From a candidate division WOR-3 bacterium (lineage in GTDB: Bacteria > Hydrothermota > Hydrothermia > UBA1063), in assembly GCA_039803545.1 (NCBI GenBank), contig JBDRYS010000004.1, positions 1 through 64,000 on the forward strand: DNA of 64,000 nt, given 5' to 3'. The notes beneath the pieces are model-generated. The model ran no database searches, was not told where the DNA came from, and saw only the letters and a list, made by a program, of their open reading frames with translations. This document shows, one piece after another, positions 1-64,000 of this stretch. Made by a program: the position numbers and the translations under genes. Within the stretch, counting starts at the first letter, position 1; the number at the start of each line of letters is the position of its first letter.

Positions 1-590
<590 letters not shown>

Positions 591-935
591 AAAGAGTAAA
601 CTCTACCACTCTAACTTGCACTCACCTGGTTGATGTCCTATTTTCCATTTTAAGATTCCTATATAATGTCTTAGAAATTTGTTTTACAGTTAGCTTTTTA
701 TCGTTGGGTTTTTTGTTAAGTTTTGATTTTTTTAGATGGTTATAGTTTTTCAAGTTAACAAAGGTATTGGTGTAGAATTTCGCGGTTCTCTTGATTGTTA
801 GCCTCCCTTTGTTATGTTCTTTTAATGGTTGTTTGCAGTTTCAAATTTTAGGGTATATATTAAATAAGCATATAAAGTAAAAAGCAAGTGTTAAAAACTG
901 GATATGTATAAAAACTTGATAAATGGAGGTGGGCG
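591..935. other. AT-rich spacer after 16S, no gene seen
   Basis: About 345 bases that hold no spacer tRNA, no 23S start and no convincing ORF. The last part contains a strong ribosome binding site (GGAGGTGG, 925-932) for the gene starting at 936, with TA-rich promoter-like sequence upstream around 900-915. Confidence 0.6.
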
Positions 936-1256
936 ATGAAAATTGCGATAACTTCGACAGGTAAAGACTTAAATTCGCTTGTTGACCCAAGATTTGGCAG
1001 ATGTGCCTACTTTGCTATTATTGACACTGATACAATGGAATTCAAGTTTGTGGAGAATCCTGCTTTGAGAAGTCCAGGTGGAGCGGGGGTAAACGCTGCG
1101 CAATTCTTAGTAGATGAAGGGGTTAAGGTTTTGGTGAGTGGAAATGTTGGGCCTAATGCTGAGCAGGCTCTGAGAGCGGGTGGAATAAAAATTGTTACGG
1201 GTGTTTCAGGAACACTCAAGGAAGTGGTAGAAAAGATTAAAAGGGGAGAAATTTAA
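936..1256 (+). CDS. NifX/NifB-associated dinitrogenase cofactor-type protein
   Basis: A 106-aa protein of the NifX / dinitrogenase iron-molybdenum cofactor (Di-Nase_FeMo-co) family. The family-typical features are the N-terminal strand MKIAITSTGKDL, the DPRFGRCAYF segment, the central PGGAGVNAAQFL and the closing SGNVGPNAEQAL region. Family members bind or carry metal clusters; stand-alone copies in organisms without nitrogenase are common and mostly uncharacterised, and no nif structural genes are visible here. It has a strong SD site 4-11 nt upstream of the ATG and heads a five-gene cluster with ferredoxins and MinD-like ATPases, so a role in iron-sulfur or metal-cofactor handling is the natural inference. 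Confidence 0.85.
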   Translation: MKIAITSTGKDLNSLVDPRFGRCAYFAIIDTDTMEFKFVENPALRSPGGAGVNAAQFLVDEGVKVLVSGNVGPNAEQALRAGGIKIVTGVSGTLKEVVEKIKRGEI

Positions 1257-1257
1257 G

Positions 1258-1635
1258 ATGTTTGGACCTTTTAGAGGTCAAGGCAGAGGTAGAGGTTTTG
1301 GGCGCGGTCGAGGTATGGGCTGGGGCCGCGGTATGGGGTATGGCCGTGGATTTGGAAGGGGATATGGCTATAGGAATGATTTTGAGAATATGCCAACGAG
1401 TAGAGGTAATGAAAATTTAAACGCTGGAACATTTACAGGAACCCAGCTTGTTAATGCAAGGGCGTATGTTGATGTGGAGAGATGTGTTGGATGCGGTATC
1501 TGTGAGAATGTTTGCAGGACTGGCGCTATAAGAGTCATCGATGGAGTGGCACAGGTAGATGTCAAAAAATGCATAGGTTGTGGAGACTGTGCCAATGTTT
1601 GTCCGCGAAATGCGATTTCATTGAAGAGCATTTAA
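1258..1635 (+). CDS. Gly/Arg-rich protein with 2x[4Fe-4S] ferredoxin domain
   Basis: A 125-aa protein with two unlike parts. Residues 1-40 are a low-complexity Gly/Arg/Met/aromatic segment built of GRG, GRGM and GRGF repeats, resembling the small glycine-rich proteins often found next to NifX/MinD genes. Residues about 68-125 form a ferredoxin with two complete 4Fe-4S binding motifs, CVGCGICENVC and CIGCGDCANVC, each followed by the usual small-residue tail (RTGAI, PRNAI). It starts 2 nt after the NifX-like gene and is probably cotranscribed. The acidic ferredoxin half probably passes electrons to the neighbouring enzymes; the function of the basic Gly/Arg half is unknown (RNA contact or partner docking are only guesses). 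Confidence 0.85.
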   Translation: MFGPFRGQGRGRGFGRGRGMGWGRGMGYGRGFGRGYGYRNDFENMPTSRGNENLNAGTFTGTQLVNARAYVDVERCVGCGICENVCRTGAIRVIDGVAQVDVKKCIGCGDCANVCPRNAISLKSI

Positions 1636-1641
1636 TTGAAG

Positions 1642-2484
1642 ATGATAGTCTCCGTTGCAAGTGGTAAAGGAGGAACTGGTAAGACTCTGGTTTCAACAAA
1701 TTTGGCCTTGTCTCTTGAAGAAAATAATATTCAATTTCTTGATTGTGATGTAGAAGAACCCAATGCGTTTCTCTTTCTTAAGCCCGAAATAGAGAAAGAA
1801 ATTCCTGTTGAAATGTTTGTCCCTGAAGTCAACGAACAAATCTGCACCCATTGCAAAAAATGTGCTGAATTTTGTGCATTCAATGCCATATTTGTTACAT
1901 CAAAGAAAGTTCAGATATTTCCAGAGCTGTGTCACAGTTGTGGTGGGTGTGCTCTTGTATGTCCAGTAGGTGCCATTAGGGAAGTGCCTTTTAAAATTGG
2001 TAGTTTGAAAATAGGAAAAGCCGGAAATATAGATTTTGTCTATGGTGAGCTTGAGGTGTCGAAACCCCTTGCAGTTCCTATTATTAGGGAAGTAAAAAGT
2101 CAGACTAATAAAGATAAATTGGTGATTATTGATTCTCCTCCAGGCGCCTCAGACCCTGTCATTGCTGCGGTTAACGGCAGCGATTTTGTAATTCTTGTGA
2201 CTGAACCTACTCCCTTTGGCTTTCATGATCTCAAAATTACAGTGGATGTGTTAGAACAGCTGAAAATACCTTTTGGAGTTATTGTGAACAGAGCAGACCT
2301 TGGGAATAAGGATGTTTATGAGTTTTGTAAAGACAAAAACATACCCATATTGATGGAGATACCTTTTGATAGAAAGATTGCAGAACTTTACTCAAATGGA
2401 ATTCCTTTTGTAACTGTGATGGAAGAGTGGAAAGCTAAATTTCAGAGGCTTTTTGAGGATATAAAGAGGATTATCGTTAAATGA
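1642..2484 (+). CDS. MinD/ParA-superfamily ATPase with inserted ferredoxin domain (first copy)
   Basis: P-loop NTPase of the MinD/Mrp superfamily (COG1149-like). The deviant Walker A KGGTGKT is near the N-terminus (ASGKGGTGKTL), a switch DCDVEEPN follows, and the second nucleotide-binding motif IIDSPPGASDP is at about residues 170-180. Between them, at about 70-115, sits a 2x[4Fe-4S] ferredoxin insert with CTHCKKCAEFC and CHSCGGCALVC. Such tandem ferredoxin-ATPases are widespread in anaerobes beside NifX-like genes, and an Fe-S cluster or metal-cofactor assembly role is assumed but not proven. I prefer the ATG at 1642 over the TTG at 1636 because family members begin directly at this strand. 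It overlaps the next gene by 4 bp (ATGA). Confidence 0.9.
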   Translation: MIVSVASGKGGTGKTLVSTNLALSLEENNIQFLDCDVEEPNAFLFLKPEIEKEIPVEMFVPEVNEQICTHCKKCAEFCAFNAIFVTSKKVQIFPELCHSCGGCALVCPVGAIREVPFKIGSLKIGKAGNIDFVYGELEVSKPLAVPIIREVKSQTNKDKLVIIDSPPGASDPVIAAVNGSDFVILVTEPTPFGFHDLKITVDVLEQLKIPFGVIVNRADLGNKDVYEFCKDKNIPILMEIPFDRKIAELYSNGIPFVTVMEEWKAKFQRLFEDIKRIIVK

Positions 2485-3341
2485 AGCAGATTGTAGTTTT
2501 GAGTGGGAAAGGCGGTACGGGTAAAACTTCTTTAACTGCCTCTTTTGCAGTTCTTGCAAAGGACGGACTATTTGTGGATTGTGATGTTGATGCCCCTGAC
2601 TTACACCTGCTTTTAAAGCCCACCATTGTAAAGATCAACGATTTTTACGGGTCAAAGCTGGCAAGTATTGACCGTGACAAATGTATAGAGTGCGGATTGT
2701 GCGTAGAAAAGTGTAGATTTGATGCAATTAGTAGTGATTTTATTGTTAACCCCTTCTTGTGTGAAGGTTGCGGGGTGTGCGGTGTTGTATGTCCTGCTAA
2801 TGCCATCTCTTTTTCACAAAGGAAAGCAGGGGAAATTTACATTTCAAATACAAAATACGGTCCTATGGTTCATGCTCGCCTCTTTCCTGGCGAAGAGAAC
2901 TCAGGAAAGCTGGTGACAATGACACGACTTCTTGCAAGCATGGTTGCACAGGAGCAGAAAAAAGACCTTATTTTGATAGACGGAGCTCCTGGTATAGGAT
3001 GTCCAGTTATATCTTCCATCACGAATGTGGATTATGCCCTTATCGTGACAGAACCTACTGAATCGGGTATCCATGATCTTCAAAGGGTGCTAAAGCTTGC
3101 AAAACATTTTTCTGTAAAACCTCTGGTATGTATAAACAAATATGACCTCAATAGAACCAACACTGCAAAAATTGAAAAGTATTGTGAGGAGAATAACATT
3201 CCTGTCCTTGGGGAAATACCCTTTGATCCATTGGTGATAGAGGCGATGGTTAACGGCACGCCTGTAGTTGAATATGCCCCTGAAAGTTTGGTTTCAAAGG
3301 GGATTGTAGAAATATGGCAGAAGCTATTGGAACTGCTATAG
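2481..3341 (+). CDS. MinD/ParA-superfamily ATPase with inserted ferredoxin domain (second copy)
   Basis: A 286-aa paralogue of the preceding gene: Walker A SGKGGTGKTSL at the N-terminus, DCDVDAPDLHLLL switch, ferredoxin insert at about 60-110 (CIECGLCVEKC and CEGCGVCGVVC), then IDGAPGIGCPV and the conserved TEPTESGIHDL. The two copies have the same layout, which suggests they act as a heterodimer, as is usual for this gene pair; that is inference. Translation is coupled to the first copy through the ATGA overlap, and its 3' end overlaps the start of the radical SAM gene by 28 bp, so all five genes from 936 on are very probably one operon. Confidence 0.9.
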   Translation: MKQIVVLSGKGGTGKTSLTASFAVLAKDGLFVDCDVDAPDLHLLLKPTIVKINDFYGSKLASIDRDKCIECGLCVEKCRFDAISSDFIVNPFLCEGCGVCGVVCPANAISFSQRKAGEIYISNTKYGPMVHARLFPGEENSGKLVTMTRLLASMVAQEQKKDLILIDGAPGIGCPVISSITNVDYALIVTEPTESGIHDLQRVLKLAKHFSVKPLVCINKYDLNRTNTAKIEKYCEENNIPVLGEIPFDPLVIEAMVNGTPVVEYAPESLVSKGIVEIWQKLLELL

Positions 3342-4273
3342 CTTTCGGACCGGTTCCATCGAGAAGGCTCGGAAGAAGTCTTGGTGTTAATAATATTCCA
3401 CCAAAAGTCTGCAGCTATTCCTGTGTTTACTGTCAGTTAGGTAGAAGTTTAAGAATGACCTTTAAAAGACAGAAATTCTTTGAGCCTGAGGAGATTTTTA
3501 ATAGTGTCAAAAATAAAGTCGAGGAGGTTACGAAGAGAGGAGAAAAGATTGACTATATTACTTTTGTCCCAGATGGAGAGCCCACTATTGACATAAGTTT
3601 GGGAAAAGAAGCGAGGATGTTGAAGGAACTTCGCATTCCCCTTGCTATAATAACTAACTCAAGCTTAATCTTTGAAGAAAGTGTTCAAGAGGATTTAATG
3701 AATTTTGACTATGTTTCTGTAAAAGTTGATGCGGTATCCCGGGAAATCTGGCGGAAGGTTGATAGGCCTTTTAAAACTTTGGAATTAAATGAAATTCTTG
3801 AGGGTATCAGAAAATTCAGTTCAAAATTCAAAGGAATTCTTGTTTCTGAAACTATGTTGATTGATGGCATTGATTACAAGGACGAATTTAAGAGGATAGC
3901 AGAATTCCTGTCAACTATTGATAATTTAAAGACTTCTTACATAGCCATTCCCACCCGCCCGCCCGCAGAGGATTGGGTAAAGCCCCCAAGGGAAGAGGTT
4001 CTTAACGAGGCATTCCACATATTTGAAAGTTTTTTAGGCAATAGAGTTGAATTTCTTGTTGGATATGAAGGGGATGCTTTCGCATCTTCAGGTGATTTAG
4101 AAGAGGAATTATTGAGTATAACGGCGGTGCATCCAATGAGAGAGGAAGCTGTTATAGAGATGGTTAAGAGGCACGGGGGCGATTTCCGCAAAGTAGAAGG
4201 GCTTGTTGAGAGAGGCCTGATTAAAAGGGTTGAGTATCTGGGGACCATTTATTACGTAAGAAGATTCAGATAG
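3314..4273 (+). CDS. Radical SAM protein (COG0731-like)
   Basis: A 319-aa radical SAM enzyme. The SAM-binding [4Fe-4S] motif is CSYSCVYC (CxxxCxxC, about residues 33-40), preceded by the family signature FGPVPSRRLGRSLGVNN. A winged-helix-like C-terminal part (about 250-319: HPMREEAVIEMVKRHGG...LVERGLIKRVEY) follows the barrel. COG0731 proteins are Fe-S oxidoreductases of unknown substrate, often genomically linked with MinD-ferredoxin ATPases, as here. The gene begins inside the 3' end of the previous gene in another frame. A perfect 8-bp inverted repeat (4263-4270 / 4278-4285) overlaps the stop codon and may be a weak transcription end signal, although no T-run follows. Confidence 0.85.
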   Translation: MAEAIGTAIAFGPVPSRRLGRSLGVNNIPPKVCSYSCVYCQLGRSLRMTFKRQKFFEPEEIFNSVKNKVEEVTKRGEKIDYITFVPDGEPTIDISLGKEARMLKELRIPLAIITNSSLIFEESVQEDLMNFDYVSVKVDAVSREIWRKVDRPFKTLELNEILEGIRKFSSKFKGILVSETMLIDGIDYKDEFKRIAEFLSTIDNLKTSYIAIPTRPPAEDWVKPPREEVLNEAFHIFESFLGNRVEFLVGYEGDAFASSGDLEEELLSITAVHPMREEAVIEMVKRHGGDFRKVEGLVERGLIKRVEYLGTIYYVRRFR

Positions 4274-4285
4274 AATTTCTGAATC
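4263..4285 (+). terminator. Hairpin at the stop codon of the radical SAM gene
   Basis: GATTCAGA and TCTGAATC form an 8-bp stem around a 7-nt loop that contains the TAG stop. It sits at the end of the five-gene cluster. There is no T-run downstream, so intrinsic termination is uncertain. Confidence 0.3.
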
Positions 4286-4831
4286 CTAAGGAATCTACGT
4301 TATAGGGTATATTTGCCAGGCTAAAACAACGTTGTTTACCTGTGAATATTAGCTCTACCACCATTAAATCCTGCTGTCCATCGAGTTTAGCGAGTTTTTA
4401 ACCACAGGATTGATACAAGTTTAAATCTCTTTGCTATTGAGGCCCTTTCGAGGCTTTTTACTTTTGTGTTATATAGTTCAGAACTAAACCTGCAGTTAAA
4501 ATCACCATTTTAAACTTTTATGGTCAACTTAGGGGCATCGTGAGTAGAGTATGTGCCTATTGTAAGTGGATTCGTAATATCTCGCCTAACAAGAGCATTC
4601 TTTCTGAGGTGGATTCGAAGCCAACGATTATATATTCAGGGATACTTTCCTTATGGTGCTATTCAAATTAAGTCATGACTGGGTTTAGACTCGTATTTTC
4701 GATACCTAATATTTACAATTTTATGCAATTTCAAAGGAATAGAGAGTTGACAGTTAATACCAGTCGAAGTGCAGGGGTTAAAAATTGTTCTTCAAGTGCA
4801 AGAATAAGGTCGTAACATGCTGTCTATCATA
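4286..4831. other. Long intergenic stretch, no gene seen
   Basis: About 550 bases with many stop codons in all frames and no SD-led ORF, RNA gene or strong repeat that I can recognise. It may be a decayed gene, but no family resemblance survives in any frame I read. Confidence 0.4.
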
Positions 4832-4860
4832 TTTAAATTTCGTGTTAAGTGCTATAAAAT
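4832..4860 (+). promoter_or_regulatory. Probable leaderless promoter for the gene at 4867
   Basis: A -10 like box TAAAAT (4855-4860) lies 6 nt before the ATG, with a weak -35 TTTAAA (4832-4837) 17 nt upstream of it. No SD sequence precedes the ATG, so transcription would begin at or next to the start codon. Confidence 0.45.
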
Positions 4861-4866
4861 AATTAC

Positions 4867-5310
4867 ATGCTTGCGAAACTTTTACTTACAGCTGTATTGA
4901 GTACCTACAGGCCTGGAGTTGGCTTGATATTGGGCATTCCTACTGGGCTCAATTTGAATTTCGAGTCCAAGCCGAATGCCATTAACTCTACCCTCTCTTG
5001 GGGAATACCCGATTTATTCTATTTCTCTCTTGGTTATCACGAGAATTTCAGAATCGAAACGAGCGAGGACATTGAAGGCATACTAAGGGCCTACATTGGT
5101 GGTGCTTTTCTTTTCAAGGTTACGAAAGATAATGTGATGATGGGAATCAAAGTGCCTCTCGGAATGAAGTTCCTTTTTGATAATCTACCTATAGATGTTT
5201 TTGCTGAAGTTTCCCCTGGCGTTCACCTGATACCGGAGACTTCGCCTCTCATTGAGGGTGCCCTTGGAATAAGGTTTTATCTTGATAGGATAAAGGTAGC
5301 AAAGGAATAA
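4867..5310 (+). CDS. Small predicted outer-membrane beta-barrel or periplasmic protein
   Basis: A 147-aa protein that I cannot assign to a named family. The N-terminus (MLAKLLLTAVLSTYRPG) resembles a short signal peptide. The rest alternates short amphipathic strands and turns with many aromatic and Gly residues (SLGYHENFRI, LRAYIGGAFLFKV, GVHLIPETSPLIEGALGIRFYL), as in small 8-stranded barrels. It sits alone between the Fe-S cluster and tRNA-Ser with its own promoter-like -10 box 6 nt before the ATG. A structural envelope protein is the likeliest reading. Confidence 0.6.
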   Translation: MLAKLLLTAVLSTYRPGVGLILGIPTGLNLNFESKPNAINSTLSWGIPDLFYFSLGYHENFRIETSEDIEGILRAYIGGAFLFKVTKDNVMMGIKVPLGMKFLFDNLPIDVFAEVSPGVHLIPETSPLIEGALGIRFYLDRIKVAKE

Positions 5311-5394
5311 GGAGGGTTAGCCTAACTGGTAAGGCGGCGGATTTGAAATCCGCTGGGCGTTGAGCCCTTGGGGGTTCGAGTCCCTCACCCTCCG
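5311..5394 (+). tRNA. tRNA-Ser (UGA)
   Basis: An 84-nt cloverleaf. The acceptor stem GGAGGGT (5311-5317) pairs with ACCCTCC (5387-5393), discriminator G. The anticodon stem GCGGA/TCCGC encloses the loop TTTGAAA with anticodon TGA at 5344-5346. A long variable arm (GGGC GTTGA GCCC type) and the T-arm GGTTCGAGTCC are typical of class II serine tRNA. CCA is not encoded. Confidence 0.95.
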
Positions 5395-5430
5395 TTTGAT
5401 AGTTTGAGTTTTTTATTTTATACTTTTAAC

Positions 5431-5465
5431 ACGCCCACGTAGCTCAGGCGGCAGAGCACTTCCTT
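5431..5465 (+). repeat. attL: truncated 5' half of tRNA-Thr (35-bp direct repeat)
   Basis: These 35 bases are identical to 10705-10739 and cover the acceptor 5' strand, D-arm and 5' anticodon stem of tRNA-Thr (from GCCCACGTAGCTCAGG on). After 5465 the sequence departs from the tRNA (TCATAG instead of the anticodon), so this copy is not a functional tRNA. It marks the left boundary of the integrated element and is the remnant of the original gene's 5' half. Confidence 0.9.
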
Positions 5466-5672
5466 TCATAGAAAAAGCCTCTTTCGAGACTATTTTTTCC
5501 AAAAGAGATTTTTACCAGGATGTTAATATCGAATTCAAAAAGTTATTGTACTTTAAAACTGAACCAGCAGAATTAGGGGTAAACACAACTGAACCGATGG
5601 TAAACACACTGAATCCGACAAAGCTCTACCCCTTTGTTTTAGCCTTTATCAAGCGTTATGAATTAAAAGACC

Positions 5673-6041
5673 ATGAAAGTGGAAAATAAATACATCGAAC
5701 CCTTTCAGGAAGTGTTTATTTTGAAATATCCTGATGCGCTTGAACACGAGACTAAAATCCCTGTCGGTGCAATTTTGCGAATCACAAAAATCTTAATTTC
5801 TGAGACTCTATATTCTGATTATATGAAATTGCATGATTCCCATATTTATGTGTATATAGATGGGCAAAAAAATTTTGACCTTATCGGCTTAGCTATAACT
5901 CCTATAAATGTGGGAACTTGTGATTTGGTCATCCCAGTTAAGAGATCATACAAATTTGAATTTGTCCCATCAGAAGATGTTGGTGGCGATGAGCGATATT
6001 GGACCGTGGTCCACATTGAAGGATACATTGAGGCAAAATAA
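5673..6041 (+). CDS. Hypothetical protein of the integrated element
   Basis: A 122-aa protein I do not recognise. It appears all-beta, with alternating hydrophobic strands (FQEVFILKYPD, IYVYIDGQKNFDLIGLAI, TCDLVIPVKRSYKFEFVP, WTVVHIEGYIEAK) and no signal peptide or membrane helix. It is the first gene of a five-gene plus-strand run in the element and lies 2 nt before the holin-like gene. A small virion or decoration protein is possible given the lysis genes downstream, but this is only a guess. No clear SD precedes the ATG. Confidence 0.55.
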   Translation: MKVENKYIEPFQEVFILKYPDALEHETKIPVGAILRITKILISETLYSDYMKLHDSHIYVYIDGQKNFDLIGLAITPINVGTCDLVIPVKRSYKFEFVPSEDVGGDERYWTVVHIEGYIEAK

Positions 6042-6043
6042 AA

Positions 6044-6295
6044 ATGGATAATAAAATGTTTGAAAAACTCGATCAAAGAATAGATACACTTGAGAATAGG
6101 ATCGCATCTATTGAGGCTAAAATCAATACCATAGCTGAGATCCTTCAGGTATTTAGCCTTAAAAACAGCAATGGTAACAAAATCAAATTGAGCTCAATAA
6201 TCATAGCTTTTCTTGCTGGTGGTGTGGCTAATATGGTAGGGATTTATACGCTTGTAAAAACGATAATCGAAATTTTTCTTAATTTTAGAAGATGA
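6044..6295 (+). CDS. Holin-like small membrane protein (XhlA-like layout)
   Basis: An 83-aa protein with an N-terminal heptad-rich coiled coil (about residues 5-38: KLDQRIDTLENRIASIEAKINTI) followed by one strongly hydrophobic segment (about 50-78: IIIAFLAGGVANMVGIYTLV) and a short basic end. This layout, immediately upstream of a peptidoglycan hydrolase, matches phage haemolysin/holin XhlA-type proteins, which permeabilise the membrane for endolysin release. The overlap of 4 bp with the endolysin gene (6292-6295) supports a two-gene lysis cassette. Sequence similarity to a particular holin family is not evident to me. Confidence 0.6.
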   Translation: MDNKMFEKLDQRIDTLENRIASIEAKINTIAEILQVFSLKNSNGNKIKLSSIIIAFLAGGVANMVGIYTLVKTIIEIFLNFRR

Positions 6296-6801
6296 CATGG
6301 TGGATCATACCTGGCTTACTATTTTTGTTTTATATTTTGCGTGACATGGGAAACGTAAAAAGCATTGCAAGTTCACCACAGGAATTTAAAGACCTTCTCT
6401 TCCCACTTGCCAAAGAATTTGAAGATTTATATGGAATCAAAAAGGAGATCATAATAGCCCACGCCGCTTTAGAAACAAACTGGGGGAGAAGAACCATAGA
6501 TAATAACCTCTTCAATATTAAGAAAGGTCTTTGGAAAGGGCCTACCGTTAAAGTAACTGTCAAAGAATATGACCCTCTTAAGGGTTGGTATATAGCAACA
6601 GAAGAATTCAGAGCATATTCCACCCTTAGAGATTCTATCCAGGATTATATAAACTTAATTCAAAGCCGTTATCCTAATGCCTGGAAGAATAGGAAAAAAC
6701 CTAAAAAGTATTTTGAAGAACTACAAAAAGGTGGATACGCAACGGATCCTCTATATGCCTATAAGCTTACCAGCATATATACGAATGTGGTATGGTCATA
6801 G
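6292..6801 (+). CDS. Glucosaminidase-domain endolysin with N-terminal anchor
   Basis: A 169-aa protein with an N-terminal hydrophobic segment (WWIIPGLLFLFYIL, residues 3-16) and a glucosaminidase (GH73/LytG-like) domain over the rest. Diagnostic parts are IIIAHAALETNWGRR (catalytic Glu within the helix), NLFNIK, the aromatic EFRAYSTLRDSIQDYINLI and the C-terminal GGYATDPLYAYKLTSIY. Enzymes of this fold cut the N-acetylglucosaminyl linkage in peptidoglycan. The single N-terminal hydrophobic anchor resembles signal-arrest-release endolysins. It is coupled to the holin-like gene by an ATGA overlap, and a lysis function for a phage-like element is the natural inference. Confidence 0.8.
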   Translation: MTWWIIPGLLFLFYILRDMGNVKSIASSPQEFKDLLFPLAKEFEDLYGIKKEIIIAHAALETNWGRRTIDNNLFNIKKGLWKGPTVKVTVKEYDPLKGWYIATEEFRAYSTLRDSIQDYINLIQSRYPNAWKNRKKPKKYFEELQKGGYATDPLYAYKLTSIYTNVVWS

Positions 6802-6817
6802 CACGGAGGCTTGAAGT

Positions 6818-7784
6818 ATGGCAGGATGGGAAGAGGTTATTTGGGCTTATCTCGTTCCAAAGGGCAAAGGAGGAGAATTTCCAAAAGCAAAGTATGTATA
6901 TACGAACCACCCTAAATGGGATCTCGTTATCGTTGAAGACGGAGAGCCTGAAGAATGGGGATATAGAAAAATATCTGGAAAAGGTTACGGGTTATATTCT
7001 CGTAGATTCTACCATTATGGAGAGGATAGAGAGAATCTTGGAAAAAGGGGAGAGGATAAACAAAGTACTGGACAAAGCGGAGAAATATCTTCTAATCCTT
7101 CAAAAGTTCAATCAATTCTTTTCGACAGAAAACTCTGGACATTAAGTAAAGCCAGAAAATGGCTTAAGGAACATGGATACAAGACAAGGCTTTCAGAAAA
7201 AACCCAGAATTATTATTGGTTTAGACAGGAACCACCTAAAAAGTTTGAAAGACTCCGTATGATAGATTTTGGAGAAAATACAGGGATAAAAGCCATTGTG
7301 GGTTTCACTGAAGCCAATAAGAACTTGACAGAAGGCAAGTCCAATCCTTATAATTATCCTAAGATGGTTGAACTTTTCCCTCCAGAGCATTTAGAGAAAA
7401 GGCTTAAAGAAGCAAAGGAATTCAAAGAAAAAGGTGATATTCAGCAATCCTGCGAAAAAATTTATTCAGTTGTAGAAAGTCTTATTAAAATACTCGCTGA
7501 AAAAGAAAATGTAGAAGCTTACCGAGAAGCCCTATTAGGTGGAGGATGGAATACTCGTCTTTTAGGAAAAGCAGCTGCAGAGTTAAATAAGAAATACAGC
7601 AAAGAAAAAAAATTTTAAAAATTTAATTTGGCTTATTTGGAAGTCAGCTCTTTCCTTACATAGAGAAGGTTTTCACGATAACTATATTTCAATAGAAGAT
7701 TTTGAAGAGGGTTACAAATTTATCCTGGAAAATCTTCCTAAAATTGCCCTTAAAGCAGGCATCAAGCTAAAAATTGAGCCATGA
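6818..7784 (+). CDS. Phage-type motif plus PaREP1/HEPN-like protein, frameshifted at an A8 run
   Basis: An SD (GGAGG) precedes the ATG at 6818. The intact frame gives 266 aa ending at 7618. Residues about 100-135 contain a motif I associate with phage head or protease proteins (LWTLSKARKWLKEHGY ... NYYWFRQEPP). The C-terminal part (ELFPPEHLEKRLKEAKEF, GDIQQSCEKIYSVVESLIKIL) resembles PaREP1/HEPN-like helical domains. The stop at 7616-7618 comes just after AAAAAAAA (7605-7612). In the +1 frame the domain continues (NLIWLIWKSALSLHREGFH...) to a TGA at 7782-7784, which overlaps the next ATG as ATGA. Removing one A would give about 321 aa. This is a sequence error, programmed slippage or a recent mutation. 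Confidence 0.6.
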
Positions 7785-8005
7785 AAAAGCAAATGGATAA
7801 TATGCTGGAATCTATTATCATTCTTAACGAAAAATACAATGTTCCTTATGATGTTTTAGCCTATTGCTTTGGAGTCTCCAGGATAACCATTTACCGTTTA
7901 AAGAAGAAAGCTCGGCAAGATGGAGTAAATCTGAGAAAGATTGAAGAAAAAATTGGAATTTGGAATACTCTGGGTAAAAGAGAATTCTTTTCCTATAAGC
8001 CCTAA
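7781..8005 (+). CDS. Small helix-turn-helix protein
   Basis: A 74-aa protein whose centre reads as a helix-turn-helix: DVLAYCFGVSRITIYRLKKKAR, with the turn around FGVS and a basic recognition helix. The remainder is helical and charged. It resembles the DNA-binding part of recombinase or transposase-type HTH proteins, or a small phage regulator. Its ATG overlaps the TGA of the extended reading frame of the preceding gene, which argues for translational coupling. The 63-bp tandem repeats begin 9 nt after its stop and are plausible targets for it, by position only. Confidence 0.6.
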   Translation: MKKQMDNMLESIIILNEKYNVPYDVLAYCFGVSRITIYRLKKKARQDGVNLRKIEEKIGIWNTLGKREFFSYKP

Positions 8006-8013
8006 AGGCCCTC

Positions 8014-8202
8014 AGCGGGCCATCAAAAAGTATTAGCTCAAATCCTTCATTCTCAAGGGATTCCGTGAACACTATCAGCGGGCCATCAAAAAGTGATAGT
8101 TAAAACCATTGACTCTCAAGGGATTCTGTAAATTCTATCTGCGGGCCCTCAAAAAGTATTAGCTCAAGCCGTTGATTCTCAAGGGATCCCGTAGATATTA
8201 TG
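8014..8202. repeat. Three tandem 63-bp repeats
   Basis: Copies lie at 8014-8076, 8077-8139 and 8140-8202, exactly 63 bp each with no spacer. The best-conserved blocks are GCGGGCC(A/C)TCAAAAAGT near the start and CTCAAGGGAT(T/C)C(C/T)GT near the end. The minus strand can be read as 21-aa units ending in LFDGP or LFEGP, broken by one stop in copy 2, so they could be remains of a repeat-coding region. Iterons, a recombination accessory site or a regulator array are alternatives. Confidence 0.85.
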
Positions 8203-8240
8203 TGTGATATGCTTATAAAACGCCGTAAAACAAGCTCGGA

Positions 8241-8257
8241 TACCCTTTTAAAGGGTA
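8241..8257. promoter_or_regulatory. 17-bp palindrome between convergent genes of the element
   Basis: TACCCTTT and AAAGGGTA flank a single central T. It lies 27 bp before the stop of the minus-strand zinc-finger gene and just after the 63-bp repeats. It may be an operator, or a transcription end signal shared by the converging units. Confidence 0.4.
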
Positions 8258-8283
8258 ATATTACTTAAGGCTTATCTAAAACC

Positions 8284-8706
8284 TTATCTAAGGGCTTTTA
8301 GCTGTCTCGGTGAGGTATAAATATCACGCCTACCTGGATTCCAAAAGTATGGTCCTTTTCTTATCCCACCTTTTTTAAACACCCAGTAAAAAGACACCTT
8401 AAACTTTCCGTGTCGAGTATTTATTTCCCATATTCTACGCCATGGATTGAACTCCTTAAACGCCATGCGTTCATAAGGATTTACGGTTAGTTTAGAATTT
8501 TCACCATAAAGAGCAGGATCTGAAATATACCACCATTTTTCACCATCGAAAACAATCTTGTTAGGGAAGTTGTGAAAGTTTTTATAACACCAATTGCAAA
8601 TTATACCCTTTATCTCCATTTGCTTACTTCTATGGGCAAATTTTCTGGATACCTCAATTATTTCCTCCTCATGCAAATACCTTCCACAAATATCGCATTT
8701 TTTCAT
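8284..8706 (-). CDS. Zinc-ribbon-like protein downstream of the integrase
   Basis: A 140-aa protein with an N-terminal zinc-binding pattern, CDICGRYL (CxxC) and CNWCYKNFH (CxxC) about 34 residues apart. A basic, aromatic-rich part follows (WWYISDPALYGENSK, WRRIWEINTRHGKFKVSFYWV) and an Arg/Lys-rich tail. I do not recognise a family. It is translationally coupled to the integrase gene by an ATGA overlap (8703-8706), so it may be a DNA-binding accessory such as an excisionase-like directionality factor or a regulator. That is inference from position and composition only. Confidence 0.6.
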   Translation of the reverse strand: MKKCDICGRYLHEEEIIEVSRKFAHRSKQMEIKGIICNWCYKNFHNFPNKIVFDGEKWWYISDPALYGENSKLTVNPYERMAFKEFNPWRRIWEINTRHGKFKVSFYWVFKKGGIRKGPYFWNPGRRDIYTSPRQLKALR

Positions 8707-10427
8707 TTTTCTTTCTCCTTTTCCAATGCCTTCTCTAACTCTTTTTGGAATGCCAGAGCCTCCTCATAAGTATTAAAAACATGTATAGTCCATTTACCGC
8801 CCTTATGCTCTCTTATCCTGTATTTCCTTCCAACTTTCTCAATTTTTGGAACCTTGCCTCTCTTTCTTTTCTTCTCTGGTTCTCCTTCTTCGCTTTTAGT
8901 CTCGACCTCTGGAAGAGGTATAATTTTCTCCTCCTCTATCTCTTGTCTGGTTATATCTTGTAACATTCCATTTAAGAAGTGGTTCATTGGATTTTGGCTG
9001 TATTCTTTACGTAGGGTAATATACCTACTCACAGAATATAACGACTTCCATCCACCAAGTAAAGCAATGATCCTATCTGAAAAGCCTAATTCGCTTGCAA
9101 TAGTGGCCCAGGTGTGTCTAAAGTCATGATAGTAAAAATTCTCAATATGGCACTTTTCTTTTAAAAATCTTTGGAACCACTCGGTTAGCATTCTCTTTTG
9201 GTAACTATTCTGGAAAGAAGGGAAGAGGATTTTATCATTTCCGCAATTCTGGAGTAGCCACATAGCAAACTCATAAGGAATATCAATTTTTCTCGTTTTT
9301 CCAGTTTTTGTAATGTCACTTGTAAAGTAGATCATCCCGTAATAACCTGTTTGGTCCCTGGCAATCCTTATGTGTTCTTTTCTTAATCGTAAAACTTCCT
9401 CTTTACGTGCGCCTGTGAATAATCCAATCAAGATAAAAGCCTTTTTCTCATTCATTCGTGGGCCCTTAGGGAGGTTAAAGATCTCTTTAAGCAGGGTAAA
9501 GATTTCCTCATAAGATAAAGCTCTTTCTCTAATTCTATCTTTAAGCCTTCTTTCTTTTAAAACAACATCAGCATAATTTACTCCTTCAACGTAACCAGTT
9601 CTTATTAGAAAATTCCATGCTGTACTGAGTCTTGAAAGTTCGCTTTTTATAGTAGATTCTGAAATGGGCTTTCCAGTTCTTTTATTGAAATCCTGAGTCC
9701 TCTTTGCGATATAATCTTCAATATGTTTTTTGGTAAGCTTGGAAAATTCTATATCTCCCCATTTCTCCAAAAAGGGCGTGACAAAGTATTGAAATTCTTT
9801 AACTTTTATTAAGTCTTGCTTACGTGAGTAAAGATACTCCTCATATATTTTAAATCCTTCTGATAGTTTTAGATCTTCAGATTTTACTATTATTCCTTTT
9901 TCCAGGTCACGGAGAAAATTTAAGGCTTCAAGATAAGTATCGAAGGTATAAATTACCCTTTTTCCATTTTCCCACTTTCTTATCCTGAATTTACGGCCAT
10001 GTTGCTCAATTTTAGGGATCCTCTTTTTATTCTCTTTTCCTTTGCTCGATTGTATGTTGTGTTGAGGTTCCCTTTCATTTTCTTGAGGTATATTTTCCTG
10101 GTCTTTAGTAGAATCAAAATTATTTTCATGTTCAATAAGTGATGCGAATTCTCTGGCTATGATCATTTTAATTGCAAAGTTTCTTGCCTCATCGTAAGAA
10201 TCAAAATATTTGTATATCCGTTTACGTTTTTCATCTTTTTTAGCAAGCTGGATATCTACCATATACTTTTTGCTTCTTCCCTTTAGCCTTGGAGTGGGAA
10301 TACGATACCTTTTAAATCCGATTTCTAAATAGTCACCGTTTATCTTGAATGTGTGTCCTTTAAACTCTATAATATTACCATGGATTATTATTTGGTCAAG
10401 AATGTTATTTATGATTTTGTCATTCAT
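8703..10427 (-). CDS. int: Tyrosine recombinase (integrase) with three arm-binding-like repeats
   Basis: A 574-aa phage-type integrase. The catalytic domain (about 300-475) has Arg341 (TGARKEEV), the beta-hairpin Lys region (TKTGKTRKIDI), His434-x-x-Arg437 (HDFRHTW), Trp460 in the His/Trp position and the nucleophile Tyr469 (SRYITL). A core-binding SAM-like domain is at about 190-285. Unusually there are three related 40-residue domains at about 50-92, 137-178 and 526-568; the last two share (I/V)PKIE-x-x-GRK(F/Y)RIR and (D/N)TY-x-EAL. They look like AP2-type arm-binding domains, and one lies after the catalytic domain. SD AAAGGAGG precedes the ATG. It should catalyse integration into, and excision from, tRNA-Thr. 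Confidence 0.93.
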   Translation of the reverse strand: MNDKIINNILDQIIIHGNIIEFKGHTFKINGDYLEIGFKRYRIPTPRLKGRSKKYMVDIQLAKKDEKRKRIYKYFDSYDEARNFAIKMIIAREFASLIEHENNFDSTKDQENIPQENEREPQHNIQSSKGKENKKRIPKIEQHGRKFRIRKWENGKRVIYTFDTYLEALNFLRDLEKGIIVKSEDLKLSEGFKIYEEYLYSRKQDLIKVKEFQYFVTPFLEKWGDIEFSKLTKKHIEDYIAKRTQDFNKRTGKPISESTIKSELSRLSTAWNFLIRTGYVEGVNYADVVLKERRLKDRIRERALSYEEIFTLLKEIFNLPKGPRMNEKKAFILIGLFTGARKEEVLRLRKEHIRIARDQTGYYGMIYFTSDITKTGKTRKIDIPYEFAMWLLQNCGNDKILFPSFQNSYQKRMLTEWFQRFLKEKCHIENFYYHDFRHTWATIASELGFSDRIIALLGGWKSLYSVSRYITLRKEYSQNPMNHFLNGMLQDITRQEIEEEKIIPLPEVETKSEEGEPEKKRKRGKVPKIEKVGRKYRIREHKGGKWTIHVFNTYEEALAFQKELEKALEKEKEK

Positions 10428-10581
10428 GATTTAAAGCCTCCTTTGGTTTTAAGGTTTTTTGATTTTTTGTCCCATGCTTCGTCACAATATTATTATATAC
10501 CTTACAGTGTGAAAAAATGTCAAGTGGCAAAATTTCAAATAGCCTTGAAGCCAGAGGAGGTAGAATATCATTCTAAACTAT

Positions 10582-10686
10582 TTTGGTCCCAAATTTGGTC
10601 CCAAGTTTTGGACCAAGTTTGGGACCAATTAAAAACTATGACAATAAGCGGACTTTATCATCTTTGGTCCAAAATTTGGTCCCAAA
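10582..10686. repeat. Six 12-bp TTTGGTCCCAAA-type sites beside attR
   Basis: Near-palindromic 12-mers stand head to tail at 10582-10593, 10594-10605, 10606-10617 (inverted), 10618-10629 (inverted), 10663-10674 and 10675-10686. Consensus TTTGGTCCCAAA, with a TTTGGTCCAAAA variant. They end 18 bp before the 35-bp attR core and lie upstream of the integrase gene, exactly where arm-type integrase sites or an autoregulatory operator would be expected. Confidence 0.85.
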
Positions 10687-10704
10687 CAGCTTTTAGAAAC
10701 ATAA

Positions 10705-10739
10705 ACGCCCACGTAGCTCAGGCGGCAGAGCACTTCCTT
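10705..10739 (+). repeat. attR core (35-bp direct repeat)
   Basis: Identical to 5431-5465. It starts 2 nt before tRNA-Thr and ends just before the anticodon, so the crossover lies within the 5' half of the tRNA gene. Confidence 0.9.
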
Positions 10740-10779
10740 GGTAAGGAAGAGGTCACCGGTTCGAATCCGGTCGTGGGCT
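10707..10779 (+). tRNA. tRNA-Thr (GGU)
   Basis: A 73-nt cloverleaf. The acceptor GCCCACG (10707-10713) pairs with CGTGGGC (10772-10778). The D-arm starts TAGCTCAGG. The anticodon stem CTTCC/GGAAG encloses loop TTGGTAA with anticodon GGT (10740-10742). T-arm CCGGTTCGAATCCGG. It is the restored target of the integrated element: bases up to 10739 came with the element and the rest is the original chromosomal 3' half. Confidence 0.96.
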
Positions 10780-10786
10780 TTTGATT

Positions 10787-11527
10787 TTATTCCTCGATCT
10801 CTATTTTGATTTTCCCTTCCCGGTAACCTTTTAGAGGCGACAGGAAACCTTTGATGATATTTTCCAGCATTTTATCGAGAAAAGGCATTAGTTCAATATT
10901 CGAACCGTCGATGGTAACCCTACATTTTGTTCCATAAAGGACCTTGCATTCCTCTTCCGTTGACTCACCGCTCAGGATTCTTGCTGTTAATGTTTTGCAA
11001 TCGTAACCACACTTCCCGCAATCCAGCTGTGGAAGCATATTTGGAATGCTGGATGCTATGTAATCTGCTAACTCTTCTAAGTTTTCCAGGTGGTAAATTC
11101 TTTTGGGTAGAGTTTTGTGGAGACTTTTATTTAACGTGAAGTAGGCAAAAATCAGCGGGTCTTCGAGTACGTTGTCTTCTTCTTTAAGAACATAAATTTT
11201 TGGAACGTTAAACCCCATATCCCCCTCGATCAAAACCATGTCAATTTTCCAGAAGTTTCTAAGGAATTCGAGGGGGTTTTGCGGCCAGTTAAAGGAAAGG
11301 AAGGCTCTATTTTTTGAAAAGCCAGCGGAAATTAGGGCTCCAGCTTTTTCCATGCGATAAGTATCTTTACCTTCTTTGTCGTATTCAATATCGTGATGGA
11401 AACTCTTTTTTATTGCACCAACCTTGAGATTTTTCTGGGTTAGGAGTTTAATAAGAGATTCGATGAGGACTGTTTTCCCCGAATCACTAAACCCGACTAC
11501 TTCTATCACCTTCATTGCTATGGTCAC
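10787..11527 (-). CDS. mobB: MobB-like GTPase with C-terminal Cys-rich (Fe-S-like) domain
   Basis: A 246-aa P-loop protein of the MobB family, which helps form molybdopterin-guanine dinucleotide. Walker A is GFSDSGKTVLIE at the N-terminus, followed by the family's GAIKKSFHHDIEYDKEGKDTYRMEKAGA. Residues about 165-205 carry cysteines (CGKCGYDC, then EEC and TKC) resembling a 4Fe-4S site, as seen in MobB variants of anaerobes. The start is GTG at 11527 or ATG at 11515; either overlaps mogA. It is the last gene of the dnaX operon. No molybdoenzyme structural gene is in the window. Confidence 0.85.
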   Translation of the reverse strand: MTIAMKVIEVVGFSDSGKTVLIESLIKLLTQKNLKVGAIKKSFHHDIEYDKEGKDTYRMEKAGALISAGFSKNRAFLSFNWPQNPLEFLRNFWKIDMVLIEGDMGFNVPKIYVLKEEDNVLEDPLIFAYFTLNKSLHKTLPKRIYHLENLEELADYIASSIPNMLPQLDCGKCGYDCKTLTARILSGESTEEECKVLYGTKCRVTIDGSNIELMPFLDKMLENIIKGFLSPLKGYREGKIKIEIEE

Positions 11528-12005
11528 CCTTTAGTCCTTTGAGTTCAAGGATAAGATGGGGAATTAATGGGAAAAGGGGCGGGAAATTTTCCATAATGGC
11601 TTTTGGATTTCCTGGTAAGTTTATTATGAGGGTTCCCCCCTTTGAGCCAACAACTGCCCTTGAATATACCGCTTCTGGAGTCTTTTTTAACCCCTCGAGA
11701 ATCATGAGGATCTCAAGTCCATAGAATCTTTTTTCTATGACCTTCATCGTTGCCTCTGGAGTTACGTCTCGAGGAGAAGGACCGGTCCCGCCTGTTGTAA
11801 TGATCAAATCGACATCAGAATTACTCCATTCCCTTAAGGTATTTTCAATCATATCCATTTCATCGGGAACTATTTTGTAGATGATGTCAGCAACATCCAA
11901 ATTTTCTCTTACAAGTTTCATTATGAGGGGGCCACCCTCATCCACCCGTTCCCCTCTAAATCCTTTATCTGATACTGTGAGGACTCCCACTCTCAACTTA
12001 ATCAT
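11487..12005 (-). CDS. mogA: MogA/MoaB-type molybdopterin adenylyltransferase
   Basis: A 172-aa protein of the MoaB/MogA fold. It has the N-terminal strand LRVGVLTVSDKGFRGERVDEGG, the nucleotide/pterin loop TTGGTGPSPRDVTPEA and the later GSKGGTLIINLPGNPKA. Members adenylylate molybdopterin before metal insertion, so together with MobB this indicates molybdenum or tungsten cofactor use. The start overlaps the recR stop by 4 bp and its end overlaps mobB by about 40 bp, all on the minus strand within one tightly packed operon. Confidence 0.9.
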   Translation of the reverse strand: MIKLRVGVLTVSDKGFRGERVDEGGPLIMKLVRENLDVADIIYKIVPDEMDMIENTLREWSNSDVDLIITTGGTGPSPRDVTPEATMKVIEKRFYGLEILMILEGLKKTPEAVYSRAVVGSKGGTLIINLPGNPKAIMENFPPLFPLIPHLILELKGLKGDHSNEGDRSSRV

Positions 12006-12604
12006 TTAATCTTTCTCCTCCCTATAATAGATTCCTTTAATGTGAAGGGGTCCATCAAAGTGATGTCAATCCCCCTTGGAAGGCCAATGGCAATCTTCGA
12101 TATTGTAATATCGAGGTCATTCAAAAGGTTCACGATGTAACTCGTTGTTGCGTCACTTTCAACATCAGGACTAAAGGCAATAACAAGTTCCTTAAAGCCC
12201 TCATTCTTAATTCTATCTCTAAGATCGTATATGTTTAATTTATCAGCAGTTATACCCTTTACAGGGGAAAGGACACCCCCTGTGACGTGATATTTCCAAC
12301 CAACGTCTTGAACCGACTCTAAGATGTATACATCTTCTGGTCTTTCGACCACGCAAAGTACACCAGCCTTTCTTCTTTCATCGGCACAAATGGAGCATAC
12401 TTCGCTATCTTCTGAAAACCCATGACATATTTTGCAAAGTTTTACTCTTTCATCAACCTCTTGAAAGGCGCTTAAGAGACCCTTGAGCGTTTCTCTGTCT
12501 TTTAACAGGTAATAGGCGATGCGAAAGGCTGAACGATCGCCTATTCCTGGCAGTTTTTTTAACTGTTCTATGAGTTTCTTAAGAGAGGAAGGGACCCAGC
12601 TCAT
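12002..12604 (-). CDS. recR: Recombination mediator RecR
   Basis: A 200-aa RecR with all parts: helix-hairpin-helix LKKLPGIGDRSAFRIAYYLL, a four-Cys zinc finger (CKICHGFSEDSEVCSIC), the Toprim domain (VLCVVERPEDVYILE ... AFSPDVESDATTSYI) and a C-terminal Walker-B-like region. RecR works with RecF/RecO to load RecA on SSB-coated single-stranded gaps. The order dnaX-ybaB-recR is conserved across bacteria, which supports the assignment. The start lies within the ybaB 3' end. Confidence 0.96.
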   Translation of the reverse strand: MSWVPSSLKKLIEQLKKLPGIGDRSAFRIAYYLLKDRETLKGLLSAFQEVDERVKLCKICHGFSEDSEVCSICADERRKAGVLCVVERPEDVYILESVQDVGWKYHVTGGVLSPVKGITADKLNIYDLRDRIKNEGFKELVIAFSPDVESDATTSYIVNLLNDLDITISKIAIGLPRGIDITLMDPFTLKESIIGRRKIK

Positions 12605-12890
12605 TTACTGGTAAATCCTTTAACAACTCCTGCATCTTTTTTTGGGCCTCTTTTTGCATGGCTTCAAAGGCTTCATTGAGACAAGATAAGATGGTCTTCT
12701 CCAGCTTTGTCTTATCGGAAAGGAGGGCTTCATTTGTTATTTTGAGCCCTGTGATCTTAAACACTCCGTTAATGGTAACCTTTACTCCATCCTTTTCCAC
12801 ATTCAGCTCAAGTTTCTGGATTTCTTTTCTAGCCTTGGCAACGGTGGCCTGCATTTTCTGGGCCTCTTTAAGCATTTTAAATAGATCCAT
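12579..12890 (-). CDS. ybaB: YbaB/EbfC nucleoid-associated protein
   Basis: A 103-aa YbaB/EbfC family protein, a small dimeric DNA-binding nucleoid protein. It begins MDLFKMLKEAQKMQATVAKARKEIQKLE, has the short beta hairpin (VKVTINGVFKITGLKI) and a helical end with the family's EAFEAMQKEAQKKMQELL. It sits between dnaX and recR as in most bacteria and overlaps both. Confidence 0.93.
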   Translation of the reverse strand: MDLFKMLKEAQKMQATVAKARKEIQKLELNVEKDGVKVTINGVFKITGLKITNEALLSDKTKLEKTILSCLNEAFEAMQKEAQKKMQELLKDLPVNELGPFLS

Positions 12891-14136
12891 CAGCTACCTC
12901 CCGAAGTTTTAATTTTTCTATTGCGTATTTAATAACTTCACTTTCATCAGTTTCTTTGTTTTCTAAATCCTGGCTCACTTTATTTACCCCAGTTGAGACA
13001 GTTTCAGGGAGGGGTTGTTGCTTTGGTGGTGATTCTTTGATGATTGCAGTATCGATGAAGTTTACATTCCCGATCAATTCCAGTTCCGATTCAATCTTTG
13101 TCAGCCTTAAAAGGTGAAAGTCCACAAAAATCTTCGGGTTTGTGGCACTCTTTATGTCAAGTTCCATGTCTTTAAGAACCCTCAGGAGGAAGAGAATCTG
13201 GTACTCGTTGAACTTTGACGCAATGTGAGTAAAGGAGTTTCTTTCAATCCCATAGAAGGCTTTTAGTAGAGATTCTGCTGCTTTCACAAATCCCTTTTGA
13301 AAATCCTCGAAACTATAACCCTGCGCTACAACCTCTTCAACAATTTCCAATATCTTCTTTGGGTTTTTGTCGATGATATTTTGCAGGATTTCCAAGTAAA
13401 TTTCCGTGGGGAGTAAACCGGTTAATTCCTTTATTTTTTTCAAGGTTATATTTCCTTGAGAATAGAGGTATGCCTGCTCGAGCAAGGTTATGGCATCCCG
13501 CATACCACCCGTTGATGCCTCGGCGATCAATTCAAGAACGGCATCGGATTCGTAATTGATATTTTCCAACTCTGCAATCTTTTTCAATCTTTCTATGATA
13601 AAAGGCTTTTCCAAGGGCTTTAGATCAAAACGAAGAGTTCTGGATTTGATAGTATCCGGCACCTTTTCAGGTTCGGTAGTTGCAAAGATAAAAACTACTT
13701 TTTCAGGTGGTTCTTCCAGGGTCTTGAGTAGTGCGTTAAAAGCTTCTTCAGTAAGCATGTGAACTTCGTCAATTATTATTACTTTGTATCTTGCTTTTAA
13801 AGGCATGAAACGGATATTTTCTCTTAATCCTCTAATATCTTCAATTCTTCTGTTTGATGCCCCGTCGATTTCAAGGACGTCTATGCTTCTGGATTCTTCA
13901 ATTTCCCTGCAAGTTTCACATACCCCGCAAGGCTCAGGGGTTACCCCCTTTTCGCAGTTAAGCCCCTTGGCGAAGATTCTTGCAAGGGTCGTCTTGCCGA
14001 TTCCCCTCGGACCGGTAAACATGTAGGCGTTTGCGATGTTTAAAGTTGCCAGTGCATTTTGAAGAGTGATGACCACGTGTTTCTGATTTACCACATCTTT
14101 GAAGGTTTTCGGACGGTATTTGACTGCGAGGTTCAT
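12877..14136 (-). CDS. dnaX: DNA polymerase III subunit gamma/tau
   Basis: A 419-aa clamp-loader ATPase. It begins MNLAVKYRPKTFKDVVNQKHV, has Walker A GPRGIGKTTLARI, a four-Cys zinc module (CEKGVTPEPCGVCETC), Walker B IIIDEVHML, sensor 1 FATTEPEKVPDTIKSRTLRFDL and the clamp-loader collar domain. The protein is short and ends soon after domain III, so it lacks the long tau-specific C-terminal region; I see no obvious slippery A-run for a programmed shift. It heads a five-gene minus-strand operon and has a near-consensus promoter 6 nt before the ATG without SD. Confidence 0.95.
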   Translation of the reverse strand: MNLAVKYRPKTFKDVVNQKHVVITLQNALATLNIANAYMFTGPRGIGKTTLARIFAKGLNCEKGVTPEPCGVCETCREIEESRSIDVLEIDGASNRRIEDIRGLRENIRFMPLKARYKVIIIDEVHMLTEEAFNALLKTLEEPPEKVVFIFATTEPEKVPDTIKSRTLRFDLKPLEKPFIIERLKKIAELENINYESDAVLELIAEASTGGMRDAITLLEQAYLYSQGNITLKKIKELTGLLPTEIYLEILQNIIDKNPKKILEIVEEVVAQGYSFEDFQKGFVKAAESLLKAFYGIERNSFTHIASKFNEYQILFLLRVLKDMELDIKSATNPKIFVDFHLLRLTKIESELELIGNVNFIDTAIIKESPPKQQPLPETVSTGVNKVSQDLENKETDESEVIKYAIEKLKLREVADGSI

Positions 14137-14142
14137 GGTTTA

Positions 14143-14171
14143 ATTATATGCTGTGAACATAGGAACTCCAA
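14143..14171 (-). promoter_or_regulatory. Leaderless promoter of the dnaX operon
   Basis: On the minus strand: -35 TTGGAG (14171-14166), 17-bp spacer, -10 TATAAT (14148-14143), then 6 nt to the dnaX ATG. No SD is present. Confidence 0.7.
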
Positions 14172-14172
14172 C

Positions 14173-14201
14173 TGGAAAGGACCTTTGAAGAGTTTTATAA
14201 T
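14173..14201 (+). promoter_or_regulatory. Promoter of the glycosyltransferase operon
   Basis: -10 TATAAT (14196-14201) with a weak -35 TGGAAA (14173-14178) at 17-bp spacing. The GTG start at 14210 is 8 nt beyond the -10. It partly overlaps the divergent dnaX promoter, so the two may interfere. Confidence 0.6.
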
Positions 14202-14209
14202 TTTTGAAG

Positions 14210-15265
14210 GTGAGAGTTTTAATTATTGGAGATAACAGATCCTTTCATACTTACCGCTGGTTTAATTCTTACAAAAGAGCAGGCTTTGAGGTTAGGGCTG
14301 TTGGCTTAGAAGAAGGGGAATCTCTTTGCGAGAGGATTAAGGCCAAAGGTAAAGGAAAACTGAAGTACCTGTTTTCACTGCCGGCATTGCAAAGGGTCGT
14401 AGACGATTTTAAACCGGACTTAATACACGCTCAGATGGCTGGTAATTATGGCCTTATGGCATCCTTCATAGGAAAACCCTATGTTCTTTCTCTTTGGGGG
14501 CCTGATGCGGTAGAATCGCCCTTTAAATCTGCAATTCATAGAGCATTATTAAAGAGGGTTATAAAAAAAGCCATTCTAATTCATACTGATTCCCACTTAG
14601 TAAAATGGTTTTTAATTAAGAACTTTGACATTGAGCCTCACAAGGTTTTGGTGTTTCCCTTTGGGATTTCGAGGAGTTTTTTTGAAAAGGAAGTTGAAAA
14701 GCCTGTGGGGGTGGTTAACCTTGTTACCCACAGGAAACTGGAAAAACTCTATGGACATGAGGTTATATTAAAGGCTGCGAAGATTTTAAAGGAGAGGGGT
14801 AGAAATTTTAAACTTTACATTGCCTCCTTCGGATCAGAACTCCAAAATTTAAAGAGGCTCGCGCAGGAACTCGGGCTTGATGATTTTGTTGAGTTTACAG
14901 GAAAACTGGAAGAGGATGAACTCATTTCACTACTTGCTAAATCACACATCTTCATATCCTCCTCTTATAGTGATACGACCCCCAATTCCCTGCTGGAGGC
15001 TATGGCATTAAAAGCCTTTCCCGTGCTCTCGGACCTTCCTGTTTATAGGGAATGGATTTTGGAAGGGCTGAATGGACTTTATTTTAGACCCGGAGATGAG
15101 GTTGACCTGGCAGATAAGCTGGAATGGGCTATGGAAAACCTGCAAAGTCTTGAAGAACCGATCCGATTTAATAGAAAGGTTGCAGAAAAATTGGCAGATT
15201 GGGAAAAGAATTTTGAAAGATTTGTAGACTATTTAGCAAATACTATGGAAAGGATCATTAAATGA
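14210..15265 (+). CDS. Glycosyltransferase, GT4-like
   Basis: A GT-B fold glycosyltransferase of about 351 aa. The N-terminal domain begins VRVLIIGDNRSFHTYRWF. The GT4 signature in the C-terminal domain is FISSSYSDTTPNSLLEAMALKAFPVLSD, with the donor-binding Glu in the E-x7-E-like segment, and GEVDLADKL-like closing helices. It probably transfers a sugar during cell-surface polysaccharide or lipid glycan assembly. I choose GTG 14210 rather than TTG 14204 because of the -10 to start distance seen at other genes here. A 4-bp overlap (ATGA) leads into the second glycosyltransferase. Confidence 0.85.
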   Translation: MRVLIIGDNRSFHTYRWFNSYKRAGFEVRAVGLEEGESLCERIKAKGKGKLKYLFSLPALQRVVDDFKPDLIHAQMAGNYGLMASFIGKPYVLSLWGPDAVESPFKSAIHRALLKRVIKKAILIHTDSHLVKWFLIKNFDIEPHKVLVFPFGISRSFFEKEVEKPVGVVNLVTHRKLEKLYGHEVILKAAKILKERGRNFKLYIASFGSELQNLKRLAQELGLDDFVEFTGKLEEDELISLLAKSHIFISSSYSDTTPNSLLEAMALKAFPVLSDLPVYREWILEGLNGLYFRPGDEVDLADKLEWAMENLQSLEEPIRFNRKVAEKLADWEKNFERFVDYLANTMERIIK

Positions 15266-16494
15266 AGATTCTCTTTGTTTCTTACTTTTTTCCACCCTAT
15301 GCCCATGCCACAGCGGTAGAAAGGACAGTCCTTATCATAAGACACCTGTATGAAATGGGACACGAAATAGGGGTTATTACTGCCAGAAATTATACTTTCT
15401 TTCAGCGTGATCCGTCCTATTTGAAGTATATCCCGGAAGGGATTAAAGTTGCAAGGCCGTCTGCACTTGAACCATCCACCTTTTTTGCGCGTAGTGGGAC
15501 CTCTCCGGGGACCTCCAAAAGACTCTTTAGGAACTTTTTGTGGCCAGACTCAAGGGTTTTCTGGCTCATTAATGCTTTGCCTTCAGGTATTAGATTTGTA
15601 CGGAGCTTTAAGCCAGACATTGTGGTTTCTATTGCTCCGCCTTATACCGATTTGCTCCTTGGTTACTTAATTAGTAAGAAATTCCATATTCCCCATGTTG
15701 TTGACCTCCTCGATCCCTGGTCAGAGGACCTTTATGGGATGTATCCTCGCTGGTGGCAGAAGGAGTTGACTTTTTTCTTCGAAGAAATAATTCTAAAAAA
15801 TGCTCGAGGGGTAGTAGTTGCAACCTATCCGATGAAATGGAGACTATTAGAACGCTACAAGTTCCTTAGACCTGAAAAGGTGGAGAATATTACCTTCGGA
15901 ATAATAAAGGAAAATGCGGAGAAAATTGGAGGGATTGATTATTCATTACCTTTTACTGTCCTTTATTTAGGCACTTTGCAAGGGGGGCATAAGAATCCTT
16001 CAGGATTTATAAGAGCCTTTGCAAAATTTTTAAAACTGCATCCCGACGCCCGATTGAAAATTGCCGGAAACGTGGAAGGAGAGGTCAGAAATTTCATCGA
16101 AGAGAATTTGCCAAAGGAAAAGGTAGAATTTTTGGGGTACATTAAGAATGAAGATGTCTATAAGATTGTGAACGGTGCTCATGTGCTGTGGCTTTTAATC
16201 TCCCGAGCGCCGTGGTTTGAACTGGTGATGCCTGCGAAAACCATATCTTATCTTGGATTTTTAAGGCCCATCTTGGCTACGGTGCCTGAAGGATGGACGG
16301 CAGAATTTTTGAGAAAAATGGGGGTTACCGTTGTAGACAATGAAAATGAGGCCGGTATATTGGAGGCGCTCGAGAGGCTCTACCACGATTATGAAAATCG
16401 GGATCTAAAATTGCCCAAAAGGGAGCTAATTGGGGAGTTTGAGTATTCCAAAATTGCTCAGAAATACGAGAAATTTTTGAAAACCGCTTTGTAG
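15262..16494 (+). CDS. Glycosyltransferase, GT4-like (second)
   Basis: A 410-aa GT-B glycosyltransferase with the N-terminal motif KILFVSYFFPPYAHATAVERT typical of WcaI/GT4-type enzymes, a middle region RFVRSFKPDIVVSIAPPYTDLLLGYLI, and a C-terminal domain with VLYLGTLQGGHKNPSGFIRAFAKF and RLKIAGNVEGEVR. It lacks the most canonical E-x7-E motif, but PAKTISYLGFLRPILATVPEG occupies the right place. It is translationally coupled to the previous gene and is probably part of a surface glycan pathway with the epimerase downstream. Confidence 0.85.
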   Translation: MKILFVSYFFPPYAHATAVERTVLIIRHLYEMGHEIGVITARNYTFFQRDPSYLKYIPEGIKVARPSALEPSTFFARSGTSPGTSKRLFRNFLWPDSRVFWLINALPSGIRFVRSFKPDIVVSIAPPYTDLLLGYLISKKFHIPHVVDLLDPWSEDLYGMYPRWWQKELTFFFEEIILKNARGVVVATYPMKWRLLERYKFLRPEKVENITFGIIKENAEKIGGIDYSLPFTVLYLGTLQGGHKNPSGFIRAFAKFLKLHPDARLKIAGNVEGEVRNFIEENLPKEKVEFLGYIKNEDVYKIVNGAHVLWLLISRAPWFELVMPAKTISYLGFLRPILATVPEGWTAEFLRKMGVTVVDNENEAGILEALERLYHDYENRDLKLPKRELIGEFEYSKIAQKYEKFLKTAL

Positions 16495-16504
16495 TGCTTA
16501 AAAT
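16477..16504 (+). promoter_or_regulatory. Possible internal leaderless promoter before the epimerase
   Basis: -10 like TAAAAT (16499-16504) lies 6 nt before ATG 16511, with TTGAAA (16477-16482) 16 nt upstream of it. No SD precedes the ATG. Confidence 0.45.
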
Positions 16505-16510
16505 TTGCCT

Positions 16511-17488
16511 ATGAGATTCTTAGTAGCAGGTGGATGTGGTTTTATCGGGTCCAATTTGGTTAAGAGGTTGCTCGACGAAGGACACGAAGTCTACGTTGTG
16601 GATGACCTCTCAAAGGGTAGCCTTGAAAAACTGGATGAATACGTAAGTCATAAAAATCTAAGATTTTTTAAAATCGATGTGACGGGTCAGGAAATTTTTG
16701 AGATTCCTGCTAAATTTGATGTGGTTATCGATCTTGTGGCCTACAAAATTCCCCGATATTCCAGTGGCCTTAAAACTTTAACCGTCAATACACGGGGTGC
16801 TGAAAACCTCCTGAAAATAACGGTAAGGGATTCGGCGAAGTTTGTGATGGCTTCTACCTCTGATGTTTACGGAAAATCCACTGATTTTCCATATAGGGAG
16901 GAAGGTGACCTCGTCCTTGGACCTTCAACCTCGAGGAGGTGGGCTTACGCAGTTTCGAAAATTTTTAATGAACATTTAACTATAGCATATCATGATGAAT
17001 ACGGGATAAAGTATGTAATCCTGAGGTTTTTCGGCATTTACGGTCCCCATCAGCACTTAGACTGGTGGGGTGGTCCTGTGGGAGTTTTTCTGAAGAATAT
17101 CCAAGAGGGTCTTCCTGTCACGATCCATGGGGATGGAAAACAAACAAGGAGCTTTATGTATATTGATGACCTGGTAGAGTGTATGGTGAGGGCAGTGAAT
17201 TATCCCGAGGCGGAAAATGAAATAATAAATGTGGGGAGTTCCGAAGAAATTAGCATTCTTGACCTTGCAAAGTTAATTCATCGCTTGTCTTATCCTGAGA
17301 AAGAGCTTCGACTTGAATTTGTTCCCTATGAGAGTTTTACGCAAAATTACGAGGACCCGAAGAGGAGATTGGGAGATTTCACAAAAATGAGAGAACTCCT
17401 CAATTTTGAGCCCAGATATTCATTAGAAGCAGGGCTTTTGAAGTTCATTGAGTGGTATAAGAGGAGGCAGGAATTAAAGGTCTTGTAA
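16511..17488 (+). CDS. NAD-dependent nucleotide-sugar epimerase/dehydratase (extended SDR)
   Basis: An extended short-chain dehydrogenase of about 325 aa. The Rossmann glycine motif is GGCGFIGSNL. The catalytic Ser/Thr region is MASTSDVYGKS and the YxxxK motif is YAVSK. It also has the substrate segments RFFGIYGPHQHLDWWGG and IHGDGKQTRSFMYIDDLV that mark UDP-glucose 4-epimerase or UDP-glucuronate-type members. The exact substrate cannot be read from sequence. ATG 16511 fits both the Rossmann start and the -10 box 6 nt upstream. It supplies a sugar nucleotide, presumably for the two glycosyltransferases just upstream. Confidence 0.88.
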   Translation: MRFLVAGGCGFIGSNLVKRLLDEGHEVYVVDDLSKGSLEKLDEYVSHKNLRFFKIDVTGQEIFEIPAKFDVVIDLVAYKIPRYSSGLKTLTVNTRGAENLLKITVRDSAKFVMASTSDVYGKSTDFPYREEGDLVLGPSTSRRWAYAVSKIFNEHLTIAYHDEYGIKYVILRFFGIYGPHQHLDWWGGPVGVFLKNIQEGLPVTIHGDGKQTRSFMYIDDLVECMVRAVNYPEAENEIINVGSSEEISILDLAKLIHRLSYPEKELRLEFVPYESFTQNYEDPKRRLGDFTKMRELLNFEPRYSLEAGLLKFIEWYKRRQELKVL

Positions 17489-17590
17489 ATGTGTTTCCTC
17501 TGATTAAGACTTCTAAGTTCCTTGAATTTTTCAACGTTTAGAAGCTAAGTGCGAAAAAAAATTCGCAAAATTCTTAAATTCTAATGAAAT
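17489..17590. other. Spacer with a short A/T hairpin before the RiPP locus
   Basis: A 6-bp inverted repeat TGCGAA / TTCGCA (17550-17567, A-rich loop) lies after the epimerase. It may end the glycan transcript, but no T-run follows. Otherwise nothing is seen. Confidence 0.35.
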
Positions 17591-17619
17591 TTGTCCGCAT
17601 TAAATATTTTCCATATCAT
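17591..17619 (+). promoter_or_regulatory. Promoter for the precursor peptide gene
   Basis: -35 TTGTCC (17591-17596), a 17-bp spacer and -10 TATCAT (17614-17619). Unlike many genes here, the start codon is 27 nt beyond the -10 and is preceded by a perfect SD (AAAGGAGGT, 17631-17639), suggesting high translation. Confidence 0.5.
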
Positions 17620-17646
17620 TTTTGTACTAAAAAGGAGGTATCAAAA

Positions 17647-17781
17647 ATGCTTGTTGAAAAATCTACAATACAACGCGAAGTTACGGTAGATATAACATTT
17701 AATCCCGAAAAAGCTACCAAGGAAGGACAGTGTAGTGGTAGATACATCTGTGGCGGGCTGCAAAGGTGTGGTGTACAATAA
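17647..17781 (+). CDS. Putative RiPP precursor peptide 1 (Cys-rich, 44 aa)
   Basis: A 44-aa peptide with the strongest SD of the region (AAAGGAGGT, 7 nt before the ATG). The N-terminal 28 residues (MLVEKSTIQREVTV...) look like a charged leader. The C-terminal core is CSGRYICGGLQRC with Cys29, Cys35 and Cys41 in C-x5-C-x5-C spacing, ending GVQ. A 100-bp gap containing a 15-bp stem hairpin separates it from a radical SAM/SPASM maturase. Size, cysteines near the end, strong translation and position are those of ranthipeptide or sactipeptide-type precursors, whose cysteines are joined to neighbouring residues by thioether links. The product and its activity are unknown. Confidence 0.75.
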   Translation: MLVEKSTIQREVTVDITFNPEKATKEGQCSGRYICGGLQRCGVQ

Positions 17782-17825
17782 GCCCAAAAGTTATTACCCT
17801 AAAAATATTGCATTAAGCATTAAAT

Positions 17826-17862
17826 CTCATTTCCCTACTCGACTTTAGAGTAGGGAAATGAG
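17826..17862 (+). promoter_or_regulatory. Strong hairpin between precursor 1 and maturase 1
   Basis: CTCATTTCCCTACTC (17826-17840) and GAGTAGGGAAATGAG (17848-17862) form a perfect 15-bp stem with a 7-nt loop. An SD-like AAGGGAAGAGG follows immediately before the maturase ATG. It could stabilise the precursor mRNA or attenuate transcription so that little maturase is made relative to peptide. Confidence 0.75.
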
Positions 17863-17881
17863 GTAGAAAGGGAAGAGGATT

Positions 17882-19234
17882 ATGAACAAATTGAAATGGT
17901 CTCAATGGAATGTGTATTATCCGATTCTGGAAATGAAGAAAGTATTACTTTTGAATACACTGACTTCCGCTGGCATTGTTTTAGAAGAGAGTCAGTTTGA
18001 AACACTAAGAATAGGCAAGTACGACTCTTTACCTGATGATCTTTTTATTAAGTTAATAGAAAATGGTTTTCTTGTTTCTCCTCAAAGAGAAGAAGACGAA
18101 AATGCAACATATTGGAGATTTTATCACAATGTAAAGTACCGTTCAGTGTTTGGGACTTTTCATTTGGTCGTAATTCCGACTTACAAGTGTAATTTTAGTT
18201 GTACGTATTGTTTTGAAGATAATCATAAGTTGGAGAAAACCGAGATAATAATGGATCCCCAGTTGCTCGTAAAGTGGATAGAGAAGTTCTGGAAGTCATA
18301 TAAATATAACGGACTTCACGTAGTATTTTACGGTGGAGAACCTTTGTATCGTAGGGAGCTGTTGGAGGATTACATTGGGCAATTAGAAGAGTGGTGCGGA
18401 AATCGCAGGGTTACGTTTTCTTTTTCAATTATCACAAACGGTTCTATTATAGAGCGTCAATTTCTCCTAAAAATGCTTAAGACCGGATTGAAGGAAATTC
18501 AGGTCACTATTGATGGAATTGAAAATATTCATGATGAAAGGAGGCCTTTTAAACATGGGGGACCGTCTTTCAGTATTGTTTATAGGAATTTGCTTGATAT
18601 TGTCAACTTACCTCTAAAAGTCATAATTAGAACTAATATTGACAGACATAATATTTCAACATTTGAGTTGTTTATTAATAAGTTGAAAACCGATGGGATT
18701 TTCTCAAAAGGAAATGTTTCTTTTATGCCTACATTGGTAGATCCTTCACCCTCAAAAACTGAGTGGTGTGAAAAGTATGTTCCCAAAAATCTAAATGAGA
18801 GGTTGAAAACTTTAGAGATAGTATGGGGAAGTATGGTAAAACTTATAGAGGATCCTAAATTTCTATTACGGTCCCACAAGTTAAGTTTCAGCCTGTGTGA
18901 CGCGAAAGTTGCTGATTCCTTAATTGTTGGTCCTGATGGAAGTATATATACCTGTTATTCTCTTGTTGGAACAGATGTGGGGAAGGTTGGTAATATAGAG
19001 ACTGGTTTTAATTCACGATATGCCAAATTTTTATTCAGTATAGACGAAAAGGTGAGAAGATGTTTAGAGGAAAAGTGTCCATTTGTTCCTATATGTAATG
19101 GAGGATGTTTTTATCAATCTTATATTGAAAGTGGGAATCCTTTTCAAAGGGTTTGTCCGAGAAACTTTTATGAGAAAATTTGGTTGCCTGTAAAGGCGAA
19201 AATATATCAAAAGTTTATGCAAAATTCTGATTGA
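17882..19234 (+). CDS. Radical SAM/SPASM peptide maturase 1
   Basis: A 450-aa radical SAM enzyme with a complete SPASM domain. Residues 1-95 look like the winged-helix peptide-recognition region seen in peptide maturases (VLLLNTLTSAGIVLEE ... LIENGFLVS). The radical SAM motif is CNFSCTYCF (CxxxCxxC, about 104-110), followed by FYGGEPL and TNGS. The SPASM ligands are C-x13-G-x4-C (from SLCDAKV to SIYTC), then CLEEKCPFVPICNGGC and a final Cys (RVCPRN), enough for two auxiliary [4Fe-4S] clusters. Such enzymes install thioether or carbon-carbon links in ribosomal peptides. The 44-aa Cys-rich peptide upstream is the obvious substrate. Confidence 0.9.
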   Translation: MNKLKWSQWNVYYPILEMKKVLLLNTLTSAGIVLEESQFETLRIGKYDSLPDDLFIKLIENGFLVSPQREEDENATYWRFYHNVKYRSVFGTFHLVVIPTYKCNFSCTYCFEDNHKLEKTEIIMDPQLLVKWIEKFWKSYKYNGLHVVFYGGEPLYRRELLEDYIGQLEEWCGNRRVTFSFSIITNGSIIERQFLLKMLKTGLKEIQVTIDGIENIHDERRPFKHGGPSFSIVYRNLLDIVNLPLKVIIRTNIDRHNISTFELFINKLKTDGIFSKGNVSFMPTLVDPSPSKTEWCEKYVPKNLNERLKTLEIVWGSMVKLIEDPKFLLRSHKLSFSLCDAKVADSLIVGPDGSIYTCYSLVGTDVGKVGNIETGFNSRYAKFLFSIDEKVRRCLEEKCPFVPICNGGCFYQSYIESGNPFQRVCPRNFYEKIWLPVKAKIYQKFMQNSD

Positions 19235-19259
19235 GTGGGTGAAGAGCGGATGATATAAT
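19231..19259 (+). promoter_or_regulatory. Leaderless promoter of the RiPP ABC exporter
   Basis: -35 TTGAGT (19231-19236), exactly 17 bp, -10 TATAAT (19254-19259), then 6 nt to the ATG at 19266. It overlaps the stop of maturase 1. No SD is present. Confidence 0.7.
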
Positions 19260-19265
19260 TTTGAT

Positions 19266-20204
19266 ATGAGAGACGTCTTACTTGAAATAAGGAATCTCAC
19301 TAAGATTTTCAGAAGTGGGAAGAAGGAGATTATAGCAAACAATAATGTTTCCTTCAATGTTTACGAAGGAGAAATTTTGGGAATATTGGGACCTAACGGT
19401 GCAGGGAAAACTACTTTGATTAAGCAGATTGCAACTCTTTTGATTCCTGATTCGGGGGATATTTTGTATAAAGGGACGTCCATTGTTAAACATCCCGGGG
19501 TAATAAGAGGTCGTTTCTCATTCCTGCAGGAGGGAATGAGAAATGTATACCCGTATCTCACAGCTGAAGCTAATCTGCTTTATTTTGCCTATTTAAACCA
19601 CATCCCTGCAGGAGTTGCAAAAAAGAAAAGTGAAGAATTGTTGAAAAGAATGGGTTTATACGAAGTAAAAGATAACTATGTTTACACTTTCTCATCGGGG
19701 ATGAACAAGAAACTTGCAATTGCTACCTGCCTCATAAATGAACCAGAAATAGTGTTTCTTGATGAGCCATTTTCGGGACTGGATTTGATAGCTTCTATAG
19801 AGCTCATGGATTTTTTGAAATCCTTAGTGACTGAGAGTGGAAAGACCTTTCTCATTGCAGATCACAGACTGGATTTTATTGAGAAAGTTGCGAATAGAGT
19901 ATTATGGATTAAGGATGGGAGTGTGGTTATGGAAGGAAGCACAGTTGAGATGAAAACTATTCGGAGAGAAAAAGAGTTTATTGTTTATTTACAAAATTCC
20001 CTTGAGGCACAAAATGCCTTAAAAGAAAGGGGTGTGGAGTTCCAAGTTCTGTCGGATGAGGTATTGAAGGTTGAAGTCTCGCTAAGTCACAAAGATTACT
20101 TATCTTTCATTATTTCTAACTTTGAAGTATTGAACATAGAGAAAAAAGACCTGGATTTCGAGGCAATTTTTAAGGAGTTGTACTCCCATGCTAAAAACAA
20201 TTGA
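19266..20204 (+). CDS. ABC transporter ATP-binding protein (RiPP locus)
   Basis: A 312-aa ABC ATPase. Walker A is GPNGAGKTTLI, the signature is FSSGMNKKLAIA (a divergent LSGGQ), Walker B is IVFLDEPFSGLD, and the switch His lies in IADHRLDF. The C-terminal 80 residues are an extra mixed domain typical of bacteriocin or antibiotic exporter ATPases (CcmA/COG1131). It overlaps the permease gene by 17 bp and has its own promoter overlapping the end of maturase 1. Exporting the modified peptide, or giving self-protection, is inferred from location between the two maturases. Confidence 0.88.
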   Translation: MRDVLLEIRNLTKIFRSGKKEIIANNNVSFNVYEGEILGILGPNGAGKTTLIKQIATLLIPDSGDILYKGTSIVKHPGVIRGRFSFLQEGMRNVYPYLTAEANLLYFAYLNHIPAGVAKKKSEELLKRMGLYEVKDNYVYTFSSGMNKKLAIATCLINEPEIVFLDEPFSGLDLIASIELMDFLKSLVTESGKTFLIADHRLDFIEKVANRVLWIKDGSVVMEGSTVEMKTIRREKEFIVYLQNSLEAQNALKERGVEFQVLSDEVLKVEVSLSHKDYLSFIISNFEVLNIEKKDLDFEAIFKELYSHAKNN

Positions 20205-20967
20205 GGCGGAAGCGCTTAAGTTCTACTATGATGTAAAGCGATATTTGTTCAATTACTTAGTTGGGATTGTTTCCACTACTATCTTTCTAAGCGGTATTTA
20301 TTATGGACTCAGGTTACTGTATGTCCGCGCAGGAGAAGAGACCGCTTTTGTGGGATTGCTTTTATGGCTCTTTTCTTCCTCTGCAATATCTGGTTTAACC
20401 GATATTTTAGCGGAGGAACGATATCTCGGGACATTGGAAAGGATATCAGTGACAAAATCTCCCTTTATTTCAATAGTTGTTTCAAGACTGATAGTTAATT
20501 TTCTGTTTGGGCTATTACAGTTTTTTATTATCGGTAGTATCCTTTACCTCTTGTTTCGGCCTAATTTAGCACCTTTGTTCCCGTCTTCGAAAGTCTTCTT
20601 TATGCAACTTGTCGTTTCGGTTTTTTTGCTTCTCTCTCTTTATGGTTTTGGGTTCTTTATTGGCTCATTAAGTTTAATTTTTAAACGGGTAGGTGCGTTT
20701 AGCTCTGTGCTGGAATATCTTATTTTATTTTTCTCAGGGATTGTAATACCATGGGAGAAAATTCCGTTTTTCCTGCGAGTTTTTGCTAATTTTTTACCTA
20801 TGACATGGGGAATAAGAACGCTCATTTTAATAAAAATGGGAGTACCTTTCTTGTTTAGCTTTCTTAATTGTATTTTGTACTCACTTGTAGTTGTGTTGGT
20901 TGGCATTATAACCTTTCACTGCGCTGTTATCATTGTCAAAAGGAGAGGGGAATACGCCTTCTTCTGA
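20188..20967 (+). CDS. ABC-2 type permease (RiPP locus)
   Basis: A 259-aa membrane protein with about six hydrophobic segments (YLFNYLVGIVSTTIFLSGIYY, FVGLLLWLFSSSAISGL, LIVNFLFGLLQFFIIGSILYLL, LVVSVFLLLSLYGFGFFIG, VLEYLILFFSGIVIPW, CILYSLVVVLVGIITF). The conserved amphipathic motif of ABC-2 permeases (ILAEERYLGTLERISVTKSP) follows the second segment, and GIVIPWEKIPFFLRVFANFLP is the typical fifth-helix region. It pairs with the ATPase just upstream to form a homodimeric exporter in the inner membrane. Confidence 0.87.
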   Translation: MLKTIEAEALKFYYDVKRYLFNYLVGIVSTTIFLSGIYYGLRLLYVRAGEETAFVGLLLWLFSSSAISGLTDILAEERYLGTLERISVTKSPFISIVVSRLIVNFLFGLLQFFIIGSILYLLFRPNLAPLFPSSKVFFMQLVVSVFLLLSLYGFGFFIGSLSLIFKRVGAFSSVLEYLILFFSGIVIPWEKIPFFLRVFANFLPMTWGIRTLILIKMGVPFLFSFLNCILYSLVVVLVGIITFHCAVIIVKRRGEYAFF

Positions 20968-20981
20968 CAAATAAGATACCG

Positions 20982-21095
20982 TTGCTGTTCGAAGTAATTT
21001 ATATTCTTAGTGAAAGGTCAAGTGTGAAAAGTTTTTCGCAAGCAACGGTAGCCGAAAGGTGCTGTGAGAGAAGTCAGCGGTGTCCAAATGAGTAA
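20982..21095 (+). CDS. Putative RiPP precursor peptide 2 (Cys-rich, 37 or 23 aa)
   Basis: A short frame between the permease and maturase 2, ending at TAA 21093-21095. From TTG 20982 it gives 37 aa beginning MLFE (precursor 1 begins MLVE). From GTG 21024, which has an SD-like AAAGG 6 nt upstream, it gives 23 aa. The end is ATVAERCCERSQRCPNE. Compared with precursor 1 (ATKEGQC...CGGLQRCGVQ) it keeps AT-x4-C and C-x3-QRC, lacking only the five residues between the first two cysteines. It is followed by a 13-bp hairpin and then maturase 2, the same layout as copy 1. Function rests on this parallel alone; the start is uncertain. Confidence 0.5.
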   Translation: MLFEVIYILSERSSVKSFSQATVAERCCERSQRCPNE

Positions 21096-21100
21096 AGTTC

Positions 21101-21131
21101 TGAGGGGCGTCGCTGAAGGCGACGCCCCTCA
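21101..21131 (+). promoter_or_regulatory. Strong GC-rich hairpin between precursor 2 and maturase 2
   Basis: TGAGGGGCGTCGC (21101-21113) and GCGACGCCCCTCA (21119-21131) form a 13-bp stem with a 5-nt loop. The SD AAAGGAG and a T-run follow, then the maturase ATG at 21149. It corresponds in place to the hairpin before maturase 1 but shares no sequence with it, so the structure rather than the sequence seems to matter. Confidence 0.75.
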
Positions 21132-21148
21132 CAAAGGAGTTTTTTCAT

Positions 21149-22366
21149 ATGGAGAGATCATATAAGGTTTCAAAATACAACCTGTATAGGTACAATTACG
21201 TTTATAACCTGAGACAAAGGAGTCTCTTAAGGGTAAATGATTCAATTCTCAAAGCTCTTCAGAATAATGAGCTTGAAAATATTCCACCACAAGTAATGAA
21301 GCTGCTTCTTACTGCAGGAATTGTAGTCGAAGGGATTGATGAAGTGAAGCTTCTGGAATTCTGGCTTTCACTTAAGAGCTTTAATACCAACTCTTTGAGT
21401 GTTGCCTATATCCCCAACTACCATTGTAACTTCAGATGTACTTATTGTTATGCTCAATCAGTGCGTGATATTAAGAGACAGGAAAGTGAGAATGTTAATG
21501 CGGACTTTCTGAAATGGATTGAGAATCTTTTTGCTCTCGCTGAACCCCGGAGTTTTGAAATTACATTTCATGGAGGAGAACCTTTACTTTCAAAACAGGA
21601 AATTTTGTTTCTTTGCAAAAGTATTACTGAACTCTGTCAAAAACATAGCGTAAGGTTAAAGGATATTTCCTTCGTTACCAATGGGAGCTTGCTTGATAAG
21701 GGTTTTGTTGAAGAAGTTTTACGTCTTGGAATTACCTGTAGAGCCTTGGTGACTCTTGATGGCACTGAGAATATTCACAATAGACGCAGGTTTGATATTA
21801 AAGGTAAGGGGACTTTTTCGCTAATAGTTGATAATGTGATTCTGGCCCTCAATCTCGGGATGTTTGTAACAGTAGGTTTTAATTACGACAGGCAAAACTA
21901 TACTGATATCCCTTACTTTTTAGATTTTCTTGTTGAAAAAGGGTTTGATAAGAGACCCAACTTTCAGTTGATATTTGGGGCAGTGAGAAAGGGCTTAGAC
22001 CAGGAGAGCGTAGAACATTTCAAAAAATTCGAAATGGGTCAGGTGGAATCAGCAAAAGTCTTAATGTGGGCTTATGGCTCGATTTATGAACCTCTTGAGC
22101 TCCTAATGCAGAGGTCTGCAGACTTTGTTCTACCGTATCATTGGGAAAAGTATCCTCTTTGTAAAGAATGTGTGTATCTGCCGGTTTGCCTTGGGGGTTG
22201 CTTTGAGCAGGCTTTTATAAGGAAAAAGAAGTTCTACTGTAGAAAACGATACTTTGAGAATCTTCTCCCGGATCTCATTGATCTCACAGTAAGGCTCTAT
22301 GGAGAGCATCCGAAGCTGACTCAAGGTCAGAAACTTGAACATATTTTTGGAATTGAGCAAATTTAA
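21149..22366 (+). CDS. Radical SAM peptide maturase 2 with reduced SPASM domain
   Basis: A 405-aa paralogue of maturase 1. The N-terminal 85 residues are winged-helix-like (LLRVNDSILKALQNNEL ... LLLTAGIVVEG). The radical SAM motif is CNFRCTYCY (about 93-99), with FHGGEPLL and TNGS. The C-terminal cysteines are LCKECVYLPVCLGGCF (C-x2-C-x5-C-x3-C) and a last Cys in FYCRKR. The first SPASM half, C-x9-15-G-x4-C, is absent: residues about 280-330 hold no cysteine. It may therefore carry one fully ligated auxiliary cluster instead of two. SD AAAGGAG lies before the ATG. The probable substrate is the short peptide just upstream. Confidence 0.88.
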   Translation: MERSYKVSKYNLYRYNYVYNLRQRSLLRVNDSILKALQNNELENIPPQVMKLLLTAGIVVEGIDEVKLLEFWLSLKSFNTNSLSVAYIPNYHCNFRCTYCYAQSVRDIKRQESENVNADFLKWIENLFALAEPRSFEITFHGGEPLLSKQEILFLCKSITELCQKHSVRLKDISFVTNGSLLDKGFVEEVLRLGITCRALVTLDGTENIHNRRRFDIKGKGTFSLIVDNVILALNLGMFVTVGFNYDRQNYTDIPYFLDFLVEKGFDKRPNFQLIFGAVRKGLDQESVEHFKKFEMGQVESAKVLMWAYGSIYEPLELLMQRSADFVLPYHWEKYPLCKECVYLPVCLGGCFEQAFIRKKKFYCRKRYFENLLPDLIDLTVRLYGEHPKLTQGQKLEHIFGIEQI

Positions 22367-22416
22367 AATGAATGCGAGTCAAACAGGCTTTAAAATCTTA
22401 CTTTTAATGTGAGGTT

Positions 22417-23409
22417 ATGAGTAGTCCAATTGTTATAAATAGCCTGAGAAAAGTATATAAAAGACACCTGAGAGAGCCAGGTATAAAGGGTATATTGCGG
22501 GGTATTTTTGCTCGTGAATACATAGAAGTTGAAGCACTAAGGGGAATATCCTTTGAGATTTCCTCGGGTGAATTTGTGGGATATATAGGTCCCAATGGTG
22601 CTGGCAAAACTACCACTATGAAGATCCTCTCCGGAATTTTGTACCCTACCAGCGGAGAGGTTCGGGTTCTCGGATACTTTCCACCTGATAGGAACCCCGA
22701 TTTTTTGAAAAGAATTTCCTTTATTATGGGGCAAAAAACCCAGCTCTGGTGGGATTTGCCTGCTATGGATTCCTTTATTTTACTTAAAAAGATTTACGAA
22801 ATTCCCGATCGTGAATTCTTTAAGGAGGTTAACAACTTAGCGGAGCTGTTAAATGTTGCGGACCTTTTGAAAGTGCCGTTACGGAAGCTTTCTCTTGGCG
22901 AGAGGATGAAAATGGAGCTCATAGCTGGCTTGCTTCATGGGCCTGAAGTGATATTCCTTGATGAGCCTACCATTGGCCTTGACTTTATGTCACAGGAAAA
23001 GATTCATGAGTTTTTGAAATATTATAATGAGGAGAAGGGAAAGACAATTATTTTAACCAGCCATTATGTGCGGGACATCGAAAAACTTTGCCGGCGCATA
23101 ATTTTTATCCACAAGGGCCAGGTTTACTATGACGGAGATAGAGAATCTTTTATTGAGAAATTTACAAAAAAACGCGTAATAGTGGCAAAGTTCAGAAACA
23201 GGCCACCTGACTCTCTCAATAGGTTAGGAAAGGTAATGGGAGTAGAGGATAACGAGGTTCGCCTTGAGGTTGCAAAGGAGAAGTTGCAGGATGTCCTTCA
23301 AGAAATTCTAAAGAATGCAGAAATTGAGGGCCTCTTTGTGGAAGAATTGTCCTTAGAGGATGCCTTAAAAGAAGTTTTTGAGGGTATTCAAAATGAAAAG
23401 GCTCAGTAA
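22417..23409 (+). CDS. ABC transporter ATP-binding protein, COG4586 type
   Basis: A 330-aa ATPase of the uncharacterised COG4586 group. It has the long N-terminal segment before Walker A (RKVYKRHLREPGIKGILRGIF...), Walker A GPNGAGKTTTMKIL, the family's FIMGQKTQLWWDLPAMDSF, signature LSLGERMKMELIAGL, Walker B VIFLDEPTIGLD and SHYVRDIEKLCRRIIF. COG4586 proteins always pair with COG4587 and COG3694 permeases, which follow here. Substrate unknown; export of lipid or polymer is assumed. It starts 51 nt after maturase 2 on the same strand, so it may share the RiPP transcript. A full second set of these three genes lies at 38.0-40.6 kb. Confidence 0.88.
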   Translation: MSSPIVINSLRKVYKRHLREPGIKGILRGIFAREYIEVEALRGISFEISSGEFVGYIGPNGAGKTTTMKILSGILYPTSGEVRVLGYFPPDRNPDFLKRISFIMGQKTQLWWDLPAMDSFILLKKIYEIPDREFFKEVNNLAELLNVADLLKVPLRKLSLGERMKMELIAGLLHGPEVIFLDEPTIGLDFMSQEKIHEFLKYYNEEKGKTIILTSHYVRDIEKLCRRIIFIHKGQVYYDGDRESFIEKFTKKRVIVAKFRNRPPDSLNRLGKVMGVEDNEVRLEVAKEKLQDVLQEILKNAEIEGLFVEELSLEDALKEVFEGIQNEKAQ

Positions 23410-24203
23410 GTACTTGCAGGTTGTTGTAAACACTATTGCAGAAAGTTCAGAATTCCGGTTTAATCACCTTTTGAGTTTTCTTGTAATTGCCCTTCCGCTG
23501 GTTTTTACTATGCTTTTGTGGAGGAAGGTGCTTGGAAAGGGCGGGCAGATTGGCGTTTTTGACCTTCAAAGAATAATCACTTACTACTTTCTCGTGGTGC
23601 TTTTTCAGGATATAACCTATCCTGGTCCCTTTTGGGAGATTATTGATCACATCAGGGATGGAGGACTTAACGTTTTTTTTGAGCAAGCCCATTAGTTATC
23701 CTGGGTATATTTTTGCCCTTAAACTGGGCATAAATATCCCGTATTTATTTTTATCCTTCCTGACGCTCTTTTTGCTCGGCATCTTTGCGGGTTTTAACAA
23801 ATACTTGGTTTTTCCGCCAAATATATTTTATTTTGTTCTTTTTTTAATTTCCTTTTTCTTAGCCGTAGTTTTGGGATTTACACTCTCTTTTATTTTCAGC
23901 GCTCTCACCTTTTGGCTTGAGGAGGGCAGAGGAATTGAGGTTTTCTTAGAGTTCTTAATTAGCCTCACCAGCGGAGTTATATTGCCCGTATCCCTTTATC
24001 CAGGGTTCCTAAAGACTTTATGTAATTTGTTGCCTTTTAGGTACATTTTGAACTTTCCCGTTGAAGTCTACTTAGGTTTAGCAAAGGGCAGGGCACTTTA
24101 CCTTGGCTTTTTGGCTCAGGCGGGCTGGACATTGATTGTCTTGCTTCTTTTGAAATTTATATGGAACGAAGGGCTCAAGAGATATGAGGCGGTGGGCGCT
24201 TAG
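23393..24203 (+). CDS. ABC permease, COG4587 type, frameshifted at a T8 run
   Basis: Six-helix ABC-2 like permease split by one frameshift. The first frame (ATG 23393, overlapping the ATPase end) runs to TAG 23693-23695. The continuation (LSKPISYPGYIFALKLG... to 24203) is in the +1 frame. The join is at eight T residues, 23673-23680; seven would give NVFLSKPISYPG, matching the paralogue at 38804-39577 (IIHFLSKPVNFLKSW). The full product would be about 270 aa. Both halves keep good codon use and all expected helices, so this is an error, a slippage site or a very recent mutation. Confidence 0.8.
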
Positions 24204-24996
24204 GGTAAATTATTATTTTTCCTTGTGGCGAGAATTCTTTTTGATGCAGATAAAAAGAGAAACTATTTTCAAGGGCAGTTTTCTCCTCGAGATTGTATCT
24301 TATTTAATGTGGTTTGTTTTCAACGTCTTCTTTTTCGGCATCATTCTCAGCTATAGGCGGTCTATTGGGGGATGGGGGCGTTATGAAGTTCTGACGCTGA
24401 TTTCTATTAACCAGTTGATTGTAGCCCTTTACGATACCTTCTTAGGCCCAAATTTGAGGAGGTTTCAGACCTATATTGAGAGGGGAGATTTTGACCTCTT
24501 TATTATTAAGCCCCTGGATTTGCAATTTTTTGTTTCTACAAGATTTATGGATTTAAAGCCTCTTTTTTCTACTCCTTTGGCCCTTCTTACATTAACCTAT
24601 GCCCTTTATAAGCGGGGCAGTTTGCCTGGATTAATGGAATTTACCCTGTTTTTAACTTGTTTTGTAATGGGTGTTCTAATCCGTTACGGCTTAGGTTTTT
24701 TTGTGATGTCTCTCTCCTTTTATTTCGTTAGGGTTTCTGCTCTTCATTCCCTCCAGAGAGAATTGCTCTCCTACGCTGGTTATCCTTACACCATTTATGA
24801 GAAGTTTGCAAAGGTGTTTTTCACCTTCATAGTGCCTGTTGCCTTAATTGCCAATTTGCCAGCGCAGGCCCTTTTGAAGCAGCCAGTAAAGCCAGAATTG
24901 GTTTTATACAGCTTTTTCTTTGCTTTAGTGATCCTCGTTTTTTCAAGACACTTCTTTTACCGCTCAATAAGGAGGTACGAAAGTGCTAGTAGCTAA
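24184..24996 (+). CDS. ABC permease, COG3694 type
   Basis: A 270-aa permease with about six hydrophobic segments and the family's N-terminal FLMQIKRETIFKGSFLLEIVSYLMWFVFNVFFF and central FQTYIERGDFDLFIIKPLDLQFFVSTRF. It overlaps the preceding permease by 20 bp. With the COG4586 ATPase and COG4587 permease it completes a heteromeric exporter of unknown substrate in the inner membrane. Its 3' end overlaps the outer-membrane barrel gene. Confidence 0.85.
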   Translation: MRRWALRVNYYFSLWREFFLMQIKRETIFKGSFLLEIVSYLMWFVFNVFFFGIILSYRRSIGGWGRYEVLTLISINQLIVALYDTFLGPNLRRFQTYIERGDFDLFIIKPLDLQFFVSTRFMDLKPLFSTPLALLTLTYALYKRGSLPGLMEFTLFLTCFVMGVLIRYGLGFFVMSLSFYFVRVSALHSLQRELLSYAGYPYTIYEKFAKVFFTFIVPVALIANLPAQALLKQPVKPELVLYSFFFALVILVFSRHFFYRSIRRYESASS

Positions 24997-26857
24997 GATT
25001 TTTGGATATTTAATTCTCTCTCAGATGGTGAAAATCTTGCCTTATGAAAAGGAGTTTGTCTTTTATCCTTTTCGTGGATTGAGGCCGACTTATGAAGCCA
25101 ATATTGAAGTTTGTGTTTATGAAGATTCCTTTTCTGTAGAGTTTCAAACACCATCTTATGTTGTGGTTCGGAAGAGTTTAACGCGGGATAGTTTTGACCC
25201 GAATAGCGAGGCCTGTTTTTATCTCCTGGTAAAAACTCGTTCAAATACGGCAGAAGGTTACCTTTTTGCGGTTAATGCCAACAATATTCAGCTTGATGGG
25301 CTTGTCCACAGTTATGATAACATTGTTACATCCTGGGATGAAGTGTGGAGTTCAAAGGTTGAGGTCAAGGATTCCTTGTGGAATGTGATAATTACAATTC
25401 CCTTTAAGGTATTCCGTGAAAATTTTGATTCCCTTTATTTTTACTTCACCTGGACTGTTTTTACGCCAAGTGGAATAGAGATTGTGAGTTCATATCCAAT
25501 ACCTGAGGGATACAGCCGATTTGACCTCAGATTTGCTGACTTTTCTTTTCCTGCTTTGAAGAAAAGGTTTGACAGACTCTTTTCCTTTACGCCATACCTT
25601 GCAGTGATTCGAGAAAATTCTATGACTACAAAGATTGGAGCAGAGTTGAAGCTGGTAAAGGGCGATATGACCCTCCAATCGACTATAAACCCGGAGAGAT
25701 ATTCCATTGAAGGAGACATAGACCAGTTTAACTTAAAAAGAAGGCGGAGTATAAAGCTTGAAGAAAAGAGGCCCTTCTTCACAGAGGGACTTGACCTCTG
25801 GAAAATGCCCTTTGAGGCCTTTTATTCGAGGAGTATCGGTGACTTTATTGGTGGGGTAAAGCTGGGATTGAATAAAAATACCTTTAGGTTTCAAGGCCTT
25901 ATTTTGTACGAGGATTCGGTGATTTCACATTACAGTCCATCTCGTATTTTAACCGCTTCTGTTGCGAGTTATAGGCCCTCAAAGGCCTTTGAGAACAGGT
26001 TGTTCTTTATAACAAAGGGGGATACCGTAGGTGCGGGAGTTAATGCCAATTTCTTTTTGCCTTATGGCTTTAAAGTAAAGACACAATTCACAAGGGCTCA
26101 GGGTAATGATTTTTACTTGGAAGTCAAAAGGTTTTCTAAAACGGGTTTCTGGGTCTCCTCCGGTGCCGAGAGGCTGGATGCTAATTTTAATTTACCAACG
26201 GCCTATATTTCTTACTTTGAAAATACCATTTCCTATTGGATATTCTCAGGTATAACAAAAACCTTTGAAAGGAAATATTTTACTGAAGCGAGTCTCTCCT
26301 TCGGCTATACCTATTCCAACTTTTTAGATGGAGCGCCTTTTGAAAGGTTTGGGAATGTTTATGCGACGGTATATCCCATAAGCAGTGTTGAACTTACCTT
26401 TGGAGTGGAACCGATGAAGACCTTTTACGAGGGGGTATATTACAACAACATCAATTATATAATCTCGACTGCCTTAGGAGTTTCAAAACCTTCTACACTC
26501 TATTTTGAGTACATCTGGGGCGAAAACTACGGGAACAATCTAAGGTTTTTGAACCTGTGTGGCAACTTTTCTATTTCTGGGAAGCTTTACTGCGAAGGGG
26601 GTGCAGGTTTTGTTGAGGAAGGGCCATCAGAGGACCAGAGAGTTTATTTAATGGGGTCTTATTCTCCCATGGAGAGGGTTTATTTGCGTTTCTTTTCCCA
26701 GAGGAGCACTCTGAGTGATAGAACGGACTTAAATTTGATGTTCCAGTATGAATTCTTTGCAGGCAGCAACATTTTTGTGGTTATTAACAGAACGGTAAGA
26801 AGCGGGCAGGTTTCTACCCCTGTTATGTTGAAAGTGGCCTACGAGCTGAGATTTTAG
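24983..26857 (+). CDS. DUF5916-like outer-membrane beta-barrel protein
   Basis: A 624-aa protein. A hydrophobic N-terminus may serve as signal peptide. Residues about 30-180 look like a carbohydrate-binding family 9-type sandwich (EANIEVCVYEDSFSVEFQ ... WNVIITIPFKVFRENFDSLYFYFTW). The DUF5916 hallmark follows: TINPERYSIEGDIDQFNL, then KLEEKRPFFTEGLDLW. The rest is a long run of alternating beta strands ending in VAYELRF, as expected for an outer-membrane barrel with a C-terminal Phe. An SD (AAGGAGGT) precedes the GTG. Coupling to the COG4586 exporter genes suggests a trans-envelope partnership, for instance delivery of the same cargo to the cell surface. Confidence 0.8.
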   Translation: MLVAKIFGYLILSQMVKILPYEKEFVFYPFRGLRPTYEANIEVCVYEDSFSVEFQTPSYVVVRKSLTRDSFDPNSEACFYLLVKTRSNTAEGYLFAVNANNIQLDGLVHSYDNIVTSWDEVWSSKVEVKDSLWNVIITIPFKVFRENFDSLYFYFTWTVFTPSGIEIVSSYPIPEGYSRFDLRFADFSFPALKKRFDRLFSFTPYLAVIRENSMTTKIGAELKLVKGDMTLQSTINPERYSIEGDIDQFNLKRRRSIKLEEKRPFFTEGLDLWKMPFEAFYSRSIGDFIGGVKLGLNKNTFRFQGLILYEDSVISHYSPSRILTASVASYRPSKAFENRLFFITKGDTVGAGVNANFFLPYGFKVKTQFTRAQGNDFYLEVKRFSKTGFWVSSGAERLDANFNLPTAYISYFENTISYWIFSGITKTFERKYFTEASLSFGYTYSNFLDGAPFERFGNVYATVYPISSVELTFGVEPMKTFYEGVYYNNINYIISTALGVSKPSTLYFEYIWGENYGNNLRFLNLCGNFSISGKLYCEGGAGFVEEGPSEDQRVYLMGSYSPMERVYLRFFSQRSTLSDRTDLNLMFQYEFFAGSNIFVVINRTVRSGQVSTPVMLKVAYELRF

Positions 26858-26899
26858 AGGTAAAGCCCTGTAGTAACCTTTGGGCTCTTGATTGAATTG

Positions 26900-27526
26900 T
26901 CAAAATCTTAAGAAGGGGTTTTTCTTTTTTACAATAGCCATTTTTGCACTTGCCATATGTCCGGGATGGACTATGATGTCTTCCTCAAGGGATACCAATT
27001 TTTTAAGAGATGCTTGCATTTTCATGGGTTCGCTTTCAGGAAAGTCGGTTCTTCCGATGGAATCAACGAAAAGGGTGTCTCCGGAAAAGAGATAGTCACT
27101 GGTTAGGATACATATTGAGCCCTTGGTATGCCCTGGAGTTTCGATTACTTTAAGGGAAAAGGGGCCGATGAAAAGAGATTTTTCTTTATCAATCAATGTG
27201 GGTTTTCCTTCAAAAGAAAAAGGTATGCCAAAGAAAGCGGAGTGGTTTTTAATGGGATCTAAAAGCATTGGATAGTCAAATTCGTGAATATAAACTGGAA
27301 TGCTGAATTTTTTTGAATAGTAGTCCACTCCCATGATGTGGTCAAAGTGGCCGTGGGTAAGCAGGATCGCCGTAAGGGTGATTTTTTCTTCCTCAATGAA
27401 CTTTTCAATTTTGGTGGCTTCCGTTCCAGGGTCAATCATTACCGCATATCTTGACGAGGTTTCATATAGGATATAACAATTGGTGCTTAGAGGCCCTACT
27501 ACGAATTTTTTAACCTCGATTTTCAT
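26900..27526 (-). CDS. Metallo-beta-lactamase fold hydrolase (glyoxalase II-like)
   Basis: A 208-aa MBL-fold protein. Metal-binding motifs are THGHFDHIMG (HxHxDH), TPGHTKGSIC (third-site His), GDTLFVDSIGRTDFP (bridging Asp) and HPGHM near the C-terminus. This small GloB-like group hydrolyses thioesters or similar substrates with two metal ions in the cytoplasm. It is convergent with the barrel gene and divergent from glyQ; the shared ATTATAAT sequence at 27548-27554 could serve as -10 in both directions. Confidence 0.9.
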   Translation of the reverse strand: MKIEVKKFVVGPLSTNCYILYETSSRYAVMIDPGTEATKIEKFIEEEKITLTAILLTHGHFDHIMGVDYYSKKFSIPVYIHEFDYPMLLDPIKNHSAFFGIPFSFEGKPTLIDKEKSLFIGPFSLKVIETPGHTKGSICILTSDYLFSGDTLFVDSIGRTDFPESEPMKMQASLKKLVSLEEDIIVHPGHMASAKMAIVKKKNPFLRF

Positions 27527-27554
27527 TGCGAGAACTTGGTTTAGAAATTATAAT
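27526..27554 (+). promoter_or_regulatory. Leaderless promoter of glyQS
   Basis: -35 TTGCGA (27526-27531), 17-bp spacer, -10 TATAAT (27549-27554), and the ATG of glyQ 7 nt later. No SD is seen. Confidence 0.7.
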
Positions 27555-27561
27555 TTAAATC

Positions 27562-28410
27562 ATGCTTACGTTCCAGGATTTGATTTTGAAGCTATCTCGC
27601 TACTACGCAGATCTCGGTTGTGTTATAGGGCAGCCTTACAATTCTGAGGTTGGTGCGGGAACTTTCAATCCTTTAACTTTTCTAAAGTCTCTCGGGAAGA
27701 AACCCTGGAAGGTCGCCTATGTTGAAGTGACGAGGCGTCCCAAGGATGGAAGGTACGCTGAAAATCCCAATAGAGTCCAACAGTATCACCAGTTTCAGGT
27801 TATTTTAAAGCCTGCGCCGGAAAACCCTCAGGAAATTTACCTGAATTCTTTGAAATACATTGGCATAGATATTGAAAAACACGATATAAGGTTTGTTGAG
27901 GATGATTGGGAGTCTCCTACCCTTGGTGCCTGGGGCCTTGGCTGGGAGGTGTGGCTGGATGGTCTCGAAATAACTCAATTTACCTATTTCCAGCAGGTTG
28001 GAGGAATAGACCTCGATGTGATCCCCGTTGAGCTTACCTATGGATTAGAGCGCATTGCTATGTACATTCAAAAGGTAGATTCAATTTTTGACCTTGTATG
28101 GGCACCGGGGGTGACCTGGGGCGACATTTATAAAAGGTTCGAATACGAATTTTCAGTTTACAACTATGAAAAAAGTGACAGCAAGTTGCTTATGGAACTT
28201 TTCAGGAAGTTTGAAAAAGACGCAGAACAGCTCCTCAAGGAAGGATTGCTCTATCCCGGTTACGATTTTGTGATAAAGTTGTCCCACATTTTTAATTTAC
28301 TCGATGCACGGGGAGCCATTTCCCCATCAGAAAGACAGGCCTATATTTTGAGGATTAGAAACCTGGCACGATTGGCAGCGAAAGTCTATCTGGAGGCGGA
28401 GAATGAGTGA
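27562..28410 (+). CDS. glyQ: Glycyl-tRNA synthetase alpha subunit
   Basis: A 282-aa alpha chain of the bacterial two-subunit GlyRS, which activates glycine and charges tRNA-Gly. Typical segments are [36 protein letters not shown], the active-site [56 protein letters not shown] and the closing [16 protein letters not shown]. Length agrees with the family. It overlaps glyS by 8 bp. Confidence 0.97.
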
Positions 28411-30499
28411 ATTTTTGCTGGAGATCGGCGTTGAAGAGATACCCGCCTTTGATGTTTACGACATTGCTGAACAACTACGGAGAATTTTTGAAAACTTTTT
28501 AGAGGAGAACCGGATAAAGTTTGGTGAGCTTAAAATATTTTTTACACCGCGCAGGTTTGCGATTTATATTAAAGGTTTGAGTGATTTTCAGGATACATGG
28601 GAGTCAGAAGTTACTGGACCACCGGCGAAGGTGTGTTTTGACGAGGAAGGTAAGCCAACGAAGGCTTTGACTGGTTTTCTTGAAAGTAGAAACCTCAGGC
28701 TGGAAGATGTTTATGTTGAGGAGACTAAAAAGGGCAAATATGTAAAGGCGAAAATCAAAGAGGGTGGAAAACCAGTAAAGGATCTGCTTTCCCAATTTTT
28801 ACCTGATGTTCTCAGTAAGGTGAAGGTGCGGAAATCGATGCGATGGGATGGAGACTTCCGATTCTTGAGGCCTGTAAGATGGATTTTATGCCTGTACAAT
28901 AGTGAAGTGATGGATGTGGAGATTGCTGGTATTAAGGCCTCGAGAGCCACCTATGGCAACAGGGTTAAGGGGAATCTTCTGCTTGAGGTTAAAGACCCTT
29001 CAGATTATTTGGATCTTTTGAGAAAGAACTTCGTTTATGCAGACCCTGATGAAAGAAAACAAATCATTCTTGAGAAGATACACAAGATATGCTCAGAAAA
29101 GGGTCTTAAATGGCAGGAAGATCACGAACTTTTAGATGAGGTTGTGAATTTGGTTGAGTATCCGGGTGTTATTCTGGGAAGTTTCCCTGAAAGGTATTTG
29201 GATTTACCAGAGTCAGTCATTATCACTGCAATGAAACAGCATCAGCGTTACTTTGCCGTGAGAAGGGCGGATGGCAAGCTGGCTAACTACTTCATTACTA
29301 CTATTAACAATACTGAGGATTATGAACCGGAGATAAGACCGAATCATGAAAAGGTTCTTAAAGCGAGGCTTGAGGATGCGGAGTTTTATATGCACGAGGA
29401 CTTAAAGATACCACTCGAGGATAGAATCGAAGAACTTAAAAAGGTAGTCTTTCTGGAAGGAATAGGTACGGTATATGATAAGATTTTGAGGGTTGAAAAA
29501 CTCTGTCAATTTTTACTTCCAAATTTTGTTGACGTTGACAGCGAATTGTTGTTTAAAGCGTTGAAACTCTGCAAAGTTGATCTCACGACGTTGATGATTA
29601 AAGATGGGAAGGAGTTTACAAAGCTTGGAGGGATTATAGGAATGGAGTATGCTCTAAGACAAGGAAAAGATGAGAAGCTTTCTCGTATTATTTACGACCA
29701 TATCCTGCCAAGGTTCCCCGGTGATGAGCTTCCGCAGACCATAGAGGGTGCAATTATAAGCCTTTCTGATAAGGTAGATACTTTGATGGCTTTCTTGAAG
29801 GCAGGTGCCGAGATTTCTGCTTCTCAGGATCCCTTTGGGTTAAGGAGGACCCTATACTCGATTTTTGAGCTGGTAAAGGAAAAGAAGCTGAGATTTAATT
29901 TTGTCCATCTTCTTGAAAAAGCTGCCCTTGAGCTTGGCATTCCGACGGAGAAACTTCAGGAGTTCCTGAACTGGGCATGGGCAAGGCTCGAGAGTTATTT
30001 AGAGGAGAAGGAGGGCATCCGCTACGACATAGTGGATTGCGTAGTTTACGCCAACAAAGGTGATCTCTGGGATGTGATTCAGAGGGCAAGGGTTTTGAAC
30101 AGCTATTACCTTGAGAATAGAAAGGAATTTGAGGAAGTGGTAATTGGTCAAAAGAGGGCAAATAACATCCTGGCGGGTGTTGGAAACCTGCCCCCCATCG
30201 ATGAGTCTCTGTTCGAAAAGGATGAAGAAAGGAATCTCCACAAAGTGCTGAGGGAGAGTGAACCTTTGGTAAAAAAGGCTTTGGATGAGGAAAGGTATGA
30301 AGATGCCCTCAGGATTTTGAGAAGCTTAAAACCTTATATCGATCTTTTCTTTGATAAGGTCTTTGTAATGGTAAATGATGAGAAGATTAGAAATAATCGC
30401 CTTTCACTCCTTTATGAGCTGAGGGAGTGCTTCAGACACTACGGTGATTTTTCAAAAATAGTAGTCCAGGTTAATCAATCTCCTCACCAAGCTTCTTAA
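28403..30499 (+). CDS. glyS: Glycyl-tRNA synthetase beta subunit
   Basis: A 698-aa beta chain that binds tRNA-Gly and is needed for GlyRS activity. It begins [17 protein letters not shown], has the conserved [41 protein letters not shown] and [11 protein letters not shown] segments, an HD-like region ([15 protein letters not shown] ... SQDPFGLRR) and a C-terminal anticodon-binding helical domain. Full family length. The last 29 bases overlap, tail to tail, a small minus-strand gene. Confidence 0.97.
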
Positions 30500-30650
30500 G
30501 GATACTTTTAAAAATTTCCTTCTCCTGTCTTAGTTTTTCTTTGAATTCACTATCGTCAGCCTTTCTAATTTCTGCCCTCAGCTCAAGAACTCTCTCTTTG
30601 AGGAGGTCTTTCAGGGCTTCAACTTCCTGTTGTGTAAGTTCGAGGTTCAT
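30471..30650 (-). CDS. Small conserved-looking helical protein (59 aa)
   Basis: A 59-aa frame with a textbook SD (AGGAGG, 8 nt before the ATG on the minus strand). The product begins MNLELTQQEVEALKDLLKER and ends LKKLGEEID. It is almost entirely charged helix, resembling small coiled-coil proteins with an LxLTxxExxxLxxxL start found in many bacteria and archaea, function unknown. Its end overlaps glyS by 29 bp on the opposite strand. The good SD and clean amphipathic pattern make it more credible than a chance ORF of this size. Confidence 0.7.
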   Translation of the reverse strand: MNLELTQQEVEALKDLLKERVLELRAEIRKADDSEFKEKLRQEKEIFKSILKKLGEEID

Positions 30651-30723
30651 ATTATTACCTCCTGTTTTGTTTTAATTTTAAGCCATGGGGCTCATATGTG
30701 CATATGGAGGTTTCTTTGAAAAG

Positions 30724-31320
30724 TCAAGTTTTAACTATTCTTTGTATGAGGTCAAGCATTTTGTAGTTTAATATGTAATCGATTTCTTCCATTGCCCTTA
30801 GAAGATTTTCTTTCTGAAGTTGCACTCTACAACTAAAACAGGTTTATTGCCTTTGTACAAAACAATATCATGGGTTTTCCCTTTGCTATTACCTGTGATA
30901 GGCTTATATAATGAGAAATTTGGGTCATTGTTTGCGACAGTAAATTGTTGTCCTGTGAGGGTTTTAATCTTTTGCTGGCACATTTTTTCGAAGATTTCTC
31001 CGCTTCTCAGGGTCAAAAATGTTTGTTTTGTTGTCTTTCGCTCTCTCAGCGATTAACATAGGGATTACTTTGGCTGTTTCGGGATATTCCGTGAGAAGTT
31101 CTTTGAGATGGTCTTTTCTTTTTCCGATGGAATTTGTGTTAAAGAGTTTAGGAGTGAAAGCTCATTTTTGCGCTTTCTTTGGATTTGGAAATTTCCTCTT
31201 CTTTTTCGGGCTTTCTTATGACAAATAGGTGCTCGTAAGCTTTTATTTACTTGAGGTATTCTTCTAATGTTAATTCTATCACTTCAACCTTTTGAAATTT
31301 AAGTTTTGCCGTTCAAAAAC
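30724..31320 (-). pseudogene. Decayed type II restriction endonuclease-like gene
   Basis: Read on the minus strand in shifting frames, a once-continuous protein can be followed: KVEVIELTLEEYL-stop-IKAYEHLFVIRKPEKEEE, then MSFHS / KLFNTNSIGKRKDHLKEL, TEYPETAKVIPMLIAERAKD, then SGEIFEKMCQQKIKTL, GKTHDIVLYKGNKPVLVVEC, and finally QKENLLRAMEEIDYILNYKM to the stop at 30724-30726. At least one stop and three frameshifts break it. The order of a helical N-terminal domain, FExxC helix and D-x-V-L...VVEC-x-F is reminiscent of DpnII/MboI-like endonucleases. No methyltransferase gene is adjacent. Family naming is tentative; the decay is clear. Confidence 0.55.
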
Positions 31321-31474
31321 ATTTTTCACTATCGGCTGTAAGTGTAAGGTGTCACTTTTGTTTATTCAAATGTGGTCTTATTGTGTAAAAAGTTCGCAAG
31401 GGACATTTTGAAAGGACTTCCTATGTGATGAGAGCGGCAAGCCAATAATAGCTTTAATTTACATCCTGAGTTTT
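31321..31474. other. Spacer with no recognised feature
   Basis: About 150 bases between the endonuclease relic and the MFS gene with no ORF, RNA gene or clear repeat. Confidence 0.5.
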
Positions 31475-32845
31475 TCAGCTTCTTGGATTCCCTATTTTGT
31501 AAGAAATTTGGAAAAGTAGGCTGTCAATGGGGGCAAGGAGGGTTTTTCTAATCCTTTTAAAATCGAGTTTTTCAACCTTTTTCACTTCCTTAATCGAGGG
31601 TAGTATTATGAGCGCCACCAAGAATCTCAGAATTCCAGATAATAGGAAGACCTGGATGATGTTTCCCGCAGGCACCGTTTTCAACATATTGTAGGACGCG
31701 AGGTAACCACCAATGGTTGCGCCCACGAACACACTCAGAGAGTTTAGAATGTTGTAATAAGTGACGCAGATGGCAATTTTTTGGCGGGTTACTGCGTCAT
31801 AAATGAAGTTGGAAGAGGCAATATTGAAGCCTGCCCAGAGGGTTCCAGAAAAGGCTTCAATGAAAAAAAGGAAGTAGAAGGCGGTGTTTTTATTCATCAG
31901 TGAGGTTGAAGCCCAAATCAGAGGAATTAAGGGTATTAAAAATCCTGTTATTTTTAAAACTTTTAGATTTCCATACTTATCACCGAGCCTTCCCCAATAG
32001 GGCATCGTGAGCAGGCTGGTAATTGAAGAGGCAAGGCTTACCAAGGTAAACTTTGAATAGGAAAGCCCAAGATGTTTTAACATGTAAACTGCAAAGAATG
32101 GACCTGCAATTGCAACCGAAAACATAAAGAGGTTCACAAAGGCGGTGAATCTTCCGAAATTGCTGTGTGGCATCAATCTTACGAACTCCCACAGTGTAAA
32201 ATAGTAAGACTTGTGGGATTTAAAAGGTGGCTCATGTTGAAGCTTTAAAAGGTAGGCGGAAGTAAAACGGGCAACCATTGCCACTGTGAAGATAACTACA
32301 AATCCAATAAAGGGGTTTATTTTCTTGAAAAGGTCCAGGAGAAAACCAGCGATTAACATCGAGGTAAGGCTTGCGAATCCTACTATTCGATTCCTTTTTC
32401 CAAAATAAGAGCCAAGGGACTTTTCATCAACGAGGTCCTTCATCCACGAACTCCAGGCAGGTGCAAAGATGCTTCCCGCAGCAACAAGGAGTGTGTAAGC
32501 GAAGATTAAAGTCAAGGGTATTGCCGGTGATTTTTTGTTAAATACAAAATATATAAAGGCAAGAGATATGATGAGAATCCAGGTTAAGGCCTGGGAAAAG
32601 GCGCCCCAAAAGGAGAGTTGTTTACGAGAAATTTTTTCGCCAAGGATTTTGAGGCTTAAAAATTGGATAAGGGCAGAGGCTATTTGCGGAATTGAAGTCA
32701 AAAATCCTACGATTTTATTGTTGGCACCGAGAAGGAGGGCATAAGGGGTAATGTACCTGAGCCCCATGCCTTCCATTATGGAGTAGGCAACCCCTTCAAA
32801 AATGCTTATTTTTAATGGATCTCTTTTCTTCGTCTTCTCTTCCAT
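31475..32845 (-). CDS. Major facilitator superfamily transporter
   Basis: A 456-aa membrane protein with about twelve hydrophobic helices and the MFS pattern: paired six-helix halves, a loop 2-3 motif reduced to KILGEKISRKQLSFWG, and GRLGDKYGNLKVLKITGF in the second half. It resembles the group of MFS proteins with EGVAYSIMEGMGLRYITPYALLLGA at the N-terminus, whose substrates are unknown. It is a single-gene unit; a promoter-like TTCGCA / TACAAT pair lies just upstream of the ATG, leaving only about three nucleotides of leader. Uptake versus efflux cannot be told from sequence. Confidence 0.85.
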   Translation of the reverse strand: MEEKTKKRDPLKISIFEGVAYSIMEGMGLRYITPYALLLGANNKIVGFLTSIPQIASALIQFLSLKILGEKISRKQLSFWGAFSQALTWILIISLAFIYFVFNKKSPAIPLTLIFAYTLLVAAGSIFAPAWSSWMKDLVDEKSLGSYFGKRNRIVGFASLTSMLIAGFLLDLFKKINPFIGFVVIFTVAMVARFTSAYLLKLQHEPPFKSHKSYYFTLWEFVRLMPHSNFGRFTAFVNLFMFSVAIAGPFFAVYMLKHLGLSYSKFTLVSLASSITSLLTMPYWGRLGDKYGNLKVLKITGFLIPLIPLIWASTSLMNKNTAFYFLFFIEAFSGTLWAGFNIASSNFIYDAVTRQKIAICVTYYNILNSLSVFVGATIGGYLASYNMLKTVPAGNIIQVFLLSGILRFLVALIILPSIKEVKKVEKLDFKRIRKTLLAPIDSLLFQISYKIGNPRS

Positions 32846-33016
32846 TGTCTATTAAATTGTAATTTAATTTGTTCGGATTGCGAAAAAGTCACATGTTCGA
32901 GGGCTTGGATGCGAAATCAGATTCACCTTCGTGCACCAATAGTTTTAAGACAGGTCATATTATTTAACCTTGCCATAACGAGATTACCGCATGATAATTA
33001 GGACGGTGGTGATATT

Positions 33017-34087
33017 ATGAATCGTTTAGTCCTTTGTTTCTTAGTTATTGCATCCCTCCTTAATGCCCAGGAAGCCCTTAGTGTGTCAGAGCCTCAAGAT
33101 ACCACGCTGAAGCAATACTTTCAAAAGGTCGACAAGCCTGTGAAGAGGGTCTTCCAATTTTCAGTACCCAAGCCCGGAAATGTAGTCGTTGGCGTTGCAG
33201 AGGATGGTACCATCTATCCTCTATTTTTCGAAAGGGTGGCCATAAGAGAGAAAAAATCGGGCTCTACCTACCATATTCTTGGTCAAACTATCCTCGGTTT
33301 TGGAGTCTACTCCTGGTCTTTGCCGATGACCTTTAACCTGACAGGAAGAACTGCGGGAGTCGTTGGCCTCTTAACTCCCTTTGGGTTCTTTACTTATGGG
33401 ATGCTCACTGCAAAATCTAAATCATTGCCAGAAGCGGTAGCTGGATTCCTTGGTGGAGGAATGGGAGCTGTCCATGGTTATCTGCTGTTAAGCGACACAA
33501 AGGGAATTTTCCCCGTGAGCCTTACGGAAAATCTACTGGATCAGTACCTTGCTAAGGGCATGAAAGTGAGTAATGGAGTCGTTATGAGAAAGGCATTGAA
33601 CAGTGGTAACGCCTTTTATGAAGCCAACATGCTCAGTAACATAATCCGTGATAGAGGATTGCAGGATAAGGAGTGGAGAGTAGCTACCCTTTACTCTGTG
33701 ATAAAGGGTTACGGGATGATGTATTTGGATAGGAATGATTATAGAGCTACCGAAGGTGATGTTATTTTTGAGGGGAAATTACAACTTTTAGGTGCAGAAT
33801 TTTTACCTCTGATTCTTTATGACCAAGATCTGGGAAGGCTTAAAGCCTTTGCATCTCTGGCAGGATACGTTCCTATGTACCTTTATTCGAGGAAGCTTTC
33901 TAAGATGTTTGACCTTGGATTTGGTGAGTCTCTGGTGATTTTATTCTCTCCTGCTCTTGCCTCCACCGTTGTTGGAGGAATTGCCCTTCTGATAAACAAT
34001 GAGACCCTAAATAAGCAACTCCCTCGGCTTTATCCTATTGTAGATCTGGCTCTGACCTACTATCTTTACAAGCGTTTTAAGGATTGA
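33017..34087 (+). CDS. Hypothetical protein with signal peptide and several hydrophobic segments
   Basis: A 356-aa protein I do not recognise. Residues 1-18 (NRLVLCFLVIASLLNA) form a signal peptide with a likely cleavage after LNA. A region KVDKPVKRVFQFSVPKPGNVVVGVAEDGTIYPLFFERVAIREKKSG follows, then several hydrophobic stretches (GQTILGFGVYSWSLPMTFNL, TAGVVGLLTPFGFFTYGML, VLFSPALASTVVGGIALLI and others). An SD-like GGTGGTGA precedes the ATG. It stands alone between a divergent MFS gene and rlmB. It may be an envelope protein; nothing more specific is supported. Confidence 0.7.
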   Translation: MNRLVLCFLVIASLLNAQEALSVSEPQDTTLKQYFQKVDKPVKRVFQFSVPKPGNVVVGVAEDGTIYPLFFERVAIREKKSGSTYHILGQTILGFGVYSWSLPMTFNLTGRTAGVVGLLTPFGFFTYGMLTAKSKSLPEAVAGFLGGGMGAVHGYLLLSDTKGIFPVSLTENLLDQYLAKGMKVSNGVVMRKALNSGNAFYEANMLSNIIRDRGLQDKEWRVATLYSVIKGYGMMYLDRNDYRATEGDVIFEGKLQLLGAEFLPLILYDQDLGRLKAFASLAGYVPMYLYSRKLSKMFDLGFGESLVILFSPALASTVVGGIALLINNETLNKQLPRLYPIVDLALTYYLYKRFKD

Positions 34088-34224
34088 AGCACAGGATAAA
34101 GGCTCTATCGAACTAACTACTGGGTCTTTTGAATAAATTTAGCCAGAATTAGTTATTTGAAAGTTCAGTAAATTTTGCGCACCTTTTATTTTTAACTTAT
34201 CCAAAAATGTTGATTGTTCCGTCA

Positions 34225-34254
34225 TTGAATTGTTCACGCCCTTAACACTATACT
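34225..34254 (+). promoter_or_regulatory. Leaderless promoter of rlmB
   Basis: -35 TTGAAT (34225-34230), 18-bp spacer, -10 TATACT (34249-34254), then 6 nt to the ATG at 34261. No SD is present. Confidence 0.6.
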
Positions 34255-34260
34255 TTTTCA

Positions 34261-34986
34261 ATGTATATCATTGGGAAAAATCCAGTTTTGGAACTGCTTA
34301 AATCCGATCCCCAGAAGGTGGAAAAGGTTTTCATTGCCAAAAGAGCTCACATTCCAGAACCTCTACTGGACCTTTTAGGAAATGCTGCCTTTCCTGTAGT
34401 TCACGTTGAGAAGGAGAAACTTGATAGGATGGCGGGAAATAAAAACCACCAGGGAATTATTGCGGTGGTGAGAGAGGTGGAATTTACCAATCCTGTGGAT
34501 CTTTTGAATGAGTTAATTGAAAGGCGCGGAGTTTTGGTAACCCTTGATGAAGTTCAGGATCCACAAAATCTGGGGAATATTTTGAGGAGTGCCGAAGCCC
34601 TTGGGGCAGTCGGCATGGTGGTTCCTGCTTTGAGATCTTCTGGATTTACCGAAAGCGCAGTAAAAGCCTCTGCTGGTGCAGTTTTTCATTTAAAAATCGG
34701 TACCGTCACAAACCTAAGGAACTTTCTTTTGAAGGCTAAGGAAATGGGGGTATGGATATACTCCTTGGAGGTAGGTGGTATTAGCCTCTATGACGCGACT
34801 TACAATTTTCCCATGATCCTCATAGCGGGGGGTGAGGATAAAGGTGTAGGGAAAAGCATACTAAGTATTAGCGATGTCGTTGTATCTATTCCAATGTTTG
34901 GAAAAATAAATTCTTTAAATGTGGCTTCCAGTGTCGCCATTGCCCTTTCATGGATAAGTAGAGTGAGGGGGAAAGAGAATGGTTAA
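34261..34986 (+). CDS. rlmB: SpoU/TrmH-family 2'-O-methyltransferase (RlmB-like)
   Basis: A 241-aa SPOUT methyltransferase of the SpoU family. The N-terminal L30e-like substrate-binding part is YIIGKNPVLELLKSDPQKVEKVFIAK. The knotted catalytic domain has motif 1 VTLDEVQDPQNLGNILRSAEALG, motif 2 LIAGGEDKGVGKSIL and motif 3 GKINSLNVASSVAIAL. RlmB methylates G2251 of 23S rRNA; the precise target here is inferred from family. It overlaps the following HD-domain gene by 8 bp. Confidence 0.92.
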   Translation: MYIIGKNPVLELLKSDPQKVEKVFIAKRAHIPEPLLDLLGNAAFPVVHVEKEKLDRMAGNKNHQGIIAVVREVEFTNPVDLLNELIERRGVLVTLDEVQDPQNLGNILRSAEALGAVGMVVPALRSSGFTESAVKASAGAVFHLKIGTVTNLRNFLLKAKEMGVWIYSLEVGGISLYDATYNFPMILIAGGEDKGVGKSILSISDVVVSIPMFGKINSLNVASSVAIALSWISRVRGKENG

Positions 34987-35959
34987 AACCATTTTTGTTA
35001 AAGATTTGCCCAATTTAATAGGGAACGAGGTGGATGACCTTTTTCAGATTAAAGATTTGCAGGACAAAAGTGGCAAGGAAGGGCAGGCCTTCCTCGAACT
35101 TACTATCGCTGATGTCTCTGGTACACTTACAGCGAGGATCTTTGACGATGTAGAGGTTTTAAGGGGAAAGATAGAGCGTGGCAGGGTTCACAGGCTCAGG
35201 ATGCAGGTTTATCAGTTTTCAAATCAGTTGGGTATCAAGGTACTGGATGTTGAACGGGTTGAGGACTACGACATAAGGCATTTCGTACCTTCCAGCAGCG
35301 TAGATCCAGCGAAACTGGAAGAGGATTTGAAGAGTTTTATCAGGAAAATTAACAATCCTCAATTAAAAACCCTCCTCAAGAGAATATTTGTGGATGATGA
35401 GGAGTTTAGGAAGAAATTTTTACTGGCACCGGCAGCCAGATATTATCATCACAACTTCATTGGAGGACTTGCCGAACATACCCTTCAAATTGCAAGGGTT
35501 GCCGAGGCCATTTCTGTATTATATGACGTAGTCGATAAAGACCTTTTGATTGCAGGTGCTCTCCTTCACGATATCGGTAAGGTTTATGAAATGGAATATA
35601 CGCCAGATATCGACTACACCGACGAGGGAAGACTTTTCGGCCACCTCATTATCGGTTATGAAATCGTAAGCAAGAAGATACACGAAATCGAAGTTGTAAA
35701 TAGGTTTCCCGCAGATCTTCGGATGAAAATTTTACATATGATCCTTTCCCACCACGGTGAGCTTCAGTTTGGTTCACCGGTAAGACCACTGTTTCTTGAG
35801 GCACAGATACTACATTTTCTGGATGACCTCGACGCAAAGGCAGAGATGTTTAAGAAGGCTTCTGATCTGAGGAGTGAAAGTAATACAAGGTGGAGCGAAT
35901 TTTCAAAGCCTCTTGGCAGGTCTGTTTTTCTTGGTGAGTTGGAGGAGGAACAGAAATGA
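34979..35959 (+). CDS. yhaM: YhaM-like 3'-5' exoribonuclease (OB-fold plus HD domain)
   Basis: A 326-aa protein with an N-terminal OB-fold (about 15-90: FLELTIADVSGTLTARIFDDV) and an HD phosphohydrolase domain with HNFIGGLAEHTLQIARV, the HD pair in LLHDIGKVYEM, LFGHLIIGYEIV and MILSHHGELQFGSP. This architecture is that of YhaM/CbfA-type nucleases, which trim RNA or DNA 3' ends with divalent metal. It overlaps both neighbours, with which it forms a three-gene unit (rlmB, this gene, HEPN protein). Confidence 0.88.
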   Translation: MVKTIFVKDLPNLIGNEVDDLFQIKDLQDKSGKEGQAFLELTIADVSGTLTARIFDDVEVLRGKIERGRVHRLRMQVYQFSNQLGIKVLDVERVEDYDIRHFVPSSSVDPAKLEEDLKSFIRKINNPQLKTLLKRIFVDDEEFRKKFLLAPAARYYHHNFIGGLAEHTLQIARVAEAISVLYDVVDKDLLIAGALLHDIGKVYEMEYTPDIDYTDEGRLFGHLIIGYEIVSKKIHEIEVVNRFPADLRMKILHMILSHHGELQFGSPVRPLFLEAQILHFLDDLDAKAEMFKKASDLRSESNTRWSEFSKPLGRSVFLGELEEEQK

Positions 35960-36333
35960 AGGAGATCTGGCTTGAAAGCGCCATGGAAAGTTTAAATAAG
36001 GCAAAGAAGATGCTTTACATTGGTGATTACAAAAATGCCTGCATCAATTCAAGGATATCGGCGACTAAGGCAATCTACTCGGCCCTTATAGGCGTGGATG
36101 ATATTAAATACAGGGACGAAATTGTAACACTTTATGAAATTTACAAACTACACAATGGTAAGGATGAGGAAATTGAAGAGGCTGTGTTTTTCCTTTCCAG
36201 GTTTATCCTTTATGAGGATATTATAACCCCTTTCCTTGCAGAAAAATGGGAGGGATTACCTACCAAGGAAGATGCAGAAAAGGCTGTAAGCTTAGCCGAA
36301 AGATTGGTGAAGAAATTTTCTAATCCTCAGTAG
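35956..36333 (+). CDS. HEPN-domain-like helical protein
   Basis: A 125-aa all-helical protein. The N-terminal half WLESAMESLNKAKKMLYIGDYKNACINSRISATKAIYSALIG fits the HEPN fold (alpha-helical bundle with the A-x-DL/N-A-x2-A-x2-A-xKA style helix). The classical Rx4-6H RNase motif is not evident. It begins 4 bp inside the exoribonuclease gene. HEPN proteins often act with nucleotidyltransferases; no such partner is next to it, and its last 14 bases overlap a convergent gene. Function unknown. Confidence 0.65.
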   Translation: MKEIWLESAMESLNKAKKMLYIGDYKNACINSRISATKAIYSALIGVDDIKYRDEIVTLYEIYKLHNGKDEEIEEAVFFLSRFILYEDIITPFLAEKWEGLPTKEDAEKAVSLAERLVKKFSNPQ

Positions 36334-36835
36334 AGACCATCTCACTCCACTTTTGGGCTAAAAGGTCGCGTCTTGGCTTGTAGACTGTTTCGTAAAAATA
36401 TCTCTGGGAGAGTAGTACACCTTTATCGTAGCTTTTAACAATTTCAAGGGCTTCTTGGAAGGCCTTATCAAACTTTCCACCAAACCTGCTTTCAATTTGC
36501 CTTTTGAAGGCCTCAGGTGTTTGTATTTCGTTTCCAATTATAAAGAAGGGCCTACCCTCTATCTCAACAGAGTAGGCCTGTTCGTCACCGAGGGAGAAGA
36601 TTTTGAACTTTTCCTGCAATTCTTTAATCTTCTCCTTGGGGATGCCCTTTATCTGTTCAAAGGTTGGTTTTAGGGGAAATTCTTCTCCCTTTACCGTTTT
36701 AAAACCTCTTTTAGCTGCAGCATAGAAAATGGCCCTATTAAGGCCAAAAGACTTGGCTGAATCGAGAGGCAGGCCAAGGACATAAGCCCTTGCAGCCTGC
36801 AACGTTGCCATTACTTGAAATCTTCCCACTTTCAT
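36320..36835 (-). CDS. Uncharacterised protein coupled to the DNA ligase gene
   Basis: A 171-aa mostly helical soluble protein (TLQAARAYVLGLPLDSAKSFGLNRAIFYAAAKRGFK ... YSVEIEGRPFFIIGNEIQTPEAFKRQIESRFGG). I do not recognise a family. No signal peptide or cysteine cluster is present. Its ATG overlaps the stop of the ligase gene by 4 bp (36832-36835), so the two are translationally coupled and likely work together, perhaps in DNA end handling. It overlaps the HEPN gene tail to tail by 14 bp. Confidence 0.75.
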   Translation of the reverse strand: MKVGRFQVMATLQAARAYVLGLPLDSAKSFGLNRAIFYAAAKRGFKTVKGEEFPLKPTFEQIKGIPKEKIKELQEKFKIFSLGDEQAYSVEIEGRPFFIIGNEIQTPEAFKRQIESRFGGKFDKAFQEALEIVKSYDKGVLLSQRYFYETVYKPRRDLLAQKWSEMVSTED

Positions 36836-37407
36836 TTTACCTTCCTCCAGAAAATTGTCGCAATGGGTCCATCTTTTCCAATTTCATATGGGGAATAGAG
36901 CATCTTAAGTACTATTCCCTCATAACCCTTTTTCTTTTCTTCGAGAAGGTGAGTCTTAACGTCGCTAACGAGCTTTTTATATGGCATTAAGTAGAAAGGT
37001 TCTTTAAGATTGAGGTTCTCAAGGAATAGTTTCCTATCTTTTAAGGGCAGCATAAAAACCTTTTCACCATTAAGATAAAGGACGTCAAAAACCATTATTA
37101 CGGGTCTTACATCTGGGTTTTTCTTGAAAAGAGAGGGGATAAATCTCCTGCCCTTTTCTGAATATAGCTCCGCATCGAGGATAGTATTATCGGGAATGTG
37201 CCTTAAAAAATCGGAAAGATAATTGAGTTTATCGGTCCAATTAGGACTCTTTTCCAGTCTTCTTCCCCAGAATTGAATTTTTCCGTTGGCTTTTAAGATC
37301 TGGAGTCGCCACCCATCGACCTTGGGTTCCACGATCCAATCCCCCTCAAGGGTCTCGCCCATGTAGGGGATTGGTTGCATAAGCCAGACCGGCTTAAGTT
37401 CCATCAT
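36832..37407 (-). CDS. Minimal ATP-dependent DNA ligase (adenylation domain only)
   Basis: A 191-aa ATP-dependent ligase nucleotidyltransferase domain. Motif I is EPKVDGWR with the AMP-accepting Lys29; motif III is ILDAELYSEKG with FDVLYL nearby; motif IV is YEGIVLK; motif V is FWRKVK at the very C-terminus. The OB-fold domain with motif VI, which normally follows, is missing, and the protein stops right after motif V. An NAD-dependent LigA is presumably elsewhere, so this one is likely a repair ligase. It overlaps the peroxiredoxin gene upstream and the unknown gene downstream, each by 4 bp. Activity on its own is uncertain. Confidence 0.85.
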   Translation of the reverse strand: MMELKPVWLMQPIPYMGETLEGDWIVEPKVDGWRLQILKANGKIQFWGRRLEKSPNWTDKLNYLSDFLRHIPDNTILDAELYSEKGRRFIPSLFKKNPDVRPVIMVFDVLYLNGEKVFMLPLKDRKLFLENLNLKEPFYLMPYKKLVSDVKTHLLEEKKKGYEGIVLKMLYSPYEIGKDGPIATIFWRKVK

Positions 37408-37859
37408 GTTCCTTTTATAAACTTAAATATCTCCTCAAGGTCTGGCAATTCTTTTATTTCATAAACCTTTACGAAAATGGCCTTTCCTTCTTCATCTACA
37501 ATAATGTTTGCCCTTTCAGAAAACCCTTCATTTTCTCGGAATATTCCGAGTAACTTTGCTACGCCACCATGTGGCCACAAGTCTGATAGGATTCTCAGTT
37601 TTTTAAGACCGAGCTCCCTTGCCCAGGCATGTTTGGATGGCACAGGGTCAACACTTATTCCGACGGGGATTACATTTAATTTTACAAACTCATCGTATTT
37701 CTGCTCGAGGGCTTTCATCTGTTCACTACAAATCTTAGTAAAGGCCAAGGGATGGAAGGATAAGAGGACCTTTTTCCCTTTTTGGGAACCTAAATTAAAG
37801 GTTTCCCCATGCTGATCTTTAAGGGTAAAGTCTGGTACTATGTCTCCAATTTTTGTCAT
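37404..37859 (-). CDS. 1-Cys peroxiredoxin (AhpC/TSA family)
   Basis: A 151-aa thioredoxin-fold peroxidase. It begins TKIGDIVPDFTLKDQHGETFNL and has the active-site loop FHPLAFTKICSEQM with Cys44 as peroxidatic residue. It is the only cysteine in the protein, so it should work as a 1-Cys (AhpE/BCP-like) enzyme using an external thiol. A strong SD (AAGGAGG) precedes the ATG. As the first gene of a three-gene unit with the ligase and its partner it suggests a link between oxidative damage and DNA repair; that is inference. Confidence 0.92.
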   Translation of the reverse strand: MTKIGDIVPDFTLKDQHGETFNLGSQKGKKVLLSFHPLAFTKICSEQMKALEQKYDEFVKLNVIPVGISVDPVPSKHAWARELGLKKLRILSDLWPHGGVAKLLGIFRENEGFSERANIIVDEEGKAIFVKVYEIKELPDLEEIFKFIKGT

Positions 37860-38014
37860 ATTGCCTCCTTAGGAAAATTTTAATGTAGATATGGGAAATT
37901 GTAAAGTAGGAAAAAGAGCGAAAAGAACCATATCGCAAAAGAAATATTACGGAATTTAGATAAGGCTGAGGGCACTTTTAGGAAATTAAAGTTGTTACTG
38001 GCCATAGTTATCTT
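37860..38014. other. Spacer, nothing recognised
   Basis: AT-rich spacer between the 3' end of the ABC permease gene at 38015 and the start region of the peroxiredoxin gene. It holds only the upstream SD of the peroxiredoxin gene. Confidence 0.5.
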
Positions 38015-38800
38015 TCAAATTTCATATGTACCTGCTCCCTGGTAGGCTTTGAAAGCGAGAGGGAAAAGGAGGCGTATTAGAAAAAGCTGAACTGAGAGCA
38101 GAGCAATTTGAAGTATTATTAAGTTGTATTCCCCTCTTAATATGAGCACTGGAAAGTTTGTCACAAGTAAAATCGGTATTACGTATAGAAGCAACTTTTG
38201 AATGATTAAAGGAAATATTTTGTACGGGTACTTTCCGTAGTCCGCTATGTCGTAGATGATCCATGTAAGAGCAGGGAGGTTAACGTATTTGAAAGAGAGG
38301 AGACCTAATAAAAAGTGGAGGAATGAGTATATTAAAAAGGATAGAATCACTGATACAAGCCAGAGGAGAAGGCTTAATATACCAGGGAATCCGTAAGCAT
38401 TAAGGCCGAGGCAGAAGATAAATATTGATGGGATTACACTAAACAAAGAGGGGATATCTGCAAATCGGAAAAGTATTATAATTGGAGTGGAAAGGGGTTT
38501 TGTCAGGTAAAAATCGAGACTTCCTCTTCTTACAAGATGTGAGATAGATCCTGAACCATAACCACAGAAGGTGCTGAAGAGTCCAAATATGATTCCTGCT
38601 GTTCCAACGAGCATTTGTAGAGATGGGCCGTTCCATCCCCCTATGCTATTTGCGAAGGTAAAGACAATTTTGTAGAAAATTATGTAAACAATAACCCAGG
38701 ATACTTTGCCAAGAAATTCGAGGAAGAAAGAAGTTCTAAAAATTGTGAGGTTTCTGAACCTTATCTTAAGTTGAGTAAGAATGAACTTAAGCTCCTTCAT
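38015..38800 (-). CDS. ABC permease, COG3694 type (second set)
   Basis: A 261-aa membrane protein with about six hydrophobic segments, beginning KELKFILTQLKIRFRNLTIFRTSFFLEFLGKVSWVIVYIIFYKIVF and containing SHLVRRGSLDFYLTKPLSTPIIILFRF. It is homologous to the permease at 24184-24996 (ERGDFDLFIIKPLDLQFFVSTRF). It is the last gene of the minus-strand ATPase-permease-permease unit and starts 3 bp after its neighbour's stop. Substrate unknown. Confidence 0.85.
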   Translation of the reverse strand: MKELKFILTQLKIRFRNLTIFRTSFFLEFLGKVSWVIVYIIFYKIVFTFANSIGGWNGPSLQMLVGTAGIIFGLFSTFCGYGSGSISHLVRRGSLDFYLTKPLSTPIIILFRFADIPSLFSVIPSIFIFCLGLNAYGFPGILSLLLWLVSVILSFLIYSFLHFLLGLLSFKYVNLPALTWIIYDIADYGKYPYKIFPLIIQKLLLYVIPILLVTNFPVLILRGEYNLIILQIALLSVQLFLIRLLFPLAFKAYQGAGTYEI

Positions 38801-38803
38801 AAG

Positions 38804-39577
38804 TTATCCTCCAAAGGCTTCATATCGTTTTAATCCCTTAGTCCAGAGTATTTGAACGAGAAGTCCAAAGAATAGGATGTAAGAAATGCAAATAATTAGT
38901 TCCTGCGCAACGTTGTTTAGTGCCCCTATGAAAGCTTTTGCAGGGGTGAAGTAGATATATTTAAAAGGCAAATATTGAAGCAATTTTGGAAGCAAGTCCA
39001 CGGGGATAATTGCACCGCCTAAGAGTCCGAGGGTCATCCCGTAAATCTCGTAGACCCCGAAAGGATCACCCACAAAGAAAGCGGTAAGGGATAGAGATAA
39101 CCCAAGAAGAAGACTGAGGATGTAACCGAGGGACAAAAAGAGAAAGCCTAAAAGAATGTTTTCAGGAGTGGGAACTATAAAGTAATTTTTGAGAAAGAGG
39201 ATTACTGGAACCGCTGAGATGATGAAAAAGGTAGCCCATGTGATTGTTCCTCCTGTTGTAAGTGCTATCCAGGATTTCAAAAAATTTACGGGTTTTGAGA
39301 GGAAATGAATAATAACACCAGATTTGATTTGCTCAACTAATTCGTAGGAACCGGTCGAAGGCATTGTTGAATAGGTTAAAAGAACCCAGAAGTAGTATGT
39401 AAAGAGCTGCTTAAAATTGTAGTTACCGAGTTGAAAGTTTCCTGTATAAAGCAGTTTGAAGAAAAAGAAATACCCAAGGAGGGGCAAGAAAAACATCGTA
39501 GTCTGGAGTATTACGTTTGCCCTCCATCTAAATAGTTCTTTTATGCTCACAACAGCAAAGGAAAGGTATTTTTTCAT
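38804..39577 (-). CDS. ABC permease, COG4587 type (second set)
   Basis: A 257-aa membrane protein with about six hydrophobic segments and the family segments FTYYFWVLLTYSTMPSTGSYELVEQIKSGVIIHFLSKPVNFLKSW and GLKRYEAFGG at the C-terminus. The intact reading frame here shows how the disrupted paralogue at 23393-24203 should read. It overlaps the ATPase stop by 4 bp. Confidence 0.86.
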   Translation of the reverse strand: MKKYLSFAVVSIKELFRWRANVILQTTMFFLPLLGYFFFFKLLYTGNFQLGNYNFKQLFTYYFWVLLTYSTMPSTGSYELVEQIKSGVIIHFLSKPVNFLKSWIALTTGGTITWATFFIISAVPVILFLKNYFIVPTPENILLGFLFLSLGYILSLLLGLSLSLTAFFVGDPFGVYEIYGMTLGLLGGAIIPVDLLPKLLQYLPFKYIYFTPAKAFIGALNNVAQELIICISYILFFGLLVQILWTKGLKRYEAFGG

Positions 39578-40551
39578 AAACTACCCTCTGTGTATATTTT
39601 TCTTATAAGCGACTCCAAGGGTGGGTCTTCGATTTGGACATCTTCTACTCCCTCCAGATTGTTAAGGGTTTGAATAATTTCTGGTATCTTGCTTCGAGGC
39701 ACTTCTGCTACTAAGCATTCATCTTCATACTCGAATCCAGACAATTGGATTTTTTGATAGGGATTGCTAATCCTTACTCTTATCTGTTTTGTGTCCCCCA
39801 TGGATTCCTTAATTTTTCCTTTGTCTCCGTCGTAAATTATTCTTCCCTTATTTATAATGACAACCCTCTTTCCAAGCTCTTCTAAATCCCTTATGTAGTG
39901 GCTTGTTATAAGAACCGTGGCACCTGTTTCTCTATTGTAGGCCTTTATAAAATCCCATAGATTTTTCTGGGATAACAGGTCAAGTCCAATGGTGGGTTCA
40001 TCAAGAAAAATATATTCTGGATAGTGAAGGATAGCTCCGATGAGTTCCACCTTTGTTCTTTCGCCGAGGGATAATTTTCTGAGAGGCTTGTTTATGATTT
40101 CTTCCGCTTCCAGAAGTTCGGTTAATTTTTTTATTCTCTTTTTGAAAGTATTTCTATCAATTCCGTAGATTTCCCTTATCAGTTCGTATCCCTCCCGGGG
40201 TTCAATATCCCAGATTATGGTAGATAGAAATCCTCTTTGCCCTGTGAAAAGGGCTATCTTTTCGAGCAACTTTTTATCTCTTCTGTATGGGATGAACCCA
40301 TCGATCGTTACAGAGCCTGAGTCAGGATAGAGCACGCCAGAAAGGATTTTTACAAAGGTCGTTTTTCCGGCCCCATTGGGTCCAATTAAACCAACCATTT
40401 CGCCCTTAGATATTGAAAGGTTGATCCCATCAAGGGCTATTACTTTTTCGTATTTTCTACTTAAAAGAGATTTAATCGAACCCCAGAGGCCGGCTTGAAC
40501 CTGTTCAATTTTGAAACTTTTCTTTAAATTGTAAACTTGTATTCCTTGCAT
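39574..40551 (-). CDS. ABC transporter ATP-binding protein, COG4586 type (second set)
   Basis: A 325-aa ATPase with Walker A GPNGAGKTTFVKIL, the COG4586 extension LKKSFKIEQVQAGLWGSIKSLLSRKYEKV before it, LFTGQRGFLSTIIWDIEPREGYELIREIYG, signature LSLGERTKVELIGAIL and Walker B YIFLDEPTIGLD. It is paralogous to 22417-23409. SD AAGGAGGT precedes the ATG. This three-gene set stands alone and has no barrel gene attached, unlike the first set. Confidence 0.88.
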   Translation of the reverse strand: MQGIQVYNLKKSFKIEQVQAGLWGSIKSLLSRKYEKVIALDGINLSISKGEMVGLIGPNGAGKTTFVKILSGVLYPDSGSVTIDGFIPYRRDKKLLEKIALFTGQRGFLSTIIWDIEPREGYELIREIYGIDRNTFKKRIKKLTELLEAEEIINKPLRKLSLGERTKVELIGAILHYPEYIFLDEPTIGLDLLSQKNLWDFIKAYNRETGATVLITSHYIRDLEELGKRVVIINKGRIIYDGDKGKIKESMGDTKQIRVRISNPYQKIQLSGFEYEDECLVAEVPRSKIPEIIQTLNNLEGVEDVQIEDPPLESLIRKIYTEGSL

Positions 40552-40899
40552 CGATACCTCCTTGGAAGCATTATGGAGAACGGAAGGCAGAGTTTTTTAA
40601 GCTTTTAGTCTCATGACACAACCTCGATGGCTGAAATATTACTACAGAGTTTACGTAATGTCAACCCCGTATTTGTGTCAAAATTTTAGCTCAGGTACAT
40701 GAAAAAGTTTAAGGTGGCCAATAGAGTTGAAGCTAAATTGTAAAAATGTAGGGCTTTTTTGGATGTTGCTTGCATATTTTTTAAATGTGATGTGAATTTT
40801 TTCTGTGTTGCGAAGTATTCGAGGGTTTGCAACCATGAGGACAACGGGCATATTGGTCAAAACCCCCTGCTTTAGTTTTTAGATACGCGTTTTTGTCTT
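40552..40899. other. Intergenic stretch, no gene seen
   Basis: About 350 bases between divergent genes. A 60-codon minus frame at 40678-40860 lacks an SD and shows no family features, so I leave it out. Only the SD of the ATPase gene and a -10 like box before 40912 are evident. Confidence 0.45.
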
Positions 40900-40905
40900 T
40901 AAAAT
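40900..40905 (+). promoter_or_regulatory. Probable leaderless -10 box of the permease gene
   Basis: TAAAAT at 40900-40905 lies 6 nt before the ATG, with no SD. A good -35 is not evident, so the call is weaker than for the other leaderless starts. Confidence 0.35.
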
Positions 40906-40911
40906 TTTAAA

Positions 40912-42243
40912 ATGAATCTTACAGCTTTTATCTTTTTTGTTACGTACCTTCTTATCCTGGTTTTCAGAAGGTACCAGCTATTGGTAGTGTGGACAGGGGT
41001 TTTGACGCTTCTACTTTTAAGACTGGTTCCACTTAAATACGCACTATCTTCAATAAATCCAAATGTCCTGGCGATTTTTATCGCTACAAGCCTCATTACT
41101 GCGTTGCTTTATGAAGTTGGGTTTATAGACTATGTAGCCACCCATACCATTAATTTAATTGCGAGAAAGACGAAAGACCCTCTTAAGCTCAGGCTCTTTG
41201 TAATGCTTGCCCTTGTTGCCGTTGCTGGCATCATTTCAAGCTTTATGGAAAATGTTGCAACGATTATGCTTCTTTATCCTGTCGGTCTTGAAGTTAGCAG
41301 GAAACTCAAGGTTAATCCCTCTTATCTTCTGATTGGCATGTCAGTAGCTACGAACCTTGAGGGGTCTGCAACGCTAATAGGGGATTCCCCTTCCATCCTC
41401 ACTGCGCTCTTTGCTAATATGGACTTCTTTGACTTTTTCTTTTTAAAGGCAATGAAGTATAGACCTTCACTATTTTTTGCAGTCCAATTGGGATTTGCCT
41501 TTGGACTTTTTGTCTTATACCTTATTTTTAAGGGTAACCTTAAAGGAGTTAAACACAGTGAAGTCAGGGAGGTAGTTAGGGAAAAACGTCTAAGGTCACG
41601 AACACCAATCTTTATCTTTGCAGGATACGTCTTAACTTTGGTTTTTAGCTCTTTCATTGAAAATAAGCCCGCCAATTATATTGTTTATATATGCGGATTC
41701 TTCATTGTAGTGTCTGTGGTGTGGACTCTTGCGTTTTTCAACAGAAGGGTAGAAGAGGAGATAGACCTCTTAAAACATATTGATTTCCAGACCTTCTTTT
41801 TCCTGATTGCAATCTTTATTCTTGTTGGTTCTTTGAGTTACAGTGGGTTTATAAACAGCCTTGCTAATTGGTTCATCGCAATTTCAAAGCGCTTAGGTTC
41901 AAATCCGGTACTTGTTGGATATATTTTGATTGTTGCAGTTTCAATGGTTGTTTCTGCCTTTGTAGATAATATACCTTATACGATGGCTATGCTTCCCGTT
42001 GCAAAATTAATGGCGGACTCTTTGGGAGTAAACATGTATCTATTTATTTTTGGAATGCTACTTGGCACTACCATAGGCGGTAATATAACGCCTATCGGTT
42101 CCCTTTCTAACGTTACTGTACTTGGGGTACTGAAGAGAAATAATTTTGACCATAGCTTCTGGACCTTTGCTAAAATAGGCCTGCCCTTTACCCTTGTTAC
42201 CTTAGCTGTTAGTAGTGGGTTTGTTTATTTGATTTATCGGTAA
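40912..42243 (+). CDS. ArsB/NhaD-like ion permease
   Basis: A 443-aa membrane protein of the ion transporter superfamily containing ArsB, NhaD and SLC13-type carriers. It has about eleven hydrophobic helices in two repeats and the paired re-entrant motifs SFMENVATIMLLYPVGLEVSRK with NLEGSATLIGDSPSIL, and SAFVDNIPYTMAMLPVAKLMAD with GTTIGGNITPIGSLSNVTVLG. Transported ion is not readable; arsenite, Na+/H+ or anions are options. It is a single-gene unit ended by a bidirectional terminator shared with the Clp gene. Confidence 0.85.
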   Translation: MNLTAFIFFVTYLLILVFRRYQLLVVWTGVLTLLLLRLVPLKYALSSINPNVLAIFIATSLITALLYEVGFIDYVATHTINLIARKTKDPLKLRLFVMLALVAVAGIISSFMENVATIMLLYPVGLEVSRKLKVNPSYLLIGMSVATNLEGSATLIGDSPSILTALFANMDFFDFFFLKAMKYRPSLFFAVQLGFAFGLFVLYLIFKGNLKGVKHSEVREVVREKRLRSRTPIFIFAGYVLTLVFSSFIENKPANYIVYICGFFIVVSVVWTLAFFNRRVEEEIDLLKHIDFQTFFFLIAIFILVGSLSYSGFINSLANWFIAISKRLGSNPVLVGYILIVAVSMVVSAFVDNIPYTMAMLPVAKLMADSLGVNMYLFIFGMLLGTTIGGNITPIGSLSNVTVLGVLKRNNFDHSFWTFAKIGLPFTLVTLAVSSGFVYLIYR

Positions 42244-42250
42244 AAAAGAA

Positions 42251-42275
42251 GGGGCGGGAGCTACCCGCCCCTTTT
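42251..42275. terminator. Bidirectional intrinsic terminator
   Basis: GGGGCGGG (42251-42258) and CCCGCCCC (42264-42271) form an 8-bp GC stem with a 5-nt loop, followed by TTTT. On the left an A-rich run (42242-42250) gives the T-run for the opposite strand. It lies exactly between the convergent permease and Clp genes. Confidence 0.85.
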
Positions 42276-42280
42276 CGTTC

Positions 42281-45280
42281 TTAGTCTTCTTTGTCCGCTT
42301 TCTTGATTTCGAATTCGTTTCCAGCGGCGTCAATTAGTATGGTGTCGCCCTCCTTAAATTCGTTTTTCAAAAGCATACTGGAGAGCCTGTTTTCAATTTC
42401 TTTCTGTATAAGTCTCTTTAAAGGCCTTGCACCCATGGTGGCATCGAATCCCTTCCTTGCAATGAGAGCTCTGGCAGCGTCACTGAGTCTTAATTTAATA
42501 TTCCTTTCTGCCAGTCTCTTTCTAAGGTTGTCGATGAGAATATCCACGATTGAAAGTATCTGATCCCATTTTAATGGATGGAAGACCACGATTTCGTCAA
42601 TTCTGTTGAGAAATTCTGGTCTAAAGTATCTGTGTACGCTTTCAAGCACCAGTTCCTTAGCTTTATTAAAGTCTTCTTCAAACTCCTTCTCCAGTTGTTC
42701 TCTTTCTTTTTTGAGCCTTTCTAATTCCTTTTTGTAATACTCTTCATCTATGAGGTTTTCCTTCTTCTTTTCTTCGAGGGCCTGCATTTCAGAGAGGATT
42801 TTTTCATATCTTGAGTTGAACTTAGAGGAAACTTCCCTAAGGTATTCGCTTCCAATGTTGGAAGTCATTATTATTACAGTATTTCTGAAGGATACGGTTC
42901 TACCCTGAGAGTCTGTAAGGCGACCGTCATCAAATACCTGCAAGAAGAGGTCAAATACCCTTGGATGAGCCTTTTCGATTTCGTCAAGGAGAATCACAGA
43001 ATAGGGTTTTCTTCTAACTGCTTCAGTGAGTTTGCCACCCTCTTCATATCCTACATAGCCCGGAGGAGCACCTATGAGTTTCGCAATGGAGTGTTCTTCT
43101 TTGAATTCTGACATATCAAGTCTTATCAGTGCATCCTCGTTTCCAAAGAGAAATTCCGCGAGGGTTTTAGCAAGTTCTGTCTTTCCAACGCCAGTGGGTC
43201 CGAGGAAGAGGAAGGTTCCAAGAGGTCTTCTTGGATCGGATATTCCAGCTCTTGCTCTCCTTATGGACTCTGATACTGCTGCTATAGCTTCATCCTGTGC
43301 TACTACTCTTCTGTGGAGATAGCTTTCCATGTTTAACAGTTTGTCTTTTTCTTCTTCCATCATCTTGGATACAGGTATGCCTGTCCAACGAGAAATTACT
43401 TCTGCCACATCTTCCTGAGTAACGACGGGTTTTTCTGTTTCCTTTTGTTGAGACTTAGCCTTCTGGAGTTCCTTTTTCAGTTTCTTCAATTCGTCTATAA
43501 CCTTTTCCCATTCTTCTATTTTCCCTTCTTTATCTAGTTTTTCGGCCTTCTCTTCAAGTTCTTTTATTTTGGCCTCCAGAGAGTCAATCTTGCTTTTATC
43601 AGCAGTTTCAGCCTTAGATTTAATTGACTTTCTGGCACAGGCTTGGTCGAGGGCATCTATGGCTTTGTCAGGAAGATGTCTATCCTGCACGTATCTGTGA
43701 GAAAGTTTTACAGCAGCCTCTATGGCTTCGTCGGAAATTTGGACCCGATGGTGCTCTTCATATTTCGGTTTTAGACCTTTCAGAATTTGGATAGTACTCT
43801 CAATATCGGGTTCTTCAACCCAGATGGGCTGGAATCGTCTTTCAAGGGCTGGGTCTTTTTCAATGTATTTTCTATACTCTTCAGGAGTTGTCGCACCAAT
43901 AACCTGGAACTCTCCACGGGCGAGAGCAGGCTTTAGAATATTTCCTGCGTCCATTGCTCCTTCTGCTCTTCCTGCACCAACGATATTGTGGATTTCGTCA
44001 ATGAACAATATTACGTTCCCCACCTCTTTTACACCGTTTATTACATTCTTAAGCCTTTCTTCGAAGTCGCCTCTGTACCTTGTTCCTGCAAGAAGCCCAG
44101 CCATATCAAGTTGTAAAATTCTCTTGTTTTTGAGCTGTTCCGGGACCTCACCCTTTACGATTTTTTGAGCAAGCCCCTCAACAATGGCAGTTTTTCCAAC
44201 TCCTGCTTTACCTACTAAGACAGGGTTGTTTTTCTGCCTTCTGGAAAGGACTTCTATCATTTGCTCGATTTCCTGCTCCCTTCCAATAACAGGATCGAGT
44301 TTTCCTTCCTTCGCAAGTTTGGTCAAATCGACCGTGTATTTTTCAAGGTCTGGTTTTTCAATTTCACTCAATTCACTTTTAACATCCTTCATATTTTCCC
44401 TCCTAATATTTTGTAGTGATTGTAGCAGTTGTGAGAGATAAAATCCTCCCACACTGGAAGTGTTGTTTTTAAGAGCATCGATGATGCCGGAAACGGTGAT
44501 TTCGCCTTCTCTTTCCGCATCTTTGAGAATCTTTTCGAGATAAAGGGAATTTTTGACTTCTTCAGCTTTTCCAGTGATATCGTATTTAACCCTGTAAATG
44601 ATTCTGCGGGAGTCGATTCCATTGTGGTAGAGGTCTATAAGGGTGGAGAGCATTCTATCTTCCATATCTGCAAGGTCGTATATGACTTTATTTGTGGAAT
44701 CTTCATCTAAGGAATGTTGTCTGCAGACTTCGCGTACTTTATTGACAAAAGACCTTGGTACCCGGATCGTCTCTTCGCGCATTACCCAATTTCCTGTGGA
44801 TTCTGAAGGGAAGAATTCTTCAAATATGTCTGAGAATAGATCTTCAAAGAGTGAGAATGTTCTTGATCTTGTAGGTACCCATCTTCTTACCCTTACTGTA
44901 GCAAAATCCCTTTCCCTTTCGCCTTTGGCCTCTTTTTCCAGTTGGGTGGTGAGGTGATCGAGGAAGGCTTCGACTATTGATTTGCTAAATGTTGCTCCAT
45001 GTCTTTCTGTTAATTCTTCTTTTTTCGTAATAAGCGCCTCTTTGAAGGAGTCGGTAATTTTTGAGATCTGATTCTGTAGATTGGAGATAATCTTTTCGAT
45101 CTCCCTTTCGGCAGCATCAGGATTTACCTCATGTTCTAAGAGCCATTTTCTAAAGGGATTGTCTTCTTTAACTTTAAACAGCGCGAGCAGAAGGTGATCC
45201 GTGTCGACTACGAAGTCTTTCCGTTCCTCCGCTAACGCTTTTGCAAAATTTAAAATTTCTTTTACCCTTTTGTTTTCCAT
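42281..45280 (-). CDS. clpB: Clp/Hsp100 AAA+ ATPase (ClpB/ClpC-like) with enlarged N-terminal region
   Basis: A 999-aa two-ring AAA+ unfoldase. Walker A1 is GKAGVGKT (357-364) with D1 motif [14 protein letters not shown]; a coiled-coil middle domain follows ([22 protein letters not shown]); Walker A2 is [12 protein letters not shown] with [12 protein letters not shown], and D2 ends in [16 protein letters not shown] and [18 protein letters not shown]. The middle domain favours ClpB-like disaggregase, and no clear ClpP-binding loop was noted. Unusually, A1 begins about 150 residues later than in ClpB, and residues about 120-235 look like an insertion between the two halves of the Clp N-domain. 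A second coiled coil lies in D2 ([17 protein letters not shown]). SD AGGAGG is present. Confidence 0.92.
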
Positions 45281-45482
45281 TTCAACCTCCTACGAGTGTT
45301 TTTTGAAATTATAGTAAATTGGTATGAATTGTAAAGGGTTCATGAGTACGAATTTAGTATGATGATAGATCACTTTTGCGGGCATTTAACAATAACGGTT
45401 GGTTATAGACCCAAAGAATTTGGATTTACTTTTTAAAAGATGAGCTCGATATGCCACTAATATGACGTTTCAAACGTTCCTA

Positions 45483-45636
45483 AAGGTTATTAGTGTGACC
45501 TATGTAGAATTTACCTGTGGATAGGCTTTGGATGAGGTAGACGAAGAACGGCATAAAAAAAGAAACACGGGGCCGACGAGATTTGAACTCGCGACCTTCC
45601 CCCGTGACGGGGGACGTTCTAAACCAGGCTGAACTA
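45483..45636. repeat. Partial duplication of the tRNA-Asp/GIY-YIG region (left copy)
   Basis: This 154-bp stretch matches 45805-45958 at a constant offset of 322 bp. It contains, on the minus strand, a tRNA-Asp copy without its 5' acceptor strand and then the first 24 codons of the GIY-YIG gene (start 45554), which run into a stop. The match is near perfect except in the anticodon arm, where the tRNA stem has been replaced. Confidence 0.85.
45568..45636 (-). pseudogene. tRNA-Asp-like pseudogene
   Basis: On the minus strand the D-arm, T-arm and 3' acceptor strand (ending CGGCCCCG) are the same as in tRNA-Asp, but the 5' acceptor strand is missing: AATCTTGACA stands in its place. The anticodon arm reads TCCCC CGTCACG GGGGA, which pairs well but breaks the universal U33 rule. 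It overlaps the end of the GIY-YIG gene. It is unlikely to be charged. Confidence 0.7.
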
Positions 45637-45876
45637 TGTCAAGATTTCTTTGAGCACTTCTTCTCGCTTTAAGCGTTTAAGCTTACGCTCGAAGCCCATA
45701 GCTTCTACACGGGTTTGGAATGTTTTGAAGCCTATAAGCTTCCAGGGGCCTTTGTTTTTGGTGTACTTTGATCTACCTTCGTTATGGCGTCTAAGGCGGT
45801 CTTCAAGGTTATTAGTATGACCTATGTAGAATTTACCTGTGGATAGGCTTTGGATGAGGTAGACGAAGAACGGCAT
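45634..45876 (-). CDS. GIY-YIG domain protein (UPF0213/YhbQ-like)
   Basis: An 80-aa single-domain GIY-YIG nuclease-like protein. Conserved parts are FFVYLIQSLSTGKFYIGHTNNLEDRLRRHNEG (the first Tyr and the YIG-like YIGHT), KNKGPWKLIGFKTF and ALGFERKLKRLKREEVL with the metal-binding Glu in the AxxxExxLK-type helix (here VEAMGFERKLKRLKR). Stand-alone members are of uncertain function. Its stop codon TAG lies inside the tRNA-like pseudogene, and its first codons are duplicated on the far side of that pseudogene, so the gene may have been moved together with tRNA-Asp. Confidence 0.85.
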   Translation of the reverse strand: MPFFVYLIQSLSTGKFYIGHTNNLEDRLRRHNEGRSKYTKNKGPWKLIGFKTFQTRVEAMGFERKLKRLKREEVLKEILT

Positions 45877-45889
45877 AAAAAAAGAAACA

Positions 45890-45965
45890 CGGGGCCGACG
45901 AGATTTGAACTCGCGACCTCCGGCGTGACAGGCCGGCGTTCTAAACCAGGCTGAACTACGGCCCC
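45890..45965 (-). tRNA. tRNA-Asp (GUC)
   Basis: A 76-nt cloverleaf on the minus strand. The acceptor GGGGCCG pairs with CGGCCCC, discriminator G. The D-arm is TAGTTCAGCCTGG, the anticodon stem CCGGC/GCCGG encloses CTGTCAC with anticodon GTC, and the T-arm is GCGAGTTCAAATCTCGT. It is the intact member of the duplicated pair. It lies just upstream of the GIY-YIG gene. Confidence 0.94.
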
Positions 45966-46113
45966 GTGTTTAAGTAATATAATTATAATACACCCACTTT
46001 GGATTTTCAACTTTTGCAATTTTTTAGGAGACAGTTTATTGTGTTAATGAGTAGTAGATATGAAACCAAATTGTGGCTTTTACGTCTTTTTCCCTTTAAA
46101 ATTATTACACTAC

Positions 46114-46185
46114 TGGGGCGTCGTCCAACTGGCAGGACACAGGATTTTGGATCCTGCAATCGTGGTTCGAATCCACGCGCCCCAG
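46114..46185 (+). tRNA. tRNA-Gln (UUG)
   Basis: A 72-nt cloverleaf. The acceptor TGGGGCG (46114-46120) pairs with CGCCCCA (46178-46184), discriminator G. The anticodon stem CAGGA/TCCTG encloses TTTTGGA with anticodon TTG, and the T-arm is CGTGGTTCGAATCCACG. Encoded glutamine tRNA implies either GlnRS or the transamidation route; neither is visible in the window. Confidence 0.94.
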
Positions 46186-46343
46186 TAAATTTTTTGTCGG
46201 ATGAAATCATTTTATTGCCCCCTAAATAGCTAAAACTTTAAGATGATCTCTAATAGTTCGAATTTATAATAGTTTCATCCTCTCGTGATCGCCACCCACT
46301 ACAAGTCTGTTTCCTGGCCTAAGTGCGCGAGATAAGTAAATTG

Positions 46344-46380
46344 TTGACTATTCATTTGTTATATGTTAATATTTACATAT
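46344..46380 (+). promoter_or_regulatory. Leaderless arsR promoter with overlapping operator dyad
   Basis: -35 TTGACT (46344-46349), 17-bp spacer, -10 TAATAT (46367-46372), then 6 nt to the ATG at 46379. The inverted repeat ATATGT / ACATAT (46361-46366 and 46375-46380) straddles the -10 and the start codon and extends outward to ATTTG / CAAAT, as expected for ArsR/SmtB autorepression. Confidence 0.75.
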
Positions 46381-46786
46381 GCGCAAATATGCAGACATAT
46401 TAAAAATACTCGGTGATCCAAAGAGGCTTAAGCTGTTCACCATTCTCGTCAAAAGTGGCGAGAGGTTTTATGTTTGTGAACTTGCTGATGCTATCGAAGA
46501 TACCCATTACAATACTTCAAGAAACCTAAACGAGCTTCGGAAAGTTGGACTTGTGGAAGAGCAAAAGGTTGGGCGAGGTGTAATGTACTTCATTCCAGAA
46601 TTAACGGACCCGTTTATAAAGGCTCTAATTGATTTAGTTAAAGGCATTCCGGATGAACTTATTTCTCGGGAAGTAGAGCTTTTGAAAAAGAGAGTATCCT
46701 TCCGCGGAGAAAATCAAACGTGTGTTTTTAAAATTGATCATGATTGGAAGTCAAAAAATTTAGAGGATAAGGAGGAGAAATTATGA
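46379..46786 (+). CDS. ArsR/SmtB-family transcriptional repressor
   Basis: A 135-aa winged-helix regulator. It has ILGDPKRLKLFTILVKSGERFYVCELADAIEDTHYNTSRNLNELRKVGLVEEQKVGRGVMYFIP, the standard ArsR DNA-binding domain. A Cys in the recognition region (FYVCELAD) matches the usual ELCVCDL metal-site position with one cysteine retained, and a second Cys (QTCVFKID) lies near the C-terminus. It should repress its own operon until a metal or thiol-reactive ligand binds. The transcript appears leaderless, with an operator over the -10. It overlaps the ferredoxin gene by 4 bp. Confidence 0.9.
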   Translation: MRKYADILKILGDPKRLKLFTILVKSGERFYVCELADAIEDTHYNTSRNLNELRKVGLVEEQKVGRGVMYFIPELTDPFIKALIDLVKGIPDELISREVELLKKRVSFRGENQTCVFKIDHDWKSKNLEDKEEKL

Positions 46787-47127
46787 GCCAAGGAAGTAAG
46801 CTGGATCCTAAATTTGCTACCTGGAAAGGCGTTCCAAGGGAGGAAATTGAATGGTTTCCAACGATTGACCATGAGAAATGTGTTGGATGTGGAATGTGCG
46901 TTGTGTCTTGTGGAAGAAATGTTTTTGATTACGATCCCGTAAGAAGAAAGGCTATTGTTGCAAGACCATTAAATTGCATGGTGGGTTGTACTTCTTGTGA
47001 AGTATGGTGTATTTACGGTGCAATTTCTTTTCCTGATAAAAATATCGTTAAGGAAATCATCAGGAAAAGGCAGGTACTGGTTAGGGTGAAAAAAGAGCTT
47101 GAAGAAAAGCTTGGAAAAAATAGTTAA
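46783..47127 (+). CDS. Ferredoxin-like 4Fe-4S protein
   Basis: A 114-aa protein with a standard 4Fe-4S motif (CVGCGMCVVSC) and a second, variant cysteine group (LNCMVGCTSCEVWC). Hydrophilic ends and a helical tail (KEIIRKRQVLVRVKKELEEKL) surround them. It begins PKFATWKGVPREEIEWFPTIDHEKC, a start often seen in small ferredoxins next to ArsR regulators and DGC-domain proteins. It probably supplies electrons for a redox step in the cluster. An SD-like AAGGAGGAG precedes the ATG. Confidence 0.87.
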   Translation: MSQGSKLDPKFATWKGVPREEIEWFPTIDHEKCVGCGMCVVSCGRNVFDYDPVRRKAIVARPLNCMVGCTSCEVWCIYGAISFPDKNIVKEIIRKRQVLVRVKKELEEKLGKNS

Positions 47128-47137
47128 GGAGGGGAAA

Positions 47138-47569
47138 ATGGATGTAGAAGAAAAGAAGTGGAACCTCTTACCAGGATGCCACAAAGAGGCAGAGAATTTG
47201 GACATAATTTTCGCCTGTGATGGGGCAGCCAGTGTCGGACAAGTTGCAAACTATGTCGCCATTGATCTTACCAACAGAAACATAGGTGCGAGGATGTGCT
47301 GCACTGCAGCCATAGGGGCAGGTTCTGAGACCCACATCAATATTGCAAAACGGGCAAAGAGGGTTATCGTGATCAATGGATGCGCTTCAAGGTGCGTTTC
47401 CATAATCTTTGAGAAACTCGGGATAAAGGTTGACTTTGAATTTGTTATTCAAGATTTGGGTGTGAAGAAGATACCCACTCTGGATATTGATGATGAAGAA
47501 GCTAAAAGAATTGCGGACGAGATTGCAGAAAAGGTTGGATACGGAGATAACGGGAATTTGACCAGGTAA
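47138..47569 (+). CDS. DGC-domain putative metal-binding protein
   Basis: A protein of about 143 aa of the DGC family (COG4273-like, named for the Asp-Gly-Cys motif). Here FACDGAASVGQVANYVAIDL carries a C-D-G variant, followed by ARMCCTAAIGAGSETHINIAKRAKR and NGCASRCVSIIFEKLGIK. These conserved cysteines are thought to bind zinc or another soft metal. I choose ATG 47138 because of its SD (AAGGAGGGG); a longer frame from TTG 47099 would overlap the ferredoxin. It sits in an ArsR-led operon before a permease. Confidence 0.85.
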   Translation: MDVEEKKWNLLPGCHKEAENLDIIFACDGAASVGQVANYVAIDLTNRNIGARMCCTAAIGAGSETHINIAKRAKRVIVINGCASRCVSIIFEKLGIKVDFEFVIQDLGVKKIPTLDIDDEEAKRIADEIAEKVGYGDNGNLTR

Positions 47570-47648
47570 AAGTTAGTTTTTTATAGAAATCGAGGTGAGA
47601 AATTTATAACTAAAAAGGAGGAGGGTAAAGGAGTTTGTTTTAAAGCTT

Positions 47649-48680
47649 TTGGAAGGTGGTTTTTATGCGATAAATGATTATATTGCAAAATATACTATCA
47701 TATGCCTTGTTCCTGCCTTTTTCCTTGCAGGAGCGATGGTAACCTTTATTAATAAAAATAAGGTATTGCAATATCTGGGTTCTACATCTAAAAAGCCCTT
47801 GCGTACATCCTTGCCATTGTTGGGAGTTTCCTAATTGCGGCATGTTCCTGTACCGTGATTCCCGTCGCAAGTGGACTTTATTTTGCGGGCGCGACTATTG
47901 GCGTTTCCTTTATTATTCTTTGGGTTGCCCCAGCTTCGAACGTACTTGCCCTCGCTTACACGGGGTCTATCCTTGGAGCGAAAATGGCTGGAGTTAGGGT
48001 ACTTGCGGCTGTACTTGTGGCAGTAATAGTGGGGCTGATTATGGACCTTATCTTTGGAAGGGAAGTACGAGATTTTCCTCAGGCACCGAAGCACTTGGAA
48101 AGTGAGCCCATTGTGTCCTTTAAGCATCTGGTTTTGATGATTCTTGTGCTGTTGTCTCTCCTTATGCCTAATTACCTTGTCAGGACGGGAGCGTATATTT
48201 ACAAGGTATTAGTGTTTCTGGGATTTGCATTGGTTAGTTGTGGTTTATTCAATTTTTAGCTTGAAGCACGAAGAGGTGAAAACTTGGCTTTCAGAGACCT
48301 GGTGGTTCGTAAAAATCATATTTCCGCTCATGCTCCTTGGCGTTTTTATTGTGGGTGTAGTTGGTGTTCTGTTACCTCAAGAACTGGTCACTAAACTTGT
48401 AGGAAAAAATGATATTGTTTCCTCTTTCTTTGCCACGATGTTTGGCTCCATTTCCTATTTCGCAACGATGACAGAGGCTCCTTTTGTAGATAAATTGATG
48501 AAACTTGGAATGGCAAAAGGACCAGCCCTCGCACTTTTGCTAACGGGCCCCGGTCTTTCTCTTCCAAACTGGATTGCCATTGCAAGGGTTTTTGGGTTGA
48601 AGAAGGCCTTAGTTTATGTCCCTTTAATAGTCATACTTGGGACGATATTAGGTGTTGTTTTCGGAAATTACATTTTATAA
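47649..48680 (+). pseudogene. ArsP/SO_0444-like permease, broken by two frameshifts
   Basis: A COG0701-type permease that can be rebuilt across three frames. The first part is DYIAKYTIICLVPAFFLAGAMVTFI to about 47790. The middle has the hallmark CSCTVIPVASGLYFAGATIG and the PASNVLAL motif. The last part runs VKIIFPLMLLGVFIVGVVGV ... TEAPFVDKLMKLGMAKGPALALLLTGPGLSLPNW to 48680. Shifts occur near the A5 run 47790-47794 (-1) and near 48234-48235 (+1). Because they compensate, an unbroken gene of about 340 codons is easily imagined: either sequence errors or a decaying gene. Family members export organoarsenicals or Cu/Zn. The start is uncertain: the TTG is 15 nt after an AAAGGAG. Confidence 0.75.
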
Positions 48681-48694
48681 AAAGGAGGGAAAAG

Positions 48695-48939
48695 ATGAGA
48701 CAGATATTAATCCTTGGCTCAGGGTGTCCAAAATGTAAGGCTCTCGAAAAGGTTTTTAGAGATGCAGTAGCCCAACTTGGTGATCATTTTGAAGTGGTTC
48801 ACATTTATGATCCCAGAGAGTTCGCTAAGTATGGGGTTATAATAACCCCGGCTGCGGTTATAGCGGTAAAGTAGTGGTAGCTGGAAGGGTACCAGGGCTC
48901 TCAGAAGCGGTTGAGATTCTTAAAGCTCACATTGGTTAG
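48695..48939 (+). pseudogene. Thioredoxin-like small redox protein, one frameshift
   Basis: SD AAAGGAGGG precedes ATG 48695. The first frame gives 59 aa (MRQILILGSGCPKCKALEK ... YGVIITPAAVIAVK) ending at TAG 48872-48874. The continuation GKVVVAGRVPGLSEAVEILKAHIG to TAG 48937-48939 is in the -1 frame, and one extra G near 48865 would restore a typical family member of about 81 aa (redox-active disulfide protein 2 group, active site CPKC). These mini-thioredoxins accompany ArsR-DGC-permease clusters and probably reduce or deliver the metal or metalloid. Confidence 0.7.
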
Positions 48940-48961
48940 AGACTGATTTTTAAGTTTTCTG

Positions 48962-48994
48962 CTGGGGGGCAGGGCTTCGCCCTGCCCCCCCCAG
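48962..48994 (+). terminator. Strong GC-rich hairpin after the ArsR cluster
   Basis: A 12-bp stem (48964-48975 with 48979-48990) closes a 3-nt loop, with CT/AG pairs possible beyond. It follows the last gene of the ArsR cluster. The downstream T-run is weak (AAATTTCT), but stem strength and position make termination likely. Confidence 0.65.
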
Positions 48995-49004
48995 AAATTT
49001 CTCA

Positions 49005-49033
49005 TTGTAAATACTCAGATCTTTCTTTAAAAT
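49005..49033 (+). promoter_or_regulatory. Leaderless promoter of the amidase operon
   Basis: -35 TTGTAA (49005-49010), 17-bp spacer, -10 TAAAAT (49028-49033), then 6 nt to the GTG at 49040. No SD. Confidence 0.6.
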
Positions 49034-49039
49034 ATAGCA

Positions 49040-50452
49040 GTGTTAAGGTTTTTTTTGCAAATTTTATTGACCTTTGAGACGGTAAAATTCAACCCCCTCA
49101 ATGTTGGTGGTTTTGATTTTATTCCTTACAACGATATTGTTAATTTTCTTAGATGCAATTCTTTTGCGTCGGATTCTGTTATCGAACTTTATTACGGTCC
49201 TAAAAGGGCCAAATTAAACATCGAAAGGAAAAAGGCCTGGCTTGGAAAGGACACGATTCCCCTTGAGAATGTTTATATTGACAACAGCAATGTCTTCCTT
49301 GATGCAGAGACCTGGGCATATATTTTAACGTGGTTTTCCGAGGCCCAGACTTACTACTGGGATTATCAAAACAAGCGGTATATTGTCTCAAAGTACCCCC
49401 CGAGTGTTAAGAATTTTATTCTTGATGGTGATTCGTTAAGGATCGATTATAACAAAGACCTTTCTCCCTTAGTTTTTCAGAGCGGTGATACAGTGTACAT
49501 TTTTATTAAAAGCGGCTTTTATAGCGGTTTGGCAAGCAAAAAGGTGTATGGGGATTTCGTTAAAATTGTTCGAATAAGGCACACCTCGGAAGGGGTTACC
49601 TTTCTTGTTACCTTAAATGATGGTGTTAAGTATTCCATCTCCAAAAGGCCCATGTCCTTAGTTTTGACTTTTCAGGGGACTCCGAGGGCGGAGGTTAGTC
49701 CCCCTCAGGCTCCTGCCCCTTCTGAAACACCACAGACCTTTCAGCCTGAAAAAGTGTATGAAAGAAAAATTAGAGTTGTAGTTGTGGACCCTGGACATGG
49801 GGGACATGACCCCGGGGCAGTGGCCAATGGAGTTAGAGAAAAAGATGTCGTTTTAGAGATTGCAAAGCTTGTGAAGAAGAAGTTAGAGAAGATTGGAATT
49901 AAGGCGGTTCTGACGAGAGATGGTGACTATTTTGTTACCTTAGGTGAGAGGGCTCGCATTGCTCAAAAGTATAAGGCAGATCTTTTCGTCTCGATTCACT
50001 GCAACTATGCGCCAGGAAGTAGTAGAGCCCGTGGAATTGAAACCTATTTCCTTTCTGAAGCAAGGACGGATTGGGAAAGGTCCGTCGCTGCTTTCGAAAA
50101 CTCGGTAATTAAATACGAGGTGGGTAAGAAGGCTGATAATGGTGACATTTTGACTATGATTTTGGGTGATATGGCGCAGTATGAATTTTTGAAGGAATCA
50201 CAGGACCTTGCTTATTTTGTCCAGGAGTCACTGGTGAATCTCGGTGAAAGTATTGATAGGGGAGTCAAACAAGCTGGATTTTATGTTTTACAGGGAGTTT
50301 ATGCACCTTCAATACTTATTGAAACCGGTTTTTTAACCAATAGGGATGAGGCAAGAAAGTTAAGGGATTCCAGATATCAGGGAAAGATTGCGGATGCCAT
50401 CGTTGACGGCATCATAAAATTCAAAATTGCCTATGAACGAAGCAATAAATGA
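49040..50452 (+). CDS. N-acetylmuramoyl-L-alanine amidase
   Basis: A 470-aa Amidase_3 family enzyme. A short hydrophobic N-terminus (LRFFLQILLTF) may be a signal peptide. Residues about 20-230 are a beta-rich AMIN/copper-amine-oxidase-like N-terminal part, followed by a Pro-rich linker (PPQAPAPSETPQTFQPE). The catalytic domain has VVVDPGHGGHDPGA (zinc His), REKDVVLEIA (zinc Glu), SIHCNYAPGS (zinc His) and LIETGFLTNRDEA (catalytic Glu). It cleaves peptide stems from peptidoglycan in the periplasm. It begins a co-directional run to 59.9 kb; murI starts inside its end. Confidence 0.92.
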   Translation: MLRFFLQILLTFETVKFNPLNVGGFDFIPYNDIVNFLRCNSFASDSVIELYYGPKRAKLNIERKKAWLGKDTIPLENVYIDNSNVFLDAETWAYILTWFSEAQTYYWDYQNKRYIVSKYPPSVKNFILDGDSLRIDYNKDLSPLVFQSGDTVYIFIKSGFYSGLASKKVYGDFVKIVRIRHTSEGVTFLVTLNDGVKYSISKRPMSLVLTFQGTPRAEVSPPQAPAPSETPQTFQPEKVYERKIRVVVVDPGHGGHDPGAVANGVREKDVVLEIAKLVKKKLEKIGIKAVLTRDGDYFVTLGERARIAQKYKADLFVSIHCNYAPGSSRARGIETYFLSEARTDWERSVAAFENSVIKYEVGKKADNGDILTMILGDMAQYEFLKESQDLAYFVQESLVNLGESIDRGVKQAGFYVLQGVYAPSILIETGFLTNRDEARKLRDSRYQGKIADAIVDGIIKFKIAYERSNK

Positions 50453-51236
50453 AAAACCAATTGGGGTGTTTGATTCCGGTATTGGTGGTCTAACGGTAGT
50501 GAGAGAATTAAGAAGACTTTTACCGAGCGAAGATATCGTTTATCTTGGTGATTCCGCGAGGGTGCCTTACGGAAATAAATCTGCTGAGACTATAAAAAAG
50601 TTCGGATTTCAAGATGCGAGCTTTCTTGTTAAAATGGGCGTTAAGCTTATTGTTGTAGCGTGCAATACAGTCTCAAGTGTGGCATTGGAGTATTTAAGGG
50701 AGACCTTTAAAGATGTTCCGTTTTTTGGTGTCGTCGAGCCGGGTGTGAAGGTAGCGGTAGAAAAGTCAAAAATTAAAAAAGTCGGAGTAATTGGAACGAT
50801 TGCCACAATAAAGAGTGAGGCTCATAAGAAACTTTTTCCATCAGGTTTTGAAGTTATTGGTAAACCCTGCCCTCTTTTTGTGCCTCTTGCTGAGGAAGGG
50901 ATAATCTCTGGACCTATCGCAAAAAGTGTTGCTGAGTTTTATCTTGCAGAAATCAAGGAAAAAGTTGATACGGTTATACTTGGTTGTACCCATTATCCTG
51001 TTTTGAAGTCTACTATTAAAGAGGTTCTTGGAGACCAAATAGAGCTTGTTGACCCTGCTGAAGAAGTTGCGAAGGAGGTTTACAATTATTTAAAGCTCAA
51101 TGCTCTTTTGAATAGAGCGGGTGGAAATTTGGATATTTATTTAACTGACATTCCACCCCACTATGAGAGTCTTATAAGTAGGTTTCTTGGTGAAAGGGCA
51201 AACAATATAAGAAAGGTTGACATTGAAAACCTTTAA
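50433..51236 (+). CDS. murI: Glutamate racemase
   Basis: Makes D-glutamate for peptidoglycan. A protein of about 267 aa with the N-terminal IGVFDSGIGGLTVVRELRRLLPSEDIVYLGDSARVPYG (catalytic Asp/Ser region), first catalytic cysteine in VACNTVSS, second in LGCTHYPVL. I choose ATG 50433; a TTG at 50427 would add two residues. It overlaps the amidase gene by 20 bp, so two peptidoglycan functions are coupled. Confidence 0.96.
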   Translation: MNEAINEKPIGVFDSGIGGLTVVRELRRLLPSEDIVYLGDSARVPYGNKSAETIKKFGFQDASFLVKMGVKLIVVACNTVSSVALEYLRETFKDVPFFGVVEPGVKVAVEKSKIKKVGVIGTIATIKSEAHKKLFPSGFEVIGKPCPLFVPLAEEGIISGPIAKSVAEFYLAEIKEKVDTVILGCTHYPVLKSTIKEVLGDQIELVDPAEEVAKEVYNYLKLNALLNRAGGNLDIYLTDIPPHYESLISRFLGERANNIRKVDIENL

Positions 51237-51245
51237 GGAGGGATA

Positions 51246-52583
51246 ATGGAGATAAGGGAAATCCAGGATTTGATTGAAAAGAATGAGATCAAGGTCGTTG
51301 ACCTCTGGTTTCACTGCATCCTTGGCAGGTTAAGGCATGTCAGTATAGAACCTACGTACTTTTTGAAGGGGTTTACTAAAGGAATTGGGATTGATGGTTC
51401 CAGCGTACCCGGATACGCAGAAGTTCACAATTCAGACATGAGGTTAATCCCGGACCTGGATAGTGCTTTTCTTGACCCTGTGAGGGAAGGGGTTCTTGTA
51501 GTTTATTCAAACCTTTATTATTCCGATACCCATGAGCCTTATCCAATTTATCCACGGAATGTACTGCGTAAAACCCTTGAGCTCGTTAAAAAACTTGGTG
51601 TGGCTGAGGAAGTTTACATCTTGCCCGAGTTTGAATTTTATGTATTTAAGGAGGTTGATTTTGACGAAACAGGTTACTATGTCGAATTTGTGGAAGAAAA
51701 AAGGTTAAAATCAAGCTACCATATTGCTGAACCCTATGACGCCTTTTTTGAGCTAAGGACAGAGATAGTGCAGCGCCTCAAACAGGCAGGGATCAAGGTA
51801 AAATACCATCATCATGAGGTGGGGGGCTATGGTCAAAATGAGGTTGAGCTGACCTTCGGTAATGCCCTTAGGGTCTGTGATCAGGTCGAAACTACGAAGT
51901 TTGTGATTAAAAGCGTGGCAGAAAAGTATGGCTTTAAGGCTACCTTTATGCCCAAGCCTCTTTTCAATGAGGCAGGCAATGGTTTTCATTTTCATATGTA
52001 TTTAGCTAAAAATGGTGAATCTATTTTCTATGGAAACGAGAAAAACCTCGGCCTAAGCGAAACAGCCCTTTATTTCATCGGCGGACTCTTAAAACATGCA
52101 AGGGCTGTAAGTGCCTTTGTTAACCCTTCTACGAATTCGTATAAGAGACTTTATTCAGGTTTTGAAGCACCTGTAGCAATTACCTACGCTTTAGCTAACA
52201 GGACTGCAGCGATTAGAATTCCAGGTTATGCAAAGGGTAAGGATGTGGACATTGAGTACAGGCCACCGGATGCAACAATGAATACTTATCTTGGCGTCGC
52301 TGCGATCATTCTTGCGGGTTTAGATGGAATCAAAAATAAAATTGACCCCGGTGAGCCCTTTGAAGGAAAAGTAGATATGGAATCCGTTAAATCAGGTAAG
52401 GTAAGGCTGCTTCCTTCTAACTTAAAGGAAGCCCTGGATTCCCTTAGAGAAGACCACGAATTTTTGACAGCGGATGGGGTTTTCACGGAAGACTTGATTA
52501 ACAAGTGGATAGATTTGAAGATGGAAGAATACAACAGGGTTAATCTGTTACCTCATCCACAGGAATATGTGGATTATTTCTAA
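51246..52583 (+). CDS. glnA: Glutamine synthetase type I
   Basis: A 445-aa GSI enzyme that assimilates ammonia into glutamine. It has the beta-Grasp start (VVDLWFHCILGRLRHVSI), FTKGIGIDGSSVPGY, the metal and glutamate site in EFEFYVFKE and YHHHEVGGYGQNEVEL, ATP loop KYGFKATFMPKPLFNEAGNGFHFHMYLAKNGE, NPSTNSYKRLYSGFEAPVAI and IRIPGY. The adenylylation loop typical of GSI-beta (NLYDLP) is absent, consistent with a GSI-alpha type enzyme. SD AAGGAGGG is present. Confidence 0.95.
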   Translation: MEIREIQDLIEKNEIKVVDLWFHCILGRLRHVSIEPTYFLKGFTKGIGIDGSSVPGYAEVHNSDMRLIPDLDSAFLDPVREGVLVVYSNLYYSDTHEPYPIYPRNVLRKTLELVKKLGVAEEVYILPEFEFYVFKEVDFDETGYYVEFVEEKRLKSSYHIAEPYDAFFELRTEIVQRLKQAGIKVKYHHHEVGGYGQNEVELTFGNALRVCDQVETTKFVIKSVAEKYGFKATFMPKPLFNEAGNGFHFHMYLAKNGESIFYGNEKNLGLSETALYFIGGLLKHARAVSAFVNPSTNSYKRLYSGFEAPVAITYALANRTAAIRIPGYAKGKDVDIEYRPPDATMNTYLGVAAIILAGLDGIKNKIDPGEPFEGKVDMESVKSGKVRLLPSNLKEALDSLREDHEFLTADGVFTEDLINKWIDLKMEEYNRVNLLPHPQEYVDYF

Positions 52584-52595
52584 GGGAGTTGAAAG

Positions 52596-53534
52596 ATGGA
52601 GATGCAGATAAAAAGAAAGGACCTTTTGGGTCTTGAGGACCTTACAAGGGAGGAGATTGAAATTATTTTGGATACTGCTAAATCTATGAGGGAAATCCTT
52701 GATAGGCCTATTAAGAAAGTTCCCACCTTAAAGGGGAAGACCGTTGTAAATATGTTTTTCGAACCGTCCACTAGAACTCAATCCTCCTTTGATCTCGCCG
52801 CCAAAAGACTTTCGGCGGATACTGTGAGTGTCTCGACAAAGGGTTCGGCGGTTCAGAAGGGCGAATCCCTTCTTGATACTCTTTTAAATATTGATGCAAT
52901 GAAAGCCGATGCCTTTATCGTTCGTCACTGGGCCTCTGGTGCACCACACTTTTTGGCAAAGCATACAGAGGCTGCTGTTATTAACGCAGGCGACGGGACT
53001 CATGAACATCCTACCCAGGCACTTCTGGATATGCTTACAATGGAAGATAGGTTTGGAAAGATTGAAGGACTGAGGGTTTTAATTGTTGGCGACATTCTCC
53101 ATTCGAGGGTGGCTCGGTCCAACATCTTTGGACTTAAAAAGATGGGGGCTCACGTAACCTTAGCTGGTCCACCTACCCTTTTACCCGAATATTTTAAGGA
53201 ACTTGGTGTAGAAATATGCTATGATATCGATGAGGCAGTGAAGGATAAAGATGTTATCATGGCCTTGAGGATCCAGAAGGAGAGACTGGAGGAGGCCTAT
53301 TTCCCTTCCATAAGGGAGTATCGAAAATATTTTGGAATTACGAGGGAGAGGCTAAAAAAGGCTAGCAAAAATGCTGTGATTATGCACCCTGGTCCTGTAA
53401 ACTGGGGGGTCGAACTGGACTTTGACCTTATTCAAGAAAGAGAATCTCTAATTTTAGACCAGGTTACTAACGGTGTCGCTATAAGAATGGCAGTTTTGTA
53501 CCTTTTTATACGAGGAGAAAAGGCCCATGAATAG
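52596..53534 (+). CDS. pyrB: Aspartate carbamoyltransferase catalytic chain
   Basis: A 312-aa ATCase catalytic subunit for the second pyrimidine step. The carbamoyl-phosphate site is FFEPSTRTQSSFDLAAKRL, with STKGSAVQKGESLLDTLLN, RHWASGAPH, NAGDGTHEHPTQALLDMLT, the aspartate loop MALRIQKERLEE and MHPGPVNWGVELD. No pyrI regulatory-chain gene is adjacent, so it is probably unregulated or of the PyrB-PyrC associating class, fitting its 8-bp overlap with pyrC. Confidence 0.96.
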   Translation: MEMQIKRKDLLGLEDLTREEIEIILDTAKSMREILDRPIKKVPTLKGKTVVNMFFEPSTRTQSSFDLAAKRLSADTVSVSTKGSAVQKGESLLDTLLNIDAMKADAFIVRHWASGAPHFLAKHTEAAVINAGDGTHEHPTQALLDMLTMEDRFGKIEGLRVLIVGDILHSRVARSNIFGLKKMGAHVTLAGPPTLLPEYFKELGVEICYDIDEAVKDKDVIMALRIQKERLEEAYFPSIREYRKYFGITRERLKKASKNAVIMHPGPVNWGVELDFDLIQERESLILDQVTNGVAIRMAVLYLFIRGEKAHE

Positions 53535-54804
53535 AAAGCTTTTTAAAGGCGGAAACGTTGTCGATGTCTTAAGGCGGAAGGTATCAAAGGCGGATGTTTT
53601 AGTTGAAGAAGGTTTCATATTAGCCGTTGAACCATCGATTGAGGCTTCGGATGCGGAAGTAATAAATTGCGATGGACTTTTTATCGTACCTGGACTTATT
53701 GACATGCACGCCCACCTAAGGGAACCGGGTGAGGAGCATAAAGAAGATATAGGGACTGGAACTTCTGCTGCTATTCACGGTGGCTATGTTGCTGTAGTTT
53801 CTATGCCCAATACAAATCCTCCCTGCGATAACAGAAGCGTTGTCGAGTACATTCTAAGAAGGTCAAAGGAAGAGGACAAGGCCGAAGTTTTACCCTGTGG
53901 AACAATTACTAAGGGCAGGAAGGGTTTAGAGCTGGCAGAACTTTCAGATATGCACGAAGGCGGTGCCGTTGCCTTTTCCGATGATGGAAGCTGGGTTCAG
54001 CATAGCGGAGTAATGAGGAGGGCTCTTGAATACACTAAATTCTTCAATGGACTCATTATCTCCCACGCAGAGGATAGTACTCTAACTCATATGGGGCTTG
54101 CCAACGAGAGTGCATTAACCACAAAATTGGGCCTTCGTGGAATGCCTATTGCCGCTGAGACTATTGCCATTTTCAGGGATATTGAGCTTGCGCGGCTCAC
54201 AGGAGGTAGATTGCATATTGCCCATGTCAGCTCAAAAGACAGCATAGAGCTTATAAAGAGAGCAAAGGAAGCAGATATAAAAGTTACTGCCGAAGTTACT
54301 CCACACCACCTTCTCTTTGATGAAAACAAGCTTGTTGATTACGATTCTAATTACAAGGTTAATCCTCCATTGAGGAGTGCAGAAGATAGGGAAGCCCTCC
54401 TTGATGCACTTAAAAAGGGGATTATTGATGTCATCGCCACCGACCATGCTCCACACGCCGATTTTGAAAAGATGGATGAGTTCAATGCGGCACCTTTTGG
54501 CATGATTTGGCTCGATTTTGCTTTCCCTGTTCTATATCAGAGCCTTGTGACTTCGGGGAAATTGGACCTTATCAAACTCGTTGAAAGCATGAGCTTAAAA
54601 CCCGCAAAAATTCTTGGCTTGGAAAAACTTGGTGCTATAGAGAAAGGCTATAGGGCCTCTTTCTTTGCCTTTAATCCCGAAACTGAGATAAAGATTGATC
54701 GCGAATTCATTAAATCGAGGGCTTACAATACTCCTTTGTATAATTTTAAGGTTAAGGGTAAAATTGAATGGACGCTCAAAGATGGGAAAATATATAGACA
54801 CTGA
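53527..54804 (+). CDS. pyrC: Dihydroorotase
   Basis: A 425-aa class I dihydroorotase for the third pyrimidine step. Metal-binding DMHAHLREPGEEHKEDI (HxH), GGYVAVVSMPNTNPPCDN, histidines in HAEDS and HIAHVSSKDS, EVTPHHLLFDE and the catalytic Asp in ATDHAPHADFEK. Length and motifs match family members that pair with PyrB. Overlap at both ends (8 bp with pyrB, 23 bp with the next gene) indicates one transcript. Confidence 0.95.
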   Translation: MNRKLFKGGNVVDVLRRKVSKADVLVEEGFILAVEPSIEASDAEVINCDGLFIVPGLIDMHAHLREPGEEHKEDIGTGTSAAIHGGYVAVVSMPNTNPPCDNRSVVEYILRRSKEEDKAEVLPCGTITKGRKGLELAELSDMHEGGAVAFSDDGSWVQHSGVMRRALEYTKFFNGLIISHAEDSTLTHMGLANESALTTKLGLRGMPIAAETIAIFRDIELARLTGGRLHIAHVSSKDSIELIKRAKEADIKVTAEVTPHHLLFDENKLVDYDSNYKVNPPLRSAEDREALLDALKKGIIDVIATDHAPHADFEKMDEFNAAPFGMIWLDFAFPVLYQSLVTSGKLDLIKLVESMSLKPAKILGLEKLGAIEKGYRASFFAFNPETEIKIDREFIKSRAYNTPLYNFKVKGKIEWTLKDGKIYRH

Positions 54805-56152
54805 AAGGTATCATTTGATCGCAGAGGAAGTAATCAGGGCATCTAATGGACAAATTGTTGAGCTAATGATCGTTCACACAATTCAGGACAATGCCCGATT
54901 TATGGAAAGCACTATTACTCAGTATGGAAGGATCAATGATCTTAGACTTACGGTAAGGGTCAGGTTTGGAAATAAAAGCGGTGTGGCTACCACCAATTCC
55001 ATTACAAAGGACGGAATTTTAGATGTTGTCAAGATGGCTGAACAAAGTGCTTTAAATGCAAAAGAGGACCCATTCTTACCAGACCCGGAAGAGAAGAAAG
55101 AATTGGAACATGAACAGATCGATCCCGCCGTTGCGGAAATGGGACCCGATGAAAAGTCCAGGTTTCTTGGGAAAATTTTTAGCGAGTTTTCTGAGGATTT
55201 TATATTCCATGGTACACTGAGATCGAGCTTAAATTACGTTGGCATTTTTAATAACTTGGGGCTTAAGTCTGATTTTTCTTATACTGCTTTAAATATGACA
55301 ATGATTATAGAGGATGCGGAGGAAAAAGACACCTTCTGGCTACAGCATACAAGTCCTGACCTCGATTCTTTAAACTATGATAAATACTCTCAGAAAATAA
55401 GAGAGTTCCTGAAGATGAGGTATCCAAATGTGCATGTGAAACCAGGAAAGTACACGGTTATCCTTTCCCCTTACGCCCTTAAAGATGTTCTCGATTTCAT
55501 GCAATATGTGGGTTTTTCTGCATCTGCCTTAGAGATGAGGATGTCTTTTTTAAAGGATATGGAAGGGGAGAAGGTATTTGCGGAAGCCTTTACCTTAGAA
55601 GATCGGCCCCTCAGAAAGGAGAACTTTTCGATGCCCTTTGATTTTGAAGGTGTAGAGAAGAAAAATCTTACAATTTTTGAAGATGGAGTTTTCAAAAGGT
55701 TCATTTACGATAAGAAGCTTGCTAAAAAATTGAAGAAGAAAACCACGGGTCATGCCATGGATCTAATAGATTCCTTTGCCTTTGCAGGGCACTTGGAAAT
55801 GAAAGGTGGAGAAAAGAGTGTTCAGGAACTTATCGAAGAATCTCCTGACATTATTTATGTAACGAGATTGCATTATGTAAATGTCCTTGACCCCACAACC
55901 TTCACCCTAACGGGGATGACGAGGGATGGAACTTTCCGAGTAAGGCACGGGAGGCAATGGGCGAGGCTTCCTAATTTAAGATTTCACGTCAATTTTAAGG
56001 AACTTTTTAACAATATCACTGGAATCTCGAAAGAGAGGGAATATGTCGGGCAACCGGATTCCTACTCCTTTGATCTTCCTGTAGCCTATCTTTTACCGCA
56101 TGTAAGATGTGAAGGCTTTAATGTAATAGGGTTCAGCACTGAAGAGGATTGA
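54782..56152 (+). CDS. TldD/PmbA-family protein
   Basis: A protein of about 456 aa of the TldD/PmbA (microcin-processing/modulator of gyrase) family. It has the N-terminal substrate domain (IVELMIVHTIQDNARFMESTITQYGRINDLRLTVRVRFGNKSGVATTNS), the central FIYDKKLAKKLKKKTTGHAM and the C-terminal beta part (HYVNVLDPTTFTLTGMTRDGTFRV). I do not see the HExxxH metal motif of TldD, so it resembles the PmbA/TldE-type partner; a catalytic TldD is not in the window. TldDE proteases trim some RiPP leaders, a possible but speculative link to the RiPP locus. ATG 54782 is chosen over an in-frame upstream start that would lie deep in pyrC. Confidence 0.82.
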   Translation: MGKYIDTERYHLIAEEVIRASNGQIVELMIVHTIQDNARFMESTITQYGRINDLRLTVRVRFGNKSGVATTNSITKDGILDVVKMAEQSALNAKEDPFLPDPEEKKELEHEQIDPAVAEMGPDEKSRFLGKIFSEFSEDFIFHGTLRSSLNYVGIFNNLGLKSDFSYTALNMTMIIEDAEEKDTFWLQHTSPDLDSLNYDKYSQKIREFLKMRYPNVHVKPGKYTVILSPYALKDVLDFMQYVGFSASALEMRMSFLKDMEGEKVFAEAFTLEDRPLRKENFSMPFDFEGVEKKNLTIFEDGVFKRFIYDKKLAKKLKKKTTGHAMDLIDSFAFAGHLEMKGGEKSVQELIEESPDIIYVTRLHYVNVLDPTTFTLTGMTRDGTFRVRHGRQWARLPNLRFHVNFKELFNNITGISKEREYVGQPDSYSFDLPVAYLLPHVRCEGFNVIGFSTEED

Positions 56153-56886
56153 TGCTAATACTCGTTCTTTTTTCCCAGATTTTTTCGGTTTATCCCTATG
56201 AAAGAGTAATGTTTTCACCCGATGCAATTGTGGAAAGAAGGGCGTTTCTTAGTCGTGATTATTTCTACCCCTGGGTTTCTTCAGGAATTGTCTTTTACCC
56301 GGCCGGGATCAGAAGTTTTTCCTTAGGCGCGAGATATAAATTTCTTGACTTCAGTGTTGGATTACTTTCTACGGGGGATATAAAGTCTTACGATGAATAT
56401 GCACAGGAAATAGGAAGCTATAGTACAGGTATTTTGAGAGGTACTGCAGGATTTGAACTACCATTAGATTTTTTGAACGTTAAAGCTTCCTTGTCTGGTG
56501 TGAGGGCTTATGGACCTGATTTTTACGAGTCGAGGGTCTGGGTGGATCTTGATTTTTACAGAACACTCTTTGCCTTTGAAAATGTTGCTCTCGGTATGAC
56601 ATTATCTTATGAGCCATCCTTTGGTTTTTATTTATTTGGTCCATATCACTTCCTTGGCGGTGATTTTTACAAAAGGGATAACTATGAGTTCAAAGCGGGC
56701 TTTTATCGATCCTTTAAGTTTGCAAGTTTCCTGCTGGGGTTTTCTTATTTTGTGTCGGCAGGGGAAACAAGTTTTAAACCTTACTTTTCTTTTAAGGTGA
56801 GGCATAAAAATCTTTCCTTTTACTATTTTTACCGAGTAGAGAGGGAAATAACAGACATATTTGGTATTTCCCTTTGTTACGAATAA
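56152..56886 (+). CDS. Predicted outer-membrane beta-barrel protein
   Basis: A protein of about 244 aa with an N-terminal signal-like segment (MLILVLFSQIFSVYPYERVMFSPDAIVERRAF) and then regular alternation of aromatic-rich strands (SSGIVFYPAGIRSFSLGARYKF, GFYRSFKFASFLLGFSYFVSAG, FYYFYRVEREITDIFGISLCYE). It resembles small barrels of the PorV/PorQ or UPF0164 type, although I cannot fix the family. The ATG overlaps the TldD/PmbA-like stop. It ends just before smpB. Confidence 0.68.
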   Translation: MLILVLFSQIFSVYPYERVMFSPDAIVERRAFLSRDYFYPWVSSGIVFYPAGIRSFSLGARYKFLDFSVGLLSTGDIKSYDEYAQEIGSYSTGILRGTAGFELPLDFLNVKASLSGVRAYGPDFYESRVWVDLDFYRTLFAFENVALGMTLSYEPSFGFYLFGPYHFLGGDFYKRDNYEFKAGFYRSFKFASFLLGFSYFVSAGETSFKPYFSFKVRHKNLSFYYFYRVEREITDIFGISLCYE

Positions 56887-56887
56887 T

Positions 56888-57355
56888 ATGAAGAAAGGAC
56901 CGGAAAGAATAATTGTCAAAAACCAAAAGGCTTATCACGATTATGAAATCCTTGAAACTTTTGAGGCAGGGATTGTTCTCAAAGGCAGCGAGGTGAAGTC
57001 TATTAAGGAAGGCAAAGTCTCGCTTAAAGAGGCTTATGCAGATATTATAGGTAACGAGGTTTATATCATCAACATGCATGTTACCCCTTATGAGAAGGAT
57101 AAGGTCTCAAAGCTAAATCCAACGAGGCCGAGAAAGCTATTATTACATAGGTATGAGATAAAGAGGCTCATTGGCAAGATCAAGGAGAAAGGCCTCACTT
57201 TAATTCCCCTTATGATCATTGAGAAGCGGAACCTAATAAAGGTGGTTCTTGGACTTGGTCGAGGTAAGAAACTCTACGAAAAACGCGAAGAGATAAAGAA
57301 GAGGATAATCGAGAGGGAGATTCAGAGGGCGATGAAAAAGGAGTTTGATTATTGA
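56888..57355 (+). CDS. smpB: SsrA-binding protein SmpB
   Basis: A 155-aa SmpB, which delivers tmRNA to stalled ribosomes. Conserved segments are IIVKNQKAYHDYEILETFEAGIVLKGSEVKSIKEGKVSLKEAYA, VYIINMHVTPYEKDK, NPTRPRKLLLHRYEIKRLIGKIKEKGLTLIPL and the C-terminal VVLGLGRGKKLYEKREEIKKR with a basic tail. I choose ATG 56888; an in-frame upstream TTG or ATG would lie within the barrel gene. The tmRNA gene is not visible in the window. Confidence 0.96.
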   Translation: MKKGPERIIVKNQKAYHDYEILETFEAGIVLKGSEVKSIKEGKVSLKEAYADIIGNEVYIINMHVTPYEKDKVSKLNPTRPRKLLLHRYEIKRLIGKIKEKGLTLIPLMIIEKRNLIKVVLGLGRGKKLYEKREEIKKRIIEREIQRAMKKEFDY

Positions 57356-57356
57356 T

Positions 57357-58589
57357 ATGGAACTGAAAATTTTTACCGGTACGCTTTCCAATGGATTACG
57401 AGTCGTGGTGAATGAGGATGATGAAAATACAATGGTGGCTGCTGCCTTGCTTTACGAAGCGGGAAGCAGAATGGAGCGGGAAGGAATAACTGGCATTTCG
57501 CATATTCTTGAACACATGATGTATAAGGGAACAGAAAAAATAGGGCCGGAGGAGTATTCGAAAAGAATTCAAAGGCTTGGTGGATACGATAATGCTTATA
57601 CTTCCAAGGATTATACTGTTTATTATGTCTATTTGCCTCCTGGAACCCTCGGTGAATTCCTAAGTATGGAAGGGGATCGGATGGTTAATTTAAAACTTCG
57701 GGATTTCAAGGAGGAGATGGAAGTCATTAAAGATGAGAGAAGGTACTCTTCTGTGGACAATCCAATAGAATATTTCATGGAAGAGTTCTGGTGGAGGCTT
57801 TTCAAGGTTCATCCATATAGGTTTCCCGTAATAGGTCTTGAGGATGATTTGAACAGAATAAAAGAGGCTGACGTGATCGAATATTATAAAAAGTTTTATA
57901 CTCCGGCCAATGCTATTCTTGCAGTGGCGGGTAAGGTGAAGTTTGAGGAAGTGATGGAATTGGCTGATAAATATTTTTCCAATATTAACAAAAATAGTAA
58001 GCCTGAACTTTCGGTACCCTTGGAACCTGAACAAAGGCAAAAGGTTGAATTTGAAGTGAAGAGAAAAAATTCAACTCCGGTGATTGCAATTGGCTTCAAA
58101 ATAGTCCCCTTTGGAGATCCCTTGATTCCTGTATTTGATGTTTTAAGTGAGATGCTCGGTGGTGGGAAGTGGGGCATCCTTGTAAGAGAATTGGTCTACG
58201 ATAAGAATGTTTTTGCCTCTCTAAGGTGTGAGACGAGTTATTTAAAAGACCATGGGGTTTTCGTTTTAGTGGGGGTGCCTTACCCGGGAGTGGATATCAA
58301 AAATGCCGAGTCAATTTTAGAAAACAAATTTTATGATGCTCTTCACCAACTGGGAGAAGATGACCTTAATACTGCCAAAAACAAACTGTTAACAGAGTAC
58401 TACTTTGATCTCGAATCGGTCAGGGATTTGGTCTTTGATCTGGCAGAGTTTGAACTGATGGGTAAGATTGAAGATATTACAAAATATCCCGAAATTTTGA
58501 AAAGCGTGACCCTTGAAGATGTTAGAAAGGTTTTCGCCCAGTATTTTGGCGTGGAAAAGGAGACCGTGGGAGTGCTTAATGAAGAGTGA
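57357..58589 (+). CDS. M16-family zinc peptidase, catalytic subunit
   Basis: A protein of about 410 aa of the M16 (pitrilysin/mitochondrial processing peptidase beta) family. The inverted zinc motif is HILEHMMYKGT (HxxEH) with the distal Glu in EVIKDERRYSSVDNP. Typical surroundings are EAGSRMEREGITGISHILEHM and NAYTSKDYTVYYV. The downstream partner lacks the zinc motif, so the two should form an active/inactive heterodimer as in bacterial M16B pairs. The start ATG lies 1 nt after the smpB stop. Confidence 0.92.
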   Translation: MELKIFTGTLSNGLRVVVNEDDENTMVAAALLYEAGSRMEREGITGISHILEHMMYKGTEKIGPEEYSKRIQRLGGYDNAYTSKDYTVYYVYLPPGTLGEFLSMEGDRMVNLKLRDFKEEMEVIKDERRYSSVDNPIEYFMEEFWWRLFKVHPYRFPVIGLEDDLNRIKEADVIEYYKKFYTPANAILAVAGKVKFEEVMELADKYFSNINKNSKPELSVPLEPEQRQKVEFEVKRKNSTPVIAIGFKIVPFGDPLIPVFDVLSEMLGGGKWGILVRELVYDKNVFASLRCETSYLKDHGVFVLVGVPYPGVDIKNAESILENKFYDALHQLGEDDLNTAKNKLLTEYYFDLESVRDLVFDLAEFELMGKIEDITKYPEILKSVTLEDVRKVFAQYFGVEKETVGVLNEE

Positions 58590-59898
58590 AGTCAAGTTTT
58601 TTGAGCTGAAAAACGGCATAAAAGTTCATTATGTAAGAAAGGATAAGCTTCCCATTTTTTATGCCAATGTCCTATTCAATAGAGGTTCTATTGACGAGCA
58701 GGACAAGAGAGGCATTCATAACTTTACTTTAAGACTCTTAGCCGAAGGTCCGGAGGGGAAGTCACCTGTTGAATTTTCGAAGGAACTTGAAAAGCTTGGC
58801 CTTAGAATAAAGACCCGCTCCGGGTATTCCTTTACCACCTTCGAGCTCGACGGATTATCGGATTTCTTTTTAGATGCCCTTATAAAGCTTGAAGAACTTA
58901 TAAGAAAGCCTGCTTTCAGGGAAGAGGACTTTAAAAGGCTTAAGGATCAATACTTTACCGCGGTTAAGCTGGGATTTCAGGACCCTGAATTTGTTTCCTC
59001 TTACTTTTCCAATATGTTTTATTTTAAAGATGTTCCGCCACTCTCTGCTTTGCCCGATTTCGGGTTCGTAAGGGATGTCCTTGGTTTAACCCTCGAAGAT
59101 GTCAAAAATTATTATACGAGTCTTTATGATAATTCCAATTTTTCCGTTGTTATTGTCTCGAACCTGGAAATTAGTGAATTTAAGGAAAAGATTGAAAATT
59201 TGAACCTTCCACTCGGTCAGAGATCGTCGAGTAGGTCTATTGAAGTTCCGGAGTTTAAATTCGATAAAGTTTTTATAGTGAATATGGACATTGAACAGGC
59301 CCATTTGAAAATCATAAATCCCGCAGTAAAGAGGAACGATCCGATTTATGGCGCCGTTAAGGTGGCAAACTTCATCTGGGGTGGTTCCGATTTCTCTTCG
59401 AGACTAATGAAAAGGGTGAGAGTTAAGGAAGGATTAAGTTATTCCGTAAATTCTGTGGTGAACTTCGGGATTCCGCTCAATGGTGATATTATTGCCCCTT
59501 ATAGTGTTATTTCCTGCGAGACTGAGTTGAATAAGGCCAGAAAGGCCTTTGATGCAATTCTCGAAGAGAAGACCAAGGTTTTAAGAGATGGGTTTGAAAA
59601 AGAGGAATTGGAACACGCCATTCAATTTTTTAAGGGCAGTATTCCTCTTCTTGTTGAGAGTTATGCTCAACTCCTTTCGATGATTACGGAAGAAATTATT
59701 TACGGATTGCCCTATTTTCATTGGGAAGAGGAACTCAGAGCTATTGAGAAGCTAACTATCGATGAGGTTAACAAAGGGGCTCAAGTGTTGCTCAGCTTTG
59801 AAAGCCCCTTCGTTCTGATTGTGGGGAAGGCCAAAAAATTGAAGAATCAATTCAAGGATTTTGACATTGAAGTGATAGAGCCAGAAAAGTATTTGTGA
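58579..59898 (+). CDS. M16-family peptidase-like protein, non-catalytic partner
   Basis: A protein of about 439 aa homologous to the preceding M16 peptidase, but the zinc-motif position reads HNFTLRLLAEG, without HxxEH, so it is non-catalytic. It keeps the fold signatures NGIKVHYVRKDKLPIFYANVLFNRGSIDEQDKRGIHN and, in the C-terminal half, MKRVRVKEGLSYSVNSVV (the substrate-binding R/Y region of M16 partners). It probably contributes the Arg-Tyr pair that holds the substrate. It overlaps the catalytic gene by 11 bp. Confidence 0.88.
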   Translation: MKSEVKFFELKNGIKVHYVRKDKLPIFYANVLFNRGSIDEQDKRGIHNFTLRLLAEGPEGKSPVEFSKELEKLGLRIKTRSGYSFTTFELDGLSDFFLDALIKLEELIRKPAFREEDFKRLKDQYFTAVKLGFQDPEFVSSYFSNMFYFKDVPPLSALPDFGFVRDVLGLTLEDVKNYYTSLYDNSNFSVVIVSNLEISEFKEKIENLNLPLGQRSSSRSIEVPEFKFDKVFIVNMDIEQAHLKIINPAVKRNDPIYGAVKVANFIWGGSDFSSRLMKRVRVKEGLSYSVNSVVNFGIPLNGDIIAPYSVISCETELNKARKAFDAILEEKTKVLRDGFEKEELEHAIQFFKGSIPLLVESYAQLLSMITEEIIYGLPYFHWEEELRAIEKLTIDEVNKGAQVLLSFESPFVLIVGKAKKLKNQFKDFDIEVIEPEKYL

Positions 59899-60040
59899 AG
59901 TAGTTATTCCGTGGTGCCGGCTTTGTGATGATTTTTCCATTTTCCTATTAAAGATCAAAATATAAATTTGTTCCAATTTATCCTCTTGCAATTTAATTAT
60001 TTTTCAGACCTTTAAGTTTTGTAAATTATGGGGCTTTTGC

Positions 60041-60766
60041 TTATTTTCTCTCCAGTTTTTCGAGCATCTTGCGTGCTTGTTCGAGATACTTATAATCCTC
60101 TCGGGTTTGAGGTTTCAAGTTGACCGCTTTCTTCAAAACTTCCTTTGCCTGCTCAGTTTTGTTTTGATACTTATAAACTCTGGCGAGCTCATATTGGTAT
60201 TGTATCCTTCCCGGATTTAGTTCAATAGCCTTCTTAATGTACTTCTCAGCATCCTCAATAGTTCCCTGAGGAACCTCGCCAAAGAGAGTTTTTGCGAAGC
60301 TCCTCAGAACGGGGTTCAAAGTTGCTGCTTCAAAGTTGTATGAGCCCCAGATGAAGTTGGCAAGGTCATTGTTAGGGTTCAATTTCAAAGCCTTGTTAAC
60401 GGCGTCTTTAATGATCATCGCATATTTTACCTTTTCTTTACCGCCCTTTGAAAGCGCAATCCTGCCGTTCACTGCAGCTAAATAAGTCCACCCCCAATCG
60501 CCCTCCGGGTTTACCTGAGTGGCCCTTTGAGCGAATTCAAGGGCTTTGTTAAAATAGGCTTCTCTCTCTTTTTCATTTTCAAGCCCTTCGCCAATGTTAA
60601 GATAAGCCATGGAGAGTCTCCACAGGACTTCGTAGTTTCCTTTATCCTTCTCGTATGCCATTTGATACTGTTTTAGCGCCTCCTCATATTTCAAGGCACT
60701 GAACAAGGAGTCACCCCTCTGGATCAAAGGATCTACCGCCATAATTAGCATTAATAAAGCAACCAT
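60041..60766 (-). CDS. Exported TPR-repeat protein
   Basis: A 241-aa protein with a short signal-like N-terminus (VALLMLIMAVDPL) and about four tetratricopeptide repeats: YEEALKQYQMAYEKDKGNYEVLWRLSMAYLNIG, FNKALEFAQRATQVNPEGDWGWTYLA, IKDAVNKALKLNPNNDLANFIWG and AEKYIKKAIELNPGRIQYQYELARVYKY. Probably periplasmic and involved in protein-protein contact. A strong SD (AAAGGAGGT on the minus strand) lies before the ATG. It stands alone and is convergent with the M16 genes. Confidence 0.82.
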   Translation of the reverse strand: MVALLMLIMAVDPLIQRGDSLFSALKYEEALKQYQMAYEKDKGNYEVLWRLSMAYLNIGEGLENEKEREAYFNKALEFAQRATQVNPEGDWGWTYLAAVNGRIALSKGGKEKVKYAMIIKDAVNKALKLNPNNDLANFIWGSYNFEAATLNPVLRSFAKTLFGEVPQGTIEDAEKYIKKAIELNPGRIQYQYELARVYKYQNKTEQAKEVLKKAVNLKPQTREDYKYLEQARKMLEKLERK

Positions 60767-60917
60767 TTTTAACCTCCTTTTGCAAAATTATAAAAGTTGA
60801 TTGGTGAAGTTCAAATTTTTAGTGGATGTTTTTCCCTGTTTCCGATGAGCCCGCTCTCTATTTTGGCACTTTTTAATCTTTTTATGTTTGCGTTTATAAT
60901 ATTAAAAAGGTATTTAA

Positions 60918-63900
60918 ATGGCGTCATTTAAGCGGGTTTACATTGATTCCCTTACTGGAGTGTATAATAGGGCTTTCCTCGACGAGAAAATTGCTGAAAT
61001 ACTCCAGAATGCAAGGGATGAAGGCAAGGCATTGTCAGTTGTAATGTTTGACATTGATTACTTCAAAAGAATCAATGATCTTTATGGTCACGCGGTAGGT
61101 GATCAAGTATTAAGAGAATTTGCAGAGTTTCTTAAAAATTCTTTAAGGGCAGGGGACATTCTCATACGCTACGGTGGAGATGAATTTCTTGCAATATTAA
61201 GTAATGTTAGTTATTCTGATGCCTTGAAGATTGTTGAGAGGATTCTGGAAAACTGCAAGAAGCAAGAGTTTGCAAAATTGAGAATCACTGTAAGTGCTGG
61301 TATATCCTCTTTTCCTAAACACGCAGATAATTGGGGGAGCCTTTTTGAACTTGTCGACAAGAGTCTTTACTTTGCTAAGAGGAATGGTAGAGATAGAGTT
61401 GGCGTCTTACAGAATGTCGGTCGGGTTATAATTCCTACCTATGATATTGTGGGCCGAATCAATGAGATCGAAAAGATTATAACTTTCTTAGAAGGCTCAA
61501 AAAAGGCTAAAGTCCTTCATATTATTGGAGAGATAGGGGTTGGAAAAACAAGGCTTGCAAAAGAAGTTTTGAACCATCCACAACTCAAATCCTACGATAG
61601 ATTCGAGAGTCTTCTTTCACCTTCAACAAAATCCATAGTCTTTTATCCTGTTAGACAATTGGTAAAATATTTGGTACAAAAGAGTGATTCAATTCTGAAA
61701 GAGCTTCCTCCCAGTTTACTAAGTGAAATTTATAAGTTGAATCCTCCAGAGAATAGCGAACTGGGAGAGCTTTTTTATGTGGATAAATTTAAGTTATTTG
61801 AGGCCTTAAAGGAATTGCTTAAAGTTTATACCCAGAAGGTTTCCCCTCTTATAATTTTTATCGATGATGCTCACTGGATTGACGAATTTTCACTGGAATT
61901 ATTAAGCTACATTTTTAGGTCTGATGACGCGGGAAATTTTGCAGTTATCTTCGCCTCTCGAATTGAGGAGACTAAGGAAGACCTTACTAAAAAGTTCTTT
62001 GGGTTTTTGCGTAGAGATTTTATGGAAATACGCCTTATGCCCCTTGGAAAGGAGGAGTTGAAGCAACTTACTGTAATGGTCTTTGGGCAAAATGTTCCTG
62101 ATTTCTTTGTTGATTTTCTCTTCCTTAAGAGTGGTGGGAATCCCTATATTGCCTACGAGTTGATTGAATCGTTAACGAAATCCGGAGATGTTTACTGGAA
62201 TGGCGAATCATGGGAATTTAAGAAGGATTTCGATTTTGATGTGCCTTCCACCCTTTTGGCGTTGACAGAAATGAAAATTGCTTCCTTAGGGGCGAAGGAG
62301 CTCAATGTTCTTGAATATATGGCGGTCTTTGGGAAACCTGTTGACCTTGATCTGCTCTCGGATTTTACGAGTTTGAGGTACGAAGAGCTTATACCCATTA
62401 TGGAAAGATTGGAAAATTTAGGGTTTATATCAAGGGATTTCGCTGGATCGTACTATGTACCCGAGGGTGTTTTTGTGGAATGTCTTTGCAAAAAATTAAG
62501 TGAAAATCGTCGGGCTATAATCCATAGCAGGATCGCTGACGTGCTGAAAGAAATTAGTCCGGAATCCGTTGAAGAGATTGCCCAACATTATTATAAGGGT
62601 GGCAATTTTGACGATGCTTTTGAGTTTTTATTGAAAGCTGCAGAAAGGGCAATTAGTTACTATGCTTTAAAAAATGCCATAACTTATTATTCCTGGGCCC
62701 TTGGATGTCTCGAGAAAAAACGTAGGGTCGAAGAGAAGGATAAAAGAAAAGCAGAAATTTTAGTAAAACGCTCAAAACTTTATTCGGAGGTTGGCGATCG
62801 AAAGTCCGCATTTGTTGACGCTGAGGAGGCTTTAAATATCGCTCTAAATGCTAAGGATATGGAGCTTCAAGCTGAGGCGAGTATGCAAGTTGGTGTGAGT
62901 CTCCTCAATTTGGCACGATATTCTGAAGCCATCGAAAGACTACAACATGCAAGCAGTTTGTTTGAAAAATTAAGGGATTTCAAGGGTGTGGTGGAATGTG
63001 ACCTTCATCTCGGTTCGATCTTTCAGGAACAATCCAAATACAAGTTAAGCCAATCTTATTACACAAGAGCCTTAGAGACGGCAAAGAGTATTAATGATGA
63101 GGACCTGATAATGAAGGCCGGTTATCAACTGGCGTCTCTTTTTGTGGACATGGGGAATCTCGATGATGCGGTTCCTTTACTGAATGAAGCATTAAAGATT
63201 TCAAAAAAATTGAAGGACAAGAAGTTTGAGCTAAAGATTTCTAATCAGTTGGGTATCCTGTATGTGGAAAAGGGTGATCTGGATAAAGGAATAAAGCTTT
63301 TGCAGGATTCTCTCGAATTATCAAGGCAACTTTACGATCTGAGGACAGAAGCTGTCATTAGCCATAATCTTGGGATCATTTTATTCAAGCACATGGGGAA
63401 AACGAAAGAAGCAGTTGAGTACTTAGAAAGGAGCCTGAATGTCTTTTACTTGATTGGTGATAGGGTATCGGAATGCATAGTGTTGAGCTCCTTGGGAACG
63501 ATTTATAAGTCTATGGGCAAGTATTCTGCAGTTAAGGAGAGTTTTTCGAAGTCTCTCAAAATCGCAAAAAGGAAATTAAGGCTGAAAGGCTCGTTCTAAC
63601 AGCGTCTTTTAATCTTGCCAATCTTTATTTGGATAATGGCAGATTGAGGAGTGCTTTTCCGAAGCTGCAATCCTCTTTGCGTCTCGCGAGGAAACTTGGT
63701 TTAAAGGACTTCGAAGCCAATATTCTGTTATCCTTCGGTGCATATTACTATTATATTGGGGATTTCAGAGAAGCGGAACGTTACTTGAAAGAGAGTGCCA
63801 AGGTGGCTAAAGAAATAGATCAATTAAACACTTTTGCTTTTGCCAATATTGCTTTAATGCGGGTTTACATGGATTCTGGTGACCTCATGAAGGCTTCGGA

Positions 63901-64000
63901 GTTGGCTGAGCAGGTTGAAAAAGTGGTGCAAAAACTTATGAATGAAGTCATTCAAATAGACTTTCAGCTATTGACTTTGGAATTGGATTTCTTGCTTGGC
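60918..64000 (+). CDS. GGDEF diguanylate cyclase - AAA ATPase - TPR signalling protein, frameshifted and cut by the window end
   Basis: Residues 1-165 are a GGDEF domain with the active site YGGDEF (86-90) and an intact product-inhibition site RAGD (77-80), so c-di-GMP synthesis is expected. Residues about 180-430 are a STAND/AAA_16-type ATPase: Walker A GEIGVGKT (204-211), Walker B IIFIDDAHWID. From about 540 on there are many TPR repeats. The frame stops at 63597-63599, yet TPRs continue in the -1 frame (LTASFNLANLYLDNGRLRSAF...) to the window edge; one extra A in the A5 run 63566-63570 would join them. This layout resembles large ATPase-TPR signal sensors with cyclase output. The C-terminus is not in the window. 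Confidence 0.85.

Follow-up and report, generated by a model that had tools for sequence, protein, structure and literature searches.

Ranthipeptide and SCIFF systems (CteB, ScfB, PapB) are built around maturases with RRE, radical SAM and SPASM regions, and a short Cys-rich precursor is encoded directly upstream; CteB is a thioether maturase (PMC8326336). Loci that pair two radical SAM genes with two short precursors have also been described. In the sactipeptide thuricin CD, the two enzymes TrnC and TrnD form one complex and radical activity is needed in only one of them (PMC12093266), and pseudo-radical SAM partners have been proposed for Bacteroidales clusters (PMC10352776). In Gram-negative bacteria, RiPP export by a PCAT, a membrane fusion protein and a TolC-like protein has been described (PMC10352776). 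The three publications retrieved for WOR-3 together with RiPP co-mention both words in passing only, and searches of the literature on geopeptide, Cys-every-fifth and DUF5916 found nothing in the library covered.

The locus described here lies in a 64,000-nucleotide stretch (the window) of a candidate division WOR-3 genome, a draft of four contigs (G000). A sequence-only reading had taken it for a single peptide pathway with two maturases and two Cys-rich mini-precursors, and had stopped at position 22366; the locus continues as far as 26857. It most probably consists of two unrelated RiPP cassettes that happen to be adjacent, of which cassette 1 alone is intact here, its precursor P1 probably being cross-linked by the maturase Mat1 and then exported. 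All genes and stem-loops given below are on the forward strand.

In the window cassette 1 runs P1, Mat1, ABC ATPase, ABC-2 permease, and all four genes are intact. P1 (17647..17781) has 44 amino acids, a Shine-Dalgarno sequence AAGGAGGT (17632..17639), an ATG at 17647 and a C-terminal core CSGRYICGGLQRCGVQ of the form C-x5-C-x5-C; length, SD and core are as the sequence-only reading had described. The core pattern C-x5-C-G-G-x-Q-R-C is identical in the window and in the two other genomes with cassette 1, G003 (UBA1063, also candidate division WOR-3) and G130 (another WOR-3 genome). Conservation within it is highest for the three cysteines and the 5-residue gaps between them, and the Arg of an R-Y/R-M dipeptide beside the cysteines is invariant in P1-type cores. 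An SD-like sequence precedes P1 in all three genomes, which belong to two families, each time upstream of Mat1. By sequence, the recurrence of the core in G003 and G130 means that the ORF is more than a chance one. Neither P1 nor the second precursor, P2, matched any family among the NCBIfam models. Profile matches of 0.0025 (P1, G130) and 5e-7 (P2, G085) both marked real cassettes. DNA-pattern matches to the P1 core in G011 and G134 were discarded, being surrounded by unrelated genes; a profile match of 0.0038 in G099 had no P1 cassette, and the weak P1 and P2 profile matches were mostly chance (0 maturases in 14 regions checked).

Mat1 (17882..19234, 450 aa) was identified from PF04055, profiles, alignment and predicted structure as a radical SAM/SPASM peptide maturase of predicted RRE type. 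Its radical SAM motif CxxxCxxC reads CNFSCTYC (CNFRCTYC in the second maturase, Mat2), and C103, C107 and C110 are invariant across 20 aligned maturases. All seven SPASM cysteines are present (C339, C358, C394, C399, C405, C409, C425). A winged-helix-like N-terminus had been suggested, and for Mat1 the predicted structure agrees: residues 10-81 follow the strand-strand-strand-helix-helix-helix topology of an RRE, with a local pLDDT of about 66-85 over residues 1-70. The model is weak apart from the N-terminus and the core (mean pLDDT 57.8).

By sequence and model, Mat1 resembles peptide maturases (CteB, TigE, the geopeptide maturase, CefB). Against the curated NCBIfam cut-offs it passes none, scoring below half of the cut-off for every top-listed named peptide-maturase family. 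The top three named families match nearly end to end, N-terminal domain included: the geopeptide maturase TIGR04280 (185 bits, with 156 for Mat2, cut-off 400), the Cys-every-fifth maturase CefB NF038107 (176 vs 600; P1 cysteines are six apart) and TIGR04463 (163 vs 525). Scores are lower with SCIFF/ScfB (TIGR03974, 70 bits vs 425), where the precursors have six cysteines in 45 residues and P1 has three, and with the PapB ranthipeptides (NF047865, 121 vs 340), whose CX3D or CX3E motif is absent from the window's P1. Among PDB entries the closest relative of the Mat1 family profile is CteB (5wgg, E 1.5e-42). TigE (8vpo) also matches the profile over nearly its full length (E 5.6e-30) and is the best Foldseek match of the Mat1 model, with CteB likewise among the fold relatives; identity to TigE in the structural alignment is only 14%, and TM-scores are low since the model places the domains poorly.

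The ABC ATPase of cassette 1 (19266..20204, PF00005) has an orthologue of 51% identity in G130 and an ORF in G003. The ABC-2 permease (20188..20967, PF01061) has orthologues of 44% in G003 and 45% in G130. The domain matches thus agree with an ABC pair placed between two maturases, as read earlier. In G003 and G130 the Mat1 homologues (39-42% identity) each follow a P1-type precursor with the same Cys spacing, the full order being P1, Mat1, ATPase, ABC-2 permease, DUF5916 protein, and Mat2 is absent nearby.

Cassette 2 comprises P2, Mat2, an ATPase, two PF06182 permeases and a DUF5916 protein, and in the window it is damaged in three places. The supposed second mini-precursor proved to be no more than the 3' portion of a gene (21036..21095, core ATVAERCCERSQRCPNE; alignment with G001, comparison with G002), so that of the two precursors first proposed P1 alone is complete. 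A deletion of about 145 bp has left neither SD nor start codon and little of the leader, and the remnant matches its profile at model positions 22-40 only; in relatives P2 has 40 amino acids and its own SD. Mat2 (21149..22366; PF04055, alignment) is a second radical SAM/SPASM maturase, about 24% identical to Mat1, so the two different radical SAM proteins first recognised are both real. A 147-bp in-frame deletion has removed its first two SPASM cysteines, and judging from the sequence it is probably inactive here. Its nonsynonymous change is slightly and non-significantly raised (16 N/17 S vs 9 N/19 S in G001), so the decay would be recent. The ATPase (22417..23409, PF00005) has orthologues in G001 (83%), G005 (57%) and G085 (50%). 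Permease a (23378..24203, PF06182) is split into two ORFs by a 1-bp insertion, an extra T within a T run near 23670, and is one 274-aa ORF in G001 and G002. Permease b (24184..24996, PF06182) follows.

The reverse picture is found in relatives. P2-type precursors precede the Mat2 homologues of G001, G002, G005 and G085. An intact Mat1 is missing from all four, and relatives in which cassette 1 is not intact carry an undamaged cassette 2. In G001, Mat1 is reduced to a remnant of about 130 bp, and G002 keeps remnants of the cassette 1 ATPase and permease with stops. The Mat1 profile scores above 800 bits in G000, G003 and G130 only (next score 241). P1-type and P2-type maturases form separate clades (99-100% bootstrap), and the precursor and transporter types differ by clade.

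An operator-like palindrome TGCGAAAAAAAATTCGCA (17550..17567) lies 79 bp upstream of P1, and another, TGTGAAAAGTTTTTCGCA (21023..21040), upstream of the P2 remnant. Such 18-bp palindromes (at most two mismatches to TGYGAAAANNTTTTCRCA) are found upstream of the precursors of all G000 and G002 cassettes and of P2 in G001; they also occur elsewhere, mostly within genes, and no regulon is therefore claimed. Stem-loops separate precursor and maturase in both cassettes: one with a 15-bp perfect stem between P1 and Mat1 (17826..17862, z -6.7), where G130 has a hairpin of unrelated sequence (z -4.7) and G003 a weaker one (z -1.6), and one between the P2 remnant and Mat2 (21098..21134, z -7.2), with hairpins also in G001, G005 and G085.

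The last gene of the locus encodes a DUF5916-type protein of 624 amino acids (24983..26857, PF19313) with a C-terminal Phe. It is a predicted outer-membrane beta-barrel, with a strand-alternation z of 2.8 over residues 201-624 and no internal TM helix. Since its AlphaFold model is unusable (pLDDT 31), the role suggested for it rests on association and composition. DUF5916-type genes adjoin most maturases of the Mat1/Mat2 family, and two of the three in the window's genome are beside maturases; they are absent from several maturase loci of other families. As the gene stands beside most cassettes yet only three exist in this genome, we infer a dedicated outer-membrane export step. Clustering of an ABC exporter with an outer-membrane candidate is shared with PCAT-type export, but here that candidate is of DUF5916 type. 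No C39 peptidase domain was present in the ABC proteins scanned, and no membrane fusion protein was recognised among the window's cassette genes.

That the locus belongs to a radical SAM RiPP system was already the sequence-only reading, and the small Cys peptide is, as that reading's own check required, conserved directly upstream of maturases about 40% identical in G003 and G130; the best maturase scores are against peptide-modifying SPASM enzymes. An alternative is that Mat1 acts on a non-peptide or a large protein and that P1 is a chance ORF. Sulfatase and quinohaemoprotein maturases are among its distant matches, but it scores far under their cut-offs, P1 with an SD-like sequence precedes Mat1 in three genomes of two families, and Cys-rich peptides adjoin most relatives of the maturase family; we regard this explanation as extremely improbable. 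The nature of the Mat1 product is less settled. With cassette 1 otherwise as described, Mat1 could instead form a carbon-carbon or cyclophane bond at R-[YM], epimerise a residue or make some other change that does not depend on Cys, as the invariant Arg and the distant NCBIfam relationship of Mat1 to cyclophane and other peptide maturases would allow. The cysteines and their spacing are nevertheless the best conserved part of the core, the top families are maturases of Cys-rich peptides and the top structures include CteB, so non-thioether chemistry appears a real but distinctly less likely outcome.

The single pathway first proposed did not hold up; two maturases in one locus do have a precedent, in thuricin CD (PMC12093266). 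Joint action of Mat1 and Mat2 on P1 and P2 in the manner of TrnC and TrnD, the shortened Mat2 serving as a helper subunit, would suit the neighbouring genes, the dispensable radical activity of one thuricin CD enzyme (PMC12093266) and the pseudo-radical SAM proposals for Bacteroidales (PMC10352776). It is nonetheless very unlikely: TrnC and TrnD act as one complex, whereas in relatives of this genome each of the two maturases is found singly, accompanied by its own precursor, in its own clade and with its own transporter type, and in the window one maturase is damaged and P2 lacks a start and leader. Slightly less improbable, though still unlikely, is that the lesions stem from faulty assembly or sequencing and that each cassette is active and exports a peptide. 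The genome is a draft, the frameshift is a single T in a T run, and the rest of Mat2 is open with a dN/dS of 0.14 against G001; against this, faulty assembly is an unlikely source of two separate deletions inside 1.1 kb, of which the 147-bp one keeps the frame exactly, and the other cassette is comparably decayed in relatives.

On the reading of two independent cassettes, P1 would be translated from its strong SD, and its N-terminal leader would be held by the winged-helix RRE of Mat1. Using its radical SAM and SPASM auxiliary clusters, Mat1 would then cross-link the core; thioethers formed by the three invariant cysteines are the likeliest links. The hairpin separating the P1 and Mat1 genes may keep the precursor in excess. 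No leader protease is encoded among the cassette 1 genes. The product would cross the inner membrane through the ABC ATPase/ABC-2 permease, and the DUF5916-type barrel at the operon end may carry or receive it at the outer membrane. Cassette 2 would formerly have made another peptide (core ..ERCCERSQRCPNE) via Mat2 and a different ABC transporter.

What appeared to be a two-maturase oddity is thus a natural experiment, in which either of two adjacent cassettes is preserved where its neighbour has decayed, and it adds precursor families absent from the NCBIfam models, from an uncultured phylum. A wider proposal is offered tentatively, and it may well prove wrong: that WOR-3 DUF5916-type barrels, with no PCAT, fusion protein or TolC, serve many different radical SAM RiPPs as a dedicated partner for export or docking at the outer membrane, and that among these RiPPs the C-x5-CGG-x-QRC peptides form a new thioether class. 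As it accompanies cassettes in several WOR-3 families, DUF5916, a protein family with no known function, would gain a candidate role in exporting peptides from diderm bacteria.

The genome containing the window (contig C4:1-64000), from the uncultured candidate division WOR-3, is 1.67 Mb in size and 99% complete. All genes of the locus lie on the forward strand. The precursor gene P1 (ATG at 17647; SD AAGGAGGT; product MLVEKSTIQREVTVDITFNPEKATKEGQCSGRYICGGLQRCGVQ) is followed by the radical SAM/SPASM maturase Mat1 (17882-19234), an ATPase (19266-20204) and an ABC-2 permease (20188-20967), together cassette 1. A remnant of a second precursor, P2, then precedes the maturase Mat2 (21149-22366), a second ATPase (22417-23409), two PF06182 permeases and a DUF5916-type gene, the last of the locus, ending at 26857. 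By ending the locus at 22366, the sequence-only reading left out the second transporter and the outer-membrane candidate. Elsewhere in the window, positions 1-590 are the 3' end of a 16S rRNA gene; no 23S or 5S match was found in the following 63 kb, and the rRNA genes of this genome are apparently unlinked. A tyrosine recombinase/phage integrase-family gene (8703-10427) lies near a tRNA gene (10707-10779).

On sequence evidence P1 is a real peptide: the small Cys peptide proposed earlier has counterparts directly before Mat1 homologues in two other WOR-3 genomes. The same-genus relative G003, which also carries cassette 1, encodes MIIEKATFKPELSSIVVKVAAGIEACFVRYECGGKQRCGIR with its own SD at the position of P1; the maturase that follows is 41% identical to Mat1. 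When a profile built from both peptides was searched over 147 WOR-3 genomes, it matched MVIENAYLKIDQLGLGTKVVFNQLCPSRMVCGGKQRCAVP (E 0.0025) in G130, a member of a different family, directly 5' of a 41%-identical Mat1 that is followed by an ATPase (51%), an ABC-2 permease (45%) and a DUF5916 protein. All three peptides share without change the three cysteines and their spacing, an Arg three residues past the first Cys, and the CGG-x-QRC block. Only in these three genomes does a Mat1 profile exceed 800 bits; its scores elsewhere reach 241 at most.

Mat1 has the radical SAM motif and seven SPASM cysteines; its N-terminal segment is predicted to form three strands then three helices, the order of an RRE. 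RRE domains bind RiPP leaders, and in thioether synthases SPASM clusters have redox and substrate roles (PMC8326336). Among solved structures, the family profile ranks the thioether-forming maturase CteB first, then sulfatase maturases and TigE; TigE and CteB lead the fold comparison of the Mat1 model. On this basis the favoured reading is that Mat1 would cross-link the three P1 cysteines by thioethers.

The two maturases had been read as one pathway, for which thuricin CD is a precedent (PMC12093266). The analogy fails here: Mat1 and Mat2 belong to different cassettes, and the second is evidently broken in the window. Its P2 has lost the DNA for the SD, start and most of the leader, with the core remaining; Mat2 lacks 147 bp that in relatives G001 and G002 code for GLCTF...FKC, which holds the first two SPASM cysteines; and one extra T in a T run shifts the frame of the first PF06182 permease. 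In G001 and G002 the peptides before Mat2 are MNPIKITDWVEVISIGVPMSNATATVAERCCERSQRCPNE and MSHINIKDWVEIICIGIPISNATATVAERCCERSQRCPNE. Related peptides precede Mat2 homologues in G005 and G085, which share the cassette-2 ATPase, two PF06182-like permeases and the DUF5916 protein (with an additional MFS gene in G085). Conversely, Mat1 is reduced to about 130 bp in G001, and in G002 the cassette-1 ATPase and permease are remnants with stops; the DUF5916 gene of G002 is split. This reciprocal decay indicates that both cassettes were once present in the genus, with different lineages losing one or the other.

Nucleotide identity between the window and G001 is 0.60-0.75 in flanking genes, 0.88-0.95 over about 19300-22600, drops beyond, and rises again to 0.77-0.89 in the DUF5916 gene, a pattern that points to recent recombination inside the locus. 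A tree of the maturases places the P1 and P2 types in separate clades, each with good support. In it, the G003 maturase clusters with that of G130, from another family, and not with that of the window, which is consistent with horizontal movement.

In most cassettes examined, strong hairpins of unrelated sequence (z -3.5 to -7.2) separate precursor from maturase gene, an arrangement that would keep the precursor in excess; the hairpin is weaker in G003 and in a cassette on contig C3 of the window's genome. An 18-bp palindrome common to all cassettes of the window's genome and G002 and to P2 of G001 lies 50-134 bp 5' of the precursor (each site matched by at most 1/500 shuffles), and was not detectable beyond these three genomes.

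The C3 cassette (L004:5405-6980; C3:8404-9979) is the third of the radical SAM/SPASM RiPP type in this genome and encodes two precursors (..CGCFLTRCDERAPKNQEQQ and ..CGCFLVQCRKDEV), a fused ABC exporter and a DUF5916 protein; its CGCFL/CACFL peptide type also occurs in G002, G005, G007 and G027. Among other fetched loci, an S41 peptidase gene within a WOR-3 maturase cassette (L227:2642-3937) is a candidate leader protease. Maturase loci L226 and L228 have very similar peptides (..CYPGCCGSACFPIL, ..CHSGCCASSCFAIL), and in L226 two 546-aa proteins with Por_Secre_tail sorting domains, possibly substrates or partners, flank the maturase.

About 20 of the cassettes retrieved have a DUF5916-type gene next to the maturase, and their transporters are of three architectures: ATPase with ABC-2 permease, ATPase with two PF06182 permeases, or fused ABC_membrane-ATPase. 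Some maturase loci of other families lack such a gene, and other loci run off the contig. Two of the three DUF5916 genes in the window's genome lie beside maturases, the third in a separate conserved context. ABC exporter-DUF5916 pairs with no obvious maturase nearby occur in L066, L068 and L069, with a small peptide (..WRPCENTCIACQTAIIII) 5' of the pair in L068. The Pfam model matches 9/14 of the cassette proteins. In the window protein, strand-like alternation is raised over the C-terminal 424 residues (z 2.8; ≤0.4 in all others among ten window proteins), no internal transmembrane helix is predicted, and the last residue is Phe. AlphaFold gave no usable model, so it is from gene association and strand alternation that we infer an outer-membrane barrel serving export.

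The system would work like the RRE-radical SAM-SPASM RiPPs. It does not fit SCIFF, PapB, geopeptide or CefB: Mat1 falls under the cut-off of all the NCBIfam maturase models listed, and no NCBIfam model matches the precursors. What is novel here is the new precursor families and an unusual candidate export partner.

Follow-up and report, generated by a model that had tools for sequence, protein, structure and literature searches.

Radical-SAM RiPP systems of this kind share a common logic: the leader of the precursor sits on an RRE, the radical-SAM enzyme acts on the core, auxiliary clusters are needed, and an ABC pair exports the product. RRE domains bind leaders (PMC6231123), and in published work catalysis depends on the SPASM auxiliary clusters, while RumMC2 loses its modifying activity once the RRE is removed (PMC8188230). 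The ranthipeptide/SCIFF systems (CteA/CteB and PapA/PapB) have a short Cys-containing precursor followed by a maturase with RRE, radical-SAM, and SPASM domains, and the sactipeptide systems (RumMC, SkfB, and thuricin CD) follow the same three-domain logic of RRE, radical SAM, and SPASM/Twitch. No described RiPP from the WOR-3 phylum was found in a literature search for mentions of WOR-3 with RiPP.

Two systems of this general kind lie side by side in the window (the whole 64,000-nucleotide stretch of a candidate division WOR-3 genome analyzed here; Table 1). The best PDB matches of the maturase 2 model are structures of CteB (5why/5wgg, E 1.7e-11), and the PapB, CefB, Clo7bot, and geopeptide maturase models match the WOR-3 maturases at 1e-23 to 1e-54, although all scores are far below the NCBIfam cut-offs. 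Geopeptide TIGR04280 is the top-scoring NCBIfam model for both maturases, but its scores, 155 bits for the window copy of maturase 2 and 185 bits for maturase 1, are less than half of the 400-bit cut-off; the sactipeptide match is weak (RumMC, 44 bits against a cut-off of 720), with acceptor residues not identifiable. Unlike ranthipeptides/SCIFFs, the WOR-3 precursors lack the CX3D/E repeat and the six cysteines in 45 residues; the Cx3[DE] spacing is not conserved in seven aligned precursors, which instead have C-x5-C-x5-C (type 1) or C-x6-C-P-[ND] (type 2). Unlike geopeptides, they match no NCBIfam or Pfam peptide family, scans of precursors 1 and 2 returning nothing usable. Both systems appear to represent a new CteB/PapB-like radical-SAM/SPASM family of putative RiPP type.

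RESULTS

System 1 (precursor 1, maturase 1, and its ABC pair) is intact in the window genome. In the gap between exporter A and maturase 2, the initial annotation described a hidden second precursor peptide encoded at 20982-21095. We conclude that this short frame very probably preserves the 3' end of a once genuine RiPP precursor gene of the radical-SAM type, and that system 2 is most likely dead in the window genome.

TABLE 1 Features of the two peptide systems and of related cassettes (window positions unless a locus is named)
Feature	Position	Strand	Details
Precursor 1	17647..17781	+	44 aa, MLVEKSTIQREVTVDITFNPEKATKEGQCSGRYICGGLQRCGVQ; AAGGAGG site; homologues in G003, G130
Hairpin, precursor 1/maturase 1	17824..17864	+	z -6.2
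Maturase 1, radical SAM/SPASM	17882..19234	+	450 aa; SPASM cysteine motifs present
ABC exporter A, ATPase	19266..20204	+	
ABC exporter A, ABC-2 permease	20188..20967	+	
Residual ORF	21024..21095	+	23 aa, VKSFSQATVAERCCERSQRCPNE; GTG start, AAAGG 6 bases upstream
143-bp deletion junction	21027..21045	+	anchor distances, alignment
Precursor 2 remnant	21042..21095	+	core ATVAERCCERSQRCPNE and stop; protein identical to intact G001, G002 precursors
Strong hairpin, precursor 2/maturase 2	21102..21130	+	-30.1 kcal/mol, z -5.7
Maturase 2, radical SAM/SPASM peptide maturase	21149..22366	+	405 aa; internal in-frame 147-bp deletion
147-bp deletion junction in maturase 2	22076..22080	+	loses CX13GX4C of SPASM domain
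ABC exporter B, ATPase (system 2 cassette)	22417..23409	+	same gene order in G001, G002, G005
ABC exporter B, permease 1	23393..24203	+	+1 frameshift at T8 run, ~23673-23680
ABC exporter B, permease 2	24184..24996	+	
DUF5916-like protein	24983..26857	+	624 aa; last cassette gene
DUF5916-like cassette end	L025:8721-10601		
DUF5916-like cassette end, third system	L026:2832-4790		
ABC, third system	L026:4802-6418		
Maturase, third system	L026:6405-7709		
DUF5916-like cassette end	L027:4105-6108		
DUF5916-like cassette end	L028:3154-5217		

The frame closing at 21095 ends with ATVAERCCERSQRCPNE and a stop, and the longer tail ...SFSQATVAERCCERSQRCPNE is likewise read there. It has no ATG; translation could begin at TTG 20868, TTG 20982, or GTG 21024, of which GTG 21024 alone is preceded by a ribosome-site-like AAAGG at a suitable distance. 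The segment from 20982 to ~21030 is not genuinely coding: TTG 20982 lacks a Shine-Dalgarno, and in the alignment with the closest relative this stretch is interrupted by a 1-bp indel and a stop. A match of the long frame to ZPR1 (0.015, below cut-off) falls in this segment and is ascribed to chance. The genuine coding part of the proposed peptide is confined to 21042-21095, the C-terminal 17 codons (21042-21092) and the stop, which differs from the intact G001 gene by one synonymous change. The premise that gene callers overlook so short an ORF is sound, and the second precursor sequence would be missed.

In two WOR-3 genomes of the same genus, G001 (MAG UBA5631, the nearest genome with the locus) and G002, the gene immediately upstream of maturase 2 encodes an intact precursor of 40 aa. 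The G001 peptide is MNPIKITDWVEVISIGVPMSNATATVAERCCERSQRCPNE, preceded by AAAGGAGG-TAATT-ATG, a Shine-Dalgarno and start codon, and that of G002 is MSHINIKDWVEIICIGIPISNATATVAERCCERSQRCPNE; both were recovered at the same place as the window remnant (E 4e-24 and 7e-19, respectively). The same search of the window's own genome returned one truncated copy (E 3e-7, residues 20-40 only) and no second copy elsewhere in that genome, and among 60 relatives there was no match outside the genus. Over the 20-residue core, G001 and G002 differ by eight synonymous and no nonsynonymous changes, and none of 20,000 random sets of eight substitutions left the core protein unchanged; the leader varies, with 8 nonsynonymous and 10 synonymous changes (NG86 count). 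The synonymous-only changes therefore show that the precursor 2 core is selected coding sequence in this lineage. The expectation that related genomes would conserve the frame is borne out, and the random sequence named as the alternative is not what they carry. A second precursor tied to maturase 2 thus holds for the lineage, as seen in G001 and G002, but not as a working gene in the window genome, where the start, Shine-Dalgarno, and leader are deleted and maturase 2 is shorter by 49 aa.

Fixed anchors lie 160 bp apart in G001 but only 17 bp in the window, and the missing 143 bp cover the likely promoter region, the Shine-Dalgarno, the ATG, and nearly the whole leader, leaving no start site or leader upstream of the core. 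In maturase 2, anchors 148 bp apart in G001 are separated by 1 bp, an in-frame loss of 147 bp from a protein of 454 to 459 aa in G001, G002, and G005. With the 49 absent residues (G310-I358, G001 numbering) went C328 and C347, the pair of cysteines that opens the SPASM motif (its CX13GX4C half) and is invariant in G001, G002, and G005; the window copy alone lacks CX13GX4C, which the other four type-2 maturases all have. The full CX9-15GX4C ... CX2CX5CX3C ... C pattern is complete in G001, G005, and G085. In G002, Tyr replaces the fourth cysteine of CX2CX5CX3C, a change that need not be fatal, since the Aux I cluster of CteB has an open site (PMC6231123).

Other parts of the window maturase 2 are retained. 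The CX3CX2C radical-SAM motif is present (CNFRCTYC, as in G001), Pfam Radical_SAM matches at 3e-14, and the gene is still an open frame with a dN/dS of 0.16 relative to G001, which speaks against its being a relic. Synonymous to nonsynonymous changes are 11:7 on the window branch versus 17:2 on the G001 branch (Fisher p 0.06), so that decay is recent or the relaxation only suggestive. In an AlphaFold model of the intact protein, residues 1-75 form three strands followed by three helices, the order found in RRE domains, at moderate confidence. The pLDDT was 64 for the intact protein and 60 for the window copy, and the C-terminal part, poor in both, was left out of arguments on SPASM folding. 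Scanning genome contigs with the maturase alignment returned only G001, G005, and one distant match. Permease 1 of exporter B, frameshifted in the window, is unbroken (274 aa) in G001 and G002.

Seven precursors found by position upstream of maturases were compared (window precursor 1 and those of G003, G130, G001, G002, G005, and G085), with G005 and G085 located upstream of maturase homologues where the sequence search gave no match. Type 1 (window, G003, and G130) has cysteines at -12, -6, and 0 from the last, within C-x5-C-x5-C and ...CGGxQRC; type 2 (G001, G002, G005, and G085) has cysteines at -7 and 0, within C-[CN]-x4-R-C-P-[ND]. The maturase tree recovers the same two groups with support of 100/100 and 98/95 (the latter for type 2), and the type-2 precursors of G005 and G085 sit upstream of their type-2 maturases.

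The initial annotation had aligned precursor 1 and the window peptide on AT-x4-C, a C-x5-C pair, and QRC. They share seven identities with one gap, a score reached by 8 of 2,000 shuffles, and this likeness is probably not pure chance; AT and AT-x4-C, however, are not conserved among homologues of either type, and common to all seven precursors is only C..[QH]RC near the C terminus, with a short tail. The RC pair found throughout brings to mind an enteropeptin-type Cys-Arg linkage, which we take to be a lead only. The proposal that loss of five residues left the two adjacent cysteines is contradicted by the outgroup type-2 peptides of G005 and G085, in which the second of these positions (-6) is Asn (C-N-x5-C) and there is no middle cysteine. 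A cysteine gained by substitution within the genus would explain the pair with less change, and is preferred because of this outgroup Asn.

The hairpin between precursor 2 and maturase 2 is present in the window, G001, and G002, and base changes in G002 preserve its pairing. System 1 has a hairpin at the corresponding position with a different sequence.

The surrounding locus bears a signature of exchange. Window positions 19.3 to 22.6 kb are 90-95% identical to G001 by sliding identity (87% at the left edge), whereas the flanking genes are only ~60-75% identical to G001 and nearer to G002, and synonymous distance is 0.21-0.35 in maturase 2 and the exporter A ATPase versus saturated in the flanking genes. 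This combination indicates that the cassette was exchanged between species. From 22.6 to ~25 kb the closest pair is instead G001 and G002, and the window's closeness to G001 returns at 25.6-26.8 kb. Losses are reciprocal. G001 has an intact system 2 and has lost system 1 except for a short, stop-riddled scrap of maturase 1 (L023:6970-7310) that matches the window at 72% identity along 131 bp, and G002 has lost system 1, with exporter A present only as a pseudogene and its DUF5916 gene split. A different part of the locus thus survives in each species. Overall, window positions 19300-26850 form a mosaic in which blocks nearest to G001 are interspersed with others in which G001 and G002 are the more similar pair.

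DISCUSSION

In the intact state of the sister genomes, the Shine-Dalgarno and ATG of precursor 2 would drive synthesis of a 40-aa precursor, whose ~20-residue hydrophobic leader would dock on the RRE-like domain at the N terminus of maturase 2. With its radical-SAM site and SPASM auxiliary clusters, the enzyme would form cysteine cross-links within the core ATATVAERCCERSQRCPNE, and the ABC exporter would carry the product out; as to function, the likeliest guess, and no more than that, is that the peptide is secreted to act on competitors or on kin. The conserved hairpin that follows the stop codon of the precursor probably controls how much precursor is made relative to maturase, plausibly allowing an excess of precursor. 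In the window genome, loss of system 2 function is most likely. We infer that no product is made because the 143-bp loss removed the leader, start, and ribosome site, the 147-bp in-frame loss removed SPASM cysteines, and the permease is frameshifted, and because the clusters and RRE are needed in published work.

A functional, unannotated second precursor, started at TTG 20982 or GTG 21024 and modified by maturase 2 to a different ring pattern, is highly improbable. In its favor, the core is complete and under selection in relatives and is followed by the hairpin and the maturase frame, and the GTG with its AAAGG leaves a translatable 23-aa ORF, a point against regarding the frame as a relic. 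We consider this GTG incidental, however, because the frame read from its G001 counterpart stops after eight codons; moreover, the leader is missing, there is no in-frame conservation upstream of 21030, two invariant cysteines of the SPASM domain are gone from maturase 2, and the exporter permease carries a frameshift. It is also very unlikely that system 2 is truly intact and that the two ~145-bp gaps and the T8 indel are assembly or sequencing artefacts or minority variants. One lesion is a homopolymer indel, and this frameshift could by itself be a sequencing error; the two deletions are also of similar size. Junction microhomology, however, is at most a base or two by eye, neighboring genes are intact, and G001 and G002 each carry other, independent lesions at the same locus, and decay there is therefore a general pattern. 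The locus illustrates how a relic can pass for a hidden gene when a single genome is read.

The interest of the locus rests on the family and its reciprocal decay rather than on a hidden gene. Uncultured WOR-3 bacteria have two defined precursor families with cognate maturases, type 1 (C-x5-C-x5-C with GGxQRC) and type 2 (C-[CN]-x4-R-C-P-[ND]), and sister species at different stages of losing either system, together with cassette exchange, provide a natural experiment in how peptide systems turn over. Its mosaic ancestry gives the locus the look of a recombination hot spot. We tentatively raise the possibility, itself doubtful, that it serves as a turnover site, with WOR-3 relatives exchanging two related, side-by-side peptide systems and inactivating now one, now the other, so that a different one is kept in each species; if true, this would resemble the allele turnover of antagonism or recognition peptides.

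A DUF5916-like protein of ~620-690 aa, beside an ABC exporter, repeatedly closes RiPP cassettes of this gene order (Table 1), and in WOR-3 it may have a role in exporting or receiving peptides or in immunity to them. The genome of the window also contains a third radical-SAM system (L026; G000 contig C3, 2000-15000), with two tandem precursors, MRYINREDTLQKSIIDFLCGCFLTRCDERAPKNQEQQ and MKVINNNVQNSNLIIPIIPPICGCFLVQCRKDEV, which share CGCFLxxC and both occur in G002 (L030) too. Another precursor type, ending ...LHKDNCCRQKANIK and ...LHKDGCCHAYRVSK, precedes related maturases in L035 (G005 C22) and L033 (G006 C4), and in L090 (G061 C20) three Cys-rich precursors lie in tandem upstream of 2144, two of which share the leader MDFILKPLEMLDN.
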